Assembly: GCF_000827555.1 (NCBI RefSeq)
Contig: NZ_CDOI01000090.1
Location: forward strand, 1 to 64,000
DNA length: 64,000 nucleotides
Direction of reading: 5' to 3'
Source of the DNA: Capnocytophaga canis
GTDB lineage: Bacteria > Bacteroidota > Bacteroidia > Flavobacteriales > Flavobacteriaceae
Part shown: one piece after another, positions 1-64,000 of the stretch
How positions within the stretch are numbered: the stretch's first letter is position 1
Layout of the letters: each line of letters opens with the position of its first letter
Notes under the pieces: model-generated
The model's database searches: none
Told to the model about the DNA's origin: nothing
Seen by the model: only the letters and a program-made list of their open reading frames with translations
Position numbers and translations under genes: made by a program

Positions 1-1
1 T

Positions 2-1807
2 GCCGCTGCCAATATGGGAGCGAAAACCTTGCTCATCACAATGCAATTGCAAAATATAGCACAGATGTCGTGCAACCCAGCGGTGGGCGGAATTGCCAAA
101 GGACAAATCGTGCGTGAGATTGATGCTTTGGGTGGATATACAGGCATCATTACCGACAAAACCGCCATTCAGTTCAAAATGCTCAATCAATCGAAAGGTC
201 CTGCAATGTGGAGCCCCCGAGCTCAAAGTGACCGAATGCGATTTGCCGAAGAATGGCGTCTGCAACTCGAACGATTGCCCAATCTCGACTTCTATCAGGA
301 TATGGTTTCCGACCTAATCATCGAAAATCATCAGGTAAAAGGTGTAAAAACCTCTTTGGGAATTCCTATTTATTCCAAATCGGTGATTCTTACTAATGGA
401 ACATTTCTGAATGGAGTTATTCATATCGGAATGAAGCAGTTAGGAGGCGGAAGAGCCGGAGAAAAGGCTTCCAAAGGGATTACCGAATGCCTTGTTTCTC
501 ACGGATTTGAGTCAGGAAGAATGAAAACAGGAACACCACCGCGTGTGGACAGTCGTTCGCTTGATTATTCCAAAATGATTCCCCAACCCGGCGATGAAAA
601 TCCGGAGAAATTTTCCTTTTCGGAAGAAACACAACCGCTTCAAATTCAGAAAGATTGTCATATGACCTACACCAGCGAGGAGGTACACGACTTGCTCCGC
701 ACAGGATTTGACCGCTCACCGATGTTCAATGGGGCAATTCAGGGCGTGGGGCCACGTTATTGTCCATCAATTGAGGATAAAATCAACCGATTTGCCGATA
801 AAGACCGACATCAAATTTTTGTAGAACCCGAAGGTTGGAACACGGTCGAGGTGTATGTAAATGGATTTTCAACATCGCTTCCAGAAGAAGTTCAGTTTGA
901 AGCAATGCGAAAAATAGAAGGCTTTGAAAATGTGAAGTTTTTCCGTCCAGGGTACGCTATTGAATACGATTATTTTCCACCGACACAACTCAAACATACA
1001 TTGGAGACAAAACTTGTTGAAAATCTGTATTTTGCAGGTCAAATTAACGGAACTACAGGCTATGAAGAGGCTGCCGCACAAGGAATTATGGCAGGAATAA
1101 ATGCCGTACAGAAAATTCGTGAGCAAGAGCCTTTCATTCTGAAACGAAATGAGGCTTACATCGGTGTTTTGATTGATGATTTAATCACCAAAGGAACGGA
1201 AGAACCCTACCGAATGTTCACCTCACGAGCGGAATATCGTACTCTTTTGCGACAAGACAACGCCGATGCACGACTTACGCCACTTGGTTTCTCATTAGGA
1301 TTGGCATCGCAAAAACGAATGGACGTTTTGGAGAGAAAACAAGCAAAAACAAATGCTTTTGTGGAGTTTTTTAAGGAAACGAGTATCAAACCTGAAGAAG
1401 CGAACCCGATTTTGGAAAAATACGATTCGTCTCCAATGAAACAAGGCGACAAAATGTTCAAAGTGCTTTCGCGTCCGAACATTACCATCGCCGATTTGCA
1501 ACAATTGGAGAGCGTAAAATCATTCGTGGAAGCCAATGAAATTGATAAAGAAATCATTGAACAAACGGAAATTGAGGTAAAGTACGCAGGATACATCGAA
1601 AAAGAAAAAAACAATGCCGACAAACTTAACCGCTTGGAAGACATTCGCATACCTGAAAACTTCAATTACGATAAACTAACTTCCATTTCGTTTGAATCTC
1701 GCGAAAAGCTGAAAAAAATCCGCCCGACTACGCTCTCACAAGCCTCGCGTATTAGTGGTGTTTCCCCAGCAGATATCAGCATTTTGTTGGTGTATATGGG
1801 GAGGTAG
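2..1807 (+). CDS. mnmG: tRNA uridine-5-carboxymethylaminomethyl modification enzyme MnmG (5' end missing)
   Basis: FAD-binding subunit of the MnmG-MnmE complex, which builds the (carboxy)methylaminomethyl group on C5 of wobble uridine 34 in several tRNAs. The frame is open to the window edge, so the true start and the N-terminal dinucleotide-binding loop lie outside; the first visible methionine (base 14) is internal, because the family reads Ala-Ala-x-x-Met-Gly-Ala there. Visible signatures are SCNPAVGGIAKG near residue 20, RMKTGTPPRVD near residue 170, CPSIEDKI near residue 250, and the C-terminal helical domain ending in SGVSPADISILLVY. About 600 codons are present, close to the usual length. 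No frame break is seen. A housekeeping gene with ordinary composition. Confidence 0.97.
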   Translation, partial: AAANMGAKTLLITMQLQNIAQMSCNPAVGGIAKGQIVREIDALGGYTGIITDKTAIQFKMLNQSKGPAMWSPRAQSDRMRFAEEWRLQLERLPNLDFYQDMVSDLIIENHQVKGVKTSLGIPIYSKSVILTNGTFLNGVIHIGMKQLGGGRAGEKASKGITECLVSHGFESGRMKTGTPPRVDSRSLDYSKMIPQPGDENPEKFSFSEETQPLQIQKDCHMTYTSEEVHDLLRTGFDRSPMFNGAIQGVGPRYCPSIEDKINRFADKDRHQIFVEPEGWNTVEVYVNGFSTSLPEEVQFEAMRKIEGFENVKFFRPGYAIEYDYFPPTQLKHTLETKLVENLYFAGQINGTTGYEEAAAQGIMAGINAVQKIREQEPFILKRNEAYIGVLIDDLITKGTEEPYRMFTSRAEYRTLLRQDNADARLTPLGFSLGLASQKRMDVLERKQAKTNAFVEFFKETSIKPEEANPILEKYDSSPMKQGDKMFKVLSRPNITIADLQQLESVKSFVEANEIDKEIIEQTEIEVKYAGYIEKEKNNADKLNRLEDIRIPENFNYDKLTSISFESREKLKKIRPTTLSQASRISGVSPADISILLVYMGR

Positions 1808-1845
1808 TATAAGAATTATTTTAAGAATCTAATCTGTGAAATATT

Positions 1846-2142
1846 ATGAGATGTACAGAATTTTACCCAACAATTGAAATTTGCCAAAAAGCATTTGATT
1901 TATTGCAATTAAAAGGTTATTTCAATGACGAAATGTGCCTCGGCTCTGTCGTTATTGAACATCACGATAGAGAGCTTATAAATTTTCTTAAAGAAAAAAT
2001 GGGATATCAAGGAGATTTAGTGCCTCGCGGTTATTTTTACCCTCAACACGGAGCTGTTTATTACATTTTTGATATAAACAAATTATCCGAAGAGGAAGCT
2101 AAAAGAATAACAGATGAATGGGTCGAAAATCATAAATTCTAA
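1846..2142 (+). CDS. Small hypothetical protein, 98 residues
   Basis: Not recognised. The product is soluble, with no signal peptide or membrane segment, and ends in an acidic helical stretch ([16 protein letters not shown]). The ATG follows mnmG by 38 bases and has no clear ribosome-binding site, as is usual in Bacteroidota. Its last codons overlap the longest possible reading of the DUF262 gene downstream. If that gene starts at 2147 they are 4 bases apart, so the two are probably co-transcribed. It could be a small partner of the DUF262 protein, but nothing in the sequence proves that. Coding character looks normal. Confidence 0.6.
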
Positions 2143-2146
2143 AGCA

Positions 2147-3913
2147 ATGCAAAAATACTCCGTAAATCAATATCTTATAGAGGTTATATTAGCATCTGTA
2201 AAGGCAGGTGAAATTGCGATTCCTGAAATTCAGCGTCCTTTTGTTTGGGATAGCTCAAAGGTTCGTGATTTGATGGATAGTTTGTATCAAGGTTATCCTA
2301 TCGGATATGTGATTGCTTGGAGAAATCCAAATGTAAAACTCAAAGACGGAAGTTTAAGTGAGGGAAAGAAAGTTTTAATTGATGGACAACAACGAATAAC
2401 GGCTTTAACGGCGGCTCTATTAGGGCAATCCGTTGTTAATAAAAATTATCAATGTGTAAAAATCAAAATTGCCTTCAATCCTATTGAGGAGAAATTTGAA
2501 GTTCAAAACCCTGCTATTTTAAAGGATAAAACTTGGTTACCGGATATTTCACAAGCTATTAACGGAGACCTTTTTGAGATTGCTGATAGCTATTTTGAAC
2601 TCAATCCTGAAGTTGATAAAAAACAAGTTCGTAACGCTTTCTCTAATCTGATAAATATTCCTAAAAAGCAAATAGGACTTATTGAACTTGCTCCCGAATT
2701 AGATATTGAAACCGTAACCGAAATTTTCATCCGAATCAACTCAAAAGGTGTGGTATTGAGCCAAGCCGATTTTGCAATGAGTAAAGTCGCCTCTGATACT
2801 GAAAACGGCGGAAATGAATTGCGAAAAGCGATTGATTATTTCTGCCATTTGGCGGTAGCTCCTGAATTTCATCAGCATATTGTGGAGAATGATAAAGAAT
2901 TTGCTGAAACCGAATTTTTCAGAAAAATGTCTTGGCTCAAAACCGAAAATGATGATTTGTACGACCCCACTTACAACGACTTAATTCGCGTGGCATTTAC
3001 CTCACAATTTGGTAGAGGACGGCTTTCCGATTTAGTTAGCTTACTTTCAGGACGAAATTTTGAAACCCGAACTTTTGAAACAGAAATTACTGAAAAATCG
3101 TTTCAAAAATTGAAAAGGGGAGTTGAAAACTTTATCAATGAAACTAATTTCAAAAGATTTTTGATGGTTGTAAAATCAGCAGGATTTATTTCGCCCAAAC
3201 TCATCCGTTCGCAAAATGCTTTAAATTTCGCTTATATTCTTTATCTGAAATTAAAAGAGCTTCAAGTGAATCCCGTTTCTATTGAAAGTTATGTTAAAAG
3301 ATGGTTAGTTTATTCTATCTTAACGGGAAGATATTCGGGGTCGCCAGAGAGTATGTTTGATTTTGATATTAAGCAAATTTCTCAAAAACCTTTTGAACAA
3401 TATCTTAGAGAAAAAGAGGAAGCTGAATTGTCTGATGCTTTTTGGAACGCCTCACTACCACAAAGCTTAAATACCTCAGTGGCAAGTAGTCCTTACTTTT
3501 TAACTTTTTTGGCTTCACAAGTCAAAGCTAATGATAAGGGATTTTTATCAAAAGATATCTCTGTACGTGAACTTATTGAACACAGAGGCGATATACATCA
3601 CTTATTTCCAAAAGATTACTTGAAAAAGAATGGATTGGAGAAAGGGCAATACAATCAAATAGCCAATTACGTGTATATGCAATCGGAAATAAATATCAAA
3701 ATTGGAAATAAATCACCAAAAGATTATTTTGAATTGATTAAACAACAGTCCATAAGCGGAATTTCAAACGAGCAAGAATTTTTGGAAAATCTGAAAGTGA
3801 ATTGTATTCCTCCCGAAATTATACAAATGAATATTGAAGATTATCAAGATTTTTTATCTTTGAGAAGAAAGCTAATGGCTCAAAAAATCAAAGAATATTA
3901 TTTTTCACTATAA
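2147..3913 (+). CDS. DUF262/DUF1524 GmrSD-like restriction protein
   Basis: Single-chain relative of the type IV restriction enzyme GmrSD, a family that cleaves modified phage DNA in an NTP-dependent way. The N-terminal DUF262 (ParB/Srx-like) domain shows [11 protein letters not shown] at about residues 25-35 and [11 protein letters not shown] at about 77-87. The C-terminal DUF1524 His-Me-finger part shows [12 protein letters not shown] near residue 485, followed by the usual N[12 protein letters not shown]. Length 588 residues, normal for the family. An upstream in-frame ATG at 2114 would overlap the preceding gene by 29 bases; 2147 is preferred because the family homology begins just after it. 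It stands alone, outside the retron island. Function is by family; the modified-base target is unknown. Confidence 0.85.
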
Positions 3914-4144
3914 GTAAACTCCTATCTTATCGGTGGTGCTTTCCCTGCAAAGGTTAGGGTCAATTTTGGTAACGATGTCATTTTTTATGATGACCATTTT
4001 TTATTTGAACAATGGAAAAAAGCAGCAAAAGTAGAACTTGATAGAACGAATTATTCAGGATATAGAAGAGCCCATAATCCTCTATATTACAGATTAGTTA
4101 TGGATTTAGAGTACAGAAAGAAAATATTGGATTTGTGTGATTGA
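3914..4144 (+). pseudogene. Open in-frame tail after the DUF262 stop; probable gene remnant
   Basis: Directly after the TAA at 3911-3913 the same frame stays open for 76 codons to a TGA at 4142-4144. It has a protein-like composition (for example FYDDHFLFEQWKKAAKVELD) but no ATG near its beginning. It is either the 3' end of a decayed gene left after an insertion or deletion, or coding sequence once fused to the DUF262 gene. I do not recognise the family. The rest of the gap, 4145-4320, holds nothing I can name; it is AT-rich with no clear promoter box. Confidence 0.35.
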
Positions 4145-4320
4145 TAACTATTTAGTTTTTTGATTATATGAAAACAACAAGCCTTACGTATCAGCAGTGT
4201 TTCCTCTTGTATGTATTAATCTTCTACTAGCTGAAGGCATTGGTTTTGATAGGTAGAGCTAACCTATATTACATATATCACAGGCAAAAATATAGAAAAA
4301 CTTATAGAAATATATAATAT

Positions 4321-5034
4321 ATGACAAAAAAAATACTACTTTTGTTTGTTGGAATATTTTTCATGAATATTTCAGTAGCTCAGGAACTTCGTTTAGGTAT
4401 AAAAAGTGTTGTCCCTCCGTTGAACGGAAGTTTAGCAAAGGCAATAGAGGATGAAACAGGCAATACCGCTTACAACGGATTCATGAGTCGTATCAATATG
4501 GGCGTGTTTATGAATAATGCGTTCAGTAAACATTGGTCTTTACAGATAGAGATGCTCTACCGTCGGCAAGGATTCGAATACAAGAGTAGTGATGCTATCA
4601 TAGACATTGCTCGGTGGAACGGTTCTTATAGGTTTGATTATGTTGAAGTTCCAATGTTGGTACGTTACAAAAATGGTCGAGATTTCGAGTGGTTTGTACA
4701 AGCAGGATTTTCGTCAAAAATTATATTACAAATCTATAATTTCGGCTATGAATGGGATTCTGAGATACATAGATACACGGAGAAATACGTAGGAACATAC
4801 GCTACCGAGCGAGTTGATGAACATTTTCATCCGTCTTCAATTACAGCATACGGTGGGGTAGGGGTTATCTATAATTTTTCGGATAGTTTTTTTGCTATTG
4901 CAGAAACCAATGTCAGTTATGACCTGACACCTTTATCAAATAGGACTAAAATTCTTAATAAAAAATGGTCTTTTGATAAGGCAAAATTGTTTAATATAGC
5001 TTATTTTTCAATAGGTTTTGGATTTAAATTATAA
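4321..5034 (+). CDS. Outer-membrane beta-barrel protein (PorT/OmpW-like)
   Basis: A 237-residue secreted protein. Residues 1-20 form a clear signal peptide (Lys-Lys, then ILLLFVGIFF, cleavage after SVAQ). The rest alternates polar and hydrophobic residues in short strands typical of an eight-stranded outer-membrane barrel, with LQIEMLYRRQGFEY, FDYVEVPMLVRY and a final FSIGFGFKL ending in an aromatic/aliphatic strand. The pattern 'YxEVPxLxRY' is common in the bacteroidetal outer-membrane beta-barrel family. The substrate or role is unknown. It precedes the YhcH-like gene by 17 bases. Confidence 0.75.
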   Translation: MTKKILLLFVGIFFMNISVAQELRLGIKSVVPPLNGSLAKAIEDETGNTAYNGFMSRINMGVFMNNAFSKHWSLQIEMLYRRQGFEYKSSDAIIDIARWNGSYRFDYVEVPMLVRYKNGRDFEWFVQAGFSSKIILQIYNFGYEWDSEIHRYTEKYVGTYATERVDEHFHPSSITAYGGVGVIYNFSDSFFAIAETNVSYDLTPLSNRTKILNKKWSFDKAKLFNIAYFSIGFGFKL

Positions 5035-5051
5035 CCATAAAAAAATAAAAA

Positions 5052-5501
5052 ATGATTGTTGCGCATTTAAACCATAGTGAGCGTTACGAAAAATTGCATC
5101 CAGCTTTCACAAAAGTATTTGCTCATATCAAACAAACAAACTTTTTAAATTTGGAACTCGGAAAAATAGAGTTCGATGGTGAAGATGTTTTTTTTATAAA
5201 CGCGGAGCCTGAATGTCTTAGTAAAGAAAATCAGGTGTTGGAATATCATCAAAAGTATTTGGATATTCACGTGCTTCTAACAGGAGAAGAAACAATTGGA
5301 TGGAAGAGTTTGACAGACTGTAAACATGAGAAAAAAGCCTTTAACACCGAAGAGGATTATGGTTTATATGAAGATCAACCTACGACCTACGTAACACTAC
5401 AACCTAAACATTTTGCTATTGTTTATCCAGAAGATGCACACGCTCCCATCATTGGTCAAGGGAAAATACGCAAAATTGTGGTCAAAATTAAGGTTCTGTA
5501 A
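5052..5501 (+). CDS. YhcH/YjgK/YiaL family protein (DUF386)
   Basis: A 149-residue cupin-like protein of the family that includes E. coli YhcH and NanQ, linked to sugar and sialic-acid use, some members acting as anomerases. Family signatures are YHQKYLDIHVLLTGEETIGW (first 20 residues of the motif, about 73-92) and YPEDAHAP near residue 127, with the conserved His and Glu residues of the metal site. Length matches the family. It lies 17 bases after the outer-membrane protein gene, so the two may share a transcript. The sugar handled here cannot be read from the sequence. Confidence 0.85.
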   Translation: MIVAHLNHSERYEKLHPAFTKVFAHIKQTNFLNLELGKIEFDGEDVFFINAEPECLSKENQVLEYHQKYLDIHVLLTGEETIGWKSLTDCKHEKKAFNTEEDYGLYEDQPTTYVTLQPKHFAIVYPEDAHAPIIGQGKIRKIVVKIKVL

Positions 5502-5561
5502 GCCTATACCGCATTCATATTATAGAAAATTCATTCCAGACGAATTTTAAAATTCTAAATA

Positions 5562-6539
5562 GTGAAAGTAACCACACGAATAAAACAACCCATACGAGAG
5601 GAAATGGAACTTTTTGAACAAAAGTTTCAGGAATCAATGTCGTCAAAAGTGGCTCTTTTGAATCGGATTACGTATTATATTGTAAATCGGAAGGGTAAAC
5701 AAATGCGTCCTATGTTTGTATTCTTAGTGGCAAAAATGGTGTCGGGGACTGTCAATGAACGTACTTACCGTGGAGCCTCCGTCATAGAATTGATTCATAC
5801 AGCTACTTTAGTACATGATGATGTAGTAGATGATAGTAACAAACGACGAGGCTTCTTTTCACTCAATGCTCTTTGGAAAAATAAAATTGCGGTGTTGGTT
5901 GGCGACTATCTTCTTTCAAAAGGATTGTTGCTTTCTATTGATAATGATGATTTTGACCAATTGAAAATCATTTCCGTGGCAGTGCGTGAGATGAGCGAAG
6001 GAGAGTTGCTACAGATTGAAAAAGCACGGCGATTGGACATTGTTGAATCAGTTTACTACGAAATTATCAGACAAAAAACGGCTACTCTTATTGCGGCCTG
6101 TTGTGCAATGGGGGCTTGTTCTGTTAAACCTCATGATCGCGAAACCATCGAAAAAATGCGACAGTTTGGTGAATATATTGGTATGGCATTCCAAATCAAA
6201 GATGATTTATTTGATTACACAGACGATGCCATAGGTAAGCCCACAGGAATCGATATCAAAGAACAAAAAATGACACTTCCCCTTATCTATACACTGAATA
6301 ATTGCTCCGAAAAAGATAAAAAATGGATAATTAATTCTGTTAAAAATCATAATAAAGATAAAAAACGAGTGCGAGAAATTATTGATTTTGTAAAAAACAA
6401 CAATGGGTTGTCATACGCAGAGACAAAAATGAAGGAGTTTCAACAAAAAGCATTGCAGATTCTGAATGATTTCCCTGATTCAGACTATAAAGACGCCTTG
6501 ATAATGATGGTCAATTATGTTATTGATCGGAAAATATAG
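5562..6539 (+). CDS. Trans-polyprenyl diphosphate synthase (IspB-like)
   Basis: Elongates allylic diphosphates with isopentenyl diphosphate to a long polyprenyl diphosphate, the side chain of menaquinone. Both aspartate-rich motifs are intact: DDVVDD at residues 86-91 with the RRG that follows, and DDLFD at 214-218. The start is GTG at 5562: an in-frame stop lies two codons upstream, and flavobacterial homologues begin just there (residues reading IKQPIREEMELFEQKF). Length 325 residues is typical. The gene stands alone in front of the glycan cluster; whether its chain length serves quinone or polyprenyl-phosphate sugar carriers is not visible, but the long-chain type fits menaquinone better. 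Confidence 0.92.
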   Translation: MKVTTRIKQPIREEMELFEQKFQESMSSKVALLNRITYYIVNRKGKQMRPMFVFLVAKMVSGTVNERTYRGASVIELIHTATLVHDDVVDDSNKRRGFFSLNALWKNKIAVLVGDYLLSKGLLLSIDNDDFDQLKIISVAVREMSEGELLQIEKARRLDIVESVYYEIIRQKTATLIAACCAMGACSVKPHDRETIEKMRQFGEYIGMAFQIKDDLFDYTDDAIGKPTGIDIKEQKMTLPLIYTLNNCSEKDKKWIINSVKNHNKDKKRVREIIDFVKNNNGLSYAETKMKEFQQKALQILNDFPDSDYKDALIMMVNYVIDRKI

Positions 6540-6644
6540 AATTAGACTGAATTCATATTGCAATAAAAATTTCTAATAAAATACAAGGAAAACGTTTTCT
6601 TCTATAAAAAGACTTTTTTTGAGTCATTTGTAACATATTTTTTG

Positions 6645-6652
6645 TACCTTTG
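6645..6652 (+). promoter_or_regulatory. Bacteroidota -7 box upstream of the glycan cluster
   Basis: TACCTTTG fits the Bacteroidota housekeeping -7 consensus TAnnTTTG. Two TTTG candidates for the -33 box lie 14 bases (6627-6630) and 23 bases (6618-6621) upstream, neither at the usual 19-20, so the -33 call is open. Transcription would begin near 6659 and leave a leader of about 110 bases before the ugd relic. Confidence 0.55.
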
Positions 6653-6659
6653 CGAACGG

Positions 6660-6748
6660 GTTTACCTTTTTTTGAGAGTTTGGTGTGTGATCGTAGATGT
6701 TAGAAATATTAATTCTTTGGAAGTTAGTGTGGTAAACGTTTTCACACT
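6660..6748 (+). promoter_or_regulatory. Leader with mutually exclusive inverted repeats
   Basis: Within the predicted untranslated leader, GTTTACC (6660-6666) is the exact complement of GGTAAAC (6731-6737), and GTGTGA (6685-6690) of TCACAC (6742-6747). The right-hand segment can instead fold locally: AGTGTG (6726-6731) with CACACT (6743-6748), an 11-base loop holding AAACGTTT. The long-range and local pairings share bases, so only one can form. This is the arrangement expected for a transcription attenuator, but no experimental parallel is claimed. Confidence 0.35.
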
Positions 6749-6769
6749 CAAGTCAGATGAGATGAAGTA

Positions 6770-7014
6770 ATGAAAATAACAATTATAGGCACAGGATACG
6801 TTGGATTGGTTTCAGGGACTTGTTTCGCTGAAGTTGGTAATGCGGTTACCTGTGTTGATGTGAATGCGGAAAAGATTGAAAAGTTAAAAAAAGGAATAAT
6901 TCCTATTTATGAGCCTGGGCTTGAAGCGATCTTTTTAAGCAACGTAGCTAACAAGAACTTGAACTTTACAACGGAGTTATTAGAGAGTGTTGCTTGGAGG
7001 TAATTTTTGTTGCA
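6770..7014 (+). pseudogene. Truncated UDP-glucose 6-dehydrogenase (5' fragment)
   Basis: The first 77 codons encode the N-terminal Rossmann part of UDP-glucose dehydrogenase ([15 protein letters not shown], then [10 protein letters not shown] and [10 protein letters not shown]) and stop with TAA at 7001-7003. Similarity continues in another frame as EVIFVA (6997-7014), matching AEIVFIA of the intact copy, so the fragment is frameshifted and then cut off. The NAD-linking, catalytic-Cys and C-terminal domains are all missing. The intact copy at 9675 is clearly related but diverged at DNA level, so this is not a recent tandem duplication. It is probably a scar of cassette exchange at the left end of the cluster. 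Confidence 0.88.
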
Positions 7015-7318
7015 CAAAAAAATTACACCGAAGAACGATAAATTATGAGATAGGATTTCTTATTAAGGTGAAGTAGAATTTTTAAAAAACTAATAAGATG
7101 TATATAAACTAATAAGATGTATATTTGCCTAAATGAATTTTGTAAACGTCGTTTTCGAATGTAAATGATGAGTGCTATTTTGTAAATTAAATTTAGTTGT
7201 ACATGAATGATTTATATTTGTTATGAATCTATTGTCTATCGCAATGGAACAAAGTAGAGAATGAAAGGTTTTTTCATAATTCTTAATACAAAGAATCACG
7301 TTAATAGATATTGGTAGA
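7015..7318. other. AT-rich non-coding gap between the ugd relic and wzx
   Basis: No gene is seen. It holds a 19-base tandem duplication (listed separately) and two TAnnTTTG boxes: TATATTTG at 7120-7127, made by the second repeat copy, and TATATTTG at 7213-7220. Neither has a TTTG at the usual -33 spacing. One of them could start transcripts for wzx and following genes, since the cluster's main promoter lies before the broken ugd. Confidence 0.4.
7087..7124. repeat. Perfect 19-bp tandem duplication
   Basis: AAACTAATAAGATGTATAT occurs twice in direct succession (7087-7105 and 7106-7124). The second copy is followed by TTTG and so completes a TATATTTG -7 box; the first is followed by AAAC and does not. 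Confidence 0.9.
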
Positions 7319-8584
7319 ATGGTTGGATTGTCAAATATAAGGCGAGTACTGAATAATAATGGTGTATTAATCTCTAACTTTTCGTATTTGTCGCTTTTAC
7401 AGGTAGTTAATTTGTTAATACCTCTTGTGACATATCCTTATTTGATACGAGTTTTAGGAAGTGAGTTATATGGGTTAGTTGTTTTTACTCAGGTTATTTC
7501 GGGGTATTTTACTGTTTTTATTTCTTTTGGATTCTCAACAATTGGGACAAAAGATGTTAGTTTATACAGGTTAGATACTAGAAAAACATCGGAAATAGTG
7601 AGTAATATAACGGCGATTAAGATGCTTTTTTTATTTGTTAGCTTTGTAGTTTTACTTAGCTACCTTGTACTAATGGATGTCAATCACAAATGGTTATATG
7701 TTTTTTCTTTTTGGGTGTGCATACTTGATGTTGTCTTTCCTGTTTGGTTTTTTCAAGGAATTGAAAAAATGAAGTATGTAACTTTAACTTCGTTGTTTAC
7801 ACGAGGTATATTTGTATGCATGATATTTTTTCTTATTAAAACAAGAGAAGATGTATTATGGCTTCCCATATCGAATTTAATAGGATCGCTACTTTCAGGA
7901 CTAATATCTTATCACTTTATGAAAAAGGAGGGTATATCTTTTGTCAGACCGTCTTATTCTACATGTAGATATTATTTAAGGGAATCGTATCATCTTTTTT
8001 TGTCAAATGTTCTAATACAGTTTTATGCTAATTCTAATAGAACTATTGTCGGTATTTTTTTGGGAATGAGAATGTTAGCATACTATGATTTAGCAGATAA
8101 GATAGTGGGACTTATAAGAATACCCCACAGTATACTTTCTCAAACGGTTTTTCCTCGTATTAGTAGCCAGAGGAATATAGACTTTATAAAAAAAATATTT
8201 AAGATTTCGTTATTATTTAATATTGTTTTATATTTTTTACTGTTTTTTTCTGCTGAGTACGTAGTTTTGTTATTAGGAGGTAAAGAAATGCTATATACAG
8301 TTACTATTATTAAAATCTTAGGACTATTAGCCCCTATAGTAGGTATGAACAATGTGTTATCTTTTTTAACTCTAATTCCTTTTGGACACAAAATTTTGTT
8401 TTTTAGACTTGTATCAATTTCATTAGTCGTATATTTAGTGTTTCTAGGAGGAATTTGGTCGCTTGATATGATTTCATTATATACGCTGAGTATTGTGACG
8501 GTGTTGGTTGAGGTATTTGTGACTATTGTTGCTTTTTATTATGTTTATAAAAATGTTATATGGAAAGAAAATATGATTATTTAG
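7319..8584 (+). CDS. wzx: Wzx-type oligosaccharide flippase
   Basis: Polytopic inner-membrane protein of the MOP/polysaccharide-transport family, which flips undecaprenyl-linked repeat units to the periplasm. The 421 residues are almost entirely hydrophobic, with about 12 predicted membrane segments. The N-terminus reads NFSYLSLLQVVNLLIPLVTY (20 residues shown), a typical Wzx opening, followed by PYLIRVLGSELYGLVVF. It lies upstream of glf, with a 25-base overlap, in a cluster that also has a Wzy polymerase; the pair defines a Wzx/Wzy-dependent pathway. Base composition is lower in GC than the flanking housekeeping genes, as is common for such cassettes. Confidence 0.93.
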   Translation: MVGLSNIRRVLNNNGVLISNFSYLSLLQVVNLLIPLVTYPYLIRVLGSELYGLVVFTQVISGYFTVFISFGFSTIGTKDVSLYRLDTRKTSEIVSNITAIKMLFLFVSFVVLLSYLVLMDVNHKWLYVFSFWVCILDVVFPVWFFQGIEKMKYVTLTSLFTRGIFVCMIFFLIKTREDVLWLPISNLIGSLLSGLISYHFMKKEGISFVRPSYSTCRYYLRESYHLFLSNVLIQFYANSNRTIVGIFLGMRMLAYYDLADKIVGLIRIPHSILSQTVFPRISSQRNIDFIKKIFKISLLFNIVLYFLLFFSAEYVVLLLGGKEMLYTVTIIKILGLLAPIVGMNNVLSFLTLIPFGHKILFFRLVSISLVVYLVFLGGIWSLDMISLYTLSIVTVLVEVFVTIVAFYYVYKNVIWKENMII

Positions 8585-9663
8585 TTGTGGGTAGTGGATT
8601 ATTTGGTGCCATTTTTGCTCATGAAATGACAAAAAAGAATAAAAAATGTTTGGTTATAGAACGTAGAGGACACGTAGGGGGAAATATATATACCAAGGAG
8701 CAGGAAGGTATACAAGTTCATGTATATGGTCCTCATATCTTTCACACAAGTAATAAAAAGGTTTGGGACTATGTAAATTCTTTTGTGGAATTTAATAGAT
8801 TTACTTATTCTCCAATGGCTAATTATAAGGGACAATTATATAATCTTCCCTTCAATATGAATACATTTTATCAACTATGGGGTGTGAAAACTCCTAAGGA
8901 AGCTCAAATTAAGATAGAAGAGCAAAAAGGAGAATTTGCACATATTTTAGAGCCTAAAAATTTAGAGGAGCAAGCTATGATGTTAGGAGGGAGAGATGTA
9001 TATGAAAAATTGATTAAGGGCTATACGGAGAAACAGTGGGGGCGTCCTGCTACCGATATACCTGCCTTTATCATTCGAAGACTTCCTTTTCGTTTTACAT
9101 TTGACAATAATTATTTTAATGATATATATCAGGGAATACCTAAAGGGGGGTATACATTGCTAATTGAACGTATTTTGCAAGGAATTGAGGTGATTCTTAA
9201 TACTAATTATTTGGAAAACCGAGAGTATTGGGATTCTATTGCAGATAAAATTGTCTATACAGGAAAGATAGATGAGTTTTTCAAAAATTGCTTTGGTTCA
9301 CTAGATTACAGGAGTCTTCAATTTGAAACAGAAGTGTTAGATATACCGAATTATCAAGGTAATGCAGCAATAAATTATACAGATAGAGAAACCCCTTATA
9401 CTCGAATAATTGAGCATAAGCATTTTGAATATGGGAATCAACCAAAAACAATTATAACTAGAGAGTATCCTTCTGATTTTTCTTGTGATAAAGAGGCATA
9501 TTATCCTATAAATGATGAAAAAAACATGAGAAAGTATCAAAAATATAAAGAATTGGCAGAGCAAAACAAAAGGATTATTTTTGGAGGAAGATTAGCCGAG
9601 TATAAATATTATGATATGCATCAGGTTATAGAGAAGGTATTAAATTTGGTAGAAAAAATATAA
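8560..9663 (+). CDS. glf: UDP-galactopyranose mutase
   Basis: Flavoenzyme that converts UDP-galactopyranose to UDP-galactofuranose in the cytosol, supplying Galf for the polymer. The FAD-binding loop VVGSGLFGA (residues 9-17), the acidic end of the second strand with RRGHVGGN, and the substrate-site stretches GPHIFHTS and GYTEKQWGRP are all present. The end, FGGRLAEYKYYDMHQVI, is the family's C-terminal FAD site. Length 367 residues is normal. The start overlaps the wzx coding end by 25 bases, implying translational coupling. This is direct evidence that galactofuranose is a component of the encoded glycan. Confidence 0.97.
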   Translation: MERKYDYLVVGSGLFGAIFAHEMTKKNKKCLVIERRGHVGGNIYTKEQEGIQVHVYGPHIFHTSNKKVWDYVNSFVEFNRFTYSPMANYKGQLYNLPFNMNTFYQLWGVKTPKEAQIKIEEQKGEFAHILEPKNLEEQAMMLGGRDVYEKLIKGYTEKQWGRPATDIPAFIIRRLPFRFTFDNNYFNDIYQGIPKGGYTLLIERILQGIEVILNTNYLENREYWDSIADKIVYTGKIDEFFKNCFGSLDYRSLQFETEVLDIPNYQGNAAINYTDRETPYTRIIEHKHFEYGNQPKTIITREYPSDFSCDKEAYYPINDEKNMRKYQKYKELAEQNKRIIFGGRLAEYKYYDMHQVIEKVLNLVEKI

Positions 9664-9674
9664 TTTTTTAAACA

Positions 9675-10997
9675 ATGAAAATAGTAGTAATAGGAACAGG
9701 ATATGTAGGATTAGTGTCAGGAACTTGTTTTGCCGAAATGGGCAATAAAGTAACCTGTGTAGATGTAAATACAGAAAAAATTGAAAAACTAAAAAAGGGA
9801 GTGATCCCCATTTATGAACCAGGGCTTGAAGCGATGGTTCTGAGTAACCTAGCTAACAAAAACTTGAACTTTACCACCGAGTTGTCGGAAGTGATTACTG
9901 ACGCAGAAATTGTTTTTATAGCTGTAGGAACTCCGATGGGGGATGATGGTTCAGCCGATTTACAATATGTGCTTTCTGTAGCGAAATCTATCGGACAAAC
10001 GATGCAAAGCAGGCTCATTGTTGTGGACAAATCCACTGTGCCCGTAGGAACAGCCGATAAGGTAAAAGCAACCATTCAAGCCGAACTTGACAAGCGAGGT
10101 AAAAATATTGAATTTTACGTGGTTTCAAATCCTGAATTTTTGAAAGAAGGTAAAGCTATACAGGATTTTATGAAACCCGATCGCGTAGTGGTGGGTTCTG
10201 ACAGTCAGTATGCAATGGAAAAAATGAAAGTTCTGTACGCACCTTTCTTTATGCAACACGATGGGTTTATCGGTATGGATATTCGTTCTGCGGAGATGAC
10301 AAAGTATGCCGCCAATGCGATGCTTGCTACCAAAATTTCGTTCATGAATGAAATTGCCAATATTTGTGAACGGGTAGGAGCTGATGTTAATAAGGTACGT
10401 ATTGGTATCGGTTCGGATAGCCGAATTGGGTATAGTTTCATTTATCCAGGCTGTGGTTACGGAGGCTCTTGTTTTCCAAAAGATGTACTGGCTCTCAAAA
10501 AGTTAGCGGAAGAGGTTCAGTACGATGCAGAACTTATTCAGTCAGTAGATAACGTGAATAATCGCCAAAAATTTGTGATTGCTCAGAAAGTTGTCAAAAA
10601 ATACGGTGAAGACCTTTCAGGTAAAACCTTTGCTGTGTGGGGGCTTTCGTTCAAACCCGAAACCGACGATATGCGAGAAGCTCCAGCTATCTACGTCATC
10701 AAAGAATTGGTAAAACGAGGAGCTAAAATACAGGCATATGACCCCAAAGCAGTTAACGAGGCGAAAATTTGCTACTTGAAAGGTGTTGATGTTGAATATG
10801 TTGATAGTAAGTATGACGCTCTAAAGGGAGCTGATGCAATGATTTTACTTACAGAGTGGAAAGAGTTCCGAGTACCCGACTTTGAAGAAATTGCTAAACT
10901 TTTAAAAGAAAAAGTTATTTTTGACGGACGCAATCAGTACAATTCGTTTGATTTGTCGAATAGAGGATTTGAATATATACAAATAGGAGTAGAATGA
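9675..10997 (+). CDS. ugd: UDP-glucose 6-dehydrogenase
   Basis: Oxidises UDP-glucose to UDP-glucuronate with two NAD+. The N-terminal Rossmann loop GTGYVG (7-12), the dimerisation helix region with [10 protein letters not shown], and the catalytic cysteine Cys266 in GGSCFPKDV are intact, as is the C-terminal UDP-binding domain starting near residue 320. Length 440 residues is normal. The gene lies 11 bases after glf and 1 base before the SDR gene. It is the functional counterpart of the broken copy at 6770. UDP-GlcA can be used as such or be modified by the adjacent epimerase-like enzyme. Confidence 0.97.
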
Positions 10998-10998
10998 T

Positions 10999-11859
10999 AT
11001 GAAAAAGAAAATATTAGTAACAGGAGGTGCGGGTTTTGTTGGCTCTAATTTATGTGAAGCATTGGCTCAAAATCCAAATAATGAAGTATATTCATTAGAT
11101 AATTACTTTACAGGAAGTCGTGATAACCATATTGAAGGAGTAACTTATATTGAAGGAAGCACTGAACATATTTTTGAGTTGGTAGATTTCAAGCCTGATT
11201 TGATATATCATTTGGGAGAGTACTCTCGTGTAGAACAAAGTTTTGAAGACATAGATAAAGTGCTTTTATTCAATAGGATAGGTACTTCTAAGGTTTTGGA
11301 ATTTTGTAGAAAGCATAAAAGTAAATTAGTTTACGCAGGAAGTAGCACTAAATTTGGAGACGGAGGAATAGGTAAAAATCAGAGTCCATATGCGTGGTCA
11401 AAATCAGCTAATACAGAGATGGTTAAAAACTACGGAGAGTGGTACGGTTTAGAATATGCTATAACATATTTTTACAATGTATATGGGAAAAGAGAGATTC
11501 GAGATGGGAAGTATGCTACATTAATAGCTCTTTTTTCCGAAAAAATAAATAGAGGCGAACCATTAACGGTAGTTAGTCCAGGTACACAGCAACGCAATTT
11601 TACGCATATCGATGATATTGTTGCGGGACTTCTACTGGTAGGAGAAAAAGGACAAGGCGATGAATATGGCATTGGTTCTCCAGAGGCGTATTCAATATTA
11701 GAGATAGCACAAATGTTTGGTGGAGAAATACAAATGCTCCCAGAGCGTAAAGGAAACCGAATGACAGCCGAGGTAGTTACAGAAAAAACACAATCCTTAG
11801 GATGGAAGGTTAAAAACAGCGTTAAAAGTTATATAGAGAATACAATACAGAAGAAGTAA
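10999..11859 (+). CDS. NAD-dependent epimerase/dehydratase (extended SDR)
   Basis: Nucleotide-sugar-modifying SDR of 286 residues. The NAD loop TGGAGFVG spans residues 8-15, the catalytic pair is Tyr131-x3-Lys135 (YAWSK), preceded by AGSSTKFG where the catalytic Ser/Thr sits, and RNFTHIDDIV is the substrate-loop motif. It is somewhat shorter than UDP-glucose or UDP-glucuronate 4-epimerases (about 310-340). Position immediately after ugd suggests it acts on UDP-glucuronate or UDP-glucose, but substrate specificity cannot be read from the sequence. It is followed directly by the next ATG (TAA then ATG), so it is tightly coupled to the glycosyltransferase. Confidence 0.85.
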   Translation: MKKKILVTGGAGFVGSNLCEALAQNPNNEVYSLDNYFTGSRDNHIEGVTYIEGSTEHIFELVDFKPDLIYHLGEYSRVEQSFEDIDKVLLFNRIGTSKVLEFCRKHKSKLVYAGSSTKFGDGGIGKNQSPYAWSKSANTEMVKNYGEWYGLEYAITYFYNVYGKREIRDGKYATLIALFSEKINRGEPLTVVSPGTQQRNFTHIDDIVAGLLLVGEKGQGDEYGIGSPEAYSILEIAQMFGGEIQMLPERKGNRMTAEVVTEKTQSLGWKVKNSVKSYIENTIQKK

Positions 11860-12954
11860 ATGATAACAGATAAAATTTTAAATTTCACTCCTTATGCCTG
11901 TGGTATTAATGATGGAGGTCCCTCAGGAGTTGTTGCTCACAATTTGTTAGATAAACCTAGAGATTTTTTTAATTTATCATCTGATTTTATAAACGACAAA
12001 TCTTTTAGTTTCCGTGTACAGAGAAAGTTATATTCTCTGGTAACAAGAGAGAGTTATTTATCTTTTCTTTATAGAAAAATAAAGGCCTATAGATTCAAAT
12101 ATGTTTATTTTCATGATCCTATTTCTCTTCATATGTGTAGAAAGGTGATCCCAAATAATCAGGTAGTAATATTGCAGTCATATAGTCCACAATTACCATC
12201 CGAAGAATATGCGGATGCTTTTCCTAATCAAATTGAAGAAATAGCATTTAGAAGAAGTGCAGAGACAGATGCGTTTAAGCGGGCTGATGTTGTTGTATTT
12301 GCTACTGAAGGATGTAGGGGTATATACGAATCTCTTTTATCTGACAATAGCGATATATATTATACTCCTTATGGGGCAAAAGAAAAATATAATATGTCAA
12401 GTATCCCAGATGGAGTTATCAAAGAAGATAAAATTAACTTAATGTTTATAGGTAGACGAATGCCTATAAAAGGTTTTGATATATTGATGAATACATATCG
12501 TGAGGTATATAAGAAAAGAAATGACTTGAATTTAATCGTATTAGGCAAAAGAATAGTTATAGGAAATAATGGTTTGGTAGAAGTTGAGAAAATAGAAGAG
12601 GAAGGAATAGCTGATGTGGGATTTACAAAAGACCCAATAAGTTGGTATAATTCAGTTGACTATCTCATAAACACAAATAGACAAAGTTATTTTGATTTGT
12701 CTATTTTAGAAGCTCTTTCAACAGGAGTACCCATTATAATGACAGATAATTTTGGGCATAATTATTTTAAAGATAAATCACCTTTAATAAATACCTTTGA
12801 TGTAAACTCACCTAATGTATTGTCTGAAATTCTTTTAGGCAACCTAAAAAAGAGAGACAAAAATAATAGGGAGAATAGGATGCTGTATGAATCTCATTTG
12901 ACGGATGAGTGTTATTATAAAAGATTTGAACAGTTTGCTCGCAATCTACTATAG
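11860..12954 (+). CDS. Glycosyltransferase, GT4/GT1-like (GT-B fold)
   Basis: A 364-residue cytosolic transferase. The C-terminal half has the GT-B donor-site pattern: LMFIGRRMPIKGFDILMN near residue 190 (the 'GR..KG.D.L' motif) and an E-containing SILEALSTGVPIIMTDN near residue 285, which matches the EX7E-like donor-phosphate region of GT4. The N-terminal acceptor domain is not recognisable. Sugar and linkage are unknown. It begins one base after the SDR stop, within the main cluster operon. Confidence 0.8.
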   Translation: MITDKILNFTPYACGINDGGPSGVVAHNLLDKPRDFFNLSSDFINDKSFSFRVQRKLYSLVTRESYLSFLYRKIKAYRFKYVYFHDPISLHMCRKVIPNNQVVILQSYSPQLPSEEYADAFPNQIEEIAFRRSAETDAFKRADVVVFATEGCRGIYESLLSDNSDIYYTPYGAKEKYNMSSIPDGVIKEDKINLMFIGRRMPIKGFDILMNTYREVYKKRNDLNLIVLGKRIVIGNNGLVEVEKIEEEGIADVGFTKDPISWYNSVDYLINTNRQSYFDLSILEALSTGVPIIMTDNFGHNYFKDKSPLINTFDVNSPNVLSEILLGNLKKRDKNNRENRMLYESHLTDECYYKRFEQFARNLL

Positions 12955-12984
12955 TGAAAAAGTTATTTTATAAAGGTATATATT

Positions 12985-13878
12985 GTGAAACATACGATTG
13001 TTTTTTCCGTTGATGATAACTATGCATAGCATTTGGCTGTTGCTCTCACATCGTTGTTAGATAATAATAAAGATATCTTATTGGGAATATTTTTATTATT
13101 AACAGATAATCTGTCTAAAGATAATGAAAAAAAAATATTAGACACCGTTATATATGAGAATAACGTACAGTTTGAAACTATTATTATTGATAAACGCCTT
13201 TTTGCTACGTTGAATACTGGAGTTAAGCATCTGTCCATAGCTGCATTTTCAAGGATATTGATACCTAATCTAATAGAAAGAGACAGAGTTTTGTACTTAG
13301 ATAACGATCTCGTTGTATTAGATTCTTTAAAAGAACTTTTCGAGATAGATTTTAATGATAAATATTTATTAGCCATACAGGAAATTGGTAGTAGCGATTT
13401 TCTCAATGAAGAAAAGAAAAAGTTAGGAGTGGATATTGGTGCAAAGTATTTTAACTCAGGAGTGATGATGATAAATTGTTCGAAATGGAGAGAAGATGGG
13501 TTGTGTAAAAAAATAATAGATTGGAGTATAGTGAATACTGAAAAAATATCTTTTGCCGATCAAGATGGTTTAAATGCAGTAATAAATGGCAGGTGGAAGC
13601 CTCTCCCTATCAGATACAATGTTCAAACTGCTTTGGTTTTAAGAGAAAAAATGACGATTGAAGAAGAAGAAGCTATAAATAAACCTTGTATAGTTCATTA
13701 TACAGGTGCATATCCTAATAAACCTTGGTTTTTGGCAAATACAAATCCTTTTAAAAAAGAGTATTGGAAATACTTGAAAAAGACGCCCTTTGCAAATTAT
13801 AAACCCTCTGATTATAAAGGATTCGTTTTTCATAGGTTGTGGAGACCATTTAAAGAAAAGATACTTCGGTTATTTTAA
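12985..13878 (+). pseudogene. Glycosyltransferase family 8 gene with an early amber codon
   Basis: Read from GTG at 12985, which has AAAGG upstream, the frame encodes KHTIVFSVDDNYA, then TAG at 13027-13029, then HLAVALTSLLDNN. GT8 enzymes such as LgtC read 'DDNYAxHLAVS-x-SLLxNN' here without a break, so one base change (for example CAG Gln to TAG) explains the stop. The remainder is intact: DxD motif DND at residues 106-108, NSGVMMINCSKW, QDGLNAV and the C-terminal HYTGAYPNKPW. A restart at TTG 13033 would lose the first strand and the Asp-Asp pair that helps bind the nucleotide. Either it is a pseudogene, a phase-variable off state, or a sequencing error. Confidence 0.85.
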
Positions 13879-13927
13879 GTAGAATAGTCACAAAATATCA
13901 CTGAATACTTATAAAATTTAATGTACG

Positions 13928-14884
13928 ATGAATTTTAGAACACCTATACTTTTTTTAATTTTTAATAGACCAGATACCACATTACGAGTATTTGAAGAGA
14001 TAAAAAAGATAAAGCCCTCTTATCTATATGTAGCTTGTGATGGAGCTAGAAAAGAAAGAGAGGGAGAAGAAGAGAGGGTAAAAAACACACGAGATGTAGT
14101 TATTAAAAACATTGATTGGGAATGTGAGGTTAAAACTCTGTTTAGAGAAGAAAATTTGGGATGTAGAGAGGCTGTAAGTTCTGCTATTACGTGGTTTTTT
14201 GACAATGAAGAAATGGGAATTATTTTAGAAGATGATTGTTTGCCAAGCCAGAGTTTTTTTCCTTTCTGTGAAGAGCTTTTGTCTCGATATAGAGATGATA
14301 CTAGGGTTTGGCTTGTTGGGGGAACAAACTTCTTATCCGAAGTAACTTCCAAAAACGAAGAAAGCTATTATTTTTCAAAATATGACAGAAGTTGGGGGTG
14401 GGCATCTTGGCGTCGTGCTTGGGAAAATTACGATAAAGAAATGAAAAATTGGCCAAAAATTAAAAAGGAAAAATATTTGGAGAATATACTTTATAGTAAA
14501 AAAGAAGCAGACATATTTACTAGAGAATTTGACGCTGTGTATGAGGGAAAGATTGATACTTGGGATTATCAATGGCTATATACGATCTTGATTAATAGTG
14601 GAAAAAGTATTATCCCTAATGTTAACCTGATATCGAATATTGGTTTCGGAGATAATGCAACTCATACTTTTGATTCAGAGCATCCTTATGCAAATTTAAA
14701 GCGTGGAGAAATTAAATTTCCTCTTGTTCACCCCACATATGTAGTTGAAAATTTTCAAAATGATATTTTGTGGAGTAATACTCTTGTCCGACAGAAAAAG
14801 AATGCACTGCGAATTGTGTTGGAAATGATACAAAAAGGGAGGATAATAGATATTTTCAAAAAAATAATTCGTAAATTGAAATGA
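13928..14884 (+). CDS. Glycosyltransferase-like protein (GT-A, HlpA-like)
   Basis: A 318-residue protein of the GT-A nucleotide-diphospho-sugar transferase group, often annotated as HlpA-like. The opening TPILFLIFNRPDTTLRVFEE is the family's first strand and loop, a DGARKERE stretch follows, and an acidic ILEDDCLPS near residue 100 supplies the metal-binding Asp pair. SWGWASWRRAWENYD near residue 155 is characteristic of the group. It overlaps the next gene by four bases (ATGA), showing translational coupling. Donor and acceptor are unknown. Confidence 0.8.
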   Translation: MNFRTPILFLIFNRPDTTLRVFEEIKKIKPSYLYVACDGARKEREGEEERVKNTRDVVIKNIDWECEVKTLFREENLGCREAVSSAITWFFDNEEMGIILEDDCLPSQSFFPFCEELLSRYRDDTRVWLVGGTNFLSEVTSKNEESYYFSKYDRSWGWASWRRAWENYDKEMKNWPKIKKEKYLENILYSKKEADIFTREFDAVYEGKIDTWDYQWLYTILINSGKSIIPNVNLISNIGFGDNATHTFDSEHPYANLKRGEIKFPLVHPTYVVENFQNDILWSNTLVRQKKNALRIVLEMIQKGRIIDIFKKIIRKLK

Positions 14885-16128
14885 AAATATTACATATAAA
14901 CACAACTGATATAGAAGGAGGAGCAGCTCGTGCAGCGTATCGTTTGCATAGAGCGTTACTTGAAAATGGAGTAGATAGCAATATGTTAGTGCAATCAAAA
15001 AAAAGTGATGATTATACTGTTAAAACTGTCTTTAAGTCAAAAATAGGAAAGTTTATCGGTGCTTTACGTCCCTTTTTAGATGTACTTCCATTAAAAATTT
15101 TCTATAAAAAAAGAACAAAAACCCCTTTTTCCCCAGCTTGGGTGCCTTTCAGTAAAGTAGCTGATAGAATCAATGAGTTAGATCCCGATATTGTTCACTT
15201 ACATTGGGTAGCAGGTGGAATGCTAAGGATAGAAGATTTAGCTAAAATTAAGAAAACTATTGTTTGGACATTGCATGATATGTGGGCTTTTACGGGAGGC
15301 GAACATATTGATGAAGGACAAAGACATTATATAGCAAATTGTGGAAATTCAAAAGTTTTAAACTCAGGAAAGGAAAAAGACCTAAGTAGGAAAGGTTGGG
15401 AGCGAAAAAAAAAAACATATCAAAAAACACAAAATTTGGTTATTGTTAGTCCAAGCAAATGGATGTATGATGAGGCAAGAAAAAGTTCTTTACTGAGAAG
15501 TAAAAAGCATATACATATGCCTAATGTTCTTGATACTAAAGTTTTCAAGCCAATCAACAAACAAATAGCTAGAAGTTTATGGAATATACCTAAAGACAAA
15601 AAAATTATCATTTTTGGAGCAATAAGTGCAACAAATGATCTAAACAAAGGCTATGATTTACTGAAGGAAGCTATAAAACGTTTACAAACAGAAAATGTTG
15701 AGATTGTTATTTTTGGTAGCTCTACTCCAAAAAAAGAAGAACAATTAAACTATAAAATTACATATGTTGGTCGACTATACGATGATATAAGTTTGGTAAC
15801 TCTGTATAGCTGTGCCGATGTGATGATTGTACCTAGTAAACAGGAAAATCTTCCACAAACCGTCACAGAAGCTATGGCTTGTGGTGTGCCTGTTGTAGCG
15901 TTTAATACAACGGGTATACCTACGATTATTGACCATAAAATAGATGGGTATTTGGCTTCGCCGTTTGATAGCGAGGATTTAAAGAACGGAATAGAATGGG
16001 TTTTAAACAATGAAAGCTACGAACAACTCTCTAAAAATGCCAGAGAAAAAATTGAGAGGCATTTTTCAAACGAAGTTTTAATTTCTAAATATATAAGTCT
16101 TTACAAAAAGTGTCTCAATGAAAAATAA
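14881..16128 (+). CDS. Glycosyltransferase family 4 protein
   Basis: A 415-residue GT-B transferase. The N-terminal acceptor domain begins MKILHINTTDIEGGAARAAY, a pattern seen in GT4 enzymes of this subgroup, with LHWVAGGMLRIEDL and WTLHDMWAFTGG. The donor domain contains the E-x7-E-type motif in ENLPQTVTEAMACGVPVVAF near residue 325. There are no membrane segments. It overlaps the preceding gene by 4 bases and the next by 11, so it is part of a tightly packed operon. The transferred sugar is not deducible. Confidence 0.9.
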   Translation: MKILHINTTDIEGGAARAAYRLHRALLENGVDSNMLVQSKKSDDYTVKTVFKSKIGKFIGALRPFLDVLPLKIFYKKRTKTPFSPAWVPFSKVADRINELDPDIVHLHWVAGGMLRIEDLAKIKKTIVWTLHDMWAFTGGEHIDEGQRHYIANCGNSKVLNSGKEKDLSRKGWERKKKTYQKTQNLVIVSPSKWMYDEARKSSLLRSKKHIHMPNVLDTKVFKPINKQIARSLWNIPKDKKIIIFGAISATNDLNKGYDLLKEAIKRLQTENVEIVIFGSSTPKKEEQLNYKITYVGRLYDDISLVTLYSCADVMIVPSKQENLPQTVTEAMACGVPVVAFNTTGIPTIIDHKIDGYLASPFDSEDLKNGIEWVLNNESYEQLSKNAREKIERHFSNEVLISKYISLYKKCLNEK

Positions 16129-16855
16129 TATCCCCTTAATTTCTGTCGTTACCGTTTCATATAACGCTGTGAGTACTATTGAGGAAACCATTTTGTCGGT
16201 TATTAACCAAACTTATCCCAACATTGAGTATATCATCATAGACGGAGGAAGTACTGATGGTACACTTGACATTATCAAAAAATACGAAGATAAAATTGCC
16301 TATTGGGTTAGTGAACCTGATAAAGGAATTTATGACGCAATGAATAAGGGAATTCAAAAGGTAAGTGGAGAGTGGATAAATTTTATGAATTCGGGAGATG
16401 AGTTTTATGATAGAGATATTTTAAACAGAATTTTTCTTTATGGTGATTGGAGTAAAACAGATGTTATTTGTGGTGATGTTTCTATAAAATATCCAAAGAG
16501 AGAAGTAGTAAAAAAAATGTTGCCAATGCAAGATATAGAAAAGGGAATGGTTTTTTGTCATCAAAGTTCTTTTACCAGAACAGAATTGCATAGAAACAAA
16601 CTATTCAATTTAACATATAAAATTTGTGCTGACTATGATTTTTTCTTGCAAGTTTACAGGGAAGGATATTCGTTTAGCTACATAAACGAGACTATTTCAA
16701 AATTTCTGTACGGAGGGCTTTCATCTGATTCGATGATAAGTTTGCTGGTTGAGGTATGGCATATTTCAGGAAAGAAATATAACAAGCATTTTATGTATGT
16801 GATTATGAGAGAATTTTTGTTAGGTAAAATTAGGAGGTATTATTTAGAAAGATAA
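16118..16855 (+). CDS. Glycosyltransferase family 2 protein
   Basis: A 245-residue inverting GT-A transferase. The first nucleotide-binding motif is DGGSTDGT at residues 42-49; the subgroup signature GIYDAMNKG spans 70-78; the metal-site region is NSGDE at 91-95. The pattern resembles the WcaA/colanic-acid-like branch of GT2. It overlaps the GT4 gene by 11 bases and the wzy start by one base (TAATG). Substrate unknown. Confidence 0.92.
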   Translation: MKNNIPLISVVTVSYNAVSTIEETILSVINQTYPNIEYIIIDGGSTDGTLDIIKKYEDKIAYWVSEPDKGIYDAMNKGIQKVSGEWINFMNSGDEFYDRDILNRIFLYGDWSKTDVICGDVSIKYPKREVVKKMLPMQDIEKGMVFCHQSSFTRTELHRNKLFNLTYKICADYDFFLQVYREGYSFSYINETISKFLYGGLSSDSMISLLVEVWHISGKKYNKHFMYVIMREFLLGKIRRYYLER

Positions 16856-17931
16856 TGTTCTATATTATAAATTTATTTATATCCGTAGGGTTGTGTCTAT
16901 TGTCTTCAAATCATAGATTGAATGAATTGAGTCGTGTTTATGCTTTATTTCTTTTTTCGTTATTGTGGATCTTGGTAGTTGGTGGACAATACGATGTAGG
17001 GGCAGATTATTTTTCGTATTTAGGTATTTTTACTCCCGATACTAAAGCAATAGATTTTTATTCTCACACAGGTGAAATTGGTTTTTATTGGTTTGTAAAG
17101 TTTTTGTTTTATATAGGTGTAGAAGGGCAACATATTTTTTTTATATTAGCCATGTTATGGGTGCTGTTGTTTTTACTAATAATTTCAAAGGTTACACAGT
17201 TTAGGCAATACGCTCTTTTTTTCTTTCTAATAGTTTGTTTTAATGGTGTTTTTCACAACCAGATGAATGGTTTGAGACAGTTTACTGCGATGTATATACT
17301 AACCTATGGGGTAGTGCTATTTGTTTATAAAAGGGCTTGGTTGCCATTTATTATTTGTATATTATTAGCTCAATCTATTCACCAGTATGTCTTTTTGGCG
17401 GTGATAGCCATATTGATAGTTTTATTCCTGAGAAAAGTATTTGACAATAGCGAAAGAATGTTAATGATATTAATATTCTGTTTCATTGTTTCATTTATTG
17501 ATATCAATCAATTAATATTAGATATGGTGGCATATACAACTATAGGTAGTGCGGTTTACTTGAATTCTGGATTTGGGAATTTTGATATCCCTATAACAGC
17601 TAAACTTGTTAAATACGTTCTTATGTTTACATATGTGTACGCTATTGTTAACTATAGAAAGATTAATTTATCTGAAAATCAGAAAAAACTTTTTATACTT
17701 GGTATTGTAGGGGAATTTTTAACGATTTTGTCTCTGAATAATTTTATTTTACAAAGAGTGAATATGTATTTTAATATTATTTCGCTTTTTCCTATATTTT
17801 TTCTATTGACAAACATGAAAAATAGTAATAATCGAGTAATAATATTATTGTTTTTATTAATTATTTATACTGTAAAAGTTACTATTTTTGCAGATAAAGA
17901 ATATGTATATGAATCTATTTTTTTTAATTAG
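16855..17931 (+). CDS. wzy: EpsG-family O-antigen/capsule polymerase
   Basis: A 358-residue integral membrane protein with about ten hydrophobic segments and a large periplasmic loop, as in Wzy polymerases, which join flipped repeat units end to end. The EpsG-family hallmarks are visible: GGQYDVGADYFSYLGIF at about residues 42-58, corresponding to 'R..vG.Dy..Y', and MNGLRQFTAMYILTYG at about 137-152, corresponding to 'NglRQ'. It starts within the stop codon of the preceding GT2 (TAATG). Being poorly conserved, Wzy is called mainly from topology plus these two motifs and its place in a cluster with wzx. Confidence 0.88.
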   Translation: MFYIINLFISVGLCLLSSNHRLNELSRVYALFLFSLLWILVVGGQYDVGADYFSYLGIFTPDTKAIDFYSHTGEIGFYWFVKFLFYIGVEGQHIFFILAMLWVLLFLLIISKVTQFRQYALFFFLIVCFNGVFHNQMNGLRQFTAMYILTYGVVLFVYKRAWLPFIICILLAQSIHQYVFLAVIAILIVLFLRKVFDNSERMLMILIFCFIVSFIDINQLILDMVAYTTIGSAVYLNSGFGNFDIPITAKLVKYVLMFTYVYAIVNYRKINLSENQKKLFILGIVGEFLTILSLNNFILQRVNMYFNIISLFPIFFLLTNMKNSNNRVIILLFLLIIYTVKVTIFADKEYVYESIFFN

Positions 17932-17933
17932 GT

Positions 17934-18920
17934 ATGTTGGAAAATAAATACAAAATATCAGTTATTGTACCTGTTTATAAGGCTGAAAAATTTGTACAAA
18001 GGTGTGTATATTCGTTACTTAATCAAGACTTAGATAGGGTAGAGTTTATATTCATAAATGACGGTACACCTGATAAAAGTTTTCAAATAATAAGGCAAAT
18101 AACGTCGCAAAGTCATAGAAACGGAGATGTTGTGTTACTTGAAAATAAAAAAAATATAGGAATTGCTCAAACAAGGCGAAAAGGAATGCTTGAGGCTACA
18201 GGTAAGTATGTGATTCAAATAGATTCGGATGATTGGGTAGAACCTACAATGTTAAGTTCTTTGTATGCTAAAATAGAAGAAGAGGGAAGTGATGTTGTAG
18301 TATGCGACTATTACATAAGCTATAAAACAACAGAACGATACATGAGAGAGGAATACAAAAAGGATATTGAATATAATATTAAAAACATGATGCTTGGTAA
18401 CCTTCATCCAAGTTTTTGTACCACATTAATACGGAGAGCATTTTATATGGAAAATGACTTGATTCCTACAGGGGAAATTAACATGGGAGAAGATATAGAA
18501 ACAATGTTAAGATTGTTTTCACTTACCTCAAAAGTATCATACTTACCAAAAGCTTTTCTGCATTACACTCAATATAATACTTTGTCATTAACCAAAACGA
18601 TGGGTGAATCATCTATCAACGATGCGATTGTATTTATTAGTAAACTGGAGGATTTTGTTAGAAAAAGCGAGATTAACTATGAACAAGAATTTTGTTCAAT
18701 GATTGTGTTTTACAAAAAAGTGTTTACACTCAATAAAAGATATACAAAATATTTTTATACAATTTATCCAGAAGCAAACAAGTTTAAATATATTTTTATG
18801 TATAAAAGTTATGGATTGCCCCAAAAGATAGCAATGTCTTTTATGTTAATAAAAATGCCATTTGTCACAAGGGCTATCTATAAAACACATATGTGGATTA
18901 GAAAAAAAATAAGGTCATAA
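17934..18920 (+). CDS. Glycosyltransferase family 2 protein
   Basis: A 328-residue GT-A transferase. Opening strand ISVIVPVYKAEKFVQRCVYS, nucleotide-binding FINDGTPDKS near residue 38 and metal-binding QIDSDDWVE near residue 93 are clear. A C-terminal tail rich in Lys and aromatic residues (after about residue 260) resembles the membrane-associating tail common in capsule GT2 enzymes. It begins 2 bases after wzy. The likely role is addition of one residue of the repeat unit. Confidence 0.92.
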   Translation: MLENKYKISVIVPVYKAEKFVQRCVYSLLNQDLDRVEFIFINDGTPDKSFQIIRQITSQSHRNGDVVLLENKKNIGIAQTRRKGMLEATGKYVIQIDSDDWVEPTMLSSLYAKIEEEGSDVVVCDYYISYKTTERYMREEYKKDIEYNIKNMMLGNLHPSFCTTLIRRAFYMENDLIPTGEINMGEDIETMLRLFSLTSKVSYLPKAFLHYTQYNTLSLTKTMGESSINDAIVFISKLEDFVRKSEINYEQEFCSMIVFYKKVFTLNKRYTKYFYTIYPEANKFKYIFMYKSYGLPQKIAMSFMLIKMPFVTRAIYKTHMWIRKKIRS

Positions 18921-18924
18921 GTTT

Positions 18925-19683
18925 ATGCAAGAAAATTTAGTATCAATAATAACTCCAATGTATAACGGAGCCAAATATGTACGACAGACCATAGAATCCG
19001 TACTAGCTCAAACTTATCAAGATTGGGAAATGCTAATCGTAGATGATGGTTCAAAAGATAACTCGGCGGAAATTGTCAAAGAACATACCGTAAAAGATAA
19101 GCGGATTAAGCTTATCCAACAGAAAAATGGAGGTTCAGCTTCTGCACGTAACAACGCTTTACGAAATGCACAAGGTCGGTACATTTGCTTTTTAGATTCA
19201 GATGATTTACTAGAGTCTTCTTTTTTTGAAAAACAGCTTAGTTTTCTCAAAGAAAAAAATGCAGCTTTAGTATTTGCCTCCTATAACCGAGTAGATGAAA
19301 ATGGAACTCAAAAATTAAAACCTTTTATAGTTCCTGAAAAAGTTACCTATAATTCTCTTCTAAAAACATGTCCTATATCTTGTTTAACAAGTGTTTATGA
19401 CAAAAGCATAGTAGGGGAACAATTTTTTAGAGAAGAATTAAAAAGTTTGAGAGATGATTTTGCTTTTTGGTTAGAAATGCTAAAAAAAATTAAAGTTGCT
19501 TATGGTAATAAAGAAGTATTGGCGTCTTATCGTGTTTTTGCATCAAGCACAACGGGAAATAAAAAGAAAGTAATAAAGCCTCAATTTCTTATTTATTATA
19601 AAGTTGAAAAGTTAGGGCTTTTCAAGAGTTTATATTATTTAGCACATTGGGCAATTAACGGATTTTTTAAATATAAAAGGTAA
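18925..19683 (+). CDS. Glycosyltransferase family 2 protein
   Basis: A 252-residue GT-A transferase of the short, WaaE/colanic-like type. Motifs: SIITPMYNGAKYVRQTIESV at the start, IVDDGSKDNS near residue 39, GGSASARNNALRNAQG near residue 72 and the DxD equivalent FLDSDDLLE near residue 92. No membrane segments. The 4-base gaps on both sides place it firmly in the operon. Specificity is unknown. Confidence 0.92.
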   Translation: MQENLVSIITPMYNGAKYVRQTIESVLAQTYQDWEMLIVDDGSKDNSAEIVKEHTVKDKRIKLIQQKNGGSASARNNALRNAQGRYICFLDSDDLLESSFFEKQLSFLKEKNAALVFASYNRVDENGTQKLKPFIVPEKVTYNSLLKTCPISCLTSVYDKSIVGEQFFREELKSLRDDFAFWLEMLKKIKVAYGNKEVLASYRVFASSTTGNKKKVIKPQFLIYYKVEKLGLFKSLYYLAHWAINGFFKYKR

Positions 19684-19686
19684 AAT

Positions 19687-20925
19687 ATGGATTTAATTGT
19701 AGGAGCAGGTATTTCTGGAATTGCATACGCAACTTTCACCGACAATGATTATTTGATGATAGATAAAGACCAAGAAATTGGAGGCTATTGTAAAACCATC
19801 AAAAGAAATGGGTATGTATGGGATTATTCTGGGCATTTCTTTCATTTTAGAGATGAAAAACTAAAAGAATTAGTTTGTAGGCACATAGCATCCGAAACAC
19901 TTAAAACAGTAAAAAAAGTAACAAAAATATATTACAAAGGTAAATATATTGATTTTCCTTTTCAAAAAAATATTCATCAGCTTGAAAAACACGAGTTTAT
20001 AGAGTGTTTATATGACCTGTTTAATACAGAAAGTATTCAGGTAAAAACATTTAAAGATATGGTTTATGCTAATTTGGGTAAAAGTATATCTGACAAGTTT
20101 TTAATCCCATATAATGAAAAACTCTATGCTTGTGATTTGAATAACTTAGATGCAGAGGCTATGGGACGTTTTTTTCCAAAAGCAAATAAAGAAGAGATTA
20201 TTTTGAATTTCAAGAAAGAGAATAATAGTTCATACAATGATAATTTTGTTTATTCATCACAGGGAGCAATAGAATATGTTAATTCCCTATTTAGGAATGT
20301 AAAACAAGAAAATGTTTTTTTACAAGAAGAACTACAACGAATAGATATAGTAAATAAGGTTGCATATACAAGCAAAAGAGAAATTTCTTATGATAGGCTT
20401 ATTTCAACAATGCCTTTCCCTAAGTTGCTCAAATTGTGTGATATTGGTTATGATGAGTCCATCTTTACTTGGAACAAAGTAATGGTATTTAACTTAGGGT
20501 TTGATAAAAAAGGGAAGGACAAGGAAAGTAGTTGGGTGTATGTTCCCGATAAAGATATTTGTTTTTATCGTTTGGGGTACTATGACAATATCATAAAGTC
20601 GGATAGAATGTCTTTATACGTGGAGCTTGGTTTTACAAAGGATGCCGTCATAGGAGATACAGAAAAGGTTTTGGAACGTGTTCTTTCTGACTTAAAGAAA
20701 ATAGGTGTTGTTGCCGATGAACAATTGGTGGATTACCATAGCGTGGTGATGGATCCTGCTTATGTTCATATTAATAAGGAAAGCACGAAAGTAGTTGAGA
20801 AACTAAAAAAAGAACTATCAAACAGTGACATACATTCTATCGGACGTTATGGAAGTTGGACGTATTGTTCCATAGAGGATAATATTATGGAAGCAAGAGA
20901 GCTTGTTAAAAAAATAAATCCTTAA
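19687..20925 (+). CDS. FAD-dependent oxidoreductase (UGM/amine-oxidase-like)
   Basis: A 412-residue flavoprotein. The dinucleotide loop DLIVGAGISGIAYAT (residues 2-16) and GGYCKTI at about residues 32-38 are the FAD-binding signature of the amine-oxidase/UDP-galactopyranose-mutase superfamily. YSGHFFHF and the C-terminal SIGRYGSWTYCSIEDNIMEA follow the same pattern. It differs from the true glf at 8560, lacking the GYTEKQWGRP-type substrate site, so mutase activity should not be assumed. It is likely to modify a sugar or sugar nucleotide of this cluster. It lies 3 bases after the GT2 and 42 before gmd. Confidence 0.78.
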   Translation: MDLIVGAGISGIAYATFTDNDYLMIDKDQEIGGYCKTIKRNGYVWDYSGHFFHFRDEKLKELVCRHIASETLKTVKKVTKIYYKGKYIDFPFQKNIHQLEKHEFIECLYDLFNTESIQVKTFKDMVYANLGKSISDKFLIPYNEKLYACDLNNLDAEAMGRFFPKANKEEIILNFKKENNSSYNDNFVYSSQGAIEYVNSLFRNVKQENVFLQEELQRIDIVNKVAYTSKREISYDRLISTMPFPKLLKLCDIGYDESIFTWNKVMVFNLGFDKKGKDKESSWVYVPDKDICFYRLGYYDNIIKSDRMSLYVELGFTKDAVIGDTEKVLERVLSDLKKIGVVADEQLVDYHSVVMDPAYVHINKESTKVVEKLKKELSNSDIHSIGRYGSWTYCSIEDNIMEARELVKKINP

Positions 20926-20967
20926 AAAAACACTTTCAATTTAGTTGTATTTATACCTTAAAAAAAT

Positions 20968-22125
20968 ATGTCAAAAAAAGCGCTTATCACAGGAATTACG
21001 GGGCAAGACGGTGCATATCTCGCAGAATATTTGCTCAAAAAAGGGTATGAGGTACATGGAATGAAAAGAAGAAGTTCGCTTTTCAACACCGATAGAATTG
21101 ATCATATATATCAAGACCCTCACGTAGAAAACAGAAATCTGATATTGCACTATGGTGACCTCACCGATAGCATGAATATCACCAAAATTATTCAGGAAGT
21201 ACAACCTGACGAGATTTACAATTTGGCGGCGATGAGCCACGTCCACGTGAGTTTTCAAACCCCTGAATATGTAGGTAATGCAGATGGGTTGGGAACACTT
21301 CGTATATTGGAAGCAGTTCGTCTTTTAGGGCTAACTGGAAAAACACGAATTTATCAGGCTTCAACTTCCGAATTGTACGGATTGGTACAGGAGGTTCCCC
21401 AATCAGAAAAAACACCTTTTTACCCACGCTCACCTTATGCAGTTGCCAAAATGTATGCTTATTGGATTACTGTAAACTACCGCGAGGCATATAACATGCA
21501 CGCATCCAATGGGATACTATTCAATCACGAATCTCCCATACGAGGAGAAACTTTTGTAACTCGAAAAATCACTCGTGCGTTAAGTCGTATCGCTTTAGGG
21601 ATGCAAGATAAGGTGTATATGGGAAATCTTAGCTCTCAACGCGATTGGGGACACGCCAAAGACTATATTAGAGCAATGCATTTGATCTTACAACAAGAAA
21701 AACCGAGCGATTATGTAATTGCAACTGGAATTACCACTTCCATACGTGATTTTATTATTTTATCAGCCAAAGAAATAGGATTAACGATTGAATATCAAGG
21801 AGAGGGAGTTGATGAGGTAGGATATTTTACGGCTATTGATAAAACTGTTTTTTCAGAAAAAGTAGGTGAGAAGTACATTTCAAATATTGAGAATAAAATA
21901 AAAAGTAAAGCAGAAATTGTGTTAGTCGATCCGAAATATTTCCGACCTACAGAAGTTGATTTACTTATAGGGGACCCTACCAAATCTAAAACAGTTTTAG
22001 GTTGGGAACCAAAATACGACCTTAAAGGGTTGGTAGCGGATATGATGCAAAGCGATATAAAATTGTTTAAACGAGATGCTTACCTCAAAGAAGGAGGCTT
22101 CACAATAATGAATTATTTTGAGTAA
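20968..22125 (+). CDS. gmd: GDP-mannose 4,6-dehydratase
   Basis: Converts GDP-D-mannose to GDP-4-keto-6-deoxy-D-mannose, the first step to GDP-L-fucose and related sugars. Visible: NADP loop [16 protein letters not shown] at residues 8-23, active-site STSELYG, catalytic YAVAK and the substrate-loop [16 protein letters not shown]. Length 385 residues is normal. The end overlaps the next gene by 8 bases. Together with fcl at 23334 it gives a complete GDP-L-fucose route from GDP-mannose. Confidence 0.97.
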
Positions 22126-23254
22126 TAAGAAAATTTTTGTTTCGGGTTGTTACGATATGTTGCACTCGGGACACGTTGCTTTTTTTGAAGAAGCATCGCA
22201 GTTAGGAGATCTATATGTTGGAATTGGTTCAGATAGAACTATTCAGGAACTCAAAGCTCGAAAAACGATAAATCCAGAGCAGGAGCGTCTTTATATGGTT
22301 AAATCGTTGCGTTTCGTAAAAGATGCTTGGATAAATTCAGGTTCAGGAATCTTAGATTTTAAGGAAGATATGCTTCGTCTAAAACCTGATGTTTTGTTTG
22401 TTAATGAGGACGGACACTCTCCAGCCAAGGAGGCTTTGTGCAAAGAATTAGGGGTTGAATATCACGTAAGTAAGCGTATTCCTCATGGGAATCTACCTGC
22501 TCGAAGTACAACAGCTTTGCGAAAAGAATGTTTGATTCCCTATCGGATAGATTTGGCAGGAGGATGGCTTGATCAACCTTCCGTATCGAAATTCTGTCCA
22601 GGGCCTGTGATAACCATATGCATAGAACCTGATTATGAATTTAATGATCGAAGTGGGATGTCCACTAGTACTCGCAAAAAAGCGATAGAGCTTTGGCACA
22701 CAGATATTCCTGAAGGAGATAAAGAACATCTCGCAAAAATATTGTTTTCCTATGAAAATTTTCCAGGGGAAGACTATATTAGTGGTTCACAAGATGCTTT
22801 GGGGATTGTACTCCCGGGACTGAATTATTATTGGTATGATGGTGGATTTTGGCCAGAAAAAATAGAGAAAAATCTGTCCGAAGATCTACTTGTATGGATA
22901 GAAAACCATTTATACTTATTACCCTTACAACCACGGCATAGTGAATTGCATGTCACTGAAGGGGCGGATATCTCTCCTGAAAAGGTTAAAAAGCTTTCAG
23001 ATGCGGCACAGCAATTTTGGGATGCTCTATTAGCAAAAGATATTAATGCTACAGGGGAAGCAATGATAGCTTCATTTGAAGCTCAAACTTCCTTGTATCC
23101 CAATATGTTAAATGAGGAAATTAAACAAGAAATAGCTACTTTGCCTAAATCTGCAGTAGGGTACAAACTAAGTGGAGCGGGTGGAGGAGGCTATTTAGTA
23201 GTTTTATCCGAAATACCCATTGAAAAAGCCTTAAAGGTAAGGATAAGAAGGTAG
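22118..23254 (+). CDS. Cytidylyltransferase-GHMP kinase fusion protein
   Basis: Two catalytic modules in 378 residues. Residues 1-130 form a nucleotidyltransferase of the cytidylyltransferase superfamily with [18 protein letters not shown], the HxGH motif being HSGH. Residues 140-378 look like a GHMP sugar kinase: [17 protein letters not shown] (substrate-binding motif 1), [10 protein letters not shown] at the place of the ATP-binding GLGSS motif but degenerate, SGSQDALG, and [10 protein letters not shown] (motif 3). The start is TTG at 22118, overlapping gmd by 8 bases, since no ATG is available near the homology start. Placed between gmd and fcl, it may activate a free sugar by phosphorylation and nucleotidylation, but neither sugar nor nucleotide is known. 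Confidence 0.8.
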
Positions 23255-23333
23255 TATGAAATGCTTCGGGAGAGGTTAAACAAGGCAGATAGAGGCTTAT
23301 TTTGGAACATATACTTCATATAAAGTTAAAATC

Positions 23334-24404
23334 ATGAAAAAAGACGCAAAGATATACGTTGCAGGACATCAAGGTTTAGTGGGGTCTGCTATTTGGAAAA
23401 ATCTTGAAAATAAAGGTTTTGTCAATTTGATAGGCAGAACTAGTTCCCAATTAGACTTGACTAATTCCCAAGATGTGGCTAATTTTTTTCACGAAGAAAA
23501 ACCTGAATATGTTTTTTTGGCAGCAGCAAAGGTAGGAGGCATTTTAGCTAATAATACTTATCGAGCTGATTTCATCTACCAAAATTTGATGATACAAAAT
23601 AATGTGATTCATCACGCATACAAAAACGGAGTGAAAAAGTTACTTTTCTTAGGAAGTACATGCATTTATCCTAAGGAAGCTCCACAACCAATGCCCGAGG
23701 ATTGCCTTTTGACTTCACCTTTGGAGTACACCAATGAGCCTTATGCCATAGCTAAAATTGCGGGTATAAAAATGTGTGAAAGTTACAATTTGCAATACGG
23801 CACAAACTTTATTTCAGTAATGCCAACCAACCTTTATGGACCAAACGATAACTTTCATTTAGAAAAATCACACGTTTTACCGGCGATGATCCGAAAAATT
23901 CACTTAGCGAAAGCATTACTTAAAAATGATTGGGAAGCTCTTGCTATGGATTTAAACAAACGTCCAGTGGAAGGTATTTCAGGGAAAAACTCTCAGCAGG
24001 AAATCAAAGCAATCCTTGAAAAACATGGTATTTTCGGTGATAGAGTTATTCTTTGGGGAACAGGAATGCCCATGAGAGAGTTTTTATGGAGCGAGGATAT
24101 GGCAGATGCATGTGTTTTTGTCATGCAACATATAAATTTTAATGATACGTATGACAAAAATACAACTGAAATTCGTAATACTCACATCAATATTGGCACA
24201 GGAAAAGATGTTACTATCAATGAATTAGCACAATTGATAAAAAAAACAATCGGGTTTTCAGGAGAAATACATTTCGATACTTCAAAACCCGACGGAACAA
24301 TGAAAAAGTTAACCAATCCTTCAAAGTTACACCAACTAGGTTGGAAACATTCCATAGAGTTAGAGCAAGGAATCGAACTGATGTATGCGTACTATTTGAG
24401 ATAA
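23334..24404 (+). CDS. fcl: GDP-L-fucose synthase
   Basis: NADPH-dependent epimerase-reductase that turns GDP-4-keto-6-deoxymannose into GDP-L-fucose. Rossmann loop [11 protein letters not shown] (residues 8-18), [12 protein letters not shown] around the catalytic Ser and Cys, and catalytic Tyr/Lys in [13 protein letters not shown], with [19 protein letters not shown] downstream, are all intact. The enzyme is 356 residues, about 35 longer than E. coli Fcl because of an insertion near residues 195-235, as is common in Bacteroidota. It is the last gene of the cluster and follows the fusion gene by 79 bases. Confidence 0.96.
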
Positions 24405-24422
24405 AAATCTTAAATTCCTTAG

Positions 24423-24454
24423 TTTGGAATTTTTAGAAATTATTTATACTTTAG
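24423..24454 (+). promoter_or_regulatory. Candidate promoter for gpsA
   Basis: TTTG at 24423-24426, a 20-base spacer, then TACTTTAG at 24447-24454, one mismatch from TAnnTTTG. The predicted start lies about 20 bases before the gpsA ATG. It would make gpsA independent of the glycan cluster. Confidence 0.45.
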
Positions 24455-24479
24455 CTACCTTAAAACAGAGTTATACATA

Positions 24480-25481
24480 ATGGACAGAGAATTGAGAATT
24501 TCGGTTATCGGCAGTGGAAGTTGGGGAACCGCTCTCACAAAGATATTAACATATAACGTCTCAAAAGTATGCTGGTATGTTCACAACGAAGTTGCTATTG
24601 AGCATATTAAAGACACTTCGCGTAATTTGAACTACTTGAGCGATGTGGAATTTGATACCGACAGATTGATTTTAACCAACGACATCAACGAGGCGGTTGC
24701 CTACGGAAATTGTTTAGTACTTGTTACACCATCTGCTTTTTTAAGTTCTGAATTAAGTAAACTTACTGTATCCTTGGAAGATAAAACCATCTTCTCGGCT
24801 ATCAAAGGGATTGAACCCAACAGCGGACTTATTGTAGGGGAATATTTACATAAGTTTTATAATGTCCCGTACAGCAATATAGGTGTAATCGCAGGGCCTT
24901 GCCACGCAGAGGAAGTGGCTTTAGAACGCTTATCTTACCTAACAATAGCTTGTATTGACAAACAAAAGGCTAAAATCTTTGCCGAAGCAATGACAACATA
25001 TTTCGTAAAGACAAAAGTTTCTGATGATGTTATCGGTATAGAATACGCTGCAGTGCTGAAAAATATTTACGCTATCGCTGCTGGAATTGCACATGGACTG
25101 GGATATGGTGACAATTTTCAAAGTGTACTGATGAGTAATTCCATACGTGAGATGAGACGATACATTAAACGCATCCATAAAATCAAACGAAATATTAACA
25201 ATTCAGCTTATTTGGGAGATTTGCTTGTAACGGGATATTCGCTTTTCAGTAGAAACCGAACTTTCGGAAGCATGATAGGCAAGGGATACACGGTGAAAAG
25301 TACTATGATGGAAATGAATATGGTTGCCGAAGGGTATTATGCCGTGAAAAGTGCATATAAGATTAATAATAGCCACAAAAAGAAAAGTCACACTCCAATT
25401 TTAGATGCTGTCTATCAGATTTTATATGAAAATAGACGAGCTAAAAAAGTTTTTGCTGAATTAGTGAATCATTTAGATTAA
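24480..25481 (+). CDS. gpsA: Glycerol-3-phosphate dehydrogenase [NAD(P)+]
   Basis: Reduces dihydroxyacetone phosphate to sn-glycerol-3-phosphate, the backbone precursor of phospholipids. The Rossmann loop SVIGSGSWGTALTK is at residues 8-21, AIKGIEPNSG and AGPCHAEEVA match the NAD and substrate regions, and the catalytic lysine sits in VLKNIYAIAAGIAHGLGYGDN (residue range about 190-210). GRNRTFGS-like sequence (SRNRTFGSMIGKG) marks the C-terminal substrate site. Length 333 is normal. It belongs to core metabolism rather than to the glycan cluster. Confidence 0.95.
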   Translation: MDRELRISVIGSGSWGTALTKILTYNVSKVCWYVHNEVAIEHIKDTSRNLNYLSDVEFDTDRLILTNDINEAVAYGNCLVLVTPSAFLSSELSKLTVSLEDKTIFSAIKGIEPNSGLIVGEYLHKFYNVPYSNIGVIAGPCHAEEVALERLSYLTIACIDKQKAKIFAEAMTTYFVKTKVSDDVIGIEYAAVLKNIYAIAAGIAHGLGYGDNFQSVLMSNSIREMRRYIKRIHKIKRNINNSAYLGDLLVTGYSLFSRNRTFGSMIGKGYTVKSTMMEMNMVAEGYYAVKSAYKINNSHKKKSHTPILDAVYQILYENRRAKKVFAELVNHLD

Positions 25482-25501
25482 TCTTTTAAACATATATACA
25501 T

Positions 25502-26608
25502 ATGAAAAAATATTTTTACACGTTCCCTTTGGCACTTGCTTTACTGTTTGGATGCAATCAGTCCCATGAGCCAAAGTCCACTTCAACGGAGGAAACTTCT
25601 GTATCAAAAAATAAGGAGTTTACCCTTTCCACATGGATAACCTATAAACCTGAACGTACTGATGAGAGTTACCACGAGGAGTTTAAAAAATACAAGACAC
25701 ATGGTATTTCCGAAGTACTGGTAAATACCGAAGCCGATGTAGAAGGATTAAAACGTTTGGTTCCGATAGCCAAAGAAGAAGGAATCAAATTACACGCTTG
25801 GATAATGACTGTAAACCGCCCTGGAGACAAAGAAGCTTTGCAACACCCTGAGTGGTACATGGTCAGTCGTGAAGGAAAATCCTGTTTTGACCATCGCCCA
25901 TACGTGGATTACTATCAATGGCTTTGCCCCACTCGGAAAGAATCACGTGAGCATATTCTGAAACTGGTGAGTAATTTGGCGGATGTTGAAGACATTGCAA
26001 GTGTACATTTGGACTATATTCGTTTTCCTGATATTTATCTACCTATCGGATTGTTACCTAATTATAACTTAGTTCAAGAAGAAGAATTGCCACAGTTCGA
26101 TTTTTGCTATTGTGATGTTTGTGTGGCAGAGTTTGAGAAAACGCATCACAAAGATCCACGAAAACTTAAAAACCCTGCTCTTGATTTGGAATGGCGACAG
26201 TTTCGCTTGAACAAAATCCGCAATTTGGTAAACGATGCCGCTGAAATTGTACACAATAAAGGAAAAAAAATAACCGCAGCTGTGTTCCCTTACCCTGAAA
26301 TGGCAGGTCAAATGGTACGTCAACGTTGGGACAAATGGAACGTTGATCGTGTTTATCCTATGATTTATCACAATTTCTATAACGAAGAGGTCGACTGGGT
26401 TGGTTTTGCTACACAACAAGGAGTTGAAGATATGAAAGGCAAAGAAACAGAACTTCACACAGGGATTTACGTACCTCCTATATCTGCTCAAGAACTAAAA
26501 CAAGCTATCGAACATGCCAAGGCAAGCGGAGCTACAGGAGTTTCATTCTACGATGGTCCAGATATTTCGGAAGATCAATTAAAAGTAATTCAGGAACTTA
26601 GTAGATAA
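25502..26608 (+). CDS. Lipoprotein with glycosyl-hydrolase-like (GHL10/DUF4015) domain
   Basis: Lipid-anchored envelope protein of 368 residues. The signal peptide ends in the lipobox LFGC (residues 15-18), followed by a Ser/Thr-rich linker to about residue 40. The remaining domain is a TIM-barrel of the putative glycosidase type: LVNTEADVEGLKRLVPIA, LHAWIMTVNRPG, the signature VHLDYIRFPD near residue 165 and VYPMIYHNFY near residue 285. A cluster of four cysteines (FCYCDVCVAEFE, near residue 205) is unusual and could bind metal. It follows gpsA by 20 bases. The substrate is unknown; the name rests on fold family. Confidence 0.82.
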   Translation: MKKYFYTFPLALALLFGCNQSHEPKSTSTEETSVSKNKEFTLSTWITYKPERTDESYHEEFKKYKTHGISEVLVNTEADVEGLKRLVPIAKEEGIKLHAWIMTVNRPGDKEALQHPEWYMVSREGKSCFDHRPYVDYYQWLCPTRKESREHILKLVSNLADVEDIASVHLDYIRFPDIYLPIGLLPNYNLVQEEELPQFDFCYCDVCVAEFEKTHHKDPRKLKNPALDLEWRQFRLNKIRNLVNDAAEIVHNKGKKITAAVFPYPEMAGQMVRQRWDKWNVDRVYPMIYHNFYNEEVDWVGFATQQGVEDMKGKETELHTGIYVPPISAQELKQAIEHAKASGATGVSFYDGPDISEDQLKVIQELSR

Positions 26609-26650
26609 GCTATTCTGAATACAAAAATTATATTCAAAGTTTTACATCAT

Positions 26651-26684
26651 AAACCTCTGAAAAAACAACACTTTCAGAGGTTTT
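26651..26684. terminator. Bidirectional intrinsic terminator
   Basis: AAACCTCTGAAA (26651-26662) pairs perfectly with TTTCAGAGGTTT (26672-26683) around a 9-base loop and is followed by T. It lies between the convergent lipoprotein (+) and SMR (-) genes, serving both. Confidence 0.85.
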
Positions 26685-26694
26685 AAATTTATTC

Positions 26695-27024
26695 TTAATA
26701 ATTCGATACGAATTTAAGCCCCACGATGGAACCTATCAACGTAGTAATAAAAAACAATCTCCAAAAAGAAGCTGGTTCTTTAAAAATTAAAATACCTAAT
26801 AAAGCTGTCCCTACAGCTCCAATTCCTGTCCAAACAGCATAGGCCGTACCTAACGGAAGAGTTTGTGTAGCTTTCGTAAGTAAGTACATACTAACAAAAG
26901 TACAAGTAGCAAACCCCGCATACCAAGCGTAAGAAACATTCCCTACAGTCATCTTGGCTTTTCCCAAACAAAAAGTGAAAGCCACTTCAAACAACCCCGC
27001 AATGACAAGTGTTATCCAATTCAT
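26695..27024 (-). CDS. Small multidrug resistance family exporter (SugE/Gdx-like)
   Basis: Four-helix inner-membrane proton antiporter of 109 residues. The essential glutamate is Glu13 in IAGLFEVAF; LPLGTAYAVWTGIGAVGTAL near residue 58 is the WTGIGAVG signature shared by SugE/Gdx guanidinium exporters and Qac-type members. The Trp that usually follows Glu13 by three residues in Gdx is replaced by Thr or Phe, so substrate class is uncertain. It starts 18 bases after the stop of the Fsr-like transporter gene, so the two are probably one transcript on the minus strand. Confidence 0.9.
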   Translation of the reverse strand: MNWITLVIAGLFEVAFTFCLGKAKMTVGNVSYAWYAGFATCTFVSMYLLTKATQTLPLGTAYAVWTGIGAVGTALLGILIFKEPASFWRLFFITTLIGSIVGLKFVSNY

Positions 27025-27042
27025 TATAAATATTTTAGGTGT

Positions 27043-28218
27043 TTATCTTTTTAAATTTGGCAAAAAGTACGCTATTAATCCAATCAACGGTAAAAAAGAA
27101 CATAAGCCATACACGAAGTAAATATCGGTAAGATCTATGACTTTTCCTAACACAGCCGACGCCAGTCCACCCATTCCGAAAGCAAAACCATAGAAAAACC
27201 CTGAAATCATACCGATTTTCTTGGGCAACAATTCTTGTACGTACACTAAAATAGCTGGAAAAGCAGATGAGATAATAATCCCGATAAGTACTATCAAAAT
27301 AGCTGTCCAAGTTTCATTTGCATACGGAAGCAGAATAGCAAAAGGAGCAGCCCCTAAAATAGAAAACCAAATCACAAATTTACGCCCAACTTTATCACCA
27401 AAAATTCCTCCGAGTAAGGTACCCAAAGCGGCAGCACCCAAAAAGTAAAACAAATACATTTGAGCCTGTACTTCGGAGACTCCAAACTTCTGAATGACAT
27501 AAAATTGGAAATAATTCGTAATCCCAGCGGTATAAAAATATTTTGAAAATATAAGTACCATCAAAATTACTACCGACATATTTATCTGAAAAGGAGTTAA
27601 ATTAGGTAGAACTACTTCCTTTTTCTTAGTCTTCCGATGTATCTTTAGTACATTACTTCGCCATTTCCCAACAAAAGCTAAAATGATGATGGCAATAAAA
27701 GCGAAAACCAAAAACCAAAGGCTATAAATTCTTCCATTGGGAATAATAATCAAAGCTATGAGCAAAGGTGCAATAGCGGTTCCTGAATTCCCTCCTAATT
27801 GAAAGATGGACTGTGCTAAACTACGTTTTCCTCCCGAAGCTAAGAAGGCCACTCTCGATGATTCAGGGTGAAATATAGAAGATCCTGTTCCTACCAACAA
27901 AACTGCGACCAACACCCAAGCATAGCTAGATGAGTAAGCTAAAGTAATAATTCCCAAGGCAGTGATAAACATTCCGAAAACCTGTGCATAGGGCATAGGG
28001 CGTTTGTCAATGTAATTGCCTACTAAGGGTTGAAAAATGGAAGCCGAGATTTGATAACAAAATGTAATGATCCCTATTTGGGTCATTGTCAAACCGAATT
28101 CTTGTTTCAATTGCGGATAACTTGCGGTGATAACCGCCTGAAGTAAATCATTGAGCATATGAGCTATTGCAATTGCAAAAAGAATGGAGTAGACAGTTTT
28201 AGGTCTTGTTTGTTCCAT
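27043..28218 (-). CDS. MFS transporter, Fsr (fosmidomycin resistance)-like
   Basis: Twelve-segment major-facilitator exporter of 391 residues. The opening IAIAHMLNDLLQAVITASYP (20 residues) and LTMTQIGIITFCYQISASIF (20 residues) are typical of the Fsr subfamily, as is LVGTGSSIFHPESSRVAFL. The open frame runs back into the tRNA gene on this strand, but the start is the ATG at 28218 (protein start MEQTRPK), since the upstream codons are tRNA and terminator sequence. Substrate is inferred by family only. Followed by the SMR gene. Confidence 0.9.
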   Translation of the reverse strand: MEQTRPKTVYSILFAIAIAHMLNDLLQAVITASYPQLKQEFGLTMTQIGIITFCYQISASIFQPLVGNYIDKRPMPYAQVFGMFITALGIITLAYSSSYAWVLVAVLLVGTGSSIFHPESSRVAFLASGGKRSLAQSIFQLGGNSGTAIAPLLIALIIIPNGRIYSLWFLVFAFIAIIILAFVGKWRSNVLKIHRKTKKKEVVLPNLTPFQINMSVVILMVLIFSKYFYTAGITNYFQFYVIQKFGVSEVQAQMYLFYFLGAAALGTLLGGIFGDKVGRKFVIWFSILGAAPFAILLPYANETWTAILIVLIGIIISSAFPAILVYVQELLPKKIGMISGFFYGFAFGMGGLASAVLGKVIDLTDIYFVYGLCSFLPLIGLIAYFLPNLKR

Positions 28219-28234
28219 AAATACATTAAAATAA

Positions 28235-28266
28235 AAAACCTTAACTTGTTGGTAAGTTAAGGTTTT
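28235..28266 (-). terminator. Intrinsic terminator of the tRNA-Leu transcript
   Basis: AAAACCTTAACTT (28235-28247) and AAGTTAAGGTTTT (28254-28266) form a perfect 13-bp stem with a 6-base loop, followed on the minus strand by T residues. It separates tRNA-Leu from the Fsr-like gene. Confidence 0.85.
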
Positions 28267-28272
28267 AGGTTG

Positions 28273-28354
28273 TGCGGGTGAAGGGACTCGAACCCCCACG
28301 CCGTGAAGCACCAGATCCTAAGTCTGGCGTGTCTACCAATTTCACCACACCCGC
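28273..28354 (-). tRNA. tRNA-Leu (anticodon UAG)
   Basis: On the minus strand the 7-bp acceptor stem GCGGGTG/CACCCGC, the D-arm (AATTGGTAGAC), the anticodon stem CCAGA/TCTGG around loop CTTAGGA (anticodon TAG), a long class II variable arm and the T-arm GGGGGTTCGAGTCCC-like sequence are all present. Length 82 including the discriminator A. The 3' CCA is not encoded. It reads CUN leucine codons. Confidence 0.97.
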
Positions 28355-28373
28355 AAGTGGTGTTTTGCGGTTG

Positions 28374-28404
28374 CAAATATACGTATTTTTTTTATAACAC
28401 CAAA
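28374..28404 (-). promoter_or_regulatory. Promoter of tRNA-Leu
   Basis: On the minus strand TTTG (28401-28404), a 19-base spacer and TATATTTG (28374-28381) match the Bacteroidota sigma-A consensus exactly. The expected start is about 8-14 bases before the mature tRNA end. Confidence 0.85.
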
Positions 28405-28531
28405 TTTTATTTAAAAAAGATTTTTAATTTCTAAAAAATTACGCGTTTTACCATCCTCCAACCCCATTCTTAACCAGAATTTTGTTTAATATTTTCCCTT
28501 CAATTAGCTTCTCTATTTTTTATTTTTTTTA

Positions 28532-28539
28532 TAAATTTG
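28532..28539 (+). promoter_or_regulatory. -7 box before the PiT-type transporter gene
   Basis: TAAATTTG fits TAnnTTTG and lies 19 bases before the ATG. No TTTG is present at -33; the region upstream is T-rich. Confidence 0.5.
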
Positions 28540-28558
28540 CGAGTTGATAATATAAAAT

Positions 28559-29605
28559 ATGGCTCCAATATACAACCAATTATTAATTCCTTACATAATT
28601 GCGATGGCGTTGGCTATTACGATGGGAGGAAGTGGAACAGCTCCTGCATTTTCTGCAAGTTACGGAGCCAATGTGATTCGTAAAAGCTTGATTCCAGGTA
28701 TATTTGGTATAGCAGTATTTTTGGGAGCTTTCATCGCGGGAAAGAATACGGCAAGTACTATGGGAGGTGGTATTCTTGATGCAAACTATATGACCTTTGT
28801 AGTAGTTTCAATCGCTTTGTTTTCAGTGGCTATCACATTGTTAGTCTCCAACATTTTAGGAATTCCTCAATCAACAAGTCAAGCTGCCGTTCTTTCAATC
28901 GCTGCACCTGCATTCTACTTCGGAAAGTTAGACACCGTTAAATTGTTTGCTGAAATTATTCCATCATGGTTTGTACTTCCCATCATAGCTTATTTCTTGT
29001 CGTACTTAGCAGGAAAATACATCTACAAACCTATGCGAAGACGTGGTTTGACCATGCTCAGAGCTCAAAATGAGAATTTAAGACCCGTTTGGAGTACTAT
29101 TTTAATTTTAATGTCGGTATATGTGTCCTTCGCCATCGGATCAAACAACGTGGCTAATGCTGCAGGGCCTATTTCAACAATGACTATCAACGAATTAGGA
29201 CTAAAAACAGAAAGTGACTTTACTGTAATACTGATGTTGTCGGCGTTGATTATTGCACCTTGCTTTGGTATCGGAAGCTCCCTATTCGGTCATAAAATCG
29301 TTAAAAACACAGGCAAAGAAATCATCTTATTCGGAAAGTTTGAAGCTGTAATCATTGCATTTATTTCAGGAAGTCTACTCTTATTAGCCTCTTTAGTTAA
29401 AGGAATTCCAACTTCCTTAGTTCAAATGAATGTAGCAGCAATTTTAGGTATTGGCGTGGCAAAAATGGGAGCTAAAAATATCTTCCGTAAGTCACAAGTG
29501 AAACGCTTTTTCACTATGTGGATGATTGCCCCCACAATCTGTTTCTTCCTTTCTTTACTTTTAATCTATTTAGCAGATATATATGGATTCATTCTGCTAC
29601 ATTGA
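28559..29605 (+). CDS. PiT-family inorganic phosphate (or sulfate) permease
   Basis: Inner-membrane symporter of 348 residues with about ten hydrophobic segments and an internal duplication: GGSGTAPAFSASYGANVIRK near residue 23 and the matching IGSNNVANAAGPISTM near residue 192, the second being the PiT signature GxNDVANA with Asn for Asp. The family moves phosphate with H+ or Na+; some members such as Bacillus CysP move sulfate, so the ion is not certain. It is transcribed away from tRNA-Leu with its own -7 box. Confidence 0.88.
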   Translation: MAPIYNQLLIPYIIAMALAITMGGSGTAPAFSASYGANVIRKSLIPGIFGIAVFLGAFIAGKNTASTMGGGILDANYMTFVVVSIALFSVAITLLVSNILGIPQSTSQAAVLSIAAPAFYFGKLDTVKLFAEIIPSWFVLPIIAYFLSYLAGKYIYKPMRRRGLTMLRAQNENLRPVWSTILILMSVYVSFAIGSNNVANAAGPISTMTINELGLKTESDFTVILMLSALIIAPCFGIGSSLFGHKIVKNTGKEIILFGKFEAVIIAFISGSLLLLASLVKGIPTSLVQMNVAAILGIGVAKMGAKNIFRKSQVKRFFTMWMIAPTICFFLSLLLIYLADIYGFILLH

Positions 29606-29795
29606 TATATACAAAAAGTAATGTATTACTAAAAATATAATACGATAAATGTACTGATGATAAATTACATGCAAAATAGAGAACACGGATAAAAGATTAC
29701 TCTCAGACTAATGAATAAAACATTCGCCTAATATCCTTAATCGATTTTTAATCAAAGTAATAGTCTATATACTTACAAATAAACAATCCTATGTT

Positions 29796-30770
29796 ATGGC
29801 AACCAATAAAAATGCACAGTTGCGCTATAAAATCTTAGATGAGTGCTTTTCAAATAGATATAAAAATTTTTTTATAGAAGATTTAATACATATTTGTTCA
29901 GAAAGAATATCTGAACATTTAGGTAAAGAAGTCAGTGTATCAAGAAGACAATTGCTTGATGATATCAAATTTATGGAAAGTTCCGATGGATATGAAGCTC
30001 CTATTGAACACATTAGAGAAGGTAGAAAAGTTTTTTATAGGTACGAAAATCCTAATTTTTCGATACGAAACAGACCTTTTAATCAAGAAGAATCGGAAAG
30101 TTTAAGCGGTGCAATGGAAATTCTTTCTCGTATAGGATTAAATTGGTTGGAACCTTTACAGCTGAAATTACAGTCTATCATAAGTTTTAAGCAAGAGAAA
30201 ATAATTGATTTTGAAGAAAATAAATTTCTAAAAGGGCTTGATTTTTTAAATCCGCTATACCATTACATTATTAATAAACAGAGTTTATTAATTCACTACA
30301 AACCTTTTGTTGAAGATGAAAAAGAATTTTTGATTTCTCCTTATTACCTCAAACAATATAATAACCGATGGTTTTTATTAGGACAAAATCATACGGAAAA
30401 TTATCTACAAGTGATAGCTTTGGACAGAATTATAAATTTGGAACAAACAAAAGAACACTATATTGAACATTCTATTGATTTCGATGAGTATTTTGATGAA
30501 ATTGTGGGAGTTACTCATATAAAAGGGAATGAAATAGAACAAGTAAAAATAGAATTATCAAAAAACATAATTCCTTATGTGATGTCCAAACCTCTGCACG
30601 GTTCACAAAAAATTAAGGGGAATATACTTACCTTTGAGGTACGATTAAATTATGAATTAGAAAACCTAATTTTATCGTATGGAGAAAGCATGAAGGTTTT
30701 AGCTCCTGAAACCCTGAAAAATAGAATTTTACATCGATTAGAATCATCTTTAAACCAATATTCTGAATAA
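29796..30770 (+). CDS. WYL-domain transcriptional regulator
   Basis: A 324-residue DNA-binding protein. Residues 1-90 form a winged-helix-like head, with VSRRQLLDDIKFMESSDGY as the recognition-helix region. From about residue 150 a WYL domain follows, with ISPYYLKQYNNRWFLLGQNH and a conserved ALDRI. WYL proteins sense nucleic-acid or nucleotide ligands and often control defence loci (for example BrxR and CapW). It ends 40 bases before the predicted retron promoter and points into the retron, so it may regulate the island, including itself. No operator is identified. Homologues outside defence loci exist, so the link is by position. Confidence 0.88.
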   Translation: MATNKNAQLRYKILDECFSNRYKNFFIEDLIHICSERISEHLGKEVSVSRRQLLDDIKFMESSDGYEAPIEHIREGRKVFYRYENPNFSIRNRPFNQEESESLSGAMEILSRIGLNWLEPLQLKLQSIISFKQEKIIDFEENKFLKGLDFLNPLYHYIINKQSLLIHYKPFVEDEKEFLISPYYLKQYNNRWFLLGQNHTENYLQVIALDRIINLEQTKEHYIEHSIDFDEYFDEIVGVTHIKGNEIEQVKIELSKNIIPYVMSKPLHGSQKIKGNILTFEVRLNYELENLILSYGESMKVLAPETLKNRILHRLESSLNQYSE

Positions 30771-30809
30771 AAATTACAATCAATGCAGTTAAATCGCACA
30801 AGTGCATTA

Positions 30810-30817
30810 TATCTTTG
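30810..30817 (+). promoter_or_regulatory. -7 box of the retron transcript
   Basis: TATCTTTG fits TAnnTTTG. The -33 position (around 30787-30790) reads AGTT rather than TTTG, so the promoter would be weak or activator-dependent. Transcription would start near 30824, some 15 bases before the a1 arm, as expected for a retron ncRNA. Confidence 0.55.
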
Positions 30818-30838
30818 CAGTGTAAAAAATAAAAAAGT

Positions 30839-31152
30839 TCTTTGAAATACCTATGAAAATATTGATTCGTTAGTTTTTAGGTTTCCTTTAAATTAACGTG
30901 ATTGCTGGATTAAGCAATTAATCAGATCGGCAATTGGCTCGGCTCGCAACCGAGTAAAACAATGTTATCTTAAAAATTGTTTTTAGCTTTCAAAAGAGAA
31001 ATATAATTTATTAATGGTATATGATGATTATTTTCTTTAAGCATAAAGTTTAATATAACATTTAACCTTTAATTAAATTTACAGAGGTTCATCCCATATT
31101 TTACTTTCACTAATACAAGGAAAGAAGAATAAAGTAATAGGTATTTCAAGGA
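30839..31152 (+). ncRNA. Retron msr-msd non-coding RNA
   Basis: The region between the WYL gene and the reverse transcriptase has the retron layout. The a1 arm TCTTTGAAATACCTAT (30839-30854) pairs with the a2 arm ATAGGTATTTCAAGGA (31137-31152) over 16 bp with a single G-U; the core 13 bp are perfect. Just inside a1 comes G30855, the candidate branching guanosine. The msr part holds three stems: ATTGCT/AGCAAT (30901-30918), CTCGG/CCGAG (30938-30954) and AAAACAAT/ATTGTTTT (30956-30983). The msd candidate is a long imperfect hairpin between 31005-31018 and 31065-31079 with an apical CTTTA-AGCA-TAAAG stem-loop (31035-31048). a2 ends 20 bases before the RT start codon. Ends of the mature RNA and the reverse-transcribed part are inferred. 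Confidence 0.85.
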
Positions 31153-31172
31153 TTTTTTAAAACATTGGAGTT

Positions 31173-32354
31173 ATGAAAACGCTAACAACAGAGGAAAAAC
31201 AAGAGCTTAAAAACCGGTTTGAGAACATCTTATCGATAGATGATTTGGTTGAGGTTATCAACTATGTGTATCAGGAGTTGTTAGCAGGTAACGAAATCAG
31301 CAAAGACGATGTTTTGTCCAATGCCGATTTGTCTAACAAAAGATACCATACTTTTTCTATCAGAAAGAAAACAGGAGGTGAACGCGTAATTAACAGACCT
31401 ATGGGTGCATTGGGAATGATGCAAAAAGCCTTGAGTGTTATTTTTACAATTTGCATGAAAATACACCCAAAAGCAATGGGGTTTACAGAAGGAAAATCAG
31501 TGGTTACCAACGCCCAATTGCACATAGGAAAAAATTATGTGTATAATATTGATTTAAAGGATTTTTTTCATTCGTTTAAAAAATGGCAGATCAAAAGGAT
31601 TTTTACTCAAACTCCATTTCAGCTTCCCGAAGAAATTGCAAATTATTTAGCAAGTCTTTGCGTACATACAATAGACATTGATGGCAAAAAAGAACAAGTT
31701 TTACCACAAGGTGCACCGACTTCTCCTATTTTGACCAATATTCTTTGTAAGAAAATGGACATTGCTTTGGATAAATTAGCAAAAAAATATAAGGCTACTT
31801 ATTCAAGATATGCCGATGATATTACATTTTCTTCTAATAAATCGGTGTTTAATAATCCAATTTTTCTACAAGAATTGGAAGCGATTATTCATAAAAATAA
31901 ATTGCAAATCAATCCTAAAAAAACAAGGCTGCAAAAGAAAACAAACCGACAAGAAGTTACAGGCATTACCGTGAATGAAAAACTCAACACCACACGCAAG
32001 TACGTGAAGCAAATTCGTATGTGGCTCTATTTGATTGAAAAATACGGAGCAAAAAAGGCGGAAACCATTTTCCGAAAGGATTATATAAAGGAAAAAGGAC
32101 ACATCAAATACAATCAAAACCCAATGTTTTCAGTCATTGGAGGGAAACTCCTATACCTAAAAATGGTAAAAAGTCAGGAGGATAGTACTTATCAAAAATT
32201 AGCCCAACGATTCGACAAAATTTGTGGATTTAATGTTGATGCTATTTTAGATGTTTGGGAAAAAGAAGGTAAAGAAAAAGCTATGGAAGTTTTTGAAGCA
32301 ACAAAAAGTGAAAAATGGAAAAAAATCCAAAATATTAGGAGCTTCTATTTTTGA
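31173..32354 (+). CDS. Retron reverse transcriptase
   Basis: Copies the msd part of the adjacent ncRNA into multicopy single-stranded DNA joined 2'-5' to the RNA. The 393 residues carry all retron hallmarks: NAQLH at 113-117 (the NAxxH of region X), palm motif A NIDLKDFF at 125-132, QGAPTSP at 179-185, the catalytic YADD at 213-216 and VTG at 262-264 (region Y). There is no maturase or endonuclease domain, so it is not a group II intron. The ATG follows a GGAG-containing stretch and the a2 arm of the ncRNA. The length suggests no fused effector; the effectors should be the downstream genes. Sequence type within the retron classification was not assigned. Confidence 0.95.
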   Translation: MKTLTTEEKQELKNRFENILSIDDLVEVINYVYQELLAGNEISKDDVLSNADLSNKRYHTFSIRKKTGGERVINRPMGALGMMQKALSVIFTICMKIHPKAMGFTEGKSVVTNAQLHIGKNYVYNIDLKDFFHSFKKWQIKRIFTQTPFQLPEEIANYLASLCVHTIDIDGKKEQVLPQGAPTSPILTNILCKKMDIALDKLAKKYKATYSRYADDITFSSNKSVFNNPIFLQELEAIIHKNKLQINPKKTRLQKKTNRQEVTGITVNEKLNTTRKYVKQIRMWLYLIEKYGAKKAETIFRKDYIKEKGHIKYNQNPMFSVIGGKLLYLKMVKSQEDSTYQKLAQRFDKICGFNVDAILDVWEKEGKEKAMEVFEATKSEKWKKIQNIRSFYF

Positions 32355-32404
32355 ACTTTCGATGATGACGAACTATCAGAAATGATTTTAGATAAAGACA
32401 TATT

Positions 32405-33667
32405 ATGAATGATTTTGTAACAGAATTTTTAAAGATAGGCAATTTTAGCTCTCGTCAAAAAGACAAGATGATTGAGTTGATAGCAAAAGATTTAACTAAA
32501 CAAAAGGTTGGCGAAACAACAGAAAATGTACCGGTGTCTGTTATTGAGCCTGATGAAAAATCTGACAAGTCAAAAGATAAAGATTATTTAGGTGAAACCT
32601 TCAAAGATTATAATAATCCATTTGGAGAGAAATCGTTATCCAAGTTTTTACTTGCTTATAACCAAGACCCTTTGTTAAAATACACTTGGCATTCCATTGA
32701 TTCAGAAACAATAGACTATAAAGATGAAATACTCGCAGTTAAGGAATATATAAAGAAATTAAGTGGCTCATCTGAATATTCCGTACGAGAACATCAAAGA
32801 CTATTATTGGAAAAATTTGAAATTTTAAACAACAAATATTACGCTGATTCTCAAGCAAAAACACTATTAAAAGTGTATCTATCGGGTACGAACTTCAAAG
32901 AAGAAAAAAAGGAATGGAGCTCCAATAGAATTGACATCAATTGGGCGAGTGAGCAATTATTAAAATGGTCAGATGAAAATCCTGATTGTGTTCCTAATGC
33001 AAGCGGAGAATTAAAACAGCAGCAAAATGGAAAAATTTTCAAACTACCTAAGCAATTCAATTCGTATATGAATGGAAAAAGAGTTCGGGATTTTTCCGAA
33101 CTCATCATTCACTGTAAAAATCTATTTCATATAAGGACTGATAACTCTTTAAAAAGTATTTTAGAATATAATATTGCTAATAACGAAAATTGGAAAACAA
33201 ACTTTGATTTTCAATTTAAAAATTTTGCAGAAAATATTGTTTTATTTACTGATGTTGATAAGTTGGTTCAATTTTTTAGAGAATATATCAATTCAATAGA
33301 GACCTATTTTTCTGAAGAATACAAAACCGAACAAAAACAAAAAATAATTTTATCCTTCATAGAAGAAACGGGAGGCTTTGTTTATTTTACGATTCATCAC
33401 ATTCATCCCGAAAAGCCTTTCTATGGAAAAAGCTCTGAAAGTACGATTGATAGAAGAGGAAATACATTGACTAGTATGATAAAAAAAATCAACGGGATAT
33501 GTGAATTGTACCTCGAAAGTGATTTTGAAAACGAAACAAGTTATAGAATTAATCTTTGGAATGGAGAATGGAATGATGGAGCAAAAAAATATACTCCAAA
33601 GCTGATGAAAAAAGAAAAAATAGAAAAAGTAAACGGTGTTAAACATATTTTAAAATTCAAACGATGA
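32405..33667 (+). CDS. Unknown protein with degenerate histidine-kinase-like ATPase region
   Basis: Not recognised by family. A 420-residue soluble protein with a charged N-terminus (a Lys/Asp/Glu-rich low-complexity stretch near 45-60). Residues about 265-385 resemble a GHKL/HATPase fold by layout: FTDVDKLVQFFREYINSIET (281-300) in the place of the N-box helix, then FYGKSSESTIDRRGNTLTSM (339-358) and LYLESDFENETSYRINLW (368-385), which mimics the last strands of histidine kinases. The catalytic Asn and the DxGxG motif are not evident, so ATP binding is doubtful. It starts 50 bases after the RT, and its stop overlaps the next ATG (ATGA). The partner has a receiver domain, which supports a two-component-like pair. 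Confidence 0.6.
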   Translation: MNDFVTEFLKIGNFSSRQKDKMIELIAKDLTKQKVGETTENVPVSVIEPDEKSDKSKDKDYLGETFKDYNNPFGEKSLSKFLLAYNQDPLLKYTWHSIDSETIDYKDEILAVKEYIKKLSGSSEYSVREHQRLLLEKFEILNNKYYADSQAKTLLKVYLSGTNFKEEKKEWSSNRIDINWASEQLLKWSDENPDCVPNASGELKQQQNGKIFKLPKQFNSYMNGKRVRDFSELIIHCKNLFHIRTDNSLKSILEYNIANNENWKTNFDFQFKNFAENIVLFTDVDKLVQFFREYINSIETYFSEEYKTEQKQKIILSFIEETGGFVYFTIHHIHPEKPFYGKSSESTIDRRGNTLTSMIKKINGICELYLESDFENETSYRINLWNGEWNDGAKKYTPKLMKKEKIEKVNGVKHILKFKR

Positions 33668-35790
33668 TTTATTTAATTGACGAACAGGTTTTCCGTCAAG
33701 AAACCTACGGCTGGAATATCGAAAAACTTAATGAATATCAAGGGATTATAAGTACACATAAGGATAGTAAAAAGCTCTCCATTGAAAATATCAAGAAAGA
33801 AAAGATTGTGTTTTTGCACGAGTCTTTCCCTAATGAGGGATTAAAAAACCAACTCTATGAACATAACGCTCAAAATAGAGATTTTGGATTAGTGGTTTTT
33901 AGTGGAAGCAAAAACGAACGCCGAAAAAATGCAACGGGAAATCGAGTTGATTTACCTGTAAGTGTTTTCTATAAAAATTTAGAAATTTTCCTACAGGAAA
34001 TAAAAAAAGGGAATAAACCCAATGTCAATTATCTACTATATGGCAGAAATCCCGAAGAAGAGAAAATAATTATTGATGAGATTGATAAACGAAATAATGA
34101 AGTAGATGCAGATCCCATAGTTGCTAAAAAAGAAAATATTATTTTTTTAACAGCCGAAAAATATATTGAAGATCCTTTTAGTAATATGGAATCAGAAACA
34201 TTGTTTTCAGAGAAAAAAGTTTTTTCTGATAGTTTTTTACATCGTGATGTTGTTTTGCATTTTTTAAATGACAAAGTATTTGATAATTTGTACATTCCGT
34301 TATGTTTTGGCAATACGCTTTCCGACCTAAACGGGCTTCGGTTAGCGGCTCATATTCGCTGTACGCCAACTCCAAATCAACTAAAAAATATTTTTATTTA
34401 CGGGGTTGTTCCGTATGAAAAATTGATACAAAATCCGTATTTCGACATTCTGAAAACGAAAAATGTATTTTATATTGACTATAGTATAAAAGCCTTACAA
34501 GAAGCTGAAAAAAGAGTAACAGAACCTTTTCTGCAAAGTGAATTAGCCAATGAAATTAGAAAAATACAGCTCGTAGCACCGAAAGATAATCACAGTATTG
34601 CCAATGAATGGGCAATTTATCGTTGGGCGAAAACTATTGAAAGTTCAGATAATGATATCGAAAAAATCAATGCGAAAATAGAATCTGATTTGTATTATAA
34701 GTATCTGAAAACCATTTATCCGATTTCGGCAACAGATACTAGTCTACAGAACCTAGAAATACAAATACCTCAAGACGAAAAACCTAAAATTCTTTATATC
34801 GATGATGAATCGAAAAAAGGATGGTCCGAAATTTTTGAAACGATTTTATGCCATAATAGTAAAATCGAACAATTTGACTATTTAGATATTGATTTTTCGC
34901 AAAACAGAGAAGAAATTGTGAATCAAGCTGTTCAAAAAATAAAGGCAGATGATATTGATATAGTCATTTTGGATTTTAGATTACATCATTCTGATTTTGA
35001 AAATAATGACCTAAAAGGAAACACGAGTATAAGAATATTACAGGAAATAAAAAAATACAATCAAGGAATACAGGTAATATATTTTTCGGCAACCAATAAA
35101 ATTTGGAATTTGCAAAAATTACAAGCATTAGGAGCGGATGGATTTATCATTAAAGAAGCACCCGAAAATAGTATTGATCCCCAATTTACTGCTGATACCA
35201 TTGGCAACTTTAAAGAAGTAATGGAAACTGCTGTAAAAAGAAAGTTTTTGAAAATAATATTCTTAATTTGTAAACAAATCAAGAAAAATATTGAAAATCA
35301 GATTGCTTTAAATCCGTTCGAAGAATACAATAAGTTTCTAAAAATTTTAATAACACAAATAAAAATTATAGAGCAAGCTATTTCTAAAATAGACTTAAAA
35401 GTGAAAATGTCAATGGATATCGTATTTCTGAGTGCATATAATTTTTTAGAACATTTCAAAAACTATTATTTTAAATATGATAACAAAGATTATAGATATT
35501 ACATAGGAGAAAAAAAAGAAGATGTAAATAATTATTATTTTGATAGACAAAATAAATTTATTAAAAACAAAGATGTTATCAAAGATTTAACTTGGTTTTG
35601 TGCAATGGCAAATCTATTTATTGATTATTTTGAAATCTGTAGTCAAGAAGATAAAAAAGTGGAATACCTCAACAAGGTAAAAGATAAAAGAAATAACTAT
35701 ATCCACGAGGATAAATCATTTTTTGATGAGAAAGAAGTTATTATGGTTCTGTCTCTTTGTGAAAATATAACCAGCAAGTTAAAACCTTGA
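33664..35790 (+). CDS. Receiver-domain protein with C-terminal HEPN-like Rx4H motif
   Basis: A 708-residue protein with three parts. Residues 1-370 are unfamiliar; GRNPEEEKIII and a segment near 205-275 could be a second, degenerate receiver-like fold. Residues 374-500 form a response-regulator receiver: acidic pair in ILYIDDES (380-382), phospho-acceptor Asp437 in VILDFRL, switch Ser475 in YFSATN and Lys497 in FIIKE. Residues 520-708 are helical and end in KRNNYIH (675-681), which gives R676-x4-H681 with Asn next to Arg, the hallmark of HEPN RNases. No DNA-binding output domain is seen. By inference it is a phosphorylation- or ligand-gated RNase effector of the retron. Coupled to the preceding gene by a 4-base overlap. 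Confidence 0.7.
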   Translation: MIYLIDEQVFRQETYGWNIEKLNEYQGIISTHKDSKKLSIENIKKEKIVFLHESFPNEGLKNQLYEHNAQNRDFGLVVFSGSKNERRKNATGNRVDLPVSVFYKNLEIFLQEIKKGNKPNVNYLLYGRNPEEEKIIIDEIDKRNNEVDADPIVAKKENIIFLTAEKYIEDPFSNMESETLFSEKKVFSDSFLHRDVVLHFLNDKVFDNLYIPLCFGNTLSDLNGLRLAAHIRCTPTPNQLKNIFIYGVVPYEKLIQNPYFDILKTKNVFYIDYSIKALQEAEKRVTEPFLQSELANEIRKIQLVAPKDNHSIANEWAIYRWAKTIESSDNDIEKINAKIESDLYYKYLKTIYPISATDTSLQNLEIQIPQDEKPKILYIDDESKKGWSEIFETILCHNSKIEQFDYLDIDFSQNREEIVNQAVQKIKADDIDIVILDFRLHHSDFENNDLKGNTSIRILQEIKKYNQGIQVIYFSATNKIWNLQKLQALGADGFIIKEAPENSIDPQFTADTIGNFKEVMETAVKRKFLKIIFLICKQIKKNIENQIALNPFEEYNKFLKILITQIKIIEQAISKIDLKVKMSMDIVFLSAYNFLEHFKNYYFKYDNKDYRYYIGEKKEDVNNYYFDRQNKFIKNKDVIKDLTWFCAMANLFIDYFEICSQEDKKVEYLNKVKDKRNNYIHEDKSFFDEKEVIMVLSLCENITSKLKP

Positions 35791-35796
35791 TAAAGT

Positions 35797-35827
35797 TTTG
35801 ATTTAACCTCAGAAAACAATATATTTG
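35797..35827 (+). promoter_or_regulatory. Promoter of the helicase-TPR unit
   Basis: TTTG (35797-35800), a 19-base spacer and TATATTTG (35820-35827) match the Bacteroidota consensus exactly. Transcription would begin near 35834, about 20 bases before the helicase ATG. Confidence 0.85.
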
Positions 35828-35853
35828 CTTTTCTGTAACCAACCTTTACTACT

Positions 35854-37908
35854 ATGAACCCTCTCACACAAGAACAACAAGAAATAATAAACACCCTATT
35901 CTCTTTTCTAGAAAAAGAAAATGAGCATATCTTTATTGTAAAAGGAGCTGCGGGGTCGGGAAAAACAACTTTAATAAAGTACCTTATTGATAAATTAAAA
36001 GAAAATCAAAAATTGTTTAAAGTAATGGCTCCCACAGGAAGAGCTTCCAAGGTACTTCGTGATAAAGGTATTAATGCCTCTACCATTCATCGGGGAATTT
36101 ATAATTTTGAAGATGTTATCATTAAAGAAGTGGAAAATCCTGATGACTCGAAAAAATCATATCACTATATTTATCCACTTCATTTCCCGAATGAAAACGG
36201 AGAAATAGTAATCATTGATGAGGCATCAATGGTTTCGGATGTAGAAACAAAACACGAATTATTTACTTTCGGTTCAGGAAAATTATTAAGTGATGTCATT
36301 CAATATGCTAATTTTTCTAATCGCTATTCCAAATTAATATTCGTAGGAGATAATGCCCAGCTTCCGCCAGTAACAGACAATGAGTCGAAAGCGTTGTCTG
36401 TTGAGTACTTTCAATCGGAACACAAACTGAATGTTCAAGAAGCCGAACTAACCACCATTCATCGGCAATTAGTAGATAGCACAATTTTGCAGAACGCTAA
36501 TGAAATACGAAATTTATTAAAAAAGCCTAAGGAACAACGAAATACCTTTGAACTACTTATCAAAAATGAAGTAGAAGAAATTTCAAATATTGACCTTACT
36601 TCGCATTTCACCGATAAATTTCCAGAACCTAAAATCGGCAATGGGGTTATCGTATGTTATTCTAATCAAGGAGCTTATCAATACAATCAATCTATTCGTG
36701 AAAAAATATTTCCCAATAGCCCTAATGTGAGTATTGGAGATATTTTGATGGTTATTAATAACAATTATAATCAGGGAGTTTTCAATGGAGATATGGCAAC
36801 GGTTACCGAAGTATCTGCGGATGTAGAAGAAATAAAAAACATTCCTGTATATGAAAAAGGGAAAAAGATATATGTAAATTTTTCTTTCCGAAATGTAAAA
36901 TTGAAATTCCCACATCTATCAGAAGAAGTTTCCTGTAAAATCATTGATTCACTATTAAATTCTCCTTATAGAGACTTGAATGTTACGGAAATGAAGGCTT
37001 TGTATATCAATTTCGTAATGCGTTTTCGTGAAAAATACCCTCAATACAAAGAAGGTTCGCAGGAATTTAAAGAAGCTCTAAAAACAGATCTATATTTCAA
37101 TGCTTTACGCGTGAAATATGGCTATGCTATCACCTGCCATAAATCGCAAGGTGGCGAGTGGGACAGTGTTTATGTGGATTATTCGGGAAGAATTGGACTA
37201 TACGATGATGCCCTAAGATGGTGCTATACGGCAACTACTCGGGCAAAAAAAGAACTATTTGTTATCAATCCACCTAAAATAAATGGATTCCATCGCTTAG
37301 AAATAAGACCGATTACCAAAATTGGAAAAATTGGAAAAGAATTTTATCAAAACACACACACTTTTTCAACACCTTTTCACACTGAAAACGCACATATTGC
37401 ACTGCGTTTGAAATATCAAGAGGTGGAAAGTAAACTCCGTAGCACGCCTTTTTCCATTGATAGGATAGTCTCAAGCAACTATTTAGAGAAATATTTTTTC
37501 AAGATAGAAAATGAAATCATTCAGATAGATTGGTATTATGACGGAGCAGGAATATTTAAAACCTTACAAAATCGCCATTATGAAATTGAAAATCAACTTA
37601 TTGAAACACTTAACGCTCCTTTTTATCACGAATTTGCAGTGAATTACTCAACGGAAAATTCACTTTTCAAAGAATTATACAACCGAATATTAACCGCTTG
37701 TAGTGAATGCGAGGTTCAAATTACCAATATTGTGGAACACGAAGCAAATTTTCACATCAATTATTACCTAAAAACAGACGCAAAATTTGCCTATCTACAA
37801 TGTTATTTCACAAAAGATAAAGGTTTTACCTCGGTGCTTCCTTTTTCTGAACAAGGGAGCGAAGATGTTGAATTACAAAAGCTAGTGAATTTCATCAACC
37901 AAAATTAA
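35854..37908 (+). CDS. SF1 DNA helicase (RecD/Pif1-like)
   Basis: ATP-driven helicase of 684 residues. Motif I GAAGSGKTT at 31-39, a TGRAS motif (Ia) at 61-65, motif II DEAS at 122-125, motif III GDNAQLPPV at 165-173, motif V TCHKSQGGEWDSVYVD near 427-442 and motif VI CYTATTRAK near 457-465 are all intact, as in RecD2 and Pif1 relatives of the UvrD_C_2 group. A C-terminal region of about 200 residues (480-684) is unfamiliar and could bind a partner. It has its own promoter, and the next gene starts 6 bases on. It could act on the retron DNA, on invader DNA, or belong to a separate system. Confidence 0.93.
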   Translation: MNPLTQEQQEIINTLFSFLEKENEHIFIVKGAAGSGKTTLIKYLIDKLKENQKLFKVMAPTGRASKVLRDKGINASTIHRGIYNFEDVIIKEVENPDDSKKSYHYIYPLHFPNENGEIVIIDEASMVSDVETKHELFTFGSGKLLSDVIQYANFSNRYSKLIFVGDNAQLPPVTDNESKALSVEYFQSEHKLNVQEAELTTIHRQLVDSTILQNANEIRNLLKKPKEQRNTFELLIKNEVEEISNIDLTSHFTDKFPEPKIGNGVIVCYSNQGAYQYNQSIREKIFPNSPNVSIGDILMVINNNYNQGVFNGDMATVTEVSADVEEIKNIPVYEKGKKIYVNFSFRNVKLKFPHLSEEVSCKIIDSLLNSPYRDLNVTEMKALYINFVMRFREKYPQYKEGSQEFKEALKTDLYFNALRVKYGYAITCHKSQGGEWDSVYVDYSGRIGLYDDALRWCYTATTRAKKELFVINPPKINGFHRLEIRPITKIGKIGKEFYQNTHTFSTPFHTENAHIALRLKYQEVESKLRSTPFSIDRIVSSNYLEKYFFKIENEIIQIDWYYDGAGIFKTLQNRHYEIENQLIETLNAPFYHEFAVNYSTENSLFKELYNRILTACSECEVQITNIVEHEANFHINYYLKTDAKFAYLQCYFTKDKGFTSVLPFSEQGSEDVELQKLVNFINQN

Positions 37909-37914
37909 AAACTT

Positions 37915-39426
37915 ATGACAACCGTTACCGAACTCAGAAAAGCAGGAAAATTAAAAGAGGCTTGGGAGTTAGCAAATAGTCAATTAGAAAAAAATCCTAA
38001 TGATATTTGGGTTAAGAGAGATTTGGCTTGGGTGTATTATGAGTATTTGAAACAATACGCTTCTGTGCAAACTTTCACTCAATTCAATAAAATTATAAAC
38101 AAACTACTTGTTCTACAATTGCCTGAGGAGGAAAATATATTGTATGAAACGGTAGGTTGGCAATTTGTAAAAATAGTAAATAATATTTGTAGACAGGGAA
38201 ATATTGATTATTCAAAGATAAATACACTTTTTGAACATTGTAAATCCTTGTATTTTCAACAACCATCAGATTTGTACTCTGCTATACTAAAAAATTTTCA
38301 TAAGGCGTATAAAAACAATCATCAAAAATACATTGAATTTGTTGATTGGTGGGATTTAGATAATTTACAAGAGAAAGATTTTCAGAAAGAACATTATGAT
38401 GGGCAAGACATAGCTGCATTAGCTGACCAAGTATATTGTGCTTATGCAAAACATCTGTTGCCTTTCAAAAATATTTATCAAGAGACTATATTTGACAAAG
38501 AAAAAGCGGAGAATTTTCTGCCTAAATTAGAGGAAATAGCAGCCAAACATCCAAATTATCAGTACATTTCGTATTATCAAGCGAAAATACTTTTAGCTTT
38601 GGGAAATAATGAAAATATGCTTTCTGCCTTATTGCCCTTTGCTCGAAAAAAGAAAAACGATTTTTGGGTTTGGGATATTCTTGCAGATGCTTTTTATGAG
38701 GATAAGGAAAAAGTTTTTGCTTGTTATTGCAAAGGATTGCTTTGCCCTGCTGATGAAAAAATGACGACCAAACTTCGTGAAAAAGTAATTCCTTTCTTTT
38801 TAGAAAGACAACTTTTCAATGAAGCCAAAGCAGAAGTCGATACAATTATTAGGATCAAGAAAGCTAACGAACATAAAATTCCTGTCCAAATAAGCTCCTA
38901 TCAAAATACACAATGGTATCAAGGAGCTAATGCTAATCAGCATAACCGTTCAATATACCGACAATTTGCTACTTCTGCCGAAGATATTTTATTTGGAAAT
39001 CTTGCAGAAGAAGTAGTCATTATTGAGAATATAAATTCTGATAAAAAAATAGTGAATATAATCACACAAAATAGCGAGCGTCTATTTTTTAAATACGACA
39101 AATTTTTGAAAAATCCTCAAATAGGCAAAACTTATAAAATTCGTTTTACACAGAAAGAAATAAATGCCCCAAGCAAAGTAGCAACACTGTCAGAATATCA
39201 GGATACTAAATTAACCGATAGTTACATTAAAGAATTTTCAGGGAAAATAAATATTCCAAAAAATAAAAATTTTGGTTTTGTAGATGACATTTTTATAAAT
39301 CCACAACTTTTCCAAAAATACGACTTAACAACAGGCGATTATGTAACAGGAAAAGCAATACAAACCATTGATAAAAAGACAGGAAAACCCACTTGGAAGG
39401 TGTTTTCACTATCTAAGAACCACTAA
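37915..39426 (+). CDS. TPR protein with two cold-shock/S1-like domains
   Basis: A 503-residue protein. Residues 1-320 are helical repeats of TPR type, beginning LRKAGKLKEAWELANSQLEK (20 residues). Residues about 355-412 form one OB-like domain and 440-500 another. The second is close to a cold-shock domain: FSGKINIPKNKNFGFVDDIF (441-460), then INPQLFQKYDLTTGDYVTGK, with the aromatic FGFVDDIF strand that contacts nucleic acid. From memory, TPR proteins with S1/CSD-like domains are reported in 'TOTE' conflict systems next to helicases; this is not verified. It follows the helicase by 6 bases and closes the island. It may be an RNA/DNA sensor or adaptor for the helicase. Confidence 0.75.
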   Translation: MTTVTELRKAGKLKEAWELANSQLEKNPNDIWVKRDLAWVYYEYLKQYASVQTFTQFNKIINKLLVLQLPEEENILYETVGWQFVKIVNNICRQGNIDYSKINTLFEHCKSLYFQQPSDLYSAILKNFHKAYKNNHQKYIEFVDWWDLDNLQEKDFQKEHYDGQDIAALADQVYCAYAKHLLPFKNIYQETIFDKEKAENFLPKLEEIAAKHPNYQYISYYQAKILLALGNNENMLSALLPFARKKKNDFWVWDILADAFYEDKEKVFACYCKGLLCPADEKMTTKLREKVIPFFLERQLFNEAKAEVDTIIRIKKANEHKIPVQISSYQNTQWYQGANANQHNRSIYRQFATSAEDILFGNLAEEVVIIENINSDKKIVNIITQNSERLFFKYDKFLKNPQIGKTYKIRFTQKEINAPSKVATLSEYQDTKLTDSYIKEFSGKINIPKNKNFGFVDDIFINPQLFQKYDLTTGDYVTGKAIQTIDKKTGKPTWKVFSLSKNH

Positions 39427-39596
39427 ATTGACTTCCATACTTAAATCTCTATATAAACAAGTTATCTGTCAATCATTCCTTTAATAAGATTATTGAGCCG
39501 TGTTTTAAAAAGTATCATGACATAAAATACCATTCCACATTACCTAGATCAGCGATTTTAGTAGTTGGTAATTAATTCTAATCACTATACTAGTTA

Positions 39597-42083
39597 CTAT
39601 CTGTTTAGATAAGATTCTTTTGCTTTTTTGATTTGTACCAAACGATAGTTTTTCGTGGATATTGGAAAGGTTGCCAATTGGTTTTCACCGATTATTTTTT
39701 GTAATTCAATGATAACACTGTCGGCTGAATCTCGGTTTTGAAGCCCGTGAATTACGAACCACGTTTCCTTGACGTTATATACATCTTGTGAAATGCTGAT
39801 TTTATCTGAAATTACTTTCAGTTTTTCGACAAGTTGCGTCTTTATTACTTCTCTTCTACCTTGTGGAATATCCATCAAAACGACTTTCCACGAACTAGCC
39901 TTAGCATCATCAACAAACGATTCTTTCTCAACGTCAATTAGATTTTCTAAAAGCTCTTTAGCTTGATTACTTTCGTCCGTCTCAGGGTAGTTCATCTGTA
40001 TTTTTAAAAGCTCCTCTCGATACGGTAAGATACCTTCCAAACGAGCAACAACATTTGCCCGAAGCATATCCAGTTTTGAAGCCATAGCTGTTTCCCTAAA
40101 TGTGGTACCTTCCTCGTTCAATCGCTGTAAAACCTCGACTATTTTACCGTTATTAAACTCTACGGTAAGCTCTTGTAAAAACTGTTGAGCTTCTAAATCA
40201 CGTTGTTTTCGTGAGGTGTCATTCCCTTGCAGAAGCTGTGCATAATCTGATTGTGGATAACGTCCCAACAAGTGATTTTTCACAGTTTCCGCCTTTGGAC
40301 TATTCAAATATCGGTAATTCTTATAAAGTTCATAGAGCACTGCAGACTCAACAATTGGTTCTGGGTTAAATCCAAGTACTCGCTCCAATCGATCAATAGC
40401 CAACTCGCTATCATTAAATTTAGCTTTGTACAAAATCCCTAATTGAAGTAACGCCTGATTTCTATCTCTTTCCAAACGTTTTATTTCTTCCTCATTTTTA
40501 GGTAATTGTGATGAATAAAAATCGGGGGTTATATCTTTTTTAGGTACATTTTCCTCTCGCCCTGTGGTGGCTGGATTTATTTCTATTTCTGTTTGTTGTT
40601 TTGCAGACCAACGCCAATTATCTTCCAATTTTCGATTTCCCCAATACTGCTGAAATTGTTGCTTTCCGTAGGCAACCGCCATAGGATTGTAAAAATAAAA
40701 TTTTCCTCCTTTTGTCTCAGTCGCGTTTTGCAAAGAAAAGCCCATCCCTTGATTAACTGTTGAGGAACTCTTCATTTTTTGTTCTGTTTTTTTCTTTAGA
40801 GAATCAATATGTCTTTGAAAAAATGCAACTCTATCGCTATCCGACATTTTAATGATTTTCAGAATACTATCATTTTGTTTTACAGTATATTCTAATTCGG
40901 TGATTTTTGCTAAGTTTTCTTTCTTCCGTTCCACATAAAGATGTTCAAACGTATGCTCAGGAATATAAGCTAAGGTACTATCCAAATGGTGATATGCTCC
41001 TGTATAATCCTTCTGCTCAAAAAAAATATCTGCTAAACGTTCATGAGTTTTAGCTTTCAACGGATTATTTTCCTTATTATTTTTTAAAGACCTGCGGTAG
41101 TACTCAATAGCCATTCTCCTACTATTCTCTTCAATGAGAAAAGCGTGAGTGAAATAAAGTACGTCCAAATAATCTTTATGTTCGTACCGATTTTCTAATT
41201 TAGTCAAATACGTTAGAAATTCCGTTTTCTCCTCGGGAGTAAAATCTCTGTTACGAGCTTTTCCTGCCTGAGCCTCAACCCATAGTTTACGAGGAATTTT
41301 CCAATTTAGTTTCACAACCTTTTCAAAAGCTATCGTTGCAGAATCACGTTGCTTTTGGTGCTCATAGAGTTGAGCGGCAATAAAATAATATCTCCCACGG
41401 AGTGTTTTGCTGGATGTATATTTACCTGCTAAATAAAGTGATTCGGCTGCCTCGGGATACATTTTTTGATTGATATACGCCTGACCCAAAGTAGCATAGG
41501 CTTCAGCTCGATCTCTTTTGCGTAACTTTTCTTTAGAAAGTAGTTCATTCAACTTTTCAATAGCAATTTTATCTTTGCCTAAACGCATATTGGTCTTTTG
41601 TGCCCATATCGCAGACTCGTTAATGCGTTCACTCTTCCCATAATTAGTAAGTAGGTGATTAAACGCCTCCAAAGCTGGTAAAAACCGTTCGTTGTAGTAA
41701 CGAGCCTTACCAAGCAAGATATAGGCATCGTCAATCTTGTAGTTACGTTGTTCGCCTTTAAATACCATCGAGTGAAGTTGAATAGTTTTGATGGCTTTTT
41801 CTTCAGCACGTTCAAAATTTGGGTTCTCAACCCCTTCCAACTGAACTTTACCCGTCATACGTATGGGTTCTACTGGCAACAACTGACTGAAATCATCCTG
41901 ATATTGCTCATGCAACTGTTTCAACCCCGATTCAAAAGCCTCTTCTCCATTGAAAAGCACATTGTATTTGGTTACAATCGGCTGCATTTGTCGATTGTAA
42001 TAGGTATTTGCTTTGGTTGTACAAGCGTTGATTATCAATAAAATAGATATAAAAAAGACAGTATATATAAGACGATACTTCAT
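39597..42083 (-). CDS. sprE: SprE/PorW-type TPR lipoprotein (gliding/T9SS)
   Basis: Large periplasm-facing lipoprotein of 828 residues needed in Flavobacteria for SprB localisation and type IX secretion. The signal peptide ends in an INAC lipobox (residues 18-21), followed by the family opening ANTYYNRQMQPIVTKYNVLF. Repeated TPR units cover roughly 60-400, such as AYILLGKARYYNERFLPALE and AYATLGQAYINQKMYPEAAE. A long coiled section around 400-450 and more TPR-like repeats near 560-620 follow. Length fits SprE (about 860). It stands alone, transcribed away from the yceD-rpmF terminator. Assignment to SprE rather than another TPR lipoprotein is from the N-terminal pattern. Confidence 0.85.
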   Translation of the reverse strand: MKYRLIYTVFFISILLIINACTTKANTYYNRQMQPIVTKYNVLFNGEEAFESGLKQLHEQYQDDFSQLLPVEPIRMTGKVQLEGVENPNFERAEEKAIKTIQLHSMVFKGEQRNYKIDDAYILLGKARYYNERFLPALEAFNHLLTNYGKSERINESAIWAQKTNMRLGKDKIAIEKLNELLSKEKLRKRDRAEAYATLGQAYINQKMYPEAAESLYLAGKYTSSKTLRGRYYFIAAQLYEHQKQRDSATIAFEKVVKLNWKIPRKLWVEAQAGKARNRDFTPEEKTEFLTYLTKLENRYEHKDYLDVLYFTHAFLIEENSRRMAIEYYRRSLKNNKENNPLKAKTHERLADIFFEQKDYTGAYHHLDSTLAYIPEHTFEHLYVERKKENLAKITELEYTVKQNDSILKIIKMSDSDRVAFFQRHIDSLKKKTEQKMKSSSTVNQGMGFSLQNATETKGGKFYFYNPMAVAYGKQQFQQYWGNRKLEDNWRWSAKQQTEIEINPATTGREENVPKKDITPDFYSSQLPKNEEEIKRLERDRNQALLQLGILYKAKFNDSELAIDRLERVLGFNPEPIVESAVLYELYKNYRYLNSPKAETVKNHLLGRYPQSDYAQLLQGNDTSRKQRDLEAQQFLQELTVEFNNGKIVEVLQRLNEEGTTFRETAMASKLDMLRANVVARLEGILPYREELLKIQMNYPETDESNQAKELLENLIDVEKESFVDDAKASSWKVVLMDIPQGRREVIKTQLVEKLKVISDKISISQDVYNVKETWFVIHGLQNRDSADSVIIELQKIIGENQLATFPISTKNYRLVQIKKAKESYLNR

Positions 42084-42342
42084 TTTGACATTTTTACCAA
42101 GTCACGAAGTTACTATTTTTTCGGAAATAAAAAAGCAAAATCAGTCATAATATGTTGTTAAATCGAATTTACATATTGGCTTACAAGCTTTTAAAAAAAC
42201 AGTCCAGATACGTACTTATAATAGTCTATCTTTCGATTTTATGCTTAATCCTCTAATTCACAATATTCTAAAATATTTTTTACTTTAAACTCAAAAAATT
42301 TCTGCACTCTTCTTACTCCGCAGGATTATGTCATGTTTGTAC

Positions 42343-42371
42343 AAAAAAAAGGAGTGCCTCAGGCACTCCTT
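42343..42371 (-). terminator. Intrinsic terminator after rpmF
   Basis: AAGGAGTGCC (42349-42358) pairs with GGCACTCCTT (42362-42371) over 10 bp with a 3-base loop; on the minus strand a run of eight T follows (42343-42350). The rest of the 42084-42406 gap between sprE and rpmF holds no gene or other structure I can identify. Confidence 0.92.
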
Positions 42372-42406
42372 CCGTATCAAAAAATTTCTTATTATGAAAC
42401 AAAATC

Positions 42407-42601
42407 TTATTTGCTTTCTTCTGTACTGTCAATCAACACCTGACCACGATAGTATAATTTTCCTTCGTGCCAATGTGCTCTATGATACAAGTGATTTTCT
42501 CCTGTTATAGGATCTTTTGCGATTTGAGGAACAACTGCTTTGTCATGAGTTCTTCTCTTATCTCTTCTCGTTCTCGACTGTCTTCTCTTAGGATGTGCCA
42601 T
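42407..42601 (-). CDS. rpmF: 50S ribosomal protein L32
   Basis: Small basic protein of the large ribosomal subunit, 64 residues. It begins [19 protein letters not shown], the family signature, and ends with an acidic tail (DSTEES). The zinc-ribbon cysteines found in some bacterial L32 proteins are absent, as in other Bacteroidota. It follows yceD by only 3 bases, the conserved yceD-rpmF order, and is ended by a strong terminator. Expected high expression from the shared promoter at 43189-43218. Confidence 0.97.
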
Positions 42602-42604
42602 TTC

Positions 42605-43147
42605 TTATTTTTCTTTATCAGTTATTATTATTTTTTTTAAACCTTCCCACCTCGGATCAACGATTTCCCTTTCGTCTACATCCCCTTTGGGACTTAATTC
42701 TTCCAATTTATCTAATATATCAAGATGTAATGTACCATTTTGAACATCCGGATGAACGCGTTTGGCAGGAATTGATAATACTACTAATTCATAAATGTAT
42801 TGAGCTACATTTACTTGATGTTCTCCGTGTGGTAGAATCAACAATTCATCGTCTTCGTCATTAAATTCCTCTCCAAATTTCACAACTAAGAACAACTCAC
42901 TTGCTACCTCCAAATCAAAAGGTTCATTGGATAAATCGCAATTCACATTGACTGTTCCCTCATTTCTAAAATGGAGTTCCAACAGATTTGACTTTTTGTC
43001 TAAATCAACCGTCACCTTTTGATGTACATCATTCACATCGTCGTACGCAAACAAATCCAAAAAACTTTTGTCTAATTCATAAACGAACTGATGTTTTCCC
43101 AATTTCAAGCCAGCAAAAGATATGTTGTATTTCTTTAACTTATTCAT
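42605..43147 (-). CDS. yceD: YceD family protein (DUF177)
   Basis: A 180-residue acidic protein linked to ribosome assembly; DUF177 proteins are encoded next to rpmF in most bacteria and in plants affect 23S rRNA processing. The start is the ATG at 43147 (MNKLKKYNIS); the frame reaches 43156 but only with a TTG. Conserved features are LHFRNEGTVNVNCDLSNEPF near residue 70 and the C-terminal VDEREIVDPRWEGLKKII. The fold lacks membrane segments. It is the first gene of a two-gene operon with rpmF. Confidence 0.93.
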   Translation of the reverse strand: MNKLKKYNISFAGLKLGKHQFVYELDKSFLDLFAYDDVNDVHQKVTVDLDKKSNLLELHFRNEGTVNVNCDLSNEPFDLEVASELFLVVKFGEEFNDEDDELLILPHGEHQVNVAQYIYELVVLSIPAKRVHPDVQNGTLHLDILDKLEELSPKGDVDEREIVDPRWEGLKKIIITDKEK

Positions 43148-43188
43148 TTTCTGCAAGTTTGATGAGACAAATAGTTTTTTAGCGTGTG

Positions 43189-43218
43189 CAAATATACAAC
43201 TTTATTCTGAATGGCAAA
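43189..43218 (-). promoter_or_regulatory. Promoter of yceD-rpmF
   Basis: On the minus strand TTTG (43215-43218), an 18-base spacer and TATATTTG (43189-43196). The start of transcription would be about 35 bases before the yceD ATG. Confidence 0.8.
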
Positions 43219-43311
43219 TATTTTTAATAAAAAAAGTACACACAAATTTACCTTTTAAGGGTTGATTCTTAAAACACAAGAAATCTACAGACTCAGTGGA
43301 ATCAGAAAAAA

Positions 43312-44370
43312 CTATCTCCCTTTATACATCTGGTCGTAATATTTTTGGTAGTCGCCACTGGTGATGGTATCTAACCATTCTTGATTTTGCAGATACCAAG
43401 CTACGGTACGCTGAATCCCCTCTTCGAACTGTAAGGAAGGCTCCCAACCAAGCTCTTCTTTAATTTTTGTAGCGTCAATAGCATAACGAAGGTCGTGTCC
43501 TGCTCGGTCAGTAACAAACGTAATGAGTTTTTCCGAGCTTCCTTCGGGGCGACCCAACTGCTTATCTACTTCCTTGATGATGACGCGTATCAAGTCGATG
43601 TTTTTCCATTCGTTAAAGCCTCCGATGTTGTACGTATCGCCAATTTTACCCTTGTGGAATATTACGTCAATTGCTCTGGCGTGGTCTTCAACGTAGAGCC
43701 AATCTCGCACGTTTTCACCACGTCCGTAAACGGGTAGCGGCTTATTACTGCGAATGTTATTGATGAATAAAGGGATTAATTTCTCAGGAAACTGATAGCT
43801 TCCGTAGTTGTTGGAGCAGTTGGAGATAAGTGTCGGAAGTCCGTAGGTGTCTTGATAAGCTCGAACGAAGTGGTCGGACGAGGCTTTCGATGCCGAATAG
43901 GGCGAATGGGGGTCGTACTTTGTGTTTTCTGTGAAAAGTGTGTTGTCCATCTGCAAAGCACCGTACACCTCATCGGTGGAGACGTGATAGAACAGCTTTC
44001 CGTTCCAATTGCCATTCCAAACCTCACGTGCTGCCTGTAGGAGCGATAGCGTACCCATAACATTGGTCTTTGCAAAGGTGAAAGGGTCTTTAATGCTGCG
44101 GTCTACGTGGCTTTCTGCTGCCAAATGGATAATTCCGCTGATGTTTTTGCTCTCGATGAGTTGCTTCATAGCCTGAAAGTCGCAGATATCAGCCTTTACG
44201 AACTCGTAGTTAGGTGATTTCTCTATATCTTTGAGGTTTTCTAAGTTTCCGGCATAGGTTAGTAAATCCAAATTGATGATTCTGTAGTCAGGATATTTGT
44301 TTACAAACAACCGAACCACGTGTGAGCCTATAAATCCAGCTCCGCCTGTTATTAAAATGTTTTTTTTCAT
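43312..44370 (-). CDS. rfbB: dTDP-glucose 4,6-dehydratase
   Basis: Second step of dTDP-L-rhamnose synthesis, dTDP-glucose to the 4-keto-6-deoxy sugar. NAD loop ITGGAGFIGSH (residues 7-17), catalytic HVSTDEVYGAL near residue 130 with the Asp-Glu pair, and YSASKASSDH with catalytic Tyr and Lys are intact. Length 352 is usual. It is the last gene of the minus-strand rhamnose operon, 68 bases after the four-helix-bundle gene that separates it from rfbD. Functionally it pairs with rfbA, rfbC and rfbD upstream. Confidence 0.97.
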   Translation of the reverse strand: MKKNILITGGAGFIGSHVVRLFVNKYPDYRIINLDLLTYAGNLENLKDIEKSPNYEFVKADICDFQAMKQLIESKNISGIIHLAAESHVDRSIKDPFTFAKTNVMGTLSLLQAAREVWNGNWNGKLFYHVSTDEVYGALQMDNTLFTENTKYDPHSPYSASKASSDHFVRAYQDTYGLPTLISNCSNNYGSYQFPEKLIPLFINNIRSNKPLPVYGRGENVRDWLYVEDHARAIDVIFHKGKIGDTYNIGGFNEWKNIDLIRVIIKEVDKQLGRPEGSSEKLITFVTDRAGHDLRYAIDATKIKEELGWEPSLQFEEGIQRTVAWYLQNQEWLDTITSGDYQKYYDQMYKGR

Positions 44371-44438
44371 TTGAAGTGTTTTTTAAGTAACCAAAAACCA
44401 ATTAACAAGTACCAAGTTAGTTTGATGTGTATTGATTT

Positions 44439-44789
44439 CTATTTTTTTAATTTCATTTTATTATAGATTGAAGCTAAAATATTCTTCAATTCGTTACTCT
44501 CCTGTTTTAAAGTTTCCCAATCTGTCTTTTCATTATGGTAAATTGCAATGATAATTCGTATCCAATAGTTTGTCTCTCTGATTTCTTTTAGGCATAATCC
44601 TATTTTATTAGTAAAATCAGCCTGTGACACTGCTCCTTGTGCTTCCTGATAATTTGCTCCTACTGAGGTTGCTGATTTTATCAGTTGGTACGCAATTACC
44701 TTGTATTCTTTTTCATTGGGCAGTTTGCGAACTCCGTTAATTACACGGATAGAAAAATTAAATAATCTGTCTTCTAATTCGTTTGCCAT
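44439..44789 (-). CDS. Four-helix-bundle protein (23S rRNA intervening-sequence family)
   Basis: A 116-residue all-helical protein of the family first found in 23S rRNA intervening sequences. The hallmarks are NFSIRVINGVRKLPNEKEYK near residue 10 and QLIKSATSVGANYQEAQGA near 36, then FTNKIGLCLKEIRETNYWIR. Function is unknown; such proteins form pentamers and are common as free-standing genes in Bacteroidota. Here it sits between rfbD and rfbB with no link to rhamnose chemistry, which suggests a later insertion that kept the operon intact. It has no signal peptide. Confidence 0.9.
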   Translation of the reverse strand: MANELEDRLFNFSIRVINGVRKLPNEKEYKVIAYQLIKSATSVGANYQEAQGAVSQADFTNKIGLCLKEIRETNYWIRIIIAIYHNEKTDWETLKQESNELKNILASIYNKMKLKK

Positions 44790-44837
44790 TTGTCGGTTGA
44801 TTTCCTTTCGGAAAACTTGTTTCTTGTTCCTTGTAAC

Positions 44838-45680
44838 TTACTTTATCTCTTTCAAAGCCTCTTTCCAATGTGAAATTGTATAATTAAAATCGTTTTTTAG
44901 CTTTGATTTGTCCAAAACCGAATAACTTGGACGTTTTACCTTACTTGGGAATTCGCTCGACAAGCAGGGTTTAATCAGACAATCATTCCCTGACATACGA
45001 ACGATTTCGGTAGCGAAGTCGAACCACGAGCATACGCCTTCATTTGAGAAATGATACACCTCGCGTTTTTTGTACAAATCTTTCTCAATGATATGGACGA
45101 TAAATGCAGCTAAGTCACGAGCATTTGTGGGCGTCCCAACTTGGTCGAAAACTACTTTGAGTTCATTGCGTTCAGAACTCAATCGTTGAATGGTTTTGAC
45201 GAAGTTATGCCCAAAGGAAAGCGAGTACAACCACGAGGTTCTGATGATAAGATAATCAATATCCGCATTCTGAATGGTTTTTTCGCCCTCTAATTTCGTT
45301 CGTCCGTAAATTCCCAGCGGTTCCGTAGGGTCTGTTTCGGAGTAAGGTGTGTTTTTAGTGCCTCCAAAAACGTAATCCGTTGATATATGAATAAGAGAAG
45401 CGTTGTTTTCCTTGCAGACTTCTGCCAAGTAGCCTACTGCGATGTTATTTATCAGGTTGGCGGTTTGTATGTCGTCTTCGGCTTTATCCACGTTGGTGTA
45501 TGCGGCACAATTAACCACAATCTGAATGTTGTTTTTCTTTACGAAATCCGAAATTGCCTGTCGGTTGGTAATGTCTAAGTCCGAAGCATCTGTAAAGAAG
45601 TAATTTTTGGTTTTTCCTTGAATATTCTGAATTTCAGAGCCTAATTGTCCGTTAGCTCCTGTAACTAATATGTTTTTCAT
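44838..45680 (-). CDS. rfbD: dTDP-4-dehydrorhamnose reductase
   Basis: Last step of dTDP-L-rhamnose synthesis, an NADPH reduction. NADP loop VTGANGQLGSEIQ near residue 6, catalytic site ISTDYVFGGTKNTPYSETD and YGRTKLEGE with Tyr and Lys are intact. Length 280. The ATG at 45680 (MKNILVTG) is chosen because the family begins there; an ATG at 45695 overlapping the rfbC stop (TAATG) would add five residues and may give translational coupling. It follows rfbC directly. Confidence 0.96.
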   Translation of the reverse strand: MKNILVTGANGQLGSEIQNIQGKTKNYFFTDASDLDITNRQAISDFVKKNNIQIVVNCAAYTNVDKAEDDIQTANLINNIAVGYLAEVCKENNASLIHISTDYVFGGTKNTPYSETDPTEPLGIYGRTKLEGEKTIQNADIDYLIIRTSWLYSLSFGHNFVKTIQRLSSERNELKVVFDQVGTPTNARDLAAFIVHIIEKDLYKKREVYHFSNEGVCSWFDFATEIVRMSGNDCLIKPCLSSEFPSKVKRPSYSVLDKSKLKNDFNYTISHWKEALKEIK

Positions 45681-45694
45681 TGTCTCAAATCGCA

Positions 45695-46264
45695 TTATTC
45701 GTATAGGTTTACATCAAAATCGAAGTGAAAAGCATCTTTCAGCAAGGGGCTTTCTTTGTCTTTTTGCGAAAGAATAATATTTTGATGAGGGATTTTCCAA
45801 TCGATTTGCAGTGCAGGGTCGTTCCACAGAACGCTTCCTTCCTCCTTGGGATTGTAGTAATTGTCGCACTTATATTGAAAAATGACTTCCTCGCTCAGCA
45901 CGGAAAATCCGTGAGCAAAACCTCTGGGTACGAACAATTGTCGCTTGTTTTCGGCAGAAAGCTCAACAGCTACGTATTTGCCAAAAGTAGGCGAACCCTT
46001 ACGGATATCGACCGCAACGTCCAAAACCTTTCCTACTACTACGCGTACCAATTTTGATTGTGAAAACGGAGGTTTCTGAAAGTGCAATCCCCTTACCACA
46101 CCGTAACGCGATTTTGATTCGTTATCCTGTACGAAAGTTGTTTTACAAACTTGTTCCACAAACTTTTCTTGTGAAAACGACTCAAAAAAGTATCCGCGTT
46201 CATCACCGAAAATTTTAGGTTCAATGATGATAACGTCTTTTATTTCTGTTTGGATTATGGTCAT
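45695..46264 (-). CDS. rfbC: dTDP-4-dehydrorhamnose 3,5-epimerase
   Basis: Cupin-fold epimerase of the dTDP-L-rhamnose route, 189 residues. Conserved RGLHFQKPPFSQSKLVRVV (the catalytic His is in RGLHFQ), then VDIRKGSPTFGKYVAVELS and PRGFAHGFSVLSE. All positions expected for an active enzyme are seen. It begins 13 bases after the AAA ATPase gene and its stop overlaps the longest reading of rfbD. Confidence 0.97.
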   Translation of the reverse strand: MTIIQTEIKDVIIIEPKIFGDERGYFFESFSQEKFVEQVCKTTFVQDNESKSRYGVVRGLHFQKPPFSQSKLVRVVVGKVLDVAVDIRKGSPTFGKYVAVELSAENKRQLFVPRGFAHGFSVLSEEVIFQYKCDNYYNPKEEGSVLWNDPALQIDWKIPHQNIILSQKDKESPLLKDAFHFDFDVNLYE

Positions 46265-46277
46265 ATGTTGATTATAA

Positions 46278-47429
46278 TCAGTAATTTAACTTAAAATAAT
46301 ATTTTTTTAGCCATTCTCGATACAGCGGGTCTTGAAAGGTTAGAATCCCCGCCATATCATCTAGAATATCCTTATCTACTAAAGCTCTTTTTAGCTTAAC
46401 CACATTGGCTGAGGAACCTAATTTATAAGTATCCATCACTTCTTTGGAACTCAAATTCTGCTCTCCGTTAAGTAATGCCTTTAAAAACCCTAATTGAGTA
46501 TTAGTTAAGGTTTCCGTCAGTGTTATGAAGAGTAAGCTAAGTTGTTGTATCAGGCTTTGATGGGTATTTTCTATAAGCTTTTTATTGCTTTTTTGTGTTG
46601 TTCTAAGCCATACTTGTTGAGCTAATTGCTGTACGTAATATGAATGATTATCAACAAGTTCTACGATTTTTTTAGCTTGACTATCTGTGATTTGCTTGTT
46701 GGTTTCTTCAAAACGTTGCTTAATGAAGTTTACCCATTCTTTAGTGTTAATTTTTTCAAGAAAAATAATATCACCAAACTTATAAAAAGGCATTGATGTA
46801 TCTGTAAAAACTTCTATCAGCATATGTCGTTTACTACCATAAAAGCAGTATGAAACGTTCTGATGTCGCTGAAAATGAGCTCTTAATTTCTTTTGAAATG
46901 ACAGACTATCTGAAAAAGAGGCTATATTCTGAAATTCATCAAAACAAACCACAATTTTGATACCTTTCTTTTGTGCGATATTCTCTGCTAAGTTCAAAAT
47001 ATCATCCGGATTTTTCTGTAATTCTTTCCACGATATGCCAAATTGCAATGTAGTTTCATCATTTGAAGCTAATGAAACTTGTGGCAACAATTGTGAAAGA
47101 AATTGCTTTGCATTTGTTACAAAATCATCCCACCGTGAAGAAGTAGCTTTTAAAACTGCGTTGGTGAAAGAAATATAAAACTCCTCTTCGGTACGCACAT
47201 TAAAAAGATCTAACTTGCATATTTTTAATGTTTTATCATTTTTAAATGATTCAGCAACCTTTTCCACCAAGGAAGATTTCCCCCATCTACGGGGAGAGAT
47301 CAGAATTACATTCGTCCCTGACAAAAAACATTGTCTTAATAATTTTATTTCCTTTTGTCGATTGACAAAATCTGTTTTCAGAATAATTGTTCCAAACGTA
47401 AATGGCACATTTGTAAATTCCTCGTGCAT
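46278..47429 (-). CDS. AAA ATPase (archaeal ATPase-like, ATPase_2)
   Basis: A 383-residue P-loop ATPase of the 'archaeal ATPase' group, widespread as free-standing copies in Bacteroidota. Walker A is SPRRWGKSSLVEK near residue 45, Walker B KIVVCFDEFQNI near 150; the C-terminal part (from about residue 300) is a winged-helix region, LLNGEQNLSSKEVMDTYKLG. The start is the ATG at 47429 (MHEEFTNVPF); the frame reaches 47489 but through the tandem repeats of the promoter. It has its own consensus promoter and a likely operator, so it is not simply part of the rhamnose operon it interrupts between rfbA and rfbC. Role unknown. Confidence 0.88.
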   Translation of the reverse strand: MHEEFTNVPFTFGTIILKTDFVNRQKEIKLLRQCFLSGTNVILISPRRWGKSSLVEKVAESFKNDKTLKICKLDLFNVRTEEEFYISFTNAVLKATSSRWDDFVTNAKQFLSQLLPQVSLASNDETTLQFGISWKELQKNPDDILNLAENIAQKKGIKIVVCFDEFQNIASFSDSLSFQKKLRAHFQRHQNVSYCFYGSKRHMLIEVFTDTSMPFYKFGDIIFLEKINTKEWVNFIKQRFEETNKQITDSQAKKIVELVDNHSYYVQQLAQQVWLRTTQKSNKKLIENTHQSLIQQLSLLFITLTETLTNTQLGFLKALLNGEQNLSSKEVMDTYKLGSSANVVKLKRALVDKDILDDMAGILTFQDPLYREWLKKYYFKLNY

Positions 47430-47443
47430 AACCGATATTTTTG

Positions 47444-47475
47444 CAAAGGTAATAAGAATTTTACGTCTTACCAAA
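47444..47475 (-). promoter_or_regulatory. Promoter of the AAA ATPase gene
   Basis: On the minus strand TTTG (47472-47475), a 20-base spacer and TACCTTTG (47444-47451) match the Bacteroidota consensus. The start of transcription would be just upstream of the ATG at 47429, and the promoter could also serve rfbC, rfbD and rfbB. Confidence 0.85.
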
Positions 47476-47499
47476 AGGTAAGTTACCAAAAGGTAAGTT
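47467..47499. repeat. Two tandem palindromes at the -33 box (candidate operator)
   Basis: ACCAAAAGGTAAGTT is perfectly duplicated (47470-47484 and 47485-47499). Each copy centres on a 14-base palindrome TTACC-AAAA-GGTAA (47468-47481 and 47483-47496), 15 bases apart; the first extends to CTTACC/GGTAAG and covers the -33 TTTG of the ATPase promoter. This is what a dimer-binding repressor site looks like. Confidence 0.75.
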
Positions 47500-47518
47500 G
47501 CTAAAAGATGAAGAAAAA

Positions 47519-48391
47519 TTATTTCAATAAATTAATGAGATATTGCCCGTATTGATTTTTGAGCATTGGTTGGGCTAACTCTCGGATTTTTTCGGCAGAA
47601 ATCCAACCTCTTTGGTAGGCAATTTCTTCCAAACAAGATATTTTAAGCCCTTGTCTTTTCTCAATAGTTTCCACGAAGTTGGAAGCCTCTGAAAGTGAAT
47701 CGTGTGTGCCTGTGTCAAGCCACGCAAAACCTCGCCCTAATAGCTGTACTTTCAGCTCGTTATCTTTCAAAAACTGTTGGTTTACTGTGGTGATTTCCAA
47801 TTCTCCTCTTGCCGAAGGTTTTATGTTTTTGGCTACATTTACAACTTTATTCGGATAGAAATACAGCCCCACCACAGCATAATGCGATTTTGGTTTTTCG
47901 GGTTTCTCTTCGATGGAAAGTACGTTTCCTTCTGCATCAAATTCGGCAACTCCGTAACGTTCAGGGTCTTTGACGTAGTAACCGAAAACGGTTGCTTTAC
48001 GCTCTTTTTCAGCGGTTTCAACGGATTGCAGAAGCATTTTGGTAAAACTTTGTCCGTAGAAAATATTATCGCCCAATACGAGGCAAACATCATCATTTCC
48101 AATGAATTGCTCTCCGATGATGAAGGCTTGTGCCAGTCCGTCGGGTGAGGGTTGCTCAGCATAACTAATCGAAATTCCGTAGTCGTTGCCATCGCCTAAA
48201 AGTCGCTGAAAACCAGGCAAGTCTTGCGGGGTCGAAATCACCAAAACGTCACGAATACCCGCCAACATCAGCACCGAAAGCGGATAGTAAATCATCGGTT
48301 TGTCATATACGGGTAGTAACTGCTTTGAAACACCTTTTGTGATCGGGTAAAGCCTTGTTCCTGAGCCTCCTGCAAGAATAATTCCTTTCAT
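47519..48391 (-). CDS. rfbA: Glucose-1-phosphate thymidylyltransferase
   Basis: First step of dTDP-L-rhamnose synthesis, glucose-1-phosphate plus dTTP. The nucleotide-binding motif [20 protein letters not shown] spans residues 8-27, [20 protein letters not shown] follows, and LGDNIFYG with the metal-site Asp and [19 protein letters not shown] are conserved. Length 290 is normal. It begins 9 bases after rhaM. The rest of the pathway genes come after the inserted ATPase gene. Confidence 0.97.
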
Positions 48392-48400
48392 AATACTATT

Positions 48401-48724
48401 CTATTCCGTGTGAAAAACCTGTTCCATTGTGTGCCACCATTCGCCTTCCTTAAGTTCTAAGGGTTGTTGACAAGGATCGGTTTCCGCCCACCAACGTTGT
48501 GTTTCGGGATCGGCAGCCATTTTTTGCATATCTTCTTGAAAATTATCTCCAGTATATTCAAAATATGCAAAAAGAAGCTCATCATTCAATAAAAAAATGG
48601 AGTAATTTCGGATATTACATTCGTGAATTTTATCCAAAACAGATTGCCACGGATTGGCATGTAATTCTCGATAATAAGCTAATTTTTCAGGTTTTACCTT
48701 GATTACTTGTCCGAAGCGTTTCAT
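48401..48724 (-). CDS. L-rhamnose mutarotase family protein
   Basis: A 107-residue ferredoxin-like-fold protein of the RhaM (DUF718) family. Motifs: KPEKLAYYRELHANPW (conserved Tyr and His), CNIRNYSIFLLNDELLFAYF, and the C-terminal MAADPETQRWWAETDPCQQP, in which WW-x-x-TDPCQ is the family hallmark. RhaM interconverts anomers of free L-rhamnose; some homologues act on L-fucose. It is the first gene of the rhamnose operon, 9 bases before rfbA, which is odd because the dTDP route does not use free rhamnose. The operon's promoter was not found. Confidence 0.9.
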   Translation of the reverse strand: MKRFGQVIKVKPEKLAYYRELHANPWQSVLDKIHECNIRNYSIFLLNDELLFAYFEYTGDNFQEDMQKMAADPETQRWWAETDPCQQPLELKEGEWWHTMEQVFHTE

Positions 48725-48926
48725 AATTTTAATTTTTACTATTTTATATTTTTAGCAATTCCTTTGGTAAAAAAATAGAAATGTGATTTCAATCTTTTGT
48801 AAAGATACTCATCCTAATTTACATGAAATAAGGGTAGTATGTATTTTCTTAAAATTACAATTATATTTTTTATAAACAGAACATACTACTAAACTCTTGA
48901 TTATTTGTAAGATGGTATTTTTAAAC

Positions 48927-50021
48927 TTACTCCGTCATTCGAGTTTTTCGTTTTTGTTCGTTGCGTTCAATTTTGTGGGTTGGACGAGTCCATTTTGGAT
49001 TCTCACCCAAGTCAACATACTGAGAATCTTTAGCTTCAACCGTAACGGGTTGTTTATGTTTTTCAAAAGGTTCTTGGGGTCTAATTCCTAATATTTCAAA
49101 CATTTGCATATCTTCATTGATATTAGGGTTTGGAGTAGTGAGCAATTTATCCCCCGCAAAGATAGAGTTTGCTCCTGCAAAGAAACACATCGCTTGACCT
49201 TCACGACTCATTTGGGTTCTTCCTGCAGAAAGACGCACCTGAGTTGTAGGCATTACGATACGTGTTGTGGCTATCATCCGCACCATATCCCAAATTTCAA
49301 CCAATTCTTGATCCTCCAAAGGAGTTCCTTCCACAGGAACTAAGGCGTTGATTGGCACCGATTCTGGTTGAGGGTTTAAGGTTGATAAGGCTACCAACAT
49401 CCCCGCACGATCTTCCAAAGACTCTCCCATTCCGATAATACCTCCACTACAAACAGTGATATTTGTTTTACGCACGTTCTCAATGGTTTGTAACCGGTCG
49501 TCATAACTTCGTGTAGAGATAATTTCTTCGTAATATTCCTTAGAAGTATCCAAATTGTGGTTGTAGGCATATAGCCCTGCTTCTGCTAAACGTTTTGCTT
49601 GGTTTTCGGTAATCATTCCCAAAGTACAGCATACCTCCATGTTCATCTTATTAATCGTACGCACCATTTCCAACACTTGGTCGAACTCTGGACCATCCTT
49701 TACATTTCTCCATGCTGCCCCCATACAAACACGAGAGGCTCCTGATGATTTTGCTCGTAGTGCCTGTGCCTTTACGTGTGAAACGCTCATCAATTGTTCT
49801 TCCGTTTCCACATGAGTATGATAACGAGCAGCTTGCGGACAGTAACCACAATCCTCGGAACATCCACCCGTTTTTATTGATAATAAAGTAGATACCTGCA
49901 CAGTATTAGGGTCGTGGTATTTACGATGAACGGTAGCTGCTTCATAAAGCAAATCCATTAAAGGTTTGTTGTAAATCGCTATGATTTCTTCTTTTGTCCA
50001 ATTATGTCGAGTTTCGCTCAT
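48927..50021 (-). CDS. bioB: Biotin synthase
   Basis: Radical-SAM enzyme inserting sulfur into dethiobiotin. The iron-sulfur ligands are C54-x3-C58-x2-C61 (GGCSEDCGYCPQAARYHT). Further conserved elements are CMGAAWRNVKDG, NHNLDTSKEYYEEI, the ligands of the second cluster and IVMPTTQVRLSAGRTQM. Length 364 is a little longer than E. coli BioB because of a Lys/Arg-rich C-terminal tail, EQKRKTRMTE. It is a single gene here; no other bio gene is nearby. A -7 box lies upstream. Confidence 0.97.
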   Translation of the reverse strand: MSETRHNWTKEEIIAIYNKPLMDLLYEAATVHRKYHDPNTVQVSTLLSIKTGGCSEDCGYCPQAARYHTHVETEEQLMSVSHVKAQALRAKSSGASRVCMGAAWRNVKDGPEFDQVLEMVRTINKMNMEVCCTLGMITENQAKRLAEAGLYAYNHNLDTSKEYYEEIISTRSYDDRLQTIENVRKTNITVCSGGIIGMGESLEDRAGMLVALSTLNPQPESVPINALVPVEGTPLEDQELVEIWDMVRMIATTRIVMPTTQVRLSAGRTQMSREGQAMCFFAGANSIFAGDKLLTTPNPNINEDMQMFEILGIRPQEPFEKHKQPVTVEAKDSQYVDLGENPKWTRPTHKIERNEQKRKTRMTE

Positions 50022-50048
50022 ATACCTAATTATTTATGTTCCGAAAGG

Positions 50049-50056
50049 CAAAGATA
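50049..50056 (-). promoter_or_regulatory. -7 box of bioB
   Basis: TATCTTTG on the minus strand fits TAnnTTTG, 27 bases before the bioB ATG. No TTTG lies at -33. Confidence 0.5.
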
Positions 50057-50287
50057 ATAATTTATTTTAGATAACTGAATGAATATAGTTCAAACACACG
50101 AAAATTTATAGCCCTATACTATTGGATTTATTAAGTTATTTTTAAGAGTTTCAAAACGATAAACAATCTACAAATAGTAAAAATATTTATTCTTTTTAAC
50201 TCTTAAACTCTATAACCTTAAAAAACATACGCTCAAAAGTCTCACAAAAAATATTTTATACGAAGAATACGCACCTCCAAAATTCAA

Positions 50288-50776
50288 TCATCTCGGAAAT
50301 TCTATAACCTGAACATTCTTTATTTCTTCTTTCTCAATCTCAAACCGAATCATAGTACGAACGGTTTGCCAACCGTGTTTACCTACTGCTCCTGGATTTA
50401 AATGTAATAGCTGGAATCTCTTGTCATACATCACTTTTAAAATATGCGAATGCCCTGATATAAAAATTTTAGGAGGATTCTTCATAATCTCTTTTCTAGC
50501 TAAAGAGGTGTATTTGTCAGGATAACCTCCAATATGAATCATTAAAACTTCTATCCCTTCACAGAAAAAACGGTTCACTTCCGGAAATTGGCTACGAATA
50601 TCGGCACCATCAATATTACCGTAAACCCCTCGCAGAGGTTTCTGTTGAGCAAGTGCTTTAGCAACTTCCATCGAACCGAAATCACCACAATGCCAAACCT
50701 CATCCACTTGTGAGGCGTGTGATAAGATTTTATCATCCATGTAAGAGTGCGTATCGGAAAGTAATAAAATTTTCAT
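50288..50776 (-). CDS. Metallophosphoesterase, YfcE/MJ0936 family
   Basis: A 162-residue phosphodiesterase with a calcineurin-like fold and a dinuclear metal site: LLLSDTHS (residues 3-10), HCGDFGSM, GNIDGAD, MIHIGGYP and GHSHILKV, each carrying a metal ligand. The start is the ATG at 50776 (MKILLL); codons upstream to 50833 are not conserved. Members hydrolyse phosphodiesters in vitro; the natural substrate is unknown. Single gene, nothing notable around it. The gaps on either side (50022-50287 and 50777-50946) are AT-rich and contain no other gene. Confidence 0.9.
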   Translation of the reverse strand: MKILLLSDTHSYMDDKILSHASQVDEVWHCGDFGSMEVAKALAQQKPLRGVYGNIDGADIRSQFPEVNRFFCEGIEVLMIHIGGYPDKYTSLARKEIMKNPPKIFISGHSHILKVMYDKRFQLLHLNPGAVGKHGWQTVRTMIRFEIEKEEIKNVQVIEFPR

Positions 50777-50946
50777 AACATCATTTATATCTAAAAACAA
50801 ACAGAACTCAACAATACAAATTGAGATTGTCAATTATGGTGGCTATGCTACCAAAAGTAGAATTTTAAACAATAGATATGAGCTAAATACGTCGAAAAGT
50901 TTTCTTATGTATAAGTTTAAATCAGAATAAAGGTAACAGCATTATC

Positions 50947-52311
50947 TTAAAACCAAAACCAATACGCCATCGTAGATATAAATATGACACTCAATATGTT
51001 AAGTACGAATCCTATTTTGATCATATCATTTTGATTTACCATCCCAGTTCCATAAGCAATGGCATTTGGGGGAGTTGCCACAGGTAACATAAAGGCACAC
51101 GAAGCTCCCAATCCAATGATGAGAGAAAGCCCTAAAGGATTCATTTCCAATTCTTGAGCTATGGAAATAAAAATTGGAACAAGCAAAGCGGCACTTGCTG
51201 TGTTTGATGTGAATTCTGTAAGAAAAATGATAAACACCGCTACCAATAAGCCTATCAGATAGAAATGTTTTCCTTCTACCAAAAAAACAACTCCATCGAC
51301 CAAAGCTTTACTCGCTCCTGAACTGGTCAATACGGCACTTAAAGTTAATCCTCCTCCAAAAAGCAATAGTACACCCCAATCCGTATTATCTTGAACCTCT
51401 TTCCAGCTTGCAACACCTGAAAAACAAACCAATACGGCTGCAATCATAGCAACAAGAGCGTCAAACTCTGCAATTTTTGCAATTCCTAAGATGGAAGATA
51501 TTGTACTATTTAAAAAATCTCCAAAAATCCAACTAAGTGCTGTGACTATAAAAATAATGATTGTAATATATTGTTTTCGGGTTAATTTGTCGACCAAGTT
51601 TTCTGTAGTCACTTTAATTTTAAAATTTGGTTTAAGTACGATATACATAGCCAGTAACATCAGTGGCATCAATCCCATCATTACAGGTATTCCGTATTTA
51701 AGCCAATCGGAGAAAGTCAAATGCAACTGCGAAGCTACGATGGCATTCGGAGGAGACCCCACAAGCGATCCCATTCCTCCAACACTCGCACTGTAAGCTA
51801 CTCCCAAAATGACAAAAACATATGTGTTTCTGTTCGTTTGATAGTCCACATTTTTTAGCATCCCAATGGCTAATGGAATAATCATAGCAGCAGTAGCTGT
51901 ATTACTTATACCCATTGAAAATAAGGCTGTTACGGAAAAAAGTAATAGAATAGCGACAACAAAATTACCCCGAGCCAATGAAATTACGCGATTGGCAATA
52001 TATTGATCCAACTTTTGAACACTCAAAGCGGTAGCGATAACAAATCCTCCAAAAAAAAGGAAAATCGTAGGATTGGCAAAAGCCTGTAAGGCTGGTTTAG
52101 TCTGTTCAAGACCCAAAAGTATCGCCAAAATAGGAATCAACAACGCCGTAACAGTAATGTGAACAATTTCGGTAAGCCATAAAATAGCTACGAATACCAA
52201 CAGAGCTAATCCTTTATTGACTTTATCTTCATAGGGAAGTAAATAATTCAAAAGTAAAGCTATGAGAATTGACAAACCTATGATAAAAGCCTTTCGAAGA
52301 GTTTTTTGCAT
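50947..52311 (-). CDS. DASS/SLC13 family sodium symporter
   Basis: Inner-membrane transporter of 454 residues with about 11-12 hydrophobic segments and an inverted repeat of the two substrate/sodium hairpins: SNTATAAMIIPLAIG near residue 135 and SNTASAALLVPIF near residue 370, each with the Ser-Asn-Thr motif, each followed by an PPNAI element (SPPNAIVAS and ATPPNAIAYG). This is the VcINDY type, moving dicarboxylates, citrate or sulfate with Na+. The substrate is not determined. Shares a terminator region with rpmA upstream on the same strand; no promoter was identified. Confidence 0.93.
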   Translation of the reverse strand: MQKTLRKAFIIGLSILIALLLNYLLPYEDKVNKGLALLVFVAILWLTEIVHITVTALLIPILAILLGLEQTKPALQAFANPTIFLFFGGFVIATALSVQKLDQYIANRVISLARGNFVVAILLLFSVTALFSMGISNTATAAMIIPLAIGMLKNVDYQTNRNTYVFVILGVAYSASVGGMGSLVGSPPNAIVASQLHLTFSDWLKYGIPVMMGLMPLMLLAMYIVLKPNFKIKVTTENLVDKLTRKQYITIIIFIVTALSWIFGDFLNSTISSILGIAKIAEFDALVAMIAAVLVCFSGVASWKEVQDNTDWGVLLLFGGGLTLSAVLTSSGASKALVDGVVFLVEGKHFYLIGLLVAVFIIFLTEFTSNTASAALLVPIFISIAQELEMNPLGLSLIIGLGASCAFMLPVATPPNAIAYGTGMVNQNDMIKIGFVLNILSVIFISTMAYWFWF

Positions 52312-52363
52312 GGTCGATTTTTTTACGAATACACCACAAAGTTAAGATAAAATTTAGAAAATA

Positions 52364-52402
52364 AAAAAAGAGACTATCTAAAATTTAGATAATCTCTTTT
52401 TT
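52364..52402 (-). terminator. Intrinsic terminator of rplU-rpmA
   Basis: GAGA-C-TATCTAA (52370-52381) pairs with TTAGATA-A-TCTC (52385-52396) with one mismatch and a 3-base loop, flanked by A7 on the left and T6 on the right, so it can stop transcription in both directions. It lies 23 bases past rpmA. Confidence 0.88.
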
Positions 52403-52425
52403 ATTCCTTTACTAATATCCTTCGA

Positions 52426-52686
52426 CTATGCTTCAAATGGAACTATTGAAACATACGATTTATTGTCTCTTTTTTTCTCGAACTTAACGATTCCATCCAC
52501 TTGAGCGTGTAACGTATGGTCTTTACCGATGTATACGTTTTGCCCTGGATTGTGTTGAGTTCCTCTTTGTCTAACAATAATATTCCCTGCGATGGCAACT
52601 TGACCACCATAAATCTTCACTCCTAAACGTTTCGAGTGAGATTCTCTACCGTTTTTCGAACTACCGACACCTTTCTTGTGAGCCAT
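52426..52686 (-). CDS. rpmA: 50S ribosomal protein L27
   Basis: Large-subunit protein near the peptidyl-transferase centre, 86 residues. It begins [20 protein letters not shown], followed by [24 protein letters not shown]. The N-terminal tail has no cleavable leader of the Firmicutes type. It follows rplU by 26 bases in the conserved rplU-rpmA order. Confidence 0.98.
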
Positions 52687-52712
52687 TTTCTTCTTTTTTT
52701 AAGTGTTAAAAA

Positions 52713-53330
52713 TTATTTTTGAACGCCACCATTCAGTTCGTCCTGCCATTTTTTCAACTCATCCCATTTTCCGTCAGCTGCCAATTGTGCTTGTGCTGCC
52801 CATGTTTGAGGATCTAAGTGTGATAAAGTTGAACTTGCTTCTGTTAATATGGCTTTGATTTCGTCTACTGATTTTTTAGCCAATTTTGCGAAAGTATCCA
52901 CACCAGCTGCTACGAGAGCCTCAGATGCTTTTGGTCCAATACCTTCAATTTTTTTCAAATCATCAGCCTTTGCAGATTTTGCTTCTTTCTTTTCAGTTTT
53001 TTCAGCTTTTACCGTTCCAGACGCTACGATATTTTCGATAACAATCTCTGTCAAATATTGTCTGTGACCGTTTTTAACTTTGAAACCTTTACGTCTTTTC
53101 TTTTTGAAAACAACGACTTTGTCTCCTTTTAAATGTTTTAATACTTTTGCTTCTACAGAAGCTCCGCTTATAGCTGGGGCGCCTACAGTGATTGCACCTG
53201 CATTGTCCAAGAGAAGAACGTTATTGAACGTAACTTTCTGACCCTCTTCATTTTGCAAACGGTGTACAAACACTTTTTGGTCTTTGCTTACTTTAAATTG
53301 TTGCCCTGCTATCTCTACAATTGCATACAT
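52713..53330 (-). CDS. rplU: 50S ribosomal protein L21 with helix-hairpin-helix extension
   Basis: A 205-residue L21. The first 100 residues are ordinary L21 (MYAIVEIAGQQFKVSKDQKV, then the KKKRRKGFKVKNGHRQYLTE stretch). After an Ala/Lys/Glu-rich linker (about 108-125) comes DDLKKIEGIGPKASEALVAA, a helix-hairpin-helix that resembles those in Bacteroidota ribosomal and DNA-binding proteins, and a tail to residue 205. This doubles the usual size of about 103 residues. Such extended L21 proteins are known in Bacteroidota; the role of the extension is unclear. First gene of the rplU-rpmA operon. Confidence 0.96.
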   Translation of the reverse strand: MYAIVEIAGQQFKVSKDQKVFVHRLQNEEGQKVTFNNVLLLDNAGAITVGAPAISGASVEAKVLKHLKGDKVVVFKKKRRKGFKVKNGHRQYLTEIVIENIVASGTVKAEKTEKKEAKSAKADDLKKIEGIGPKASEALVAAGVDTFAKLAKKSVDEIKAILTEASSTLSHLDPQTWAAQAQLAADGKWDELKKWQDELNGGVQK

Positions 53331-53360
53331 AGCTTAATACGTTTTAATTAAAATTGGGTG

Positions 53361-53392
53361 CAAAATTACTACTTTTATTCCAATCAACCAAA
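53361..53392 (-). promoter_or_regulatory. Promoter of rplU-rpmA
   Basis: On the minus strand TTTG (53389-53392), a 20-base spacer and TAATTTTG (53361-53368). The start of transcription would be about 25 bases before the rplU ATG. It is divergent from the metY promoter. Confidence 0.8.
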
Positions 53393-53531
53393 TGTTTTGG
53401 GATTTATTTTTAGGTCTGCTTCTTTCTTTCATATACCACTTTTTTACTAGTAAGAAAGTTTTTGGATGCGTAAGTCAAAAAAAAGTATTTGCGGAATATT
53501 ACAGATTATTTTTAAAAAAGTACCTTAAAAA

Positions 53532-53562
53532 TTTGTTTGTGTAAAAAATATTACTACATTTG
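53532..53562 (+). promoter_or_regulatory. Promoter of metY with a long A-rich leader
   Basis: TTTG (53532-53535), a 19-base spacer and TACATTTG (53555-53562) match the consensus. A leader of about 130 bases before the ATG at 53703 is A-rich and holds only a weak stem (GGAAA/TTTTC near 53608-53619); no known S-adenosylmethionine riboswitch fold is seen. The 53331-53702 gap contains no gene. Confidence 0.82.
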
Positions 53563-53702
53563 CACCTGAAAAGCATTAAAAATTAAATATCAAAAAGATT
53601 AAAATAGGAAATATTTTCTTTTTATTACAAATGAATTAGAAAAGAATTTTAAAACAAACAAAAAATAATAACGAAACAGAAAATAATACTAAATCAATAA
53701 CT

Positions 53703-54980
53703 ATGAGTAATTTAAAACAAGCAACAAAGGCACTTCACGCAGGACATAACGTAAAAGAACATAACGGAACTCGTGCCATTCCGATTTATCAGACAACGTC
53801 TTATGTTTTTGAAAATTCAGACAATGCTGCTGGACGATTTAACCTTACGCAACCGGGCTATATCTATACCCGACTGAATAACCCTACCAACGATATTCTT
53901 GAGCAACGATTGGCAGCCTTAGAGGGAGGTATTGGAGCGGTGGTAACTTCTTCAGGAACAGCTGCTATTTCAACTACCTTTTTGACGTTATTAAGAGCTG
54001 GAGAGCATATTGTAGCCTCGAACAGTCTCTATGGAGGAACCTACAATATGCTGAATGTTACGCTTCCGCGTTTGGGAATTACTACAACTTTTGTTGATCC
54101 GAAAGACCCTAAAAATTTCGATGTAGCAGTAAAAGAAAATACTCGTGCAATTTTTGTCGAATCGTTAGGAAATCCTAAACTAGATGTGTTAGACATTGAA
54201 GCAATAGCTAAGATAGCTCATGCTCATAACCTTCCTTTGATTGTAGATAATACAGTTGCTTCACCAGCTTTGCTACGTCCAATAGAGTATGGGGCGGATA
54301 TTGTAATTCATTCTCTTACAAAGTACATCGGAGGAAACGGAACTTCTTTAGGAGGAGCTATTATCGATGCAGGAAACTTTGACTGGAGTAGTGGGAAGTT
54401 CCCCGAATTCACACAGCCTTCAGCTGGATACCATGGGTTAGTACTTCACGAAGTGCTTGGAAATGCGGCATTTATTGCTAAAATCCGAATCGAAGGATTG
54501 CGTGATTTGGGAGCTGCACTAAGTCCATTCAATGCCTTCCAAATTTTGCAAAGTTTGGAAACCTTGGAAGTTCGTATCAAAAAACACAGTGAAAATGCAT
54601 TGGAATTAGCCAAATGGTTACAGACTCAACCCGAGGTGGCATGGGTAAACTACCCTGGATTAGAGGACAGTCCATATAAAGAACTGTCAAATAAATATCT
54701 ACCAAAAGGGCAAAGTGGTGTTGTTACTTTCGGATTGAAAGGAGGTTATGATGCAGCTAAGAAAACCGTTGATAACGTAAAGATTTTCTCACTTTTAGCA
54801 AATATCGGAGACACCAAATCATTGCTTATCCACCCTGCGAGTACCACGCACCAACAGCTTACGGAAACACAACAGAAAACAACGGGCGTTACTACCGACC
54901 TTATTCGTTTGTCTATTGGTTTGGAAGATATCGAAGATTTGAAAAATGATTTGAAACAGGCGTTTTCCAGCGCTCAATAA
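53703..54980 (+). CDS. metY: O-acetylhomoserine sulfhydrylase
   Basis: PLP enzyme of the Cys/Met metabolism family; makes homocysteine from O-acetylhomoserine and sulfide. The PLP lysine is Lys207 in SLTKYIGGNGTSLGG, with Asp182 in VDNTVASP, and the substrate loop GYIYTRLNNPTNDILEQRLA near residue 52. Its 425 residues suit MetY (about 420-430) rather than MetB or MetC (about 380-400). It leads a region that also holds metX and bifunctional thrA, which together run from aspartate to homocysteine. Own promoter upstream. Confidence 0.95.
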   Translation: MSNLKQATKALHAGHNVKEHNGTRAIPIYQTTSYVFENSDNAAGRFNLTQPGYIYTRLNNPTNDILEQRLAALEGGIGAVVTSSGTAAISTTFLTLLRAGEHIVASNSLYGGTYNMLNVTLPRLGITTTFVDPKDPKNFDVAVKENTRAIFVESLGNPKLDVLDIEAIAKIAHAHNLPLIVDNTVASPALLRPIEYGADIVIHSLTKYIGGNGTSLGGAIIDAGNFDWSSGKFPEFTQPSAGYHGLVLHEVLGNAAFIAKIRIEGLRDLGAALSPFNAFQILQSLETLEVRIKKHSENALELAKWLQTQPEVAWVNYPGLEDSPYKELSNKYLPKGQSGVVTFGLKGGYDAAKKTVDNVKIFSLLANIGDTKSLLIHPASTTHQQLTETQQKTTGVTTDLIRLSIGLEDIEDLKNDLKQAFSSAQ

Positions 54981-54988
54981 TTTTACAA

Positions 54989-55069
54989 TGTACTGAAAAG
55001 GCTTGTTTTAGGGATTAATTACATATACTCTCTAATTCTACAGAAATAGAACTGATCCTTTTCAGTACA
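54989..55069. repeat. 81-bp element bounded by 13-bp perfect inverted repeats
   Basis: TGTACTGAAAAGG (54989-55001) and CCTTTTCAGTACA (55057-55069) are exact reverse complements separated by 55 bases. No target-site duplication is visible. It may be a terminator-like or regulatory RNA stem, or a small mobile-element remnant, between metY and metX. Confidence 0.75.
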
Positions 55070-55169
55070 GCTTTCATACCTAAAATTGGTTACTAGTTTA
55101 TATAGAGTATCGGCAGGTGTGAGATATGGAATGTTCATACTACACTCAGCTACAAAATAATTTATTTTG

Positions 55170-55177
55170 TAGTTTTG
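55170..55177 (+). promoter_or_regulatory. -7 box of metX
   Basis: TAGTTTTG fits TAnnTTTG, 39 bases before the preferred metX ATG at 55217; a TTG start at 55190 would lie too close to the predicted transcription start. No -33 TTTG at the expected place. Confidence 0.5.
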
Positions 55178-55216
55178 CGATTAACCTGATTGTCTAAGAA
55201 AAACGAACATTCACAG

Positions 55217-56212
55217 ATGGATACAAATTTTGAAAAAGCCTGTTCAGGCTATCGGTATATTGACATTTTAGATTTTTCAACTCTTTCGGGTGAACATTAT
55301 AAAGAAATACGGTTGCAGTATCAGGTTTTTGGGCAAGAACTTGGCACTGCACCGCTTGTTGTGGTCAATCACGCTCTGACGGGTAATTCACAAGTGATGG
55401 GGGAAAATGGTTGGTGGAACGAAGCTATAGGGTACGGAAAGCCTATTGATGCTCAACGATATAGCATTCTGTGCTTTGATGTTCCAGGTAATGGTTATGG
55501 AGCTTCCATGTTGATTCAAAATCCCTACAAATGGGTAGCTCGAGATGTGGCTCGTATCTTTCTACAAGGTTTAGAAATATTGAATATTTCAAAGGCTTTT
55601 GCATTGGTAGGAAATTCGGTAGGAGGAGGTATTGCGTGGGAAATGATTGCTTTGGCACCAAAACTTTTTTCACATTTCGTTGCTGTTGCAACCGATTGGA
55701 AATCATCGGATTGGATTATTGCTAATAGCTTAATTCAAGAACGAATCTTAGAAACTTCATCCCAACCAATGCACGATGCTCGGTTACATGCAATGCTCTG
55801 CTATCGTTCGCCACAATCGTTTAAAATTAAGTTCAATCGTACGTTACATCATGAAAATCAGTCTCTTCACAACGTAGAAACATGGCTTTTACACCATGGT
55901 GAAAAATTAGAAAAACGTTTTTCTCTTGCAGCGTATAAACTTATGAATCAATTAGTTAAAACAATTGATATTACCAAAGATAGAGGCAATTTTGAACAAG
56001 TTATGCAATCGGTTGAAACACAAATACATATCATAGGAACTAACTCTGATTTGTATTTTGTTCCCGAAGAAAATATAGAAACTCATCAATTATTACAAAA
56101 AATGGGAAAACAAAGTACCTATCAAGAAATAAAATCTATCCATGGGCATGATGCTTTTCTTATTGAATATCAACAACTTGATATTTTTTTGAGAGAAATT
56201 TTCTTCCACTGA
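55217..56212 (+). CDS. metX: Homoserine O-acetyltransferase
   Basis: Alpha/beta-hydrolase-fold acetyltransferase that activates homoserine for sulfhydrylation. The nucleophile is Ser134 in LVGNSVGGGIAWEM; NHALTGNSQVMGENGWWNEA near residue 51 matches the MetX oxyanion/substrate region. The catalytic Asp is probably in TNSDLYFVPEEN and the His in IHGHDAFLIE. The family's usual GGSMGG at the nucleophile is GNSVGG here. The ATG at 55217 gives 331 residues, near the usual 340-380; a TTG at 55190 would add nine. It precedes the CarboxypepD_reg gene by 51 bases. Confidence 0.88.
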   Translation: MDTNFEKACSGYRYIDILDFSTLSGEHYKEIRLQYQVFGQELGTAPLVVVNHALTGNSQVMGENGWWNEAIGYGKPIDAQRYSILCFDVPGNGYGASMLIQNPYKWVARDVARIFLQGLEILNISKAFALVGNSVGGGIAWEMIALAPKLFSHFVAVATDWKSSDWIIANSLIQERILETSSQPMHDARLHAMLCYRSPQSFKIKFNRTLHHENQSLHNVETWLLHHGEKLEKRFSLAAYKLMNQLVKTIDITKDRGNFEQVMQSVETQIHIIGTNSDLYFVPEENIETHQLLQKMGKQSTYQEIKSIHGHDAFLIEYQQLDIFLREIFFH

Positions 56213-56263
56213 TGTTTTTCATATAAAAGATAATTTTTAAGCATAAAATAAAAAACTGACATA

Positions 56264-57463
56264 ATGAATATCAATACAATAAAACGTATTTCTATTTTTA
56301 TAGCACTAATTTTTGGAGGGATAGCATTGGGGCAAAATAGGCTTCAATCGGTGATTGTTGATGGTGAAACAAAAAATCCGTTAGAGTTTGTAACTATTTA
56401 TAATTCAGATGGTTATTCTATTTCAAATTCCGAAGGAAAATTTGCTTTTTCATCAAAAGCTGATTCGCTGTATATAAGTATTTTAGGATATGAAAAGGTA
56501 CAAGGTTTGATAAAAGATTTTGCTCACAAAGATACTATTTATCTGAAACCGAAGGCTTTTCTATTAGATGAAGTGGAAGTTTCTTATCAGACATTGTTTT
56601 CTAAAATGGTAGAGCAGGTGAAACGGGATTATGCGTTAATTCCTCATAAAGAAAAATTTTTCTTACGATGTTTGGTAAAGAAAAATGGAGAAATTCATAC
56701 ATTAGTTGATATTTCGGGAATTTTAGAAAAGAAAACATTGTATAACACTAAATCAGCTCCGATGCCAAAAAATAATTATATTGTACAAGTGGATAACATC
56801 CGAAAAGTAAGTGATTTTACAGAATATGGCTTTGAACTGTATGGTTTTAAGTATTTTTTGAATTTAATAGCATCAAACAACACACCAACGGAGAATTTTA
56901 GCCATAAAAGTGAAGTTTTTCAGGACAAAACATATACAAAACTAACCATATCATCTAAAAAAATAACAGAAGAAGATAAAAAGCAAGGTGAAAATTTCAC
57001 AGGTTACTATTTAATTAATAACGAAACCTTACATTTTGATAAATTTTATTTGGAATACACCAATCCTAATGCAGATTATAAGGTAGGTAATAAGAAATTG
57101 AATCTTAAATTTAGGTTTAGAGAACGTATCCTATCCGTATTTTTTCATAAAAATCCTTTGAATGGAAAAAAACAAATCAAAAATGCGATTCTAAACGATA
57201 GAAGAGAAGTTCTAAAAGCGAATGGAGAGAAAGATATTTTTGAAATAAGTTCCTATTTTGATGCTTTTCCGATTGATTATAACACACCGATTAAGAATAA
57301 TATTGATTTGGAAAAACAAATTTTTGAAATAAAAGGAAAGTATAATGCGGAATATTGGGAGAATAATAAAATATTACGTTTGACCTCTGAAATGCAAGAA
57401 TTCGTCAATAAAATGAATAAAAATACAGATAAATCACACTTTAAGACAAATATTCATAAATAA
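56264..57463 (+). CDS. Exported protein with carboxypeptidase-regulatory-like domain
   Basis: A 399-residue envelope protein. Residues 1-23 are a signal peptide (FIALIFGGIALGQ). Residues about 27-95 form a CarbopepD_reg_2 beta-sandwich (LQSVIVDGETKNPLEFVTIY, SNSEGKFAF, ISILGYEKV), as at the front of many Bacteroidota outer-membrane proteins. The remainder is not recognised, with no TonB plug or barrel seen. It lies 51 bases after metX and 17 before thrA, so it is co-oriented within the methionine cluster, although a metabolic role is not apparent. Probably periplasmic or outer-membrane-linked. Confidence 0.75.
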   Translation: MNINTIKRISIFIALIFGGIALGQNRLQSVIVDGETKNPLEFVTIYNSDGYSISNSEGKFAFSSKADSLYISILGYEKVQGLIKDFAHKDTIYLKPKAFLLDEVEVSYQTLFSKMVEQVKRDYALIPHKEKFFLRCLVKKNGEIHTLVDISGILEKKTLYNTKSAPMPKNNYIVQVDNIRKVSDFTEYGFELYGFKYFLNLIASNNTPTENFSHKSEVFQDKTYTKLTISSKKITEEDKKQGENFTGYYLINNETLHFDKFYLEYTNPNADYKVGNKKLNLKFRFRERILSVFFHKNPLNGKKQIKNAILNDRREVLKANGEKDIFEISSYFDAFPIDYNTPIKNNIDLEKQIFEIKGKYNAEYWENNKILRLTSEMQEFVNKMNKNTDKSHFKTNIHK

Positions 57464-57480
57464 AAATACAAAATAATAAG

Positions 57481-59913
57481 ATGAAAATATTAAAATTTGG
57501 AGGAAAATCCTTAGCTAACGGAAATGGATTGGACACTGTACTTAACATTATCCGTCAGAAAGTACAAAATAAAGAACAAGTAGCGGTTGTAGTTTCAGCA
57601 CGAGGAAACGCCACCGATGAACTAATCACATTATTGGAGAAAGCTCGTAACGGGGTAGATTATCAATCTGAGTTAAAGTCTTTTAAGTCATATCAACTAT
57701 ATAATTTTAATGACAATTATCAACAAGAAATAGCAGAAAATTTTGAGTTACTTGAAAAATTGTTGGAAGGAGTTTCCTTACTTGGTGATTACAGCCTAAA
57801 AATCAAAGATTTAGTTATTGCTCAAGGGGAATTAATTGCTGCTAAATTGATCGCTGAATTGTTGCGTGAGCAAGGTGTCAAAAGCTCGTTTGTGGATAGT
57901 CGAAATATTTTTGTTACGGATAGTGAGTTTGGTAATGCTCATATTATCAGTGATGTATCTAAAAAGAAAACTCAAGACCTTTTCTTAAGATTTTCCAAGG
58001 ATGAAGTTCCCGTGGTTACTGGATTTATTGCTTCCACCCAAAAGGGAGAAACCACAACATTAGGCCGAAATGGGAGTAACTATTCCGCAGCTCTATTAGC
58101 TAATTTCCTAAATGCAACTGAAATGCAAAACTACACTCATGTGGATGGTATTTTTACAGCCAATCCAGAGTTAGTTCCCGAAGCTAAAATCATTCGTCAT
58201 CTGTCGTATGAAGAGGCAAATGAATTAGCGAATTTTGGGGCGTCAATTCTACATGCTAAAACTATTATTCCACTGATAGAGAGAAATATACCATTACGTA
58301 TTAAAAATACATTTAAGAATGAGGATTCAGGAACGCTGATTCACAACGAGAGTTCAGAAGATGGTATTAAGTCAATTTCTGTGATTGAAAATAATGCTTT
58401 GATTGTTTTAGAAGGCCGTGGACTATTAGGAAAAGTAGGGGTTGATGCACGTATTTTTCGAGCATTGGCAAACAAAAACATCAGTGTAAGTATTATTTCA
58501 CAAGGGTCTTCGGAGCGAGGTATTGGTTTTGTGGTACATTCAAATGATGCAAACGCTGCAAAATTGGCTTTGGAAGAAGAATTTTCACAAGATTTTTACA
58601 CGAATGATGTAAGTAGCGTTTCCGTAATTGATAACGTAGCGGTAATTTCCATCGTAGGACAGAATTTGGATACGTTTCACTATCCATATAATGCACTGAT
58701 TCGCAATCAGATAGTTCCACTGCTTATCAATAATGCTATTACAGGTAAAAATGTGAGTTTGGTGCTAAAAACTAATAAATTACACAAGGCATTAAACGTT
58801 ATCCACGGAGAGATTTTCGGGGTGTCGCGTCGTATTAATCTAGTAGTTTTCGGAAAGGGAACGGTTGGAGCAACGCTTATCGATCAGGTGATAGATGCTC
58901 ATGATAATATACTGAAACGTAAGAATATAAGTCTACGAATTGTTGCAATTGCTAACTCTTCACGCATTTTAACTGACGCTTCTGGAATTTCAACAAATTG
59001 GAAAGAACAATTTGAGCAAGAAGCTGTAAATTATGACTTCTCAATCCTGCAACAATTCATTGAAAAAAATCATTTGGAGAACCTTATCGCAGTGGATGTA
59101 ACGGCAAGTAAAGCTTTTGTAGAAAATTATATTCAGCTCATTAAGAGTGGATTTGATTTGGTTTCAGCTAATAAAATTGCGAATACCATTTCCTTTGATT
59201 TCTACCAAGAACTGCGGGAGAACTTGGCAAAATATCAGAAAAGCTATCTTTACGAAACCAACGTGGGAGCAGGATTACCATTGATTGATACTATTCGATT
59301 GTTGCACCATTCAGGAGAAAATATCACGCGTATTAAAGGGATTTTCTCTGGAACTCTCAGCTACTTATTTAATACATTCTCAGAGGAAAATAAGCCTTTT
59401 GATGAGGTGTTGCAATTCGCTATCGATAGTGGCTATACCGAACCCGACCCACGGGAGGATCTTTGTGGAAATGATGTTGGACGTAAACTGTTGATTCTGG
59501 CTCGTGAATTGGATTTAGGTAACGAATTTACGGATGTTAAAATCCAAAATCTTATCCCTGAGCATTTACGTGAAGGGTCTGTATCCAATTTCCTTGAATG
59601 TTTGGAGGAGTTCAATGCTCATTACCAAGATATTAAAGACGGACAAGCGGATGACCATGTGTTGCGTTATGTAGGAGATTTGCATGGTGATTTATCAGAT
59701 ACAGCAACCGCTAAGTTAGAAGTTTCTTTGGTATCTGTTCCGAAAAACAGTGCATTGGGACAGGTAAAAGGAGCAGATTCTATCTTTGAAATATACACGG
59801 AGTCCTATGGGAATAACCCTATCGTAATCCAAGGAGCAGGGGCTGGAGCTGCAGTTACTGCCCGAGGAGTTTTTGGCGATATTCTAAGATTAGCAGAACG
59901 AAATAATTTTTAG
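57481..59913 (+). CDS. thrA: Bifunctional aspartate kinase/homoserine dehydrogenase I
   Basis: Catalyses the first and third steps from aspartate to homoserine. Residues 1-290 are the aspartokinase (KFGGKSLANG at 5-14, then TLGRNGSNYSAALLA near 200, FGASILHAKTIIPL near 258). Residues about 300-450 hold two ACT-like regulatory repeats (GRGLLGKVGVDARIFRALAN and IISQGSSERGIGFVV), and the rest is homoserine dehydrogenase (VVFGKGTVGATLIDQV, ANKIANTIS, GAGLPLIDTIRLLHHSGENI). Length 810 matches ThrA. Allosteric control by threonine is likely by family. It supplies homoserine to metX upstream and to threonine synthesis. Confidence 0.96.
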   Translation: MKILKFGGKSLANGNGLDTVLNIIRQKVQNKEQVAVVVSARGNATDELITLLEKARNGVDYQSELKSFKSYQLYNFNDNYQQEIAENFELLEKLLEGVSLLGDYSLKIKDLVIAQGELIAAKLIAELLREQGVKSSFVDSRNIFVTDSEFGNAHIISDVSKKKTQDLFLRFSKDEVPVVTGFIASTQKGETTTLGRNGSNYSAALLANFLNATEMQNYTHVDGIFTANPELVPEAKIIRHLSYEEANELANFGASILHAKTIIPLIERNIPLRIKNTFKNEDSGTLIHNESSEDGIKSISVIENNALIVLEGRGLLGKVGVDARIFRALANKNISVSIISQGSSERGIGFVVHSNDANAAKLALEEEFSQDFYTNDVSSVSVIDNVAVISIVGQNLDTFHYPYNALIRNQIVPLLINNAITGKNVSLVLKTNKLHKALNVIHGEIFGVSRRINLVVFGKGTVGATLIDQVIDAHDNILKRKNISLRIVAIANSSRILTDASGISTNWKEQFEQEAVNYDFSILQQFIEKNHLENLIAVDVTASKAFVENYIQLIKSGFDLVSANKIANTISFDFYQELRENLAKYQKSYLYETNVGAGLPLIDTIRLLHHSGENITRIKGIFSGTLSYLFNTFSEENKPFDEVLQFAIDSGYTEPDPREDLCGNDVGRKLLILARELDLGNEFTDVKIQNLIPEHLREGSVSNFLECLEEFNAHYQDIKDGQADDHVLRYVGDLHGDLSDTATAKLEVSLVSVPKNSALGQVKGADSIFEIYTESYGNNPIVIQGAGAGAAVTARGVFGDILRLAERNNF

Positions 59914-59920
59914 AAAAATA

Positions 59921-59961
59921 AAAAGGTTCAGTGTGAAATTCCGATTACATGCTGAACTTTT
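59921..59961 (+). terminator. Probable terminator after thrA
   Basis: AAAAGGTTCAG (59921-59931) pairs with CTGAACTTTT (59952-59961) apart from one bulged G, with a 20-base loop and the T run as the end of the stem. Confidence 0.6.
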
Positions 59962-60250
59962 AGTTAGTTACTGATAGTAAAAACCGTGATTGAAAAACAA
60001 GACTTGCACAATGTTGGTCGTACTGAAACTATCATGTTGTCATGAAAAGGAAGTGATGCAATATGTGAAGTTTAGAAATTTATCACGATATTGAAACTTC
60101 CCCAAATAGTAGTATATTTCGTAGACATTTGGATGTTTCATAGAGAAACTGACTGGATAAGATCGTATGATGTACAAAAATTAGCTTCCTTTTTAGATGT
60201 TTATCGCTTCTATCTCGGTAAATCTTAAGTAGAAATAATATTTAGACATG
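59962..60250. other. Gap between thrA and alaS terminators with an ORF fragment
   Basis: Mostly without structure. One frame (ATG at 60133, stop at 60226-60228) gives 31 residues, MFHRETDWIRSYDVQKLASF..., with open sequence extending about 20 codons upstream without a start; the composition is protein-like. It is probably a fragment of a lost gene. No promoter or repeat seen. Confidence 0.3.
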
Positions 60251-60290
60251 AAAAAAGCGTTGTAATGAAGGTAGTTTCATCACAACGCTT
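60251..60290 (-). terminator. Intrinsic terminator of alaS
   Basis: AAGCGTTGT (60255-60263) pairs perfectly with ACAACGCTT (60282-60290); an inner ATGAA/TTCAT stem extends the hairpin beyond one mismatch. On the minus strand a run of six T follows. It lies about 70 bases past the alaS stop. Confidence 0.9.
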
Positions 60291-60358
60291 ATAACTTTAA
60301 TAACAACAAGTTAAGATGTTCTTAAATGTTGTTTTTATTACATTTAGTAAAATATAAA

Positions 60359-62995
60359 TTATTTTACAAACTCAATGGCTTTTTCAAGAGCTTGGTCGAG
60401 TCCTGCTGGATTTTTACCACCTGCTGTCGCGAAGAAAGGCTGTCCACCTCCGCCTCCTTGTATATGTTTACCCAGTTCGCGAACAATTTTACCAGCGTCT
60501 AAACCTTTATCGGCTACCAAATCTTTCGAAATATAGCAAAGCAATAAGGCCTTACTTTCTTCCTGAGTAGCTCCGAAAAGGATAAATGCTTTTTCGACTT
60601 CATTTCCTAACTGAAATGCCAAATCTTTCAGCGAAGCAAGGTCTAAATCCAATCGTTTTATTAAAGAGTTGATTCCATTTACAGGTTTAAACTCGGATTT
60701 AAGTTCTGATTTGAGATTTTTCGCTTGTTGACGTTTTAACTCTTCAATTTCTTTGGTCAAACGCAGATTTTCATTCTGCAAATGTGATATGGCTTTCAAA
60801 GGGTCTTGAGCGTTTTTAAGACCATGCCTTATTTCTTTGACCAATTTCTCTTGGTCTTTAAAATACTGTAACGCTCCATGCTTGGTAATTGCCTCAATAC
60901 GACGTATGCCCGAGGCTACGGCTCCCTCTGAAACGATCTTGAAATACCATATATCCGCAGTGTTTTTGCTATGCGTACCTCCGCAGAGTTCCTTGCTATC
61001 ACCAAACTGAATTACGCGTACGTTATCACCATATTTTTCACCAAACAAAGCCATTGCACCCATGTCCATTGCTTGTTGGATAGGTAAATTTCGGTGTTCT
61101 TGCAAATTGATTTTCTGTCCGATGAGTTCATTTACGCGGAGTTCGATGCGTTCTAATTCCTCGTCAGTGACTTTCTGAAAATGCGAAAAGTCAAAACGCA
61201 ATGAGTGCATATCCACACGTGAACCTTTCTGTTCCGTATGCGTACCTAACACCTCACGTAATGCTTGATGCAGTAAGTGAGTTGCTGAGTGATTGGCAGC
61301 CGTGAGCGAACGCCCTAACGGATGAACTTCTGCTTTGAATGGGTCAGTTACGTTTTCGGGAAGCGTTTCGGATATGTGTATAATTAAGTTGTTTTCCTTC
61401 TTTGTATCAGTTATATAGGTAACTTCTCCGTTTGCGGATTGTAGTGTACCTTTGTCGCCTATTTGTCCACCTCCTTCAGGATAGAATGGTGTGGTATTGA
61501 ATACTAACTGGTAGTATGTTCCTTCTTTAGAACTTTCTACCTTTCGATATTTTACTAAGCGTACGAAGGCCTCGAGAGTATCATAACCGATAAATTCTTC
61601 TTCATCGTCATCACGAAGTACCACCCAATCACCTGCTTTAACCTGTGCGGCAGCCCGTGAACGTTCCTTTTGCTTACGGAGATTTTCCTCAAAATCTTTT
61701 TCGTTTAGTGTGAATCCTTTCTCGCTTAATATCAATGCAGTAAGGTCAATAGGGAAGCCGTAAGTGTCATAAAGTTCAAATGCTTTAGCACCCGAAAGTT
61801 CCTTGTCCATGGAATTATTCATCATGGCATCAAGCATCAATAAACCTTGCTCGAGGGTTCTAAGAAAAGAAGCCTCCTCTTCACGGATGACGTTTTCCGC
61901 CAAAATTGCATTTCTTTCTATCTCAGGGAAGGTTTTTCCCATCTGTTGAGAAAGAGTCGTAACAAGCTGATGGATAAAAGGTTCTTTTTGATTTAGGAAT
62001 GTGAATCCGTAGCGTATAGCTCTTCGCAAGATACGGCGGATAACGTAACCAGCTCCGTTGTTAGAAGGTAATTGTCCATCAGCGATGGCGAAAGCCACGG
62101 CACGAATGTGGTCAGCAATTACACGAATGGCTATGTTAATCTGCTCTTGTTCATCGGATACATTATTTCCTACCACATATTTACTTTGAGTGATTTCTTC
62201 AATCCGATTAATAAGCGGAGTGAAAACATCAGTGTCGTAGTTCGACTGTACTCCTTGCAATACCATACAAAGTCGCTCGAATCCCATACCCGTATCTACG
62301 TGTTGTGCAGGAAGTTTTTCAAGAGAGCCGTCAGCCTTACGGTTAAATTCCATAAACACGTTGTTCCATATTTCAATAACTTGTGGATGGTCGTTGTTTA
62401 CTAATTCCTTACCATCGATTTTTTGTCGTTCATCATCGGAGCGTATGTCAACATGTATTTCGGTACAAGGCCCACAAGGCCCTTGGTCACCCATTTCCCA
62501 AAAGTTATCTTTTTTGTTTCCTAAAAGTATTCTATCGGTTTCGATCAGATTTTTCCAAATATCGTAAGCCTCTTGGTCAAAAGGTACATTATCCTGCTGA
62601 CTTCCTTCGAAAACGGTTACATAGAGTCGGTCTTTAGGGATTTTATACACTTGGGTAAGAAGCTCCCACGCCCATTCGATAGCTTCTTTTTTGAAGTAAT
62701 CACCGAAAGACCAGTTGCCGAGCATCTCAAACATGGTGTGGTGATAGGTATCTTTACCTACTTCCTCTAAATCGTTGTGTTTCCCCGAAACACGTAAGCA
62801 TTTTTGAGTGTCTGCAATACGTTTACTATTTGGTTTTCCATTGCCTAAAAAATATTCTTTGAATTGGTTCATTCCCGCATTTGTAAACAACAAAGTTGGG
62901 TCATTTTTGATAACCATAGGGGCAGAAGGCACAATCGTATGTCCTTTGCTTTGGAAAAAATCTAAAAATTTCTGTCTAATTTCTTGTGAAGTCAT
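60359..62995 (-). CDS. alaS: Alanyl-tRNA synthetase
   Basis: Charges tRNA-Ala and edits mischarged Ser and Gly. N-terminal class II core: [20 protein letters not shown] and [15 protein letters not shown]; then the editing domain with [16 protein letters not shown] and the zinc ligands of [17 protein letters not shown]; a C-terminal coiled coil near residues 730-770 and the [14 protein letters not shown]-Ala motif. 878 residues is normal. The start is the ATG at 62995 (MTSQEIRQ); five codons further upstream a TTG extends the frame but is not preferred. Own promoter at 63084-63114 and own terminator. Confidence 0.97.
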
Positions 62996-63083
62996 ATGCT
63001 TTCTAATCAATAAGTTAGGAGGTTTTTTTGAATGAATACACTCTAATTACAGTTATCACTATCATTCAAACATTCCTAAGGTG

Positions 63084-63114
63084 CAAATATAGAAAATTTT
63101 AAAACATAACCAAA
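63084..63114 (-). promoter_or_regulatory. Promoter of alaS
   Basis: On the minus strand TTTG (63111-63114), a 19-base spacer and TATATTTG (63084-63091) match the consensus exactly. The leader before the alaS ATG would be about 80 bases. Confidence 0.85.
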
Positions 63115-63205
63115 GTAGATATGCTATACGCTAATCAGGTATAAGGGTTCAGTACCACTTCAAAATATATAAAAGGTAAATTTTATTTTGTTATAAATGT
63201 AACTT

Positions 63206-63239
63206 TTTGTATGAAATATTTTTTTTATTTCTATATTTG
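63206..63239 (+). promoter_or_regulatory. Candidate promoter of nhaC
   Basis: TTTG (63206-63209) and TATATTTG (63232-63239) with a 22-base spacer, slightly longer than usual. The ATG lies 18 bases after the -7 box. Confidence 0.6.
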
Positions 63240-63257
63240 CCTATCAATCAATATGAA

Positions 63258-64000
63258 ATGGAAAGAAAACCAATTTTTAAGATATCTCTTTTTGAGGCTT
63301 TTTTACCGATTATCATCCTGATAGTGATGTTAGGATACAATGTTTTTTACGTTTATGGAGACAATGCTTTGGGTGGTTCGAATCAGTTTATTCTACTGTT
63401 GGGAGCTGCTATTGCAGTTTTTATTGGTTTTATTAATGGAGTACCGATTCGTACAATGACACATGAAATATACAATAACATCAAGTCCACCAGTGGGGCG
63501 ATTTTAATCTTACTTTTGGTAGGAGCTCTTTCTGGCACGTGGCTTTTGAGCGGTATTATCCCAACAATGATTTACTACGGCCTTCAAATTCTGACGCCTT
63601 CTATCTTTTTACCAGCTAGTGTGATTATTTGTTCTGCCGTTTCGGTAGCCATTGGTAGTAGCTGGACAACCTCTGCCACCATTGGTATAGCTCTGGTTGG
63701 TATAGGAACGTCTTTGGGTATTCCTTTAGGACTTATCGGAGGAGCAATCATCTCAGGAAGCTATTTCGGAGATAAGATGTCGCCCATGAGTGATACAACA
63801 AACTTGGCACCTGCATTAGCAGGGACGGATATTTTTACTCATATCAAGTATATGACCTACACCACAGTACCTTCTATTATCATTGCTTTGATTATTTTTA
63901 CTGTAATTGGGTTTACAATTGACACTCATGGGATTTCTGATACACAGGCAATTCAAAATGCTATCTTGGAACGATTCAACGTAACTCCTTGGGTATTTGT
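63258..64000 (+). CDS. nhaC: NhaC-family Na+/H+ antiporter (3' end missing)
   Basis: Start of an integral-membrane antiporter; the first 247 codons are in the window and the frame is open at the right edge. Hydrophobic segments alternate from residue 12 on (LPIIILIVMLGYNVFYVYG). The family signature is SYFGDKMSPMSDTTNLAPAL at about residues 171-190, and SVAIGSSWTTSATIGIALVG precedes it. Substrate may be Na+/H+ or, in some NhaC members, malate or arginine exchange. The ATG at 63258 is chosen; an ATG at 63253 in another frame soon meets a stop. No internal break is seen. Confidence 0.92.
   Translation, partial: MERKPIFKISLFEAFLPIIILIVMLGYNVFYVYGDNALGGSNQFILLLGAAIAVFIGFINGVPIRTMTHEIYNNIKSTSGAILILLLVGALSGTWLLSGIIPTMIYYGLQILTPSIFLPASVIICSAVSVAIGSSWTTSATIGIALVGIGTSLGIPLGLIGGAIISGSYFGDKMSPMSDTTNLAPALAGTDIFTHIKYMTYTTVPSIIIALIIFTVIGFTIDTHGISDTQAIQNAILERFNVTPWVF

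Follow-up and report, generated by a model that had tools for sequence, protein, structure and literature searches.

The interval 30839-31152 of the window, by which the whole stretch of 64,000 nucleotides of Capnocytophaga canis analysed here is meant, is probably the msr-msd RNA of a retron, whose RT-msDNA complex would hold in check an effector module made of a histidine-kinase-like (HK-like) protein and a receiver protein with a HEPN-like C-terminus. This reading is based on a reverse transcriptase (RT) of retron class encoded directly downstream and on the covariation of the two terminal arms of the RNA, a1 and a2. The elements of the non-coding RNA (ncRNA) and of the region upstream of it are the following:

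30783-30799, no strand assigned: candidate operator ATGCAGTTAAATCGCAC, a palindrome TGCA-N7-TGCA with one mismatch
30810-30817, plus strand: candidate -7 promoter box TATCTTTG, TAnnTTTG type
30839-30854, plus strand: a1 arm of the putative retron ncRNA, TCTTTGAAATACCTAT (pairing, fold, covariation)
30864, plus strand: invariant linker G after a1, in AUAUUGAUU (30/30 rows, alignments A2 and A7)
30868-30898, plus strand: extra msr hairpin, absent from most relatives (fold; alignment A7)
30900-30935, plus strand: conserved msr stem, UGCUGG ... GAUCGGCA (columns 41-49/97-105; model R1)
30937-30955, plus strand: second conserved msr stem (columns 109-114/141-146 of the covariation alignment)
30961-31062, plus strand: long msd-type hairpin (fold; sequence not conserved in the alignment)
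31137-31152, plus strand: a2 arm of the putative retron ncRNA, ATAGGTATTTCAAGGA (pairing, fold, covariation)

The first-pass annotation had read a 16-bp a1/a2 repeat with one G-U pair directly from the sequence and had set the end of a2 20 bases before the RT; the coordinates of the helix hold, and so does the spacing, with the RT start codon at 31173. Between 30771-30970 and 31000-31172 the a1/a2 helix was the top long-range helix, scored as 30833-30854 with 31137-31158 at 39.0, a strength never attained when the intergenic region was dinucleotide-shuffled 2000 times (shuffle maximum 37.5). The minimum free energy (MFE) fold of 30839-31152 reached -79.1 kcal/mol and closed on the a1/a2 arms, with a z of -5.7 (100 dinucleotide shuffles: mean -50.7, sd 5.0). 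It contains the three stems 30868-30898, 30900-30935 and 30937-30955, the long hairpin 30961-31062 and two more small hairpins absent from the earlier list. All three msr stems and the msd hairpin proposed before are thus present in the fold, but the first stem is almost private to the window: by reading alignment A7, a counterpart insert was seen in one of the 29 other rows (L055), and the hairpin is missing in the same-genus relative L239. Similarly, the limits of the RNA had been fixed roughly right without homology, although relatives were needed to tell which stems are conserved, and arm ends vary slightly among them. At gathering score, Rfam returned a single match for the whole window, a tRNA outside the ncRNA region. 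A tRNA match at 31039-31107 in the msd region (22.4 bits, below the cut-off of 29) was treated as probably due to chance.

Relatives were collected by means of the RT. Direct search of genome contigs with the single RT sequence gave no relative and an alignment query succeeded; the 82 loci worked on are the best 80 of 569 RT relatives confirmed by protein-alignment search, together with the window and L023. Not all of them are independent, as L056 and L068 come from one MAG, L099 and L105 from another single MAG, and L065/L074 as well as L102/L104 are near-copies. Thirty loci, window included, with GTTCTTTGAAA-like and GATCGGCA-like motifs at most 420 bases upstream of the RT were aligned; one of these selection motifs lies partly inside a1 and none inside a2, and L102 was left out on account of an implausible RT start and motif distance. 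Unguided, RNAalifold found ten a1/a2 pairs, the UGCUGG/UCGGCA stem and the next stem, with at least one double-sided change in 18 of 24 pairs. Over the 16 pairs named from the window and one inner pair, 85.7% of the cells in the 30 sequences pair, and the double-sided compensatory cells numbered 46, compared with 10.6 ± 2.9 in 500 shuffles and with 3-9 in a control in which the partner was slid by 1-3 columns. In the window's register the outer pairs at columns 6/447 and 9/444 are formed in only 4/30 and 10/30 rows, apparently owing to a one-base bulge in most relatives. At columns 41-49/97-105, which correspond to stem 30900-30935, the window's own row was misaligned by MAFFT.

A check outside this set was made by running an msr-only covariance model, built on 14 pairs with a1/a2 excluded, on 75 sources. 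For 21 loci outside the alignment the 36 bases around the a1 end were compared with the 130 bases that precede the RT and the first 25 of the RT itself, and 18 of them showed an a1/a2 helix at p<=0.01, i.e. beating at least 99% of 1000 mononucleotide shuffles per locus. The arms themselves differ widely (AAGCCTGCTGC/GCAGCAGGCTT, TACTCGC/GCGAGTA, TGGAAGTACAG/CTGTACTTCCA), and same-locus pairs of arms averaged 30.3 against 18.2 ± 3.8 for cross-locus pairs. The covariation of a1 with a2, the absence of which the first-pass annotation had named as refuting its reading, is found in the alignment, and loci beyond it show the pairing. Among the 21 loci no a1/a2 pairing was seen in L031 and L216, and L060 was marginal (p=0.038). 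L054 and L061 had also been included in an earlier exploratory scan, and L056 and L068 share arms; L065 (near-copy of L074) and L034 and L073 (partial model matches) were left out, as were L075, L072 and the second L033 match, which are not upstream of an RT. The exploratory scan of 37 loci with loose boundaries had given 29.4 for own and 22.8 (sd 5.0) for cross-locus pairs, with 4/37 above the best of 740 shuffles, a moderate separation that is put down to wrongly placed RT starts in part of the loci. In L031 (7657-8564; L019 is this locus too) msr and RT are separated by an ORF of about 187 aa, which seems to interrupt the msd.

The msr was also detected in three more loci, one of the window's genus and two on plasmids (E 1e-11 to 4.5e-7), the arms of which pair weakly or suggestively, 14, 42 and 69 of 500 shuffles being equally good. 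A motif match, or a model match at E<0.01, revealed the ncRNA in 44 of the 82 loci and in 28 of the 47 loci with an HK gene; five further loci match the model at E 0.01-0.22 and pair well, and with motif and model it went unseen in many distant or contig-edge members of the 82. Two distant RTs (L025 5012-6706 and L026 5501-6766) also have a ATATTGATT motif upstream.

In described retrons the priming G either is part of the a1 stem or comes directly after its end (PMC6868368, excerpt). The G noted directly after a1 is indeed present in the window at 30855, but it is not conserved in relatives, its column (21/432) being a C paired with G in 26/30 rows. G30864, in UAUUGA, would be the likelier and best candidate for the priming guanosine, because it is the sole invariant G of the linker.

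Around the ncRNA the window encodes the following proteins:

29796-30770, plus strand: WYL-domain regulator gene (WYL + WCX; Pfam PF13280, PF25583)
31173-32354, plus strand: reverse transcriptase assigned to the retrons, 393 aa (Pfam RVT_1, 7.1e-25)
32405-33667, plus strand: histidine-kinase-like protein, HisKin-conflict (Pfam PF22561, 3.2e-79)
33664-35790, plus strand: receiver protein with REC-like N-terminus, iREC, receiver domain and HEPN-like C-terminus (Pfam PF22563, 1.6e-30)
35224-35790, plus strand: HEPN-like C-terminal domain of the former, candidate RNase effector (invariant E, R and H in 24 chosen sequences)
35854-37908, plus strand: RecD-like SF1 helicase with TBP-TOTE domain (Pfam PF22721, PF13604; PADLOC PDC-M16A, 1.7e-253)
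37915-39426, plus strand: TPR / DUF7017 / S1-CSD protein, TOTE partner (Pfam PF22860, PF22707, PF22708; PADLOC PDC-M16B, 3.5e-219)

The order is accordingly WYL - ncRNA - RT - HisKin-like - REC/iREC/REC with HEPN-like C-terminus - RecD/TBP helicase - TPR/OB protein. Profile and structure-database matches place the RT in the retron class. Among the best 25 of 49 PADLOC matches RT-Protease_XI came first (1e-102), followed by XII and I-C, and the type IX RT profile reached 168 bits vs 343 bits for the best; retron RTs lead the PDB list, with the Retron Ec67 protein as best match (1.4e-40), and in NCBIfam TIR and Ec67 retron models lead, below their curated cut-offs. Non-retron RT classes (group II intron, DRT) scored far more weakly than the retron models. 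The profiles of types XI, XII and I-C were matched over their RT part alone, that of type XI for instance at 32-331 of 510, and no protease, TIR or Toprim effector part was found in the window RT with PADLOC profiles and Pfam. For the other proteins PADLOC gave no match to HK and receiver protein, and NCBIfam none to the HK, receiver, DUF7017 and WYL proteins. In L071, L082, L083, L099, L105, L106 and other Bacteroidales loci the RT is not fused to HK, yet its ORF is about 480-660 aa long and bears a C-terminal extension.

Linkage of the RT to the kinase-like gene is a recurrent trait. Profile searches located both HK and iREC in 47/82 loci, and the same gene order is found in many families of Bacteroidota, so that to call the locus a new Bacteroidota example, as had been done, understated the case: it is a member of an operon family with an unusual set of proteins. 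RT and HK form one ORF in 13/82 loci; in the 34 unfused HK loci the two genes always share a strand, and 32 of these loci have gaps of -62 to 33 nt, the window one of 50 and another locus one of 191. On an RT tree (86 rows, quick method, with long branches for the window and L087) 8 changes are needed for the fused/unfused state and 15 for presence or absence of the HK module, and at least six fused-label changes are forced by well-supported branches alone. That the kinase-like protein may work with the RT is best supported by these repeated fusions. In the window an open stretch in the RT frame (32352-32408) follows the RT stop and overlaps the HK start.

The model of the HK-like protein (pLDDT 84) matches histidine-kinase CA domains in its C-terminal half (Z 11.8, 142 aligned); Foldseek gave no match to it at E<=0.001 (best 1.8e-3). 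A CA (GHKL) fold is thereby predicted, and it is accompanied by a conserved histidine, His96, which is invariant in 46/46 rows. At the positions that we take to be the G1 and N-box motifs, the G1 Asp is kept in 2/46 rows and replaced by His or Gln in 44/46, and the position aligned with the N-box, where the alignment is unsure, has Asn in 4/46 rows. Because both motifs are degenerate, it is doubtful that this protein transfers phosphate from ATP, and the relay may be a matter of conformation only.

In the receiver protein the receiver domain was detected just below the Pfam cut-off (PF00072, 5.7e-7) and with a custom REC profile (8e-17). Receivers usually carry a set of residues that corresponds here to D380/D381, D437 and K497. 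D381, D437 and K497, together with E596, R676 and H681 of the C-terminus, are invariant in 22 chosen sequences, and D380 is nearly or fully so; over 47 rows the Asp-Asp/Asp/Lys set is kept in 45-47 and E/R/H in 44-45. The C-terminal piece was modelled as mostly helical (pLDDT 95), and HEPN toxins, AF0298 and Csm6 are among its VIA-align rows at Z 6.4-7.9, most over residues 32-188, where they tie with unrelated helical rows; with this method helical folds can often give Z values below about 13, and the top row was an unrelated helical protein (Z 8.3). Foldseek gave no match to this model at E<=0.001, and Pfam nothing above cut-off for the HEPN-like pieces, that of the window included. In 45/47 loci the final 130 aa of the iREC protein contain an Rx4-6H motif, the misses being L034, which runs off its contig, and L046, which stops 18 bases before the contig end. 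The C-terminus looks like a HEPN domain and is a candidate RNase, judging by the three residues that never vary and by a fold match of middling strength. In L036 and L032 the receiver protein is split over two adjacent ORFs.

RecD and DUF7017 genes stand near HK and iREC in 20 loci and occur without HK in 16. In many of the HK-less RecD loci, and in some RecD-less ones, the place of HK is taken by a protein of about 235-335 aa in which QxExxxN and RN..H are invariant. There are 14 such proteins, or 15 sequences when the C-terminal piece of the L025 RT is counted, and the loci with an RN..H protein in the HK-iREC slot after the RT are L040-L043, L047, L049, L053, L057, L065, L076, L079, L096, L097 and L021. 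The group nearest L040 has R-N-x-x-H spacing, shorter than the usual HEPN spacing, and in a profile comparison the two HEPN-like groups reached 12% probability (E 0.0023), on which no common origin is claimed. The RT of L025 itself has a C-terminal extension with the RN..H signature.

A WYL gene is present in 60/82 loci, from 6.5 kb before to 9 kb after the RT start. Exact TGCAN7TGCA palindromes were found in 23/30 aligned loci in the 95 bases upstream of the ncRNA, 36-38 bases away from it in 20, and in 8/6000 mononucleotide-shuffled control regions; the window's palindrome has one mismatch and lies 14-15 bases further from the ncRNA than in relatives. Close before the ncRNA many of the 30 loci have a box resembling TAnnTTTG, which we take to be the Bacteroidota -7 consensus. 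Owing to the WYL gene near the RT and the conserved palindrome, a WYL-controlled promoter is the natural reading, with the palindrome as candidate WYL operator. Precedent exists in BrxR, a WYL protein which binds inverted repeats at a defence locus (PMC9122601, excerpt).

By domain content the last two genes form a TOTE pair, a TPR-OB protein with a TBP domain partner. Among the ten strongest DUF7017 relatives outside the window (247 genomes), two of them on stretches that end at contig ends, a RecD partner is present in seven and a retron RT in one, and helicase and TPR/OB protein are therefore regarded as a separable module. A search of 247 phylum genomes for HK and iREC found them nowhere but in the genome of the window itself, a result which is uninformative on HK-iREC without a retron.

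The distribution of RT relatives is patchy. Own genome included, they were found in 14/397 genomes of the family (E<=1e-40), in 2/20 of the genus and, at E<=1e-60, in 2/395 phylum and 3/296 order genomes. The second genus member has the whole operon, including the receiver fusion, set between other genes. Relatives of the receiver protein (E<=1e-3) occur in 2/72,556 plasmid records, both Chryseobacterium plasmids, on which the receiver gene is the third after an RT relative annotated merely as reverse transcriptase, with restriction-modification genes upstream. The plasmid search with the HK protein gave no match; on both plasmids an unnamed gene of similar size holds the HK position. RT relatives were also present in 54 phage records and at 79 viral loci, of which L107 and L109 were looked at. 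Patchy spread and presence on plasmids would fit a mobile defence system.

From these elements the following course of events can be proposed for what is probably an anti-phage alarm. The ncRNA would be transcribed from the promoter just upstream of a1, with the WYL protein repressing the operon; closed by the a1/a2 helix, it would serve as template for the RT whose gene starts 20 bases further on, with the 2'-OH of the invariant G30864 most likely as primer. The resulting RT-msDNA particle is expected to restrain the effector module, namely the HK-like protein and the receiver protein with its HEPN RNase-like C-terminus. A phage product that disturbs the particle would send a signal via the HK-like protein and the receiver, upon which the HEPN-like domain, freed or activated, would cut RNA and stop the cell; the RecD/TBP helicase and the TPR/OB protein would act as a second, separable TOTE-type module. 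We hold it to be an evenly balanced question whether msDNA in this way gates a toxin through a two-component-like relay, from RT-msDNA over HK-like protein and receiver to the HEPN RNase, in a slot repeatedly swapped for a short HEPN-like protein while RNA, RT and WYL are kept.

Three other explanations have to be weighed. Since the RT scores best against types XI, XII and I-C, and since defence genes are known to cluster, the locus might be an already described retron of one of these types that has lost its effector, next to which HK, receiver and helicase are unrelated neighbours in a defence island. We consider this unlikely, for RT and HK are fused in 13/82 loci, HK and iREC keep the same order across many Bacteroidota families in 47/82, and the effector parts of XI, XII and I-C are unmatched in the window RT. 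Still less credible is a leader or attenuator role, in which the structured 5' RNA would belong to the RT operon without being reverse transcribed: covariation by itself cannot separate an RNA template from a regulatory leader, but complementary ends around msr and msd, directly before a retron-class RT, are the retron layout (PMC6868368, excerpt).

A variant of the preferred reading, possible though we lean against it, keeps the HK-receiver-HEPN module as effector and dispenses with phosphate transfer, the HK-like protein being an inert scaffold and the receiver allosteric. The degenerate ATP-site motifs and the 'inactive receiver' domain of the receiver protein speak in its favour, yet the retention of His96 in all 46 rows and of the receiver phospho-acceptor set in 45-47 of 47 is hard to explain without phosphate chemistry. 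An RT-msDNA complex that restrains the HK-like/receiver/HEPN-like module thus remains our favoured interpretation.

A central question of retron biology, still open, is how msDNA communicates with an effector, and RT-HK fusions together with a candidate nuclease behind a receiver domain offer discrete mutable steps, i.e. His96, Asp437 and Arg676/His681. To our knowledge few Bacteroidota retrons have been characterised, and the defined ncRNA, its covariance model and the promoter layout provide means to find such ncRNAs in this phylum. The Pfam names HisKin, iREC and TOTE presumably come from conflict-system work, and for this reason a review by Aravind et al. from 2022, cited in PMC12458937, may mention RTs beside such genes. 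In the open-access literature, no paper joining retrons with HK, receiver or iREC genes was among the matches listed (titles and abstract openings); HATPase and REC are listed among predicted defence-system domains in a figure legend, where they are not tied to a retron (PMC13092281, excerpt).

With Retron-Eco1 and Eco2 the locus has in common an msr-msd RNA whose ends are complementary and which directly precedes a retron-class RT, and with retrons in general an invariant G in the linker after a1; the context of the priming G, however, would be UUGA, as opposed to TAGC, CAGA, CAGC, GAGC and ACGC listed there, and msDNA is predicted here (PMC6868368, excerpt). Retrons are classified into 13 types, and from the matches obtained we read the present system as a type outside the catalogues searched. 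It resembles types XI (RT-protease), XII (RT-TIR) and I-C (RT-Toprim; Ec67) in its best-scoring RT profiles (among the best 25 of 49 matches) and differs in its separate or fused HK-like protein, with no protease, TIR or Toprim part matched. In its proposed effector it resembles type IX retron-Kva2, in which a HEPN RNase is held by the RT-msDNA complex (PMC13405049, preprint of July 2026, excerpt), as is proposed for the family of the window. However, Kva2 combines a HEPN protein, in which the canonical HEPN motif is missing, with a winged-helix protein (PMC13405049, excerpt), whereas the window has the HEPN-like end of a receiver protein together with an HK-like protein; among its six proteins Pfam found no HEPN and winged-helix gene pair, and Pfam also misses the HEPN-like domain.

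The regulatory part recalls BrxR-type WYL regulators in having a WYL gene adjoining a defence operon and an inverted repeat near the promoter, although the repeat is a different one and binding here is predicted (PMC9122601, excerpt). TOTE conflict systems, named after TPR, OB, TBP and Effector, share with the locus the TPR-OB protein and the TBP domain, which is fused here to a RecD-like helicase; they differ in that the neighbour here is a putative retron, and the pair was also found without RT in our sample (PMC12458937, excerpt). The locus links retrons with TOTE conflict systems.
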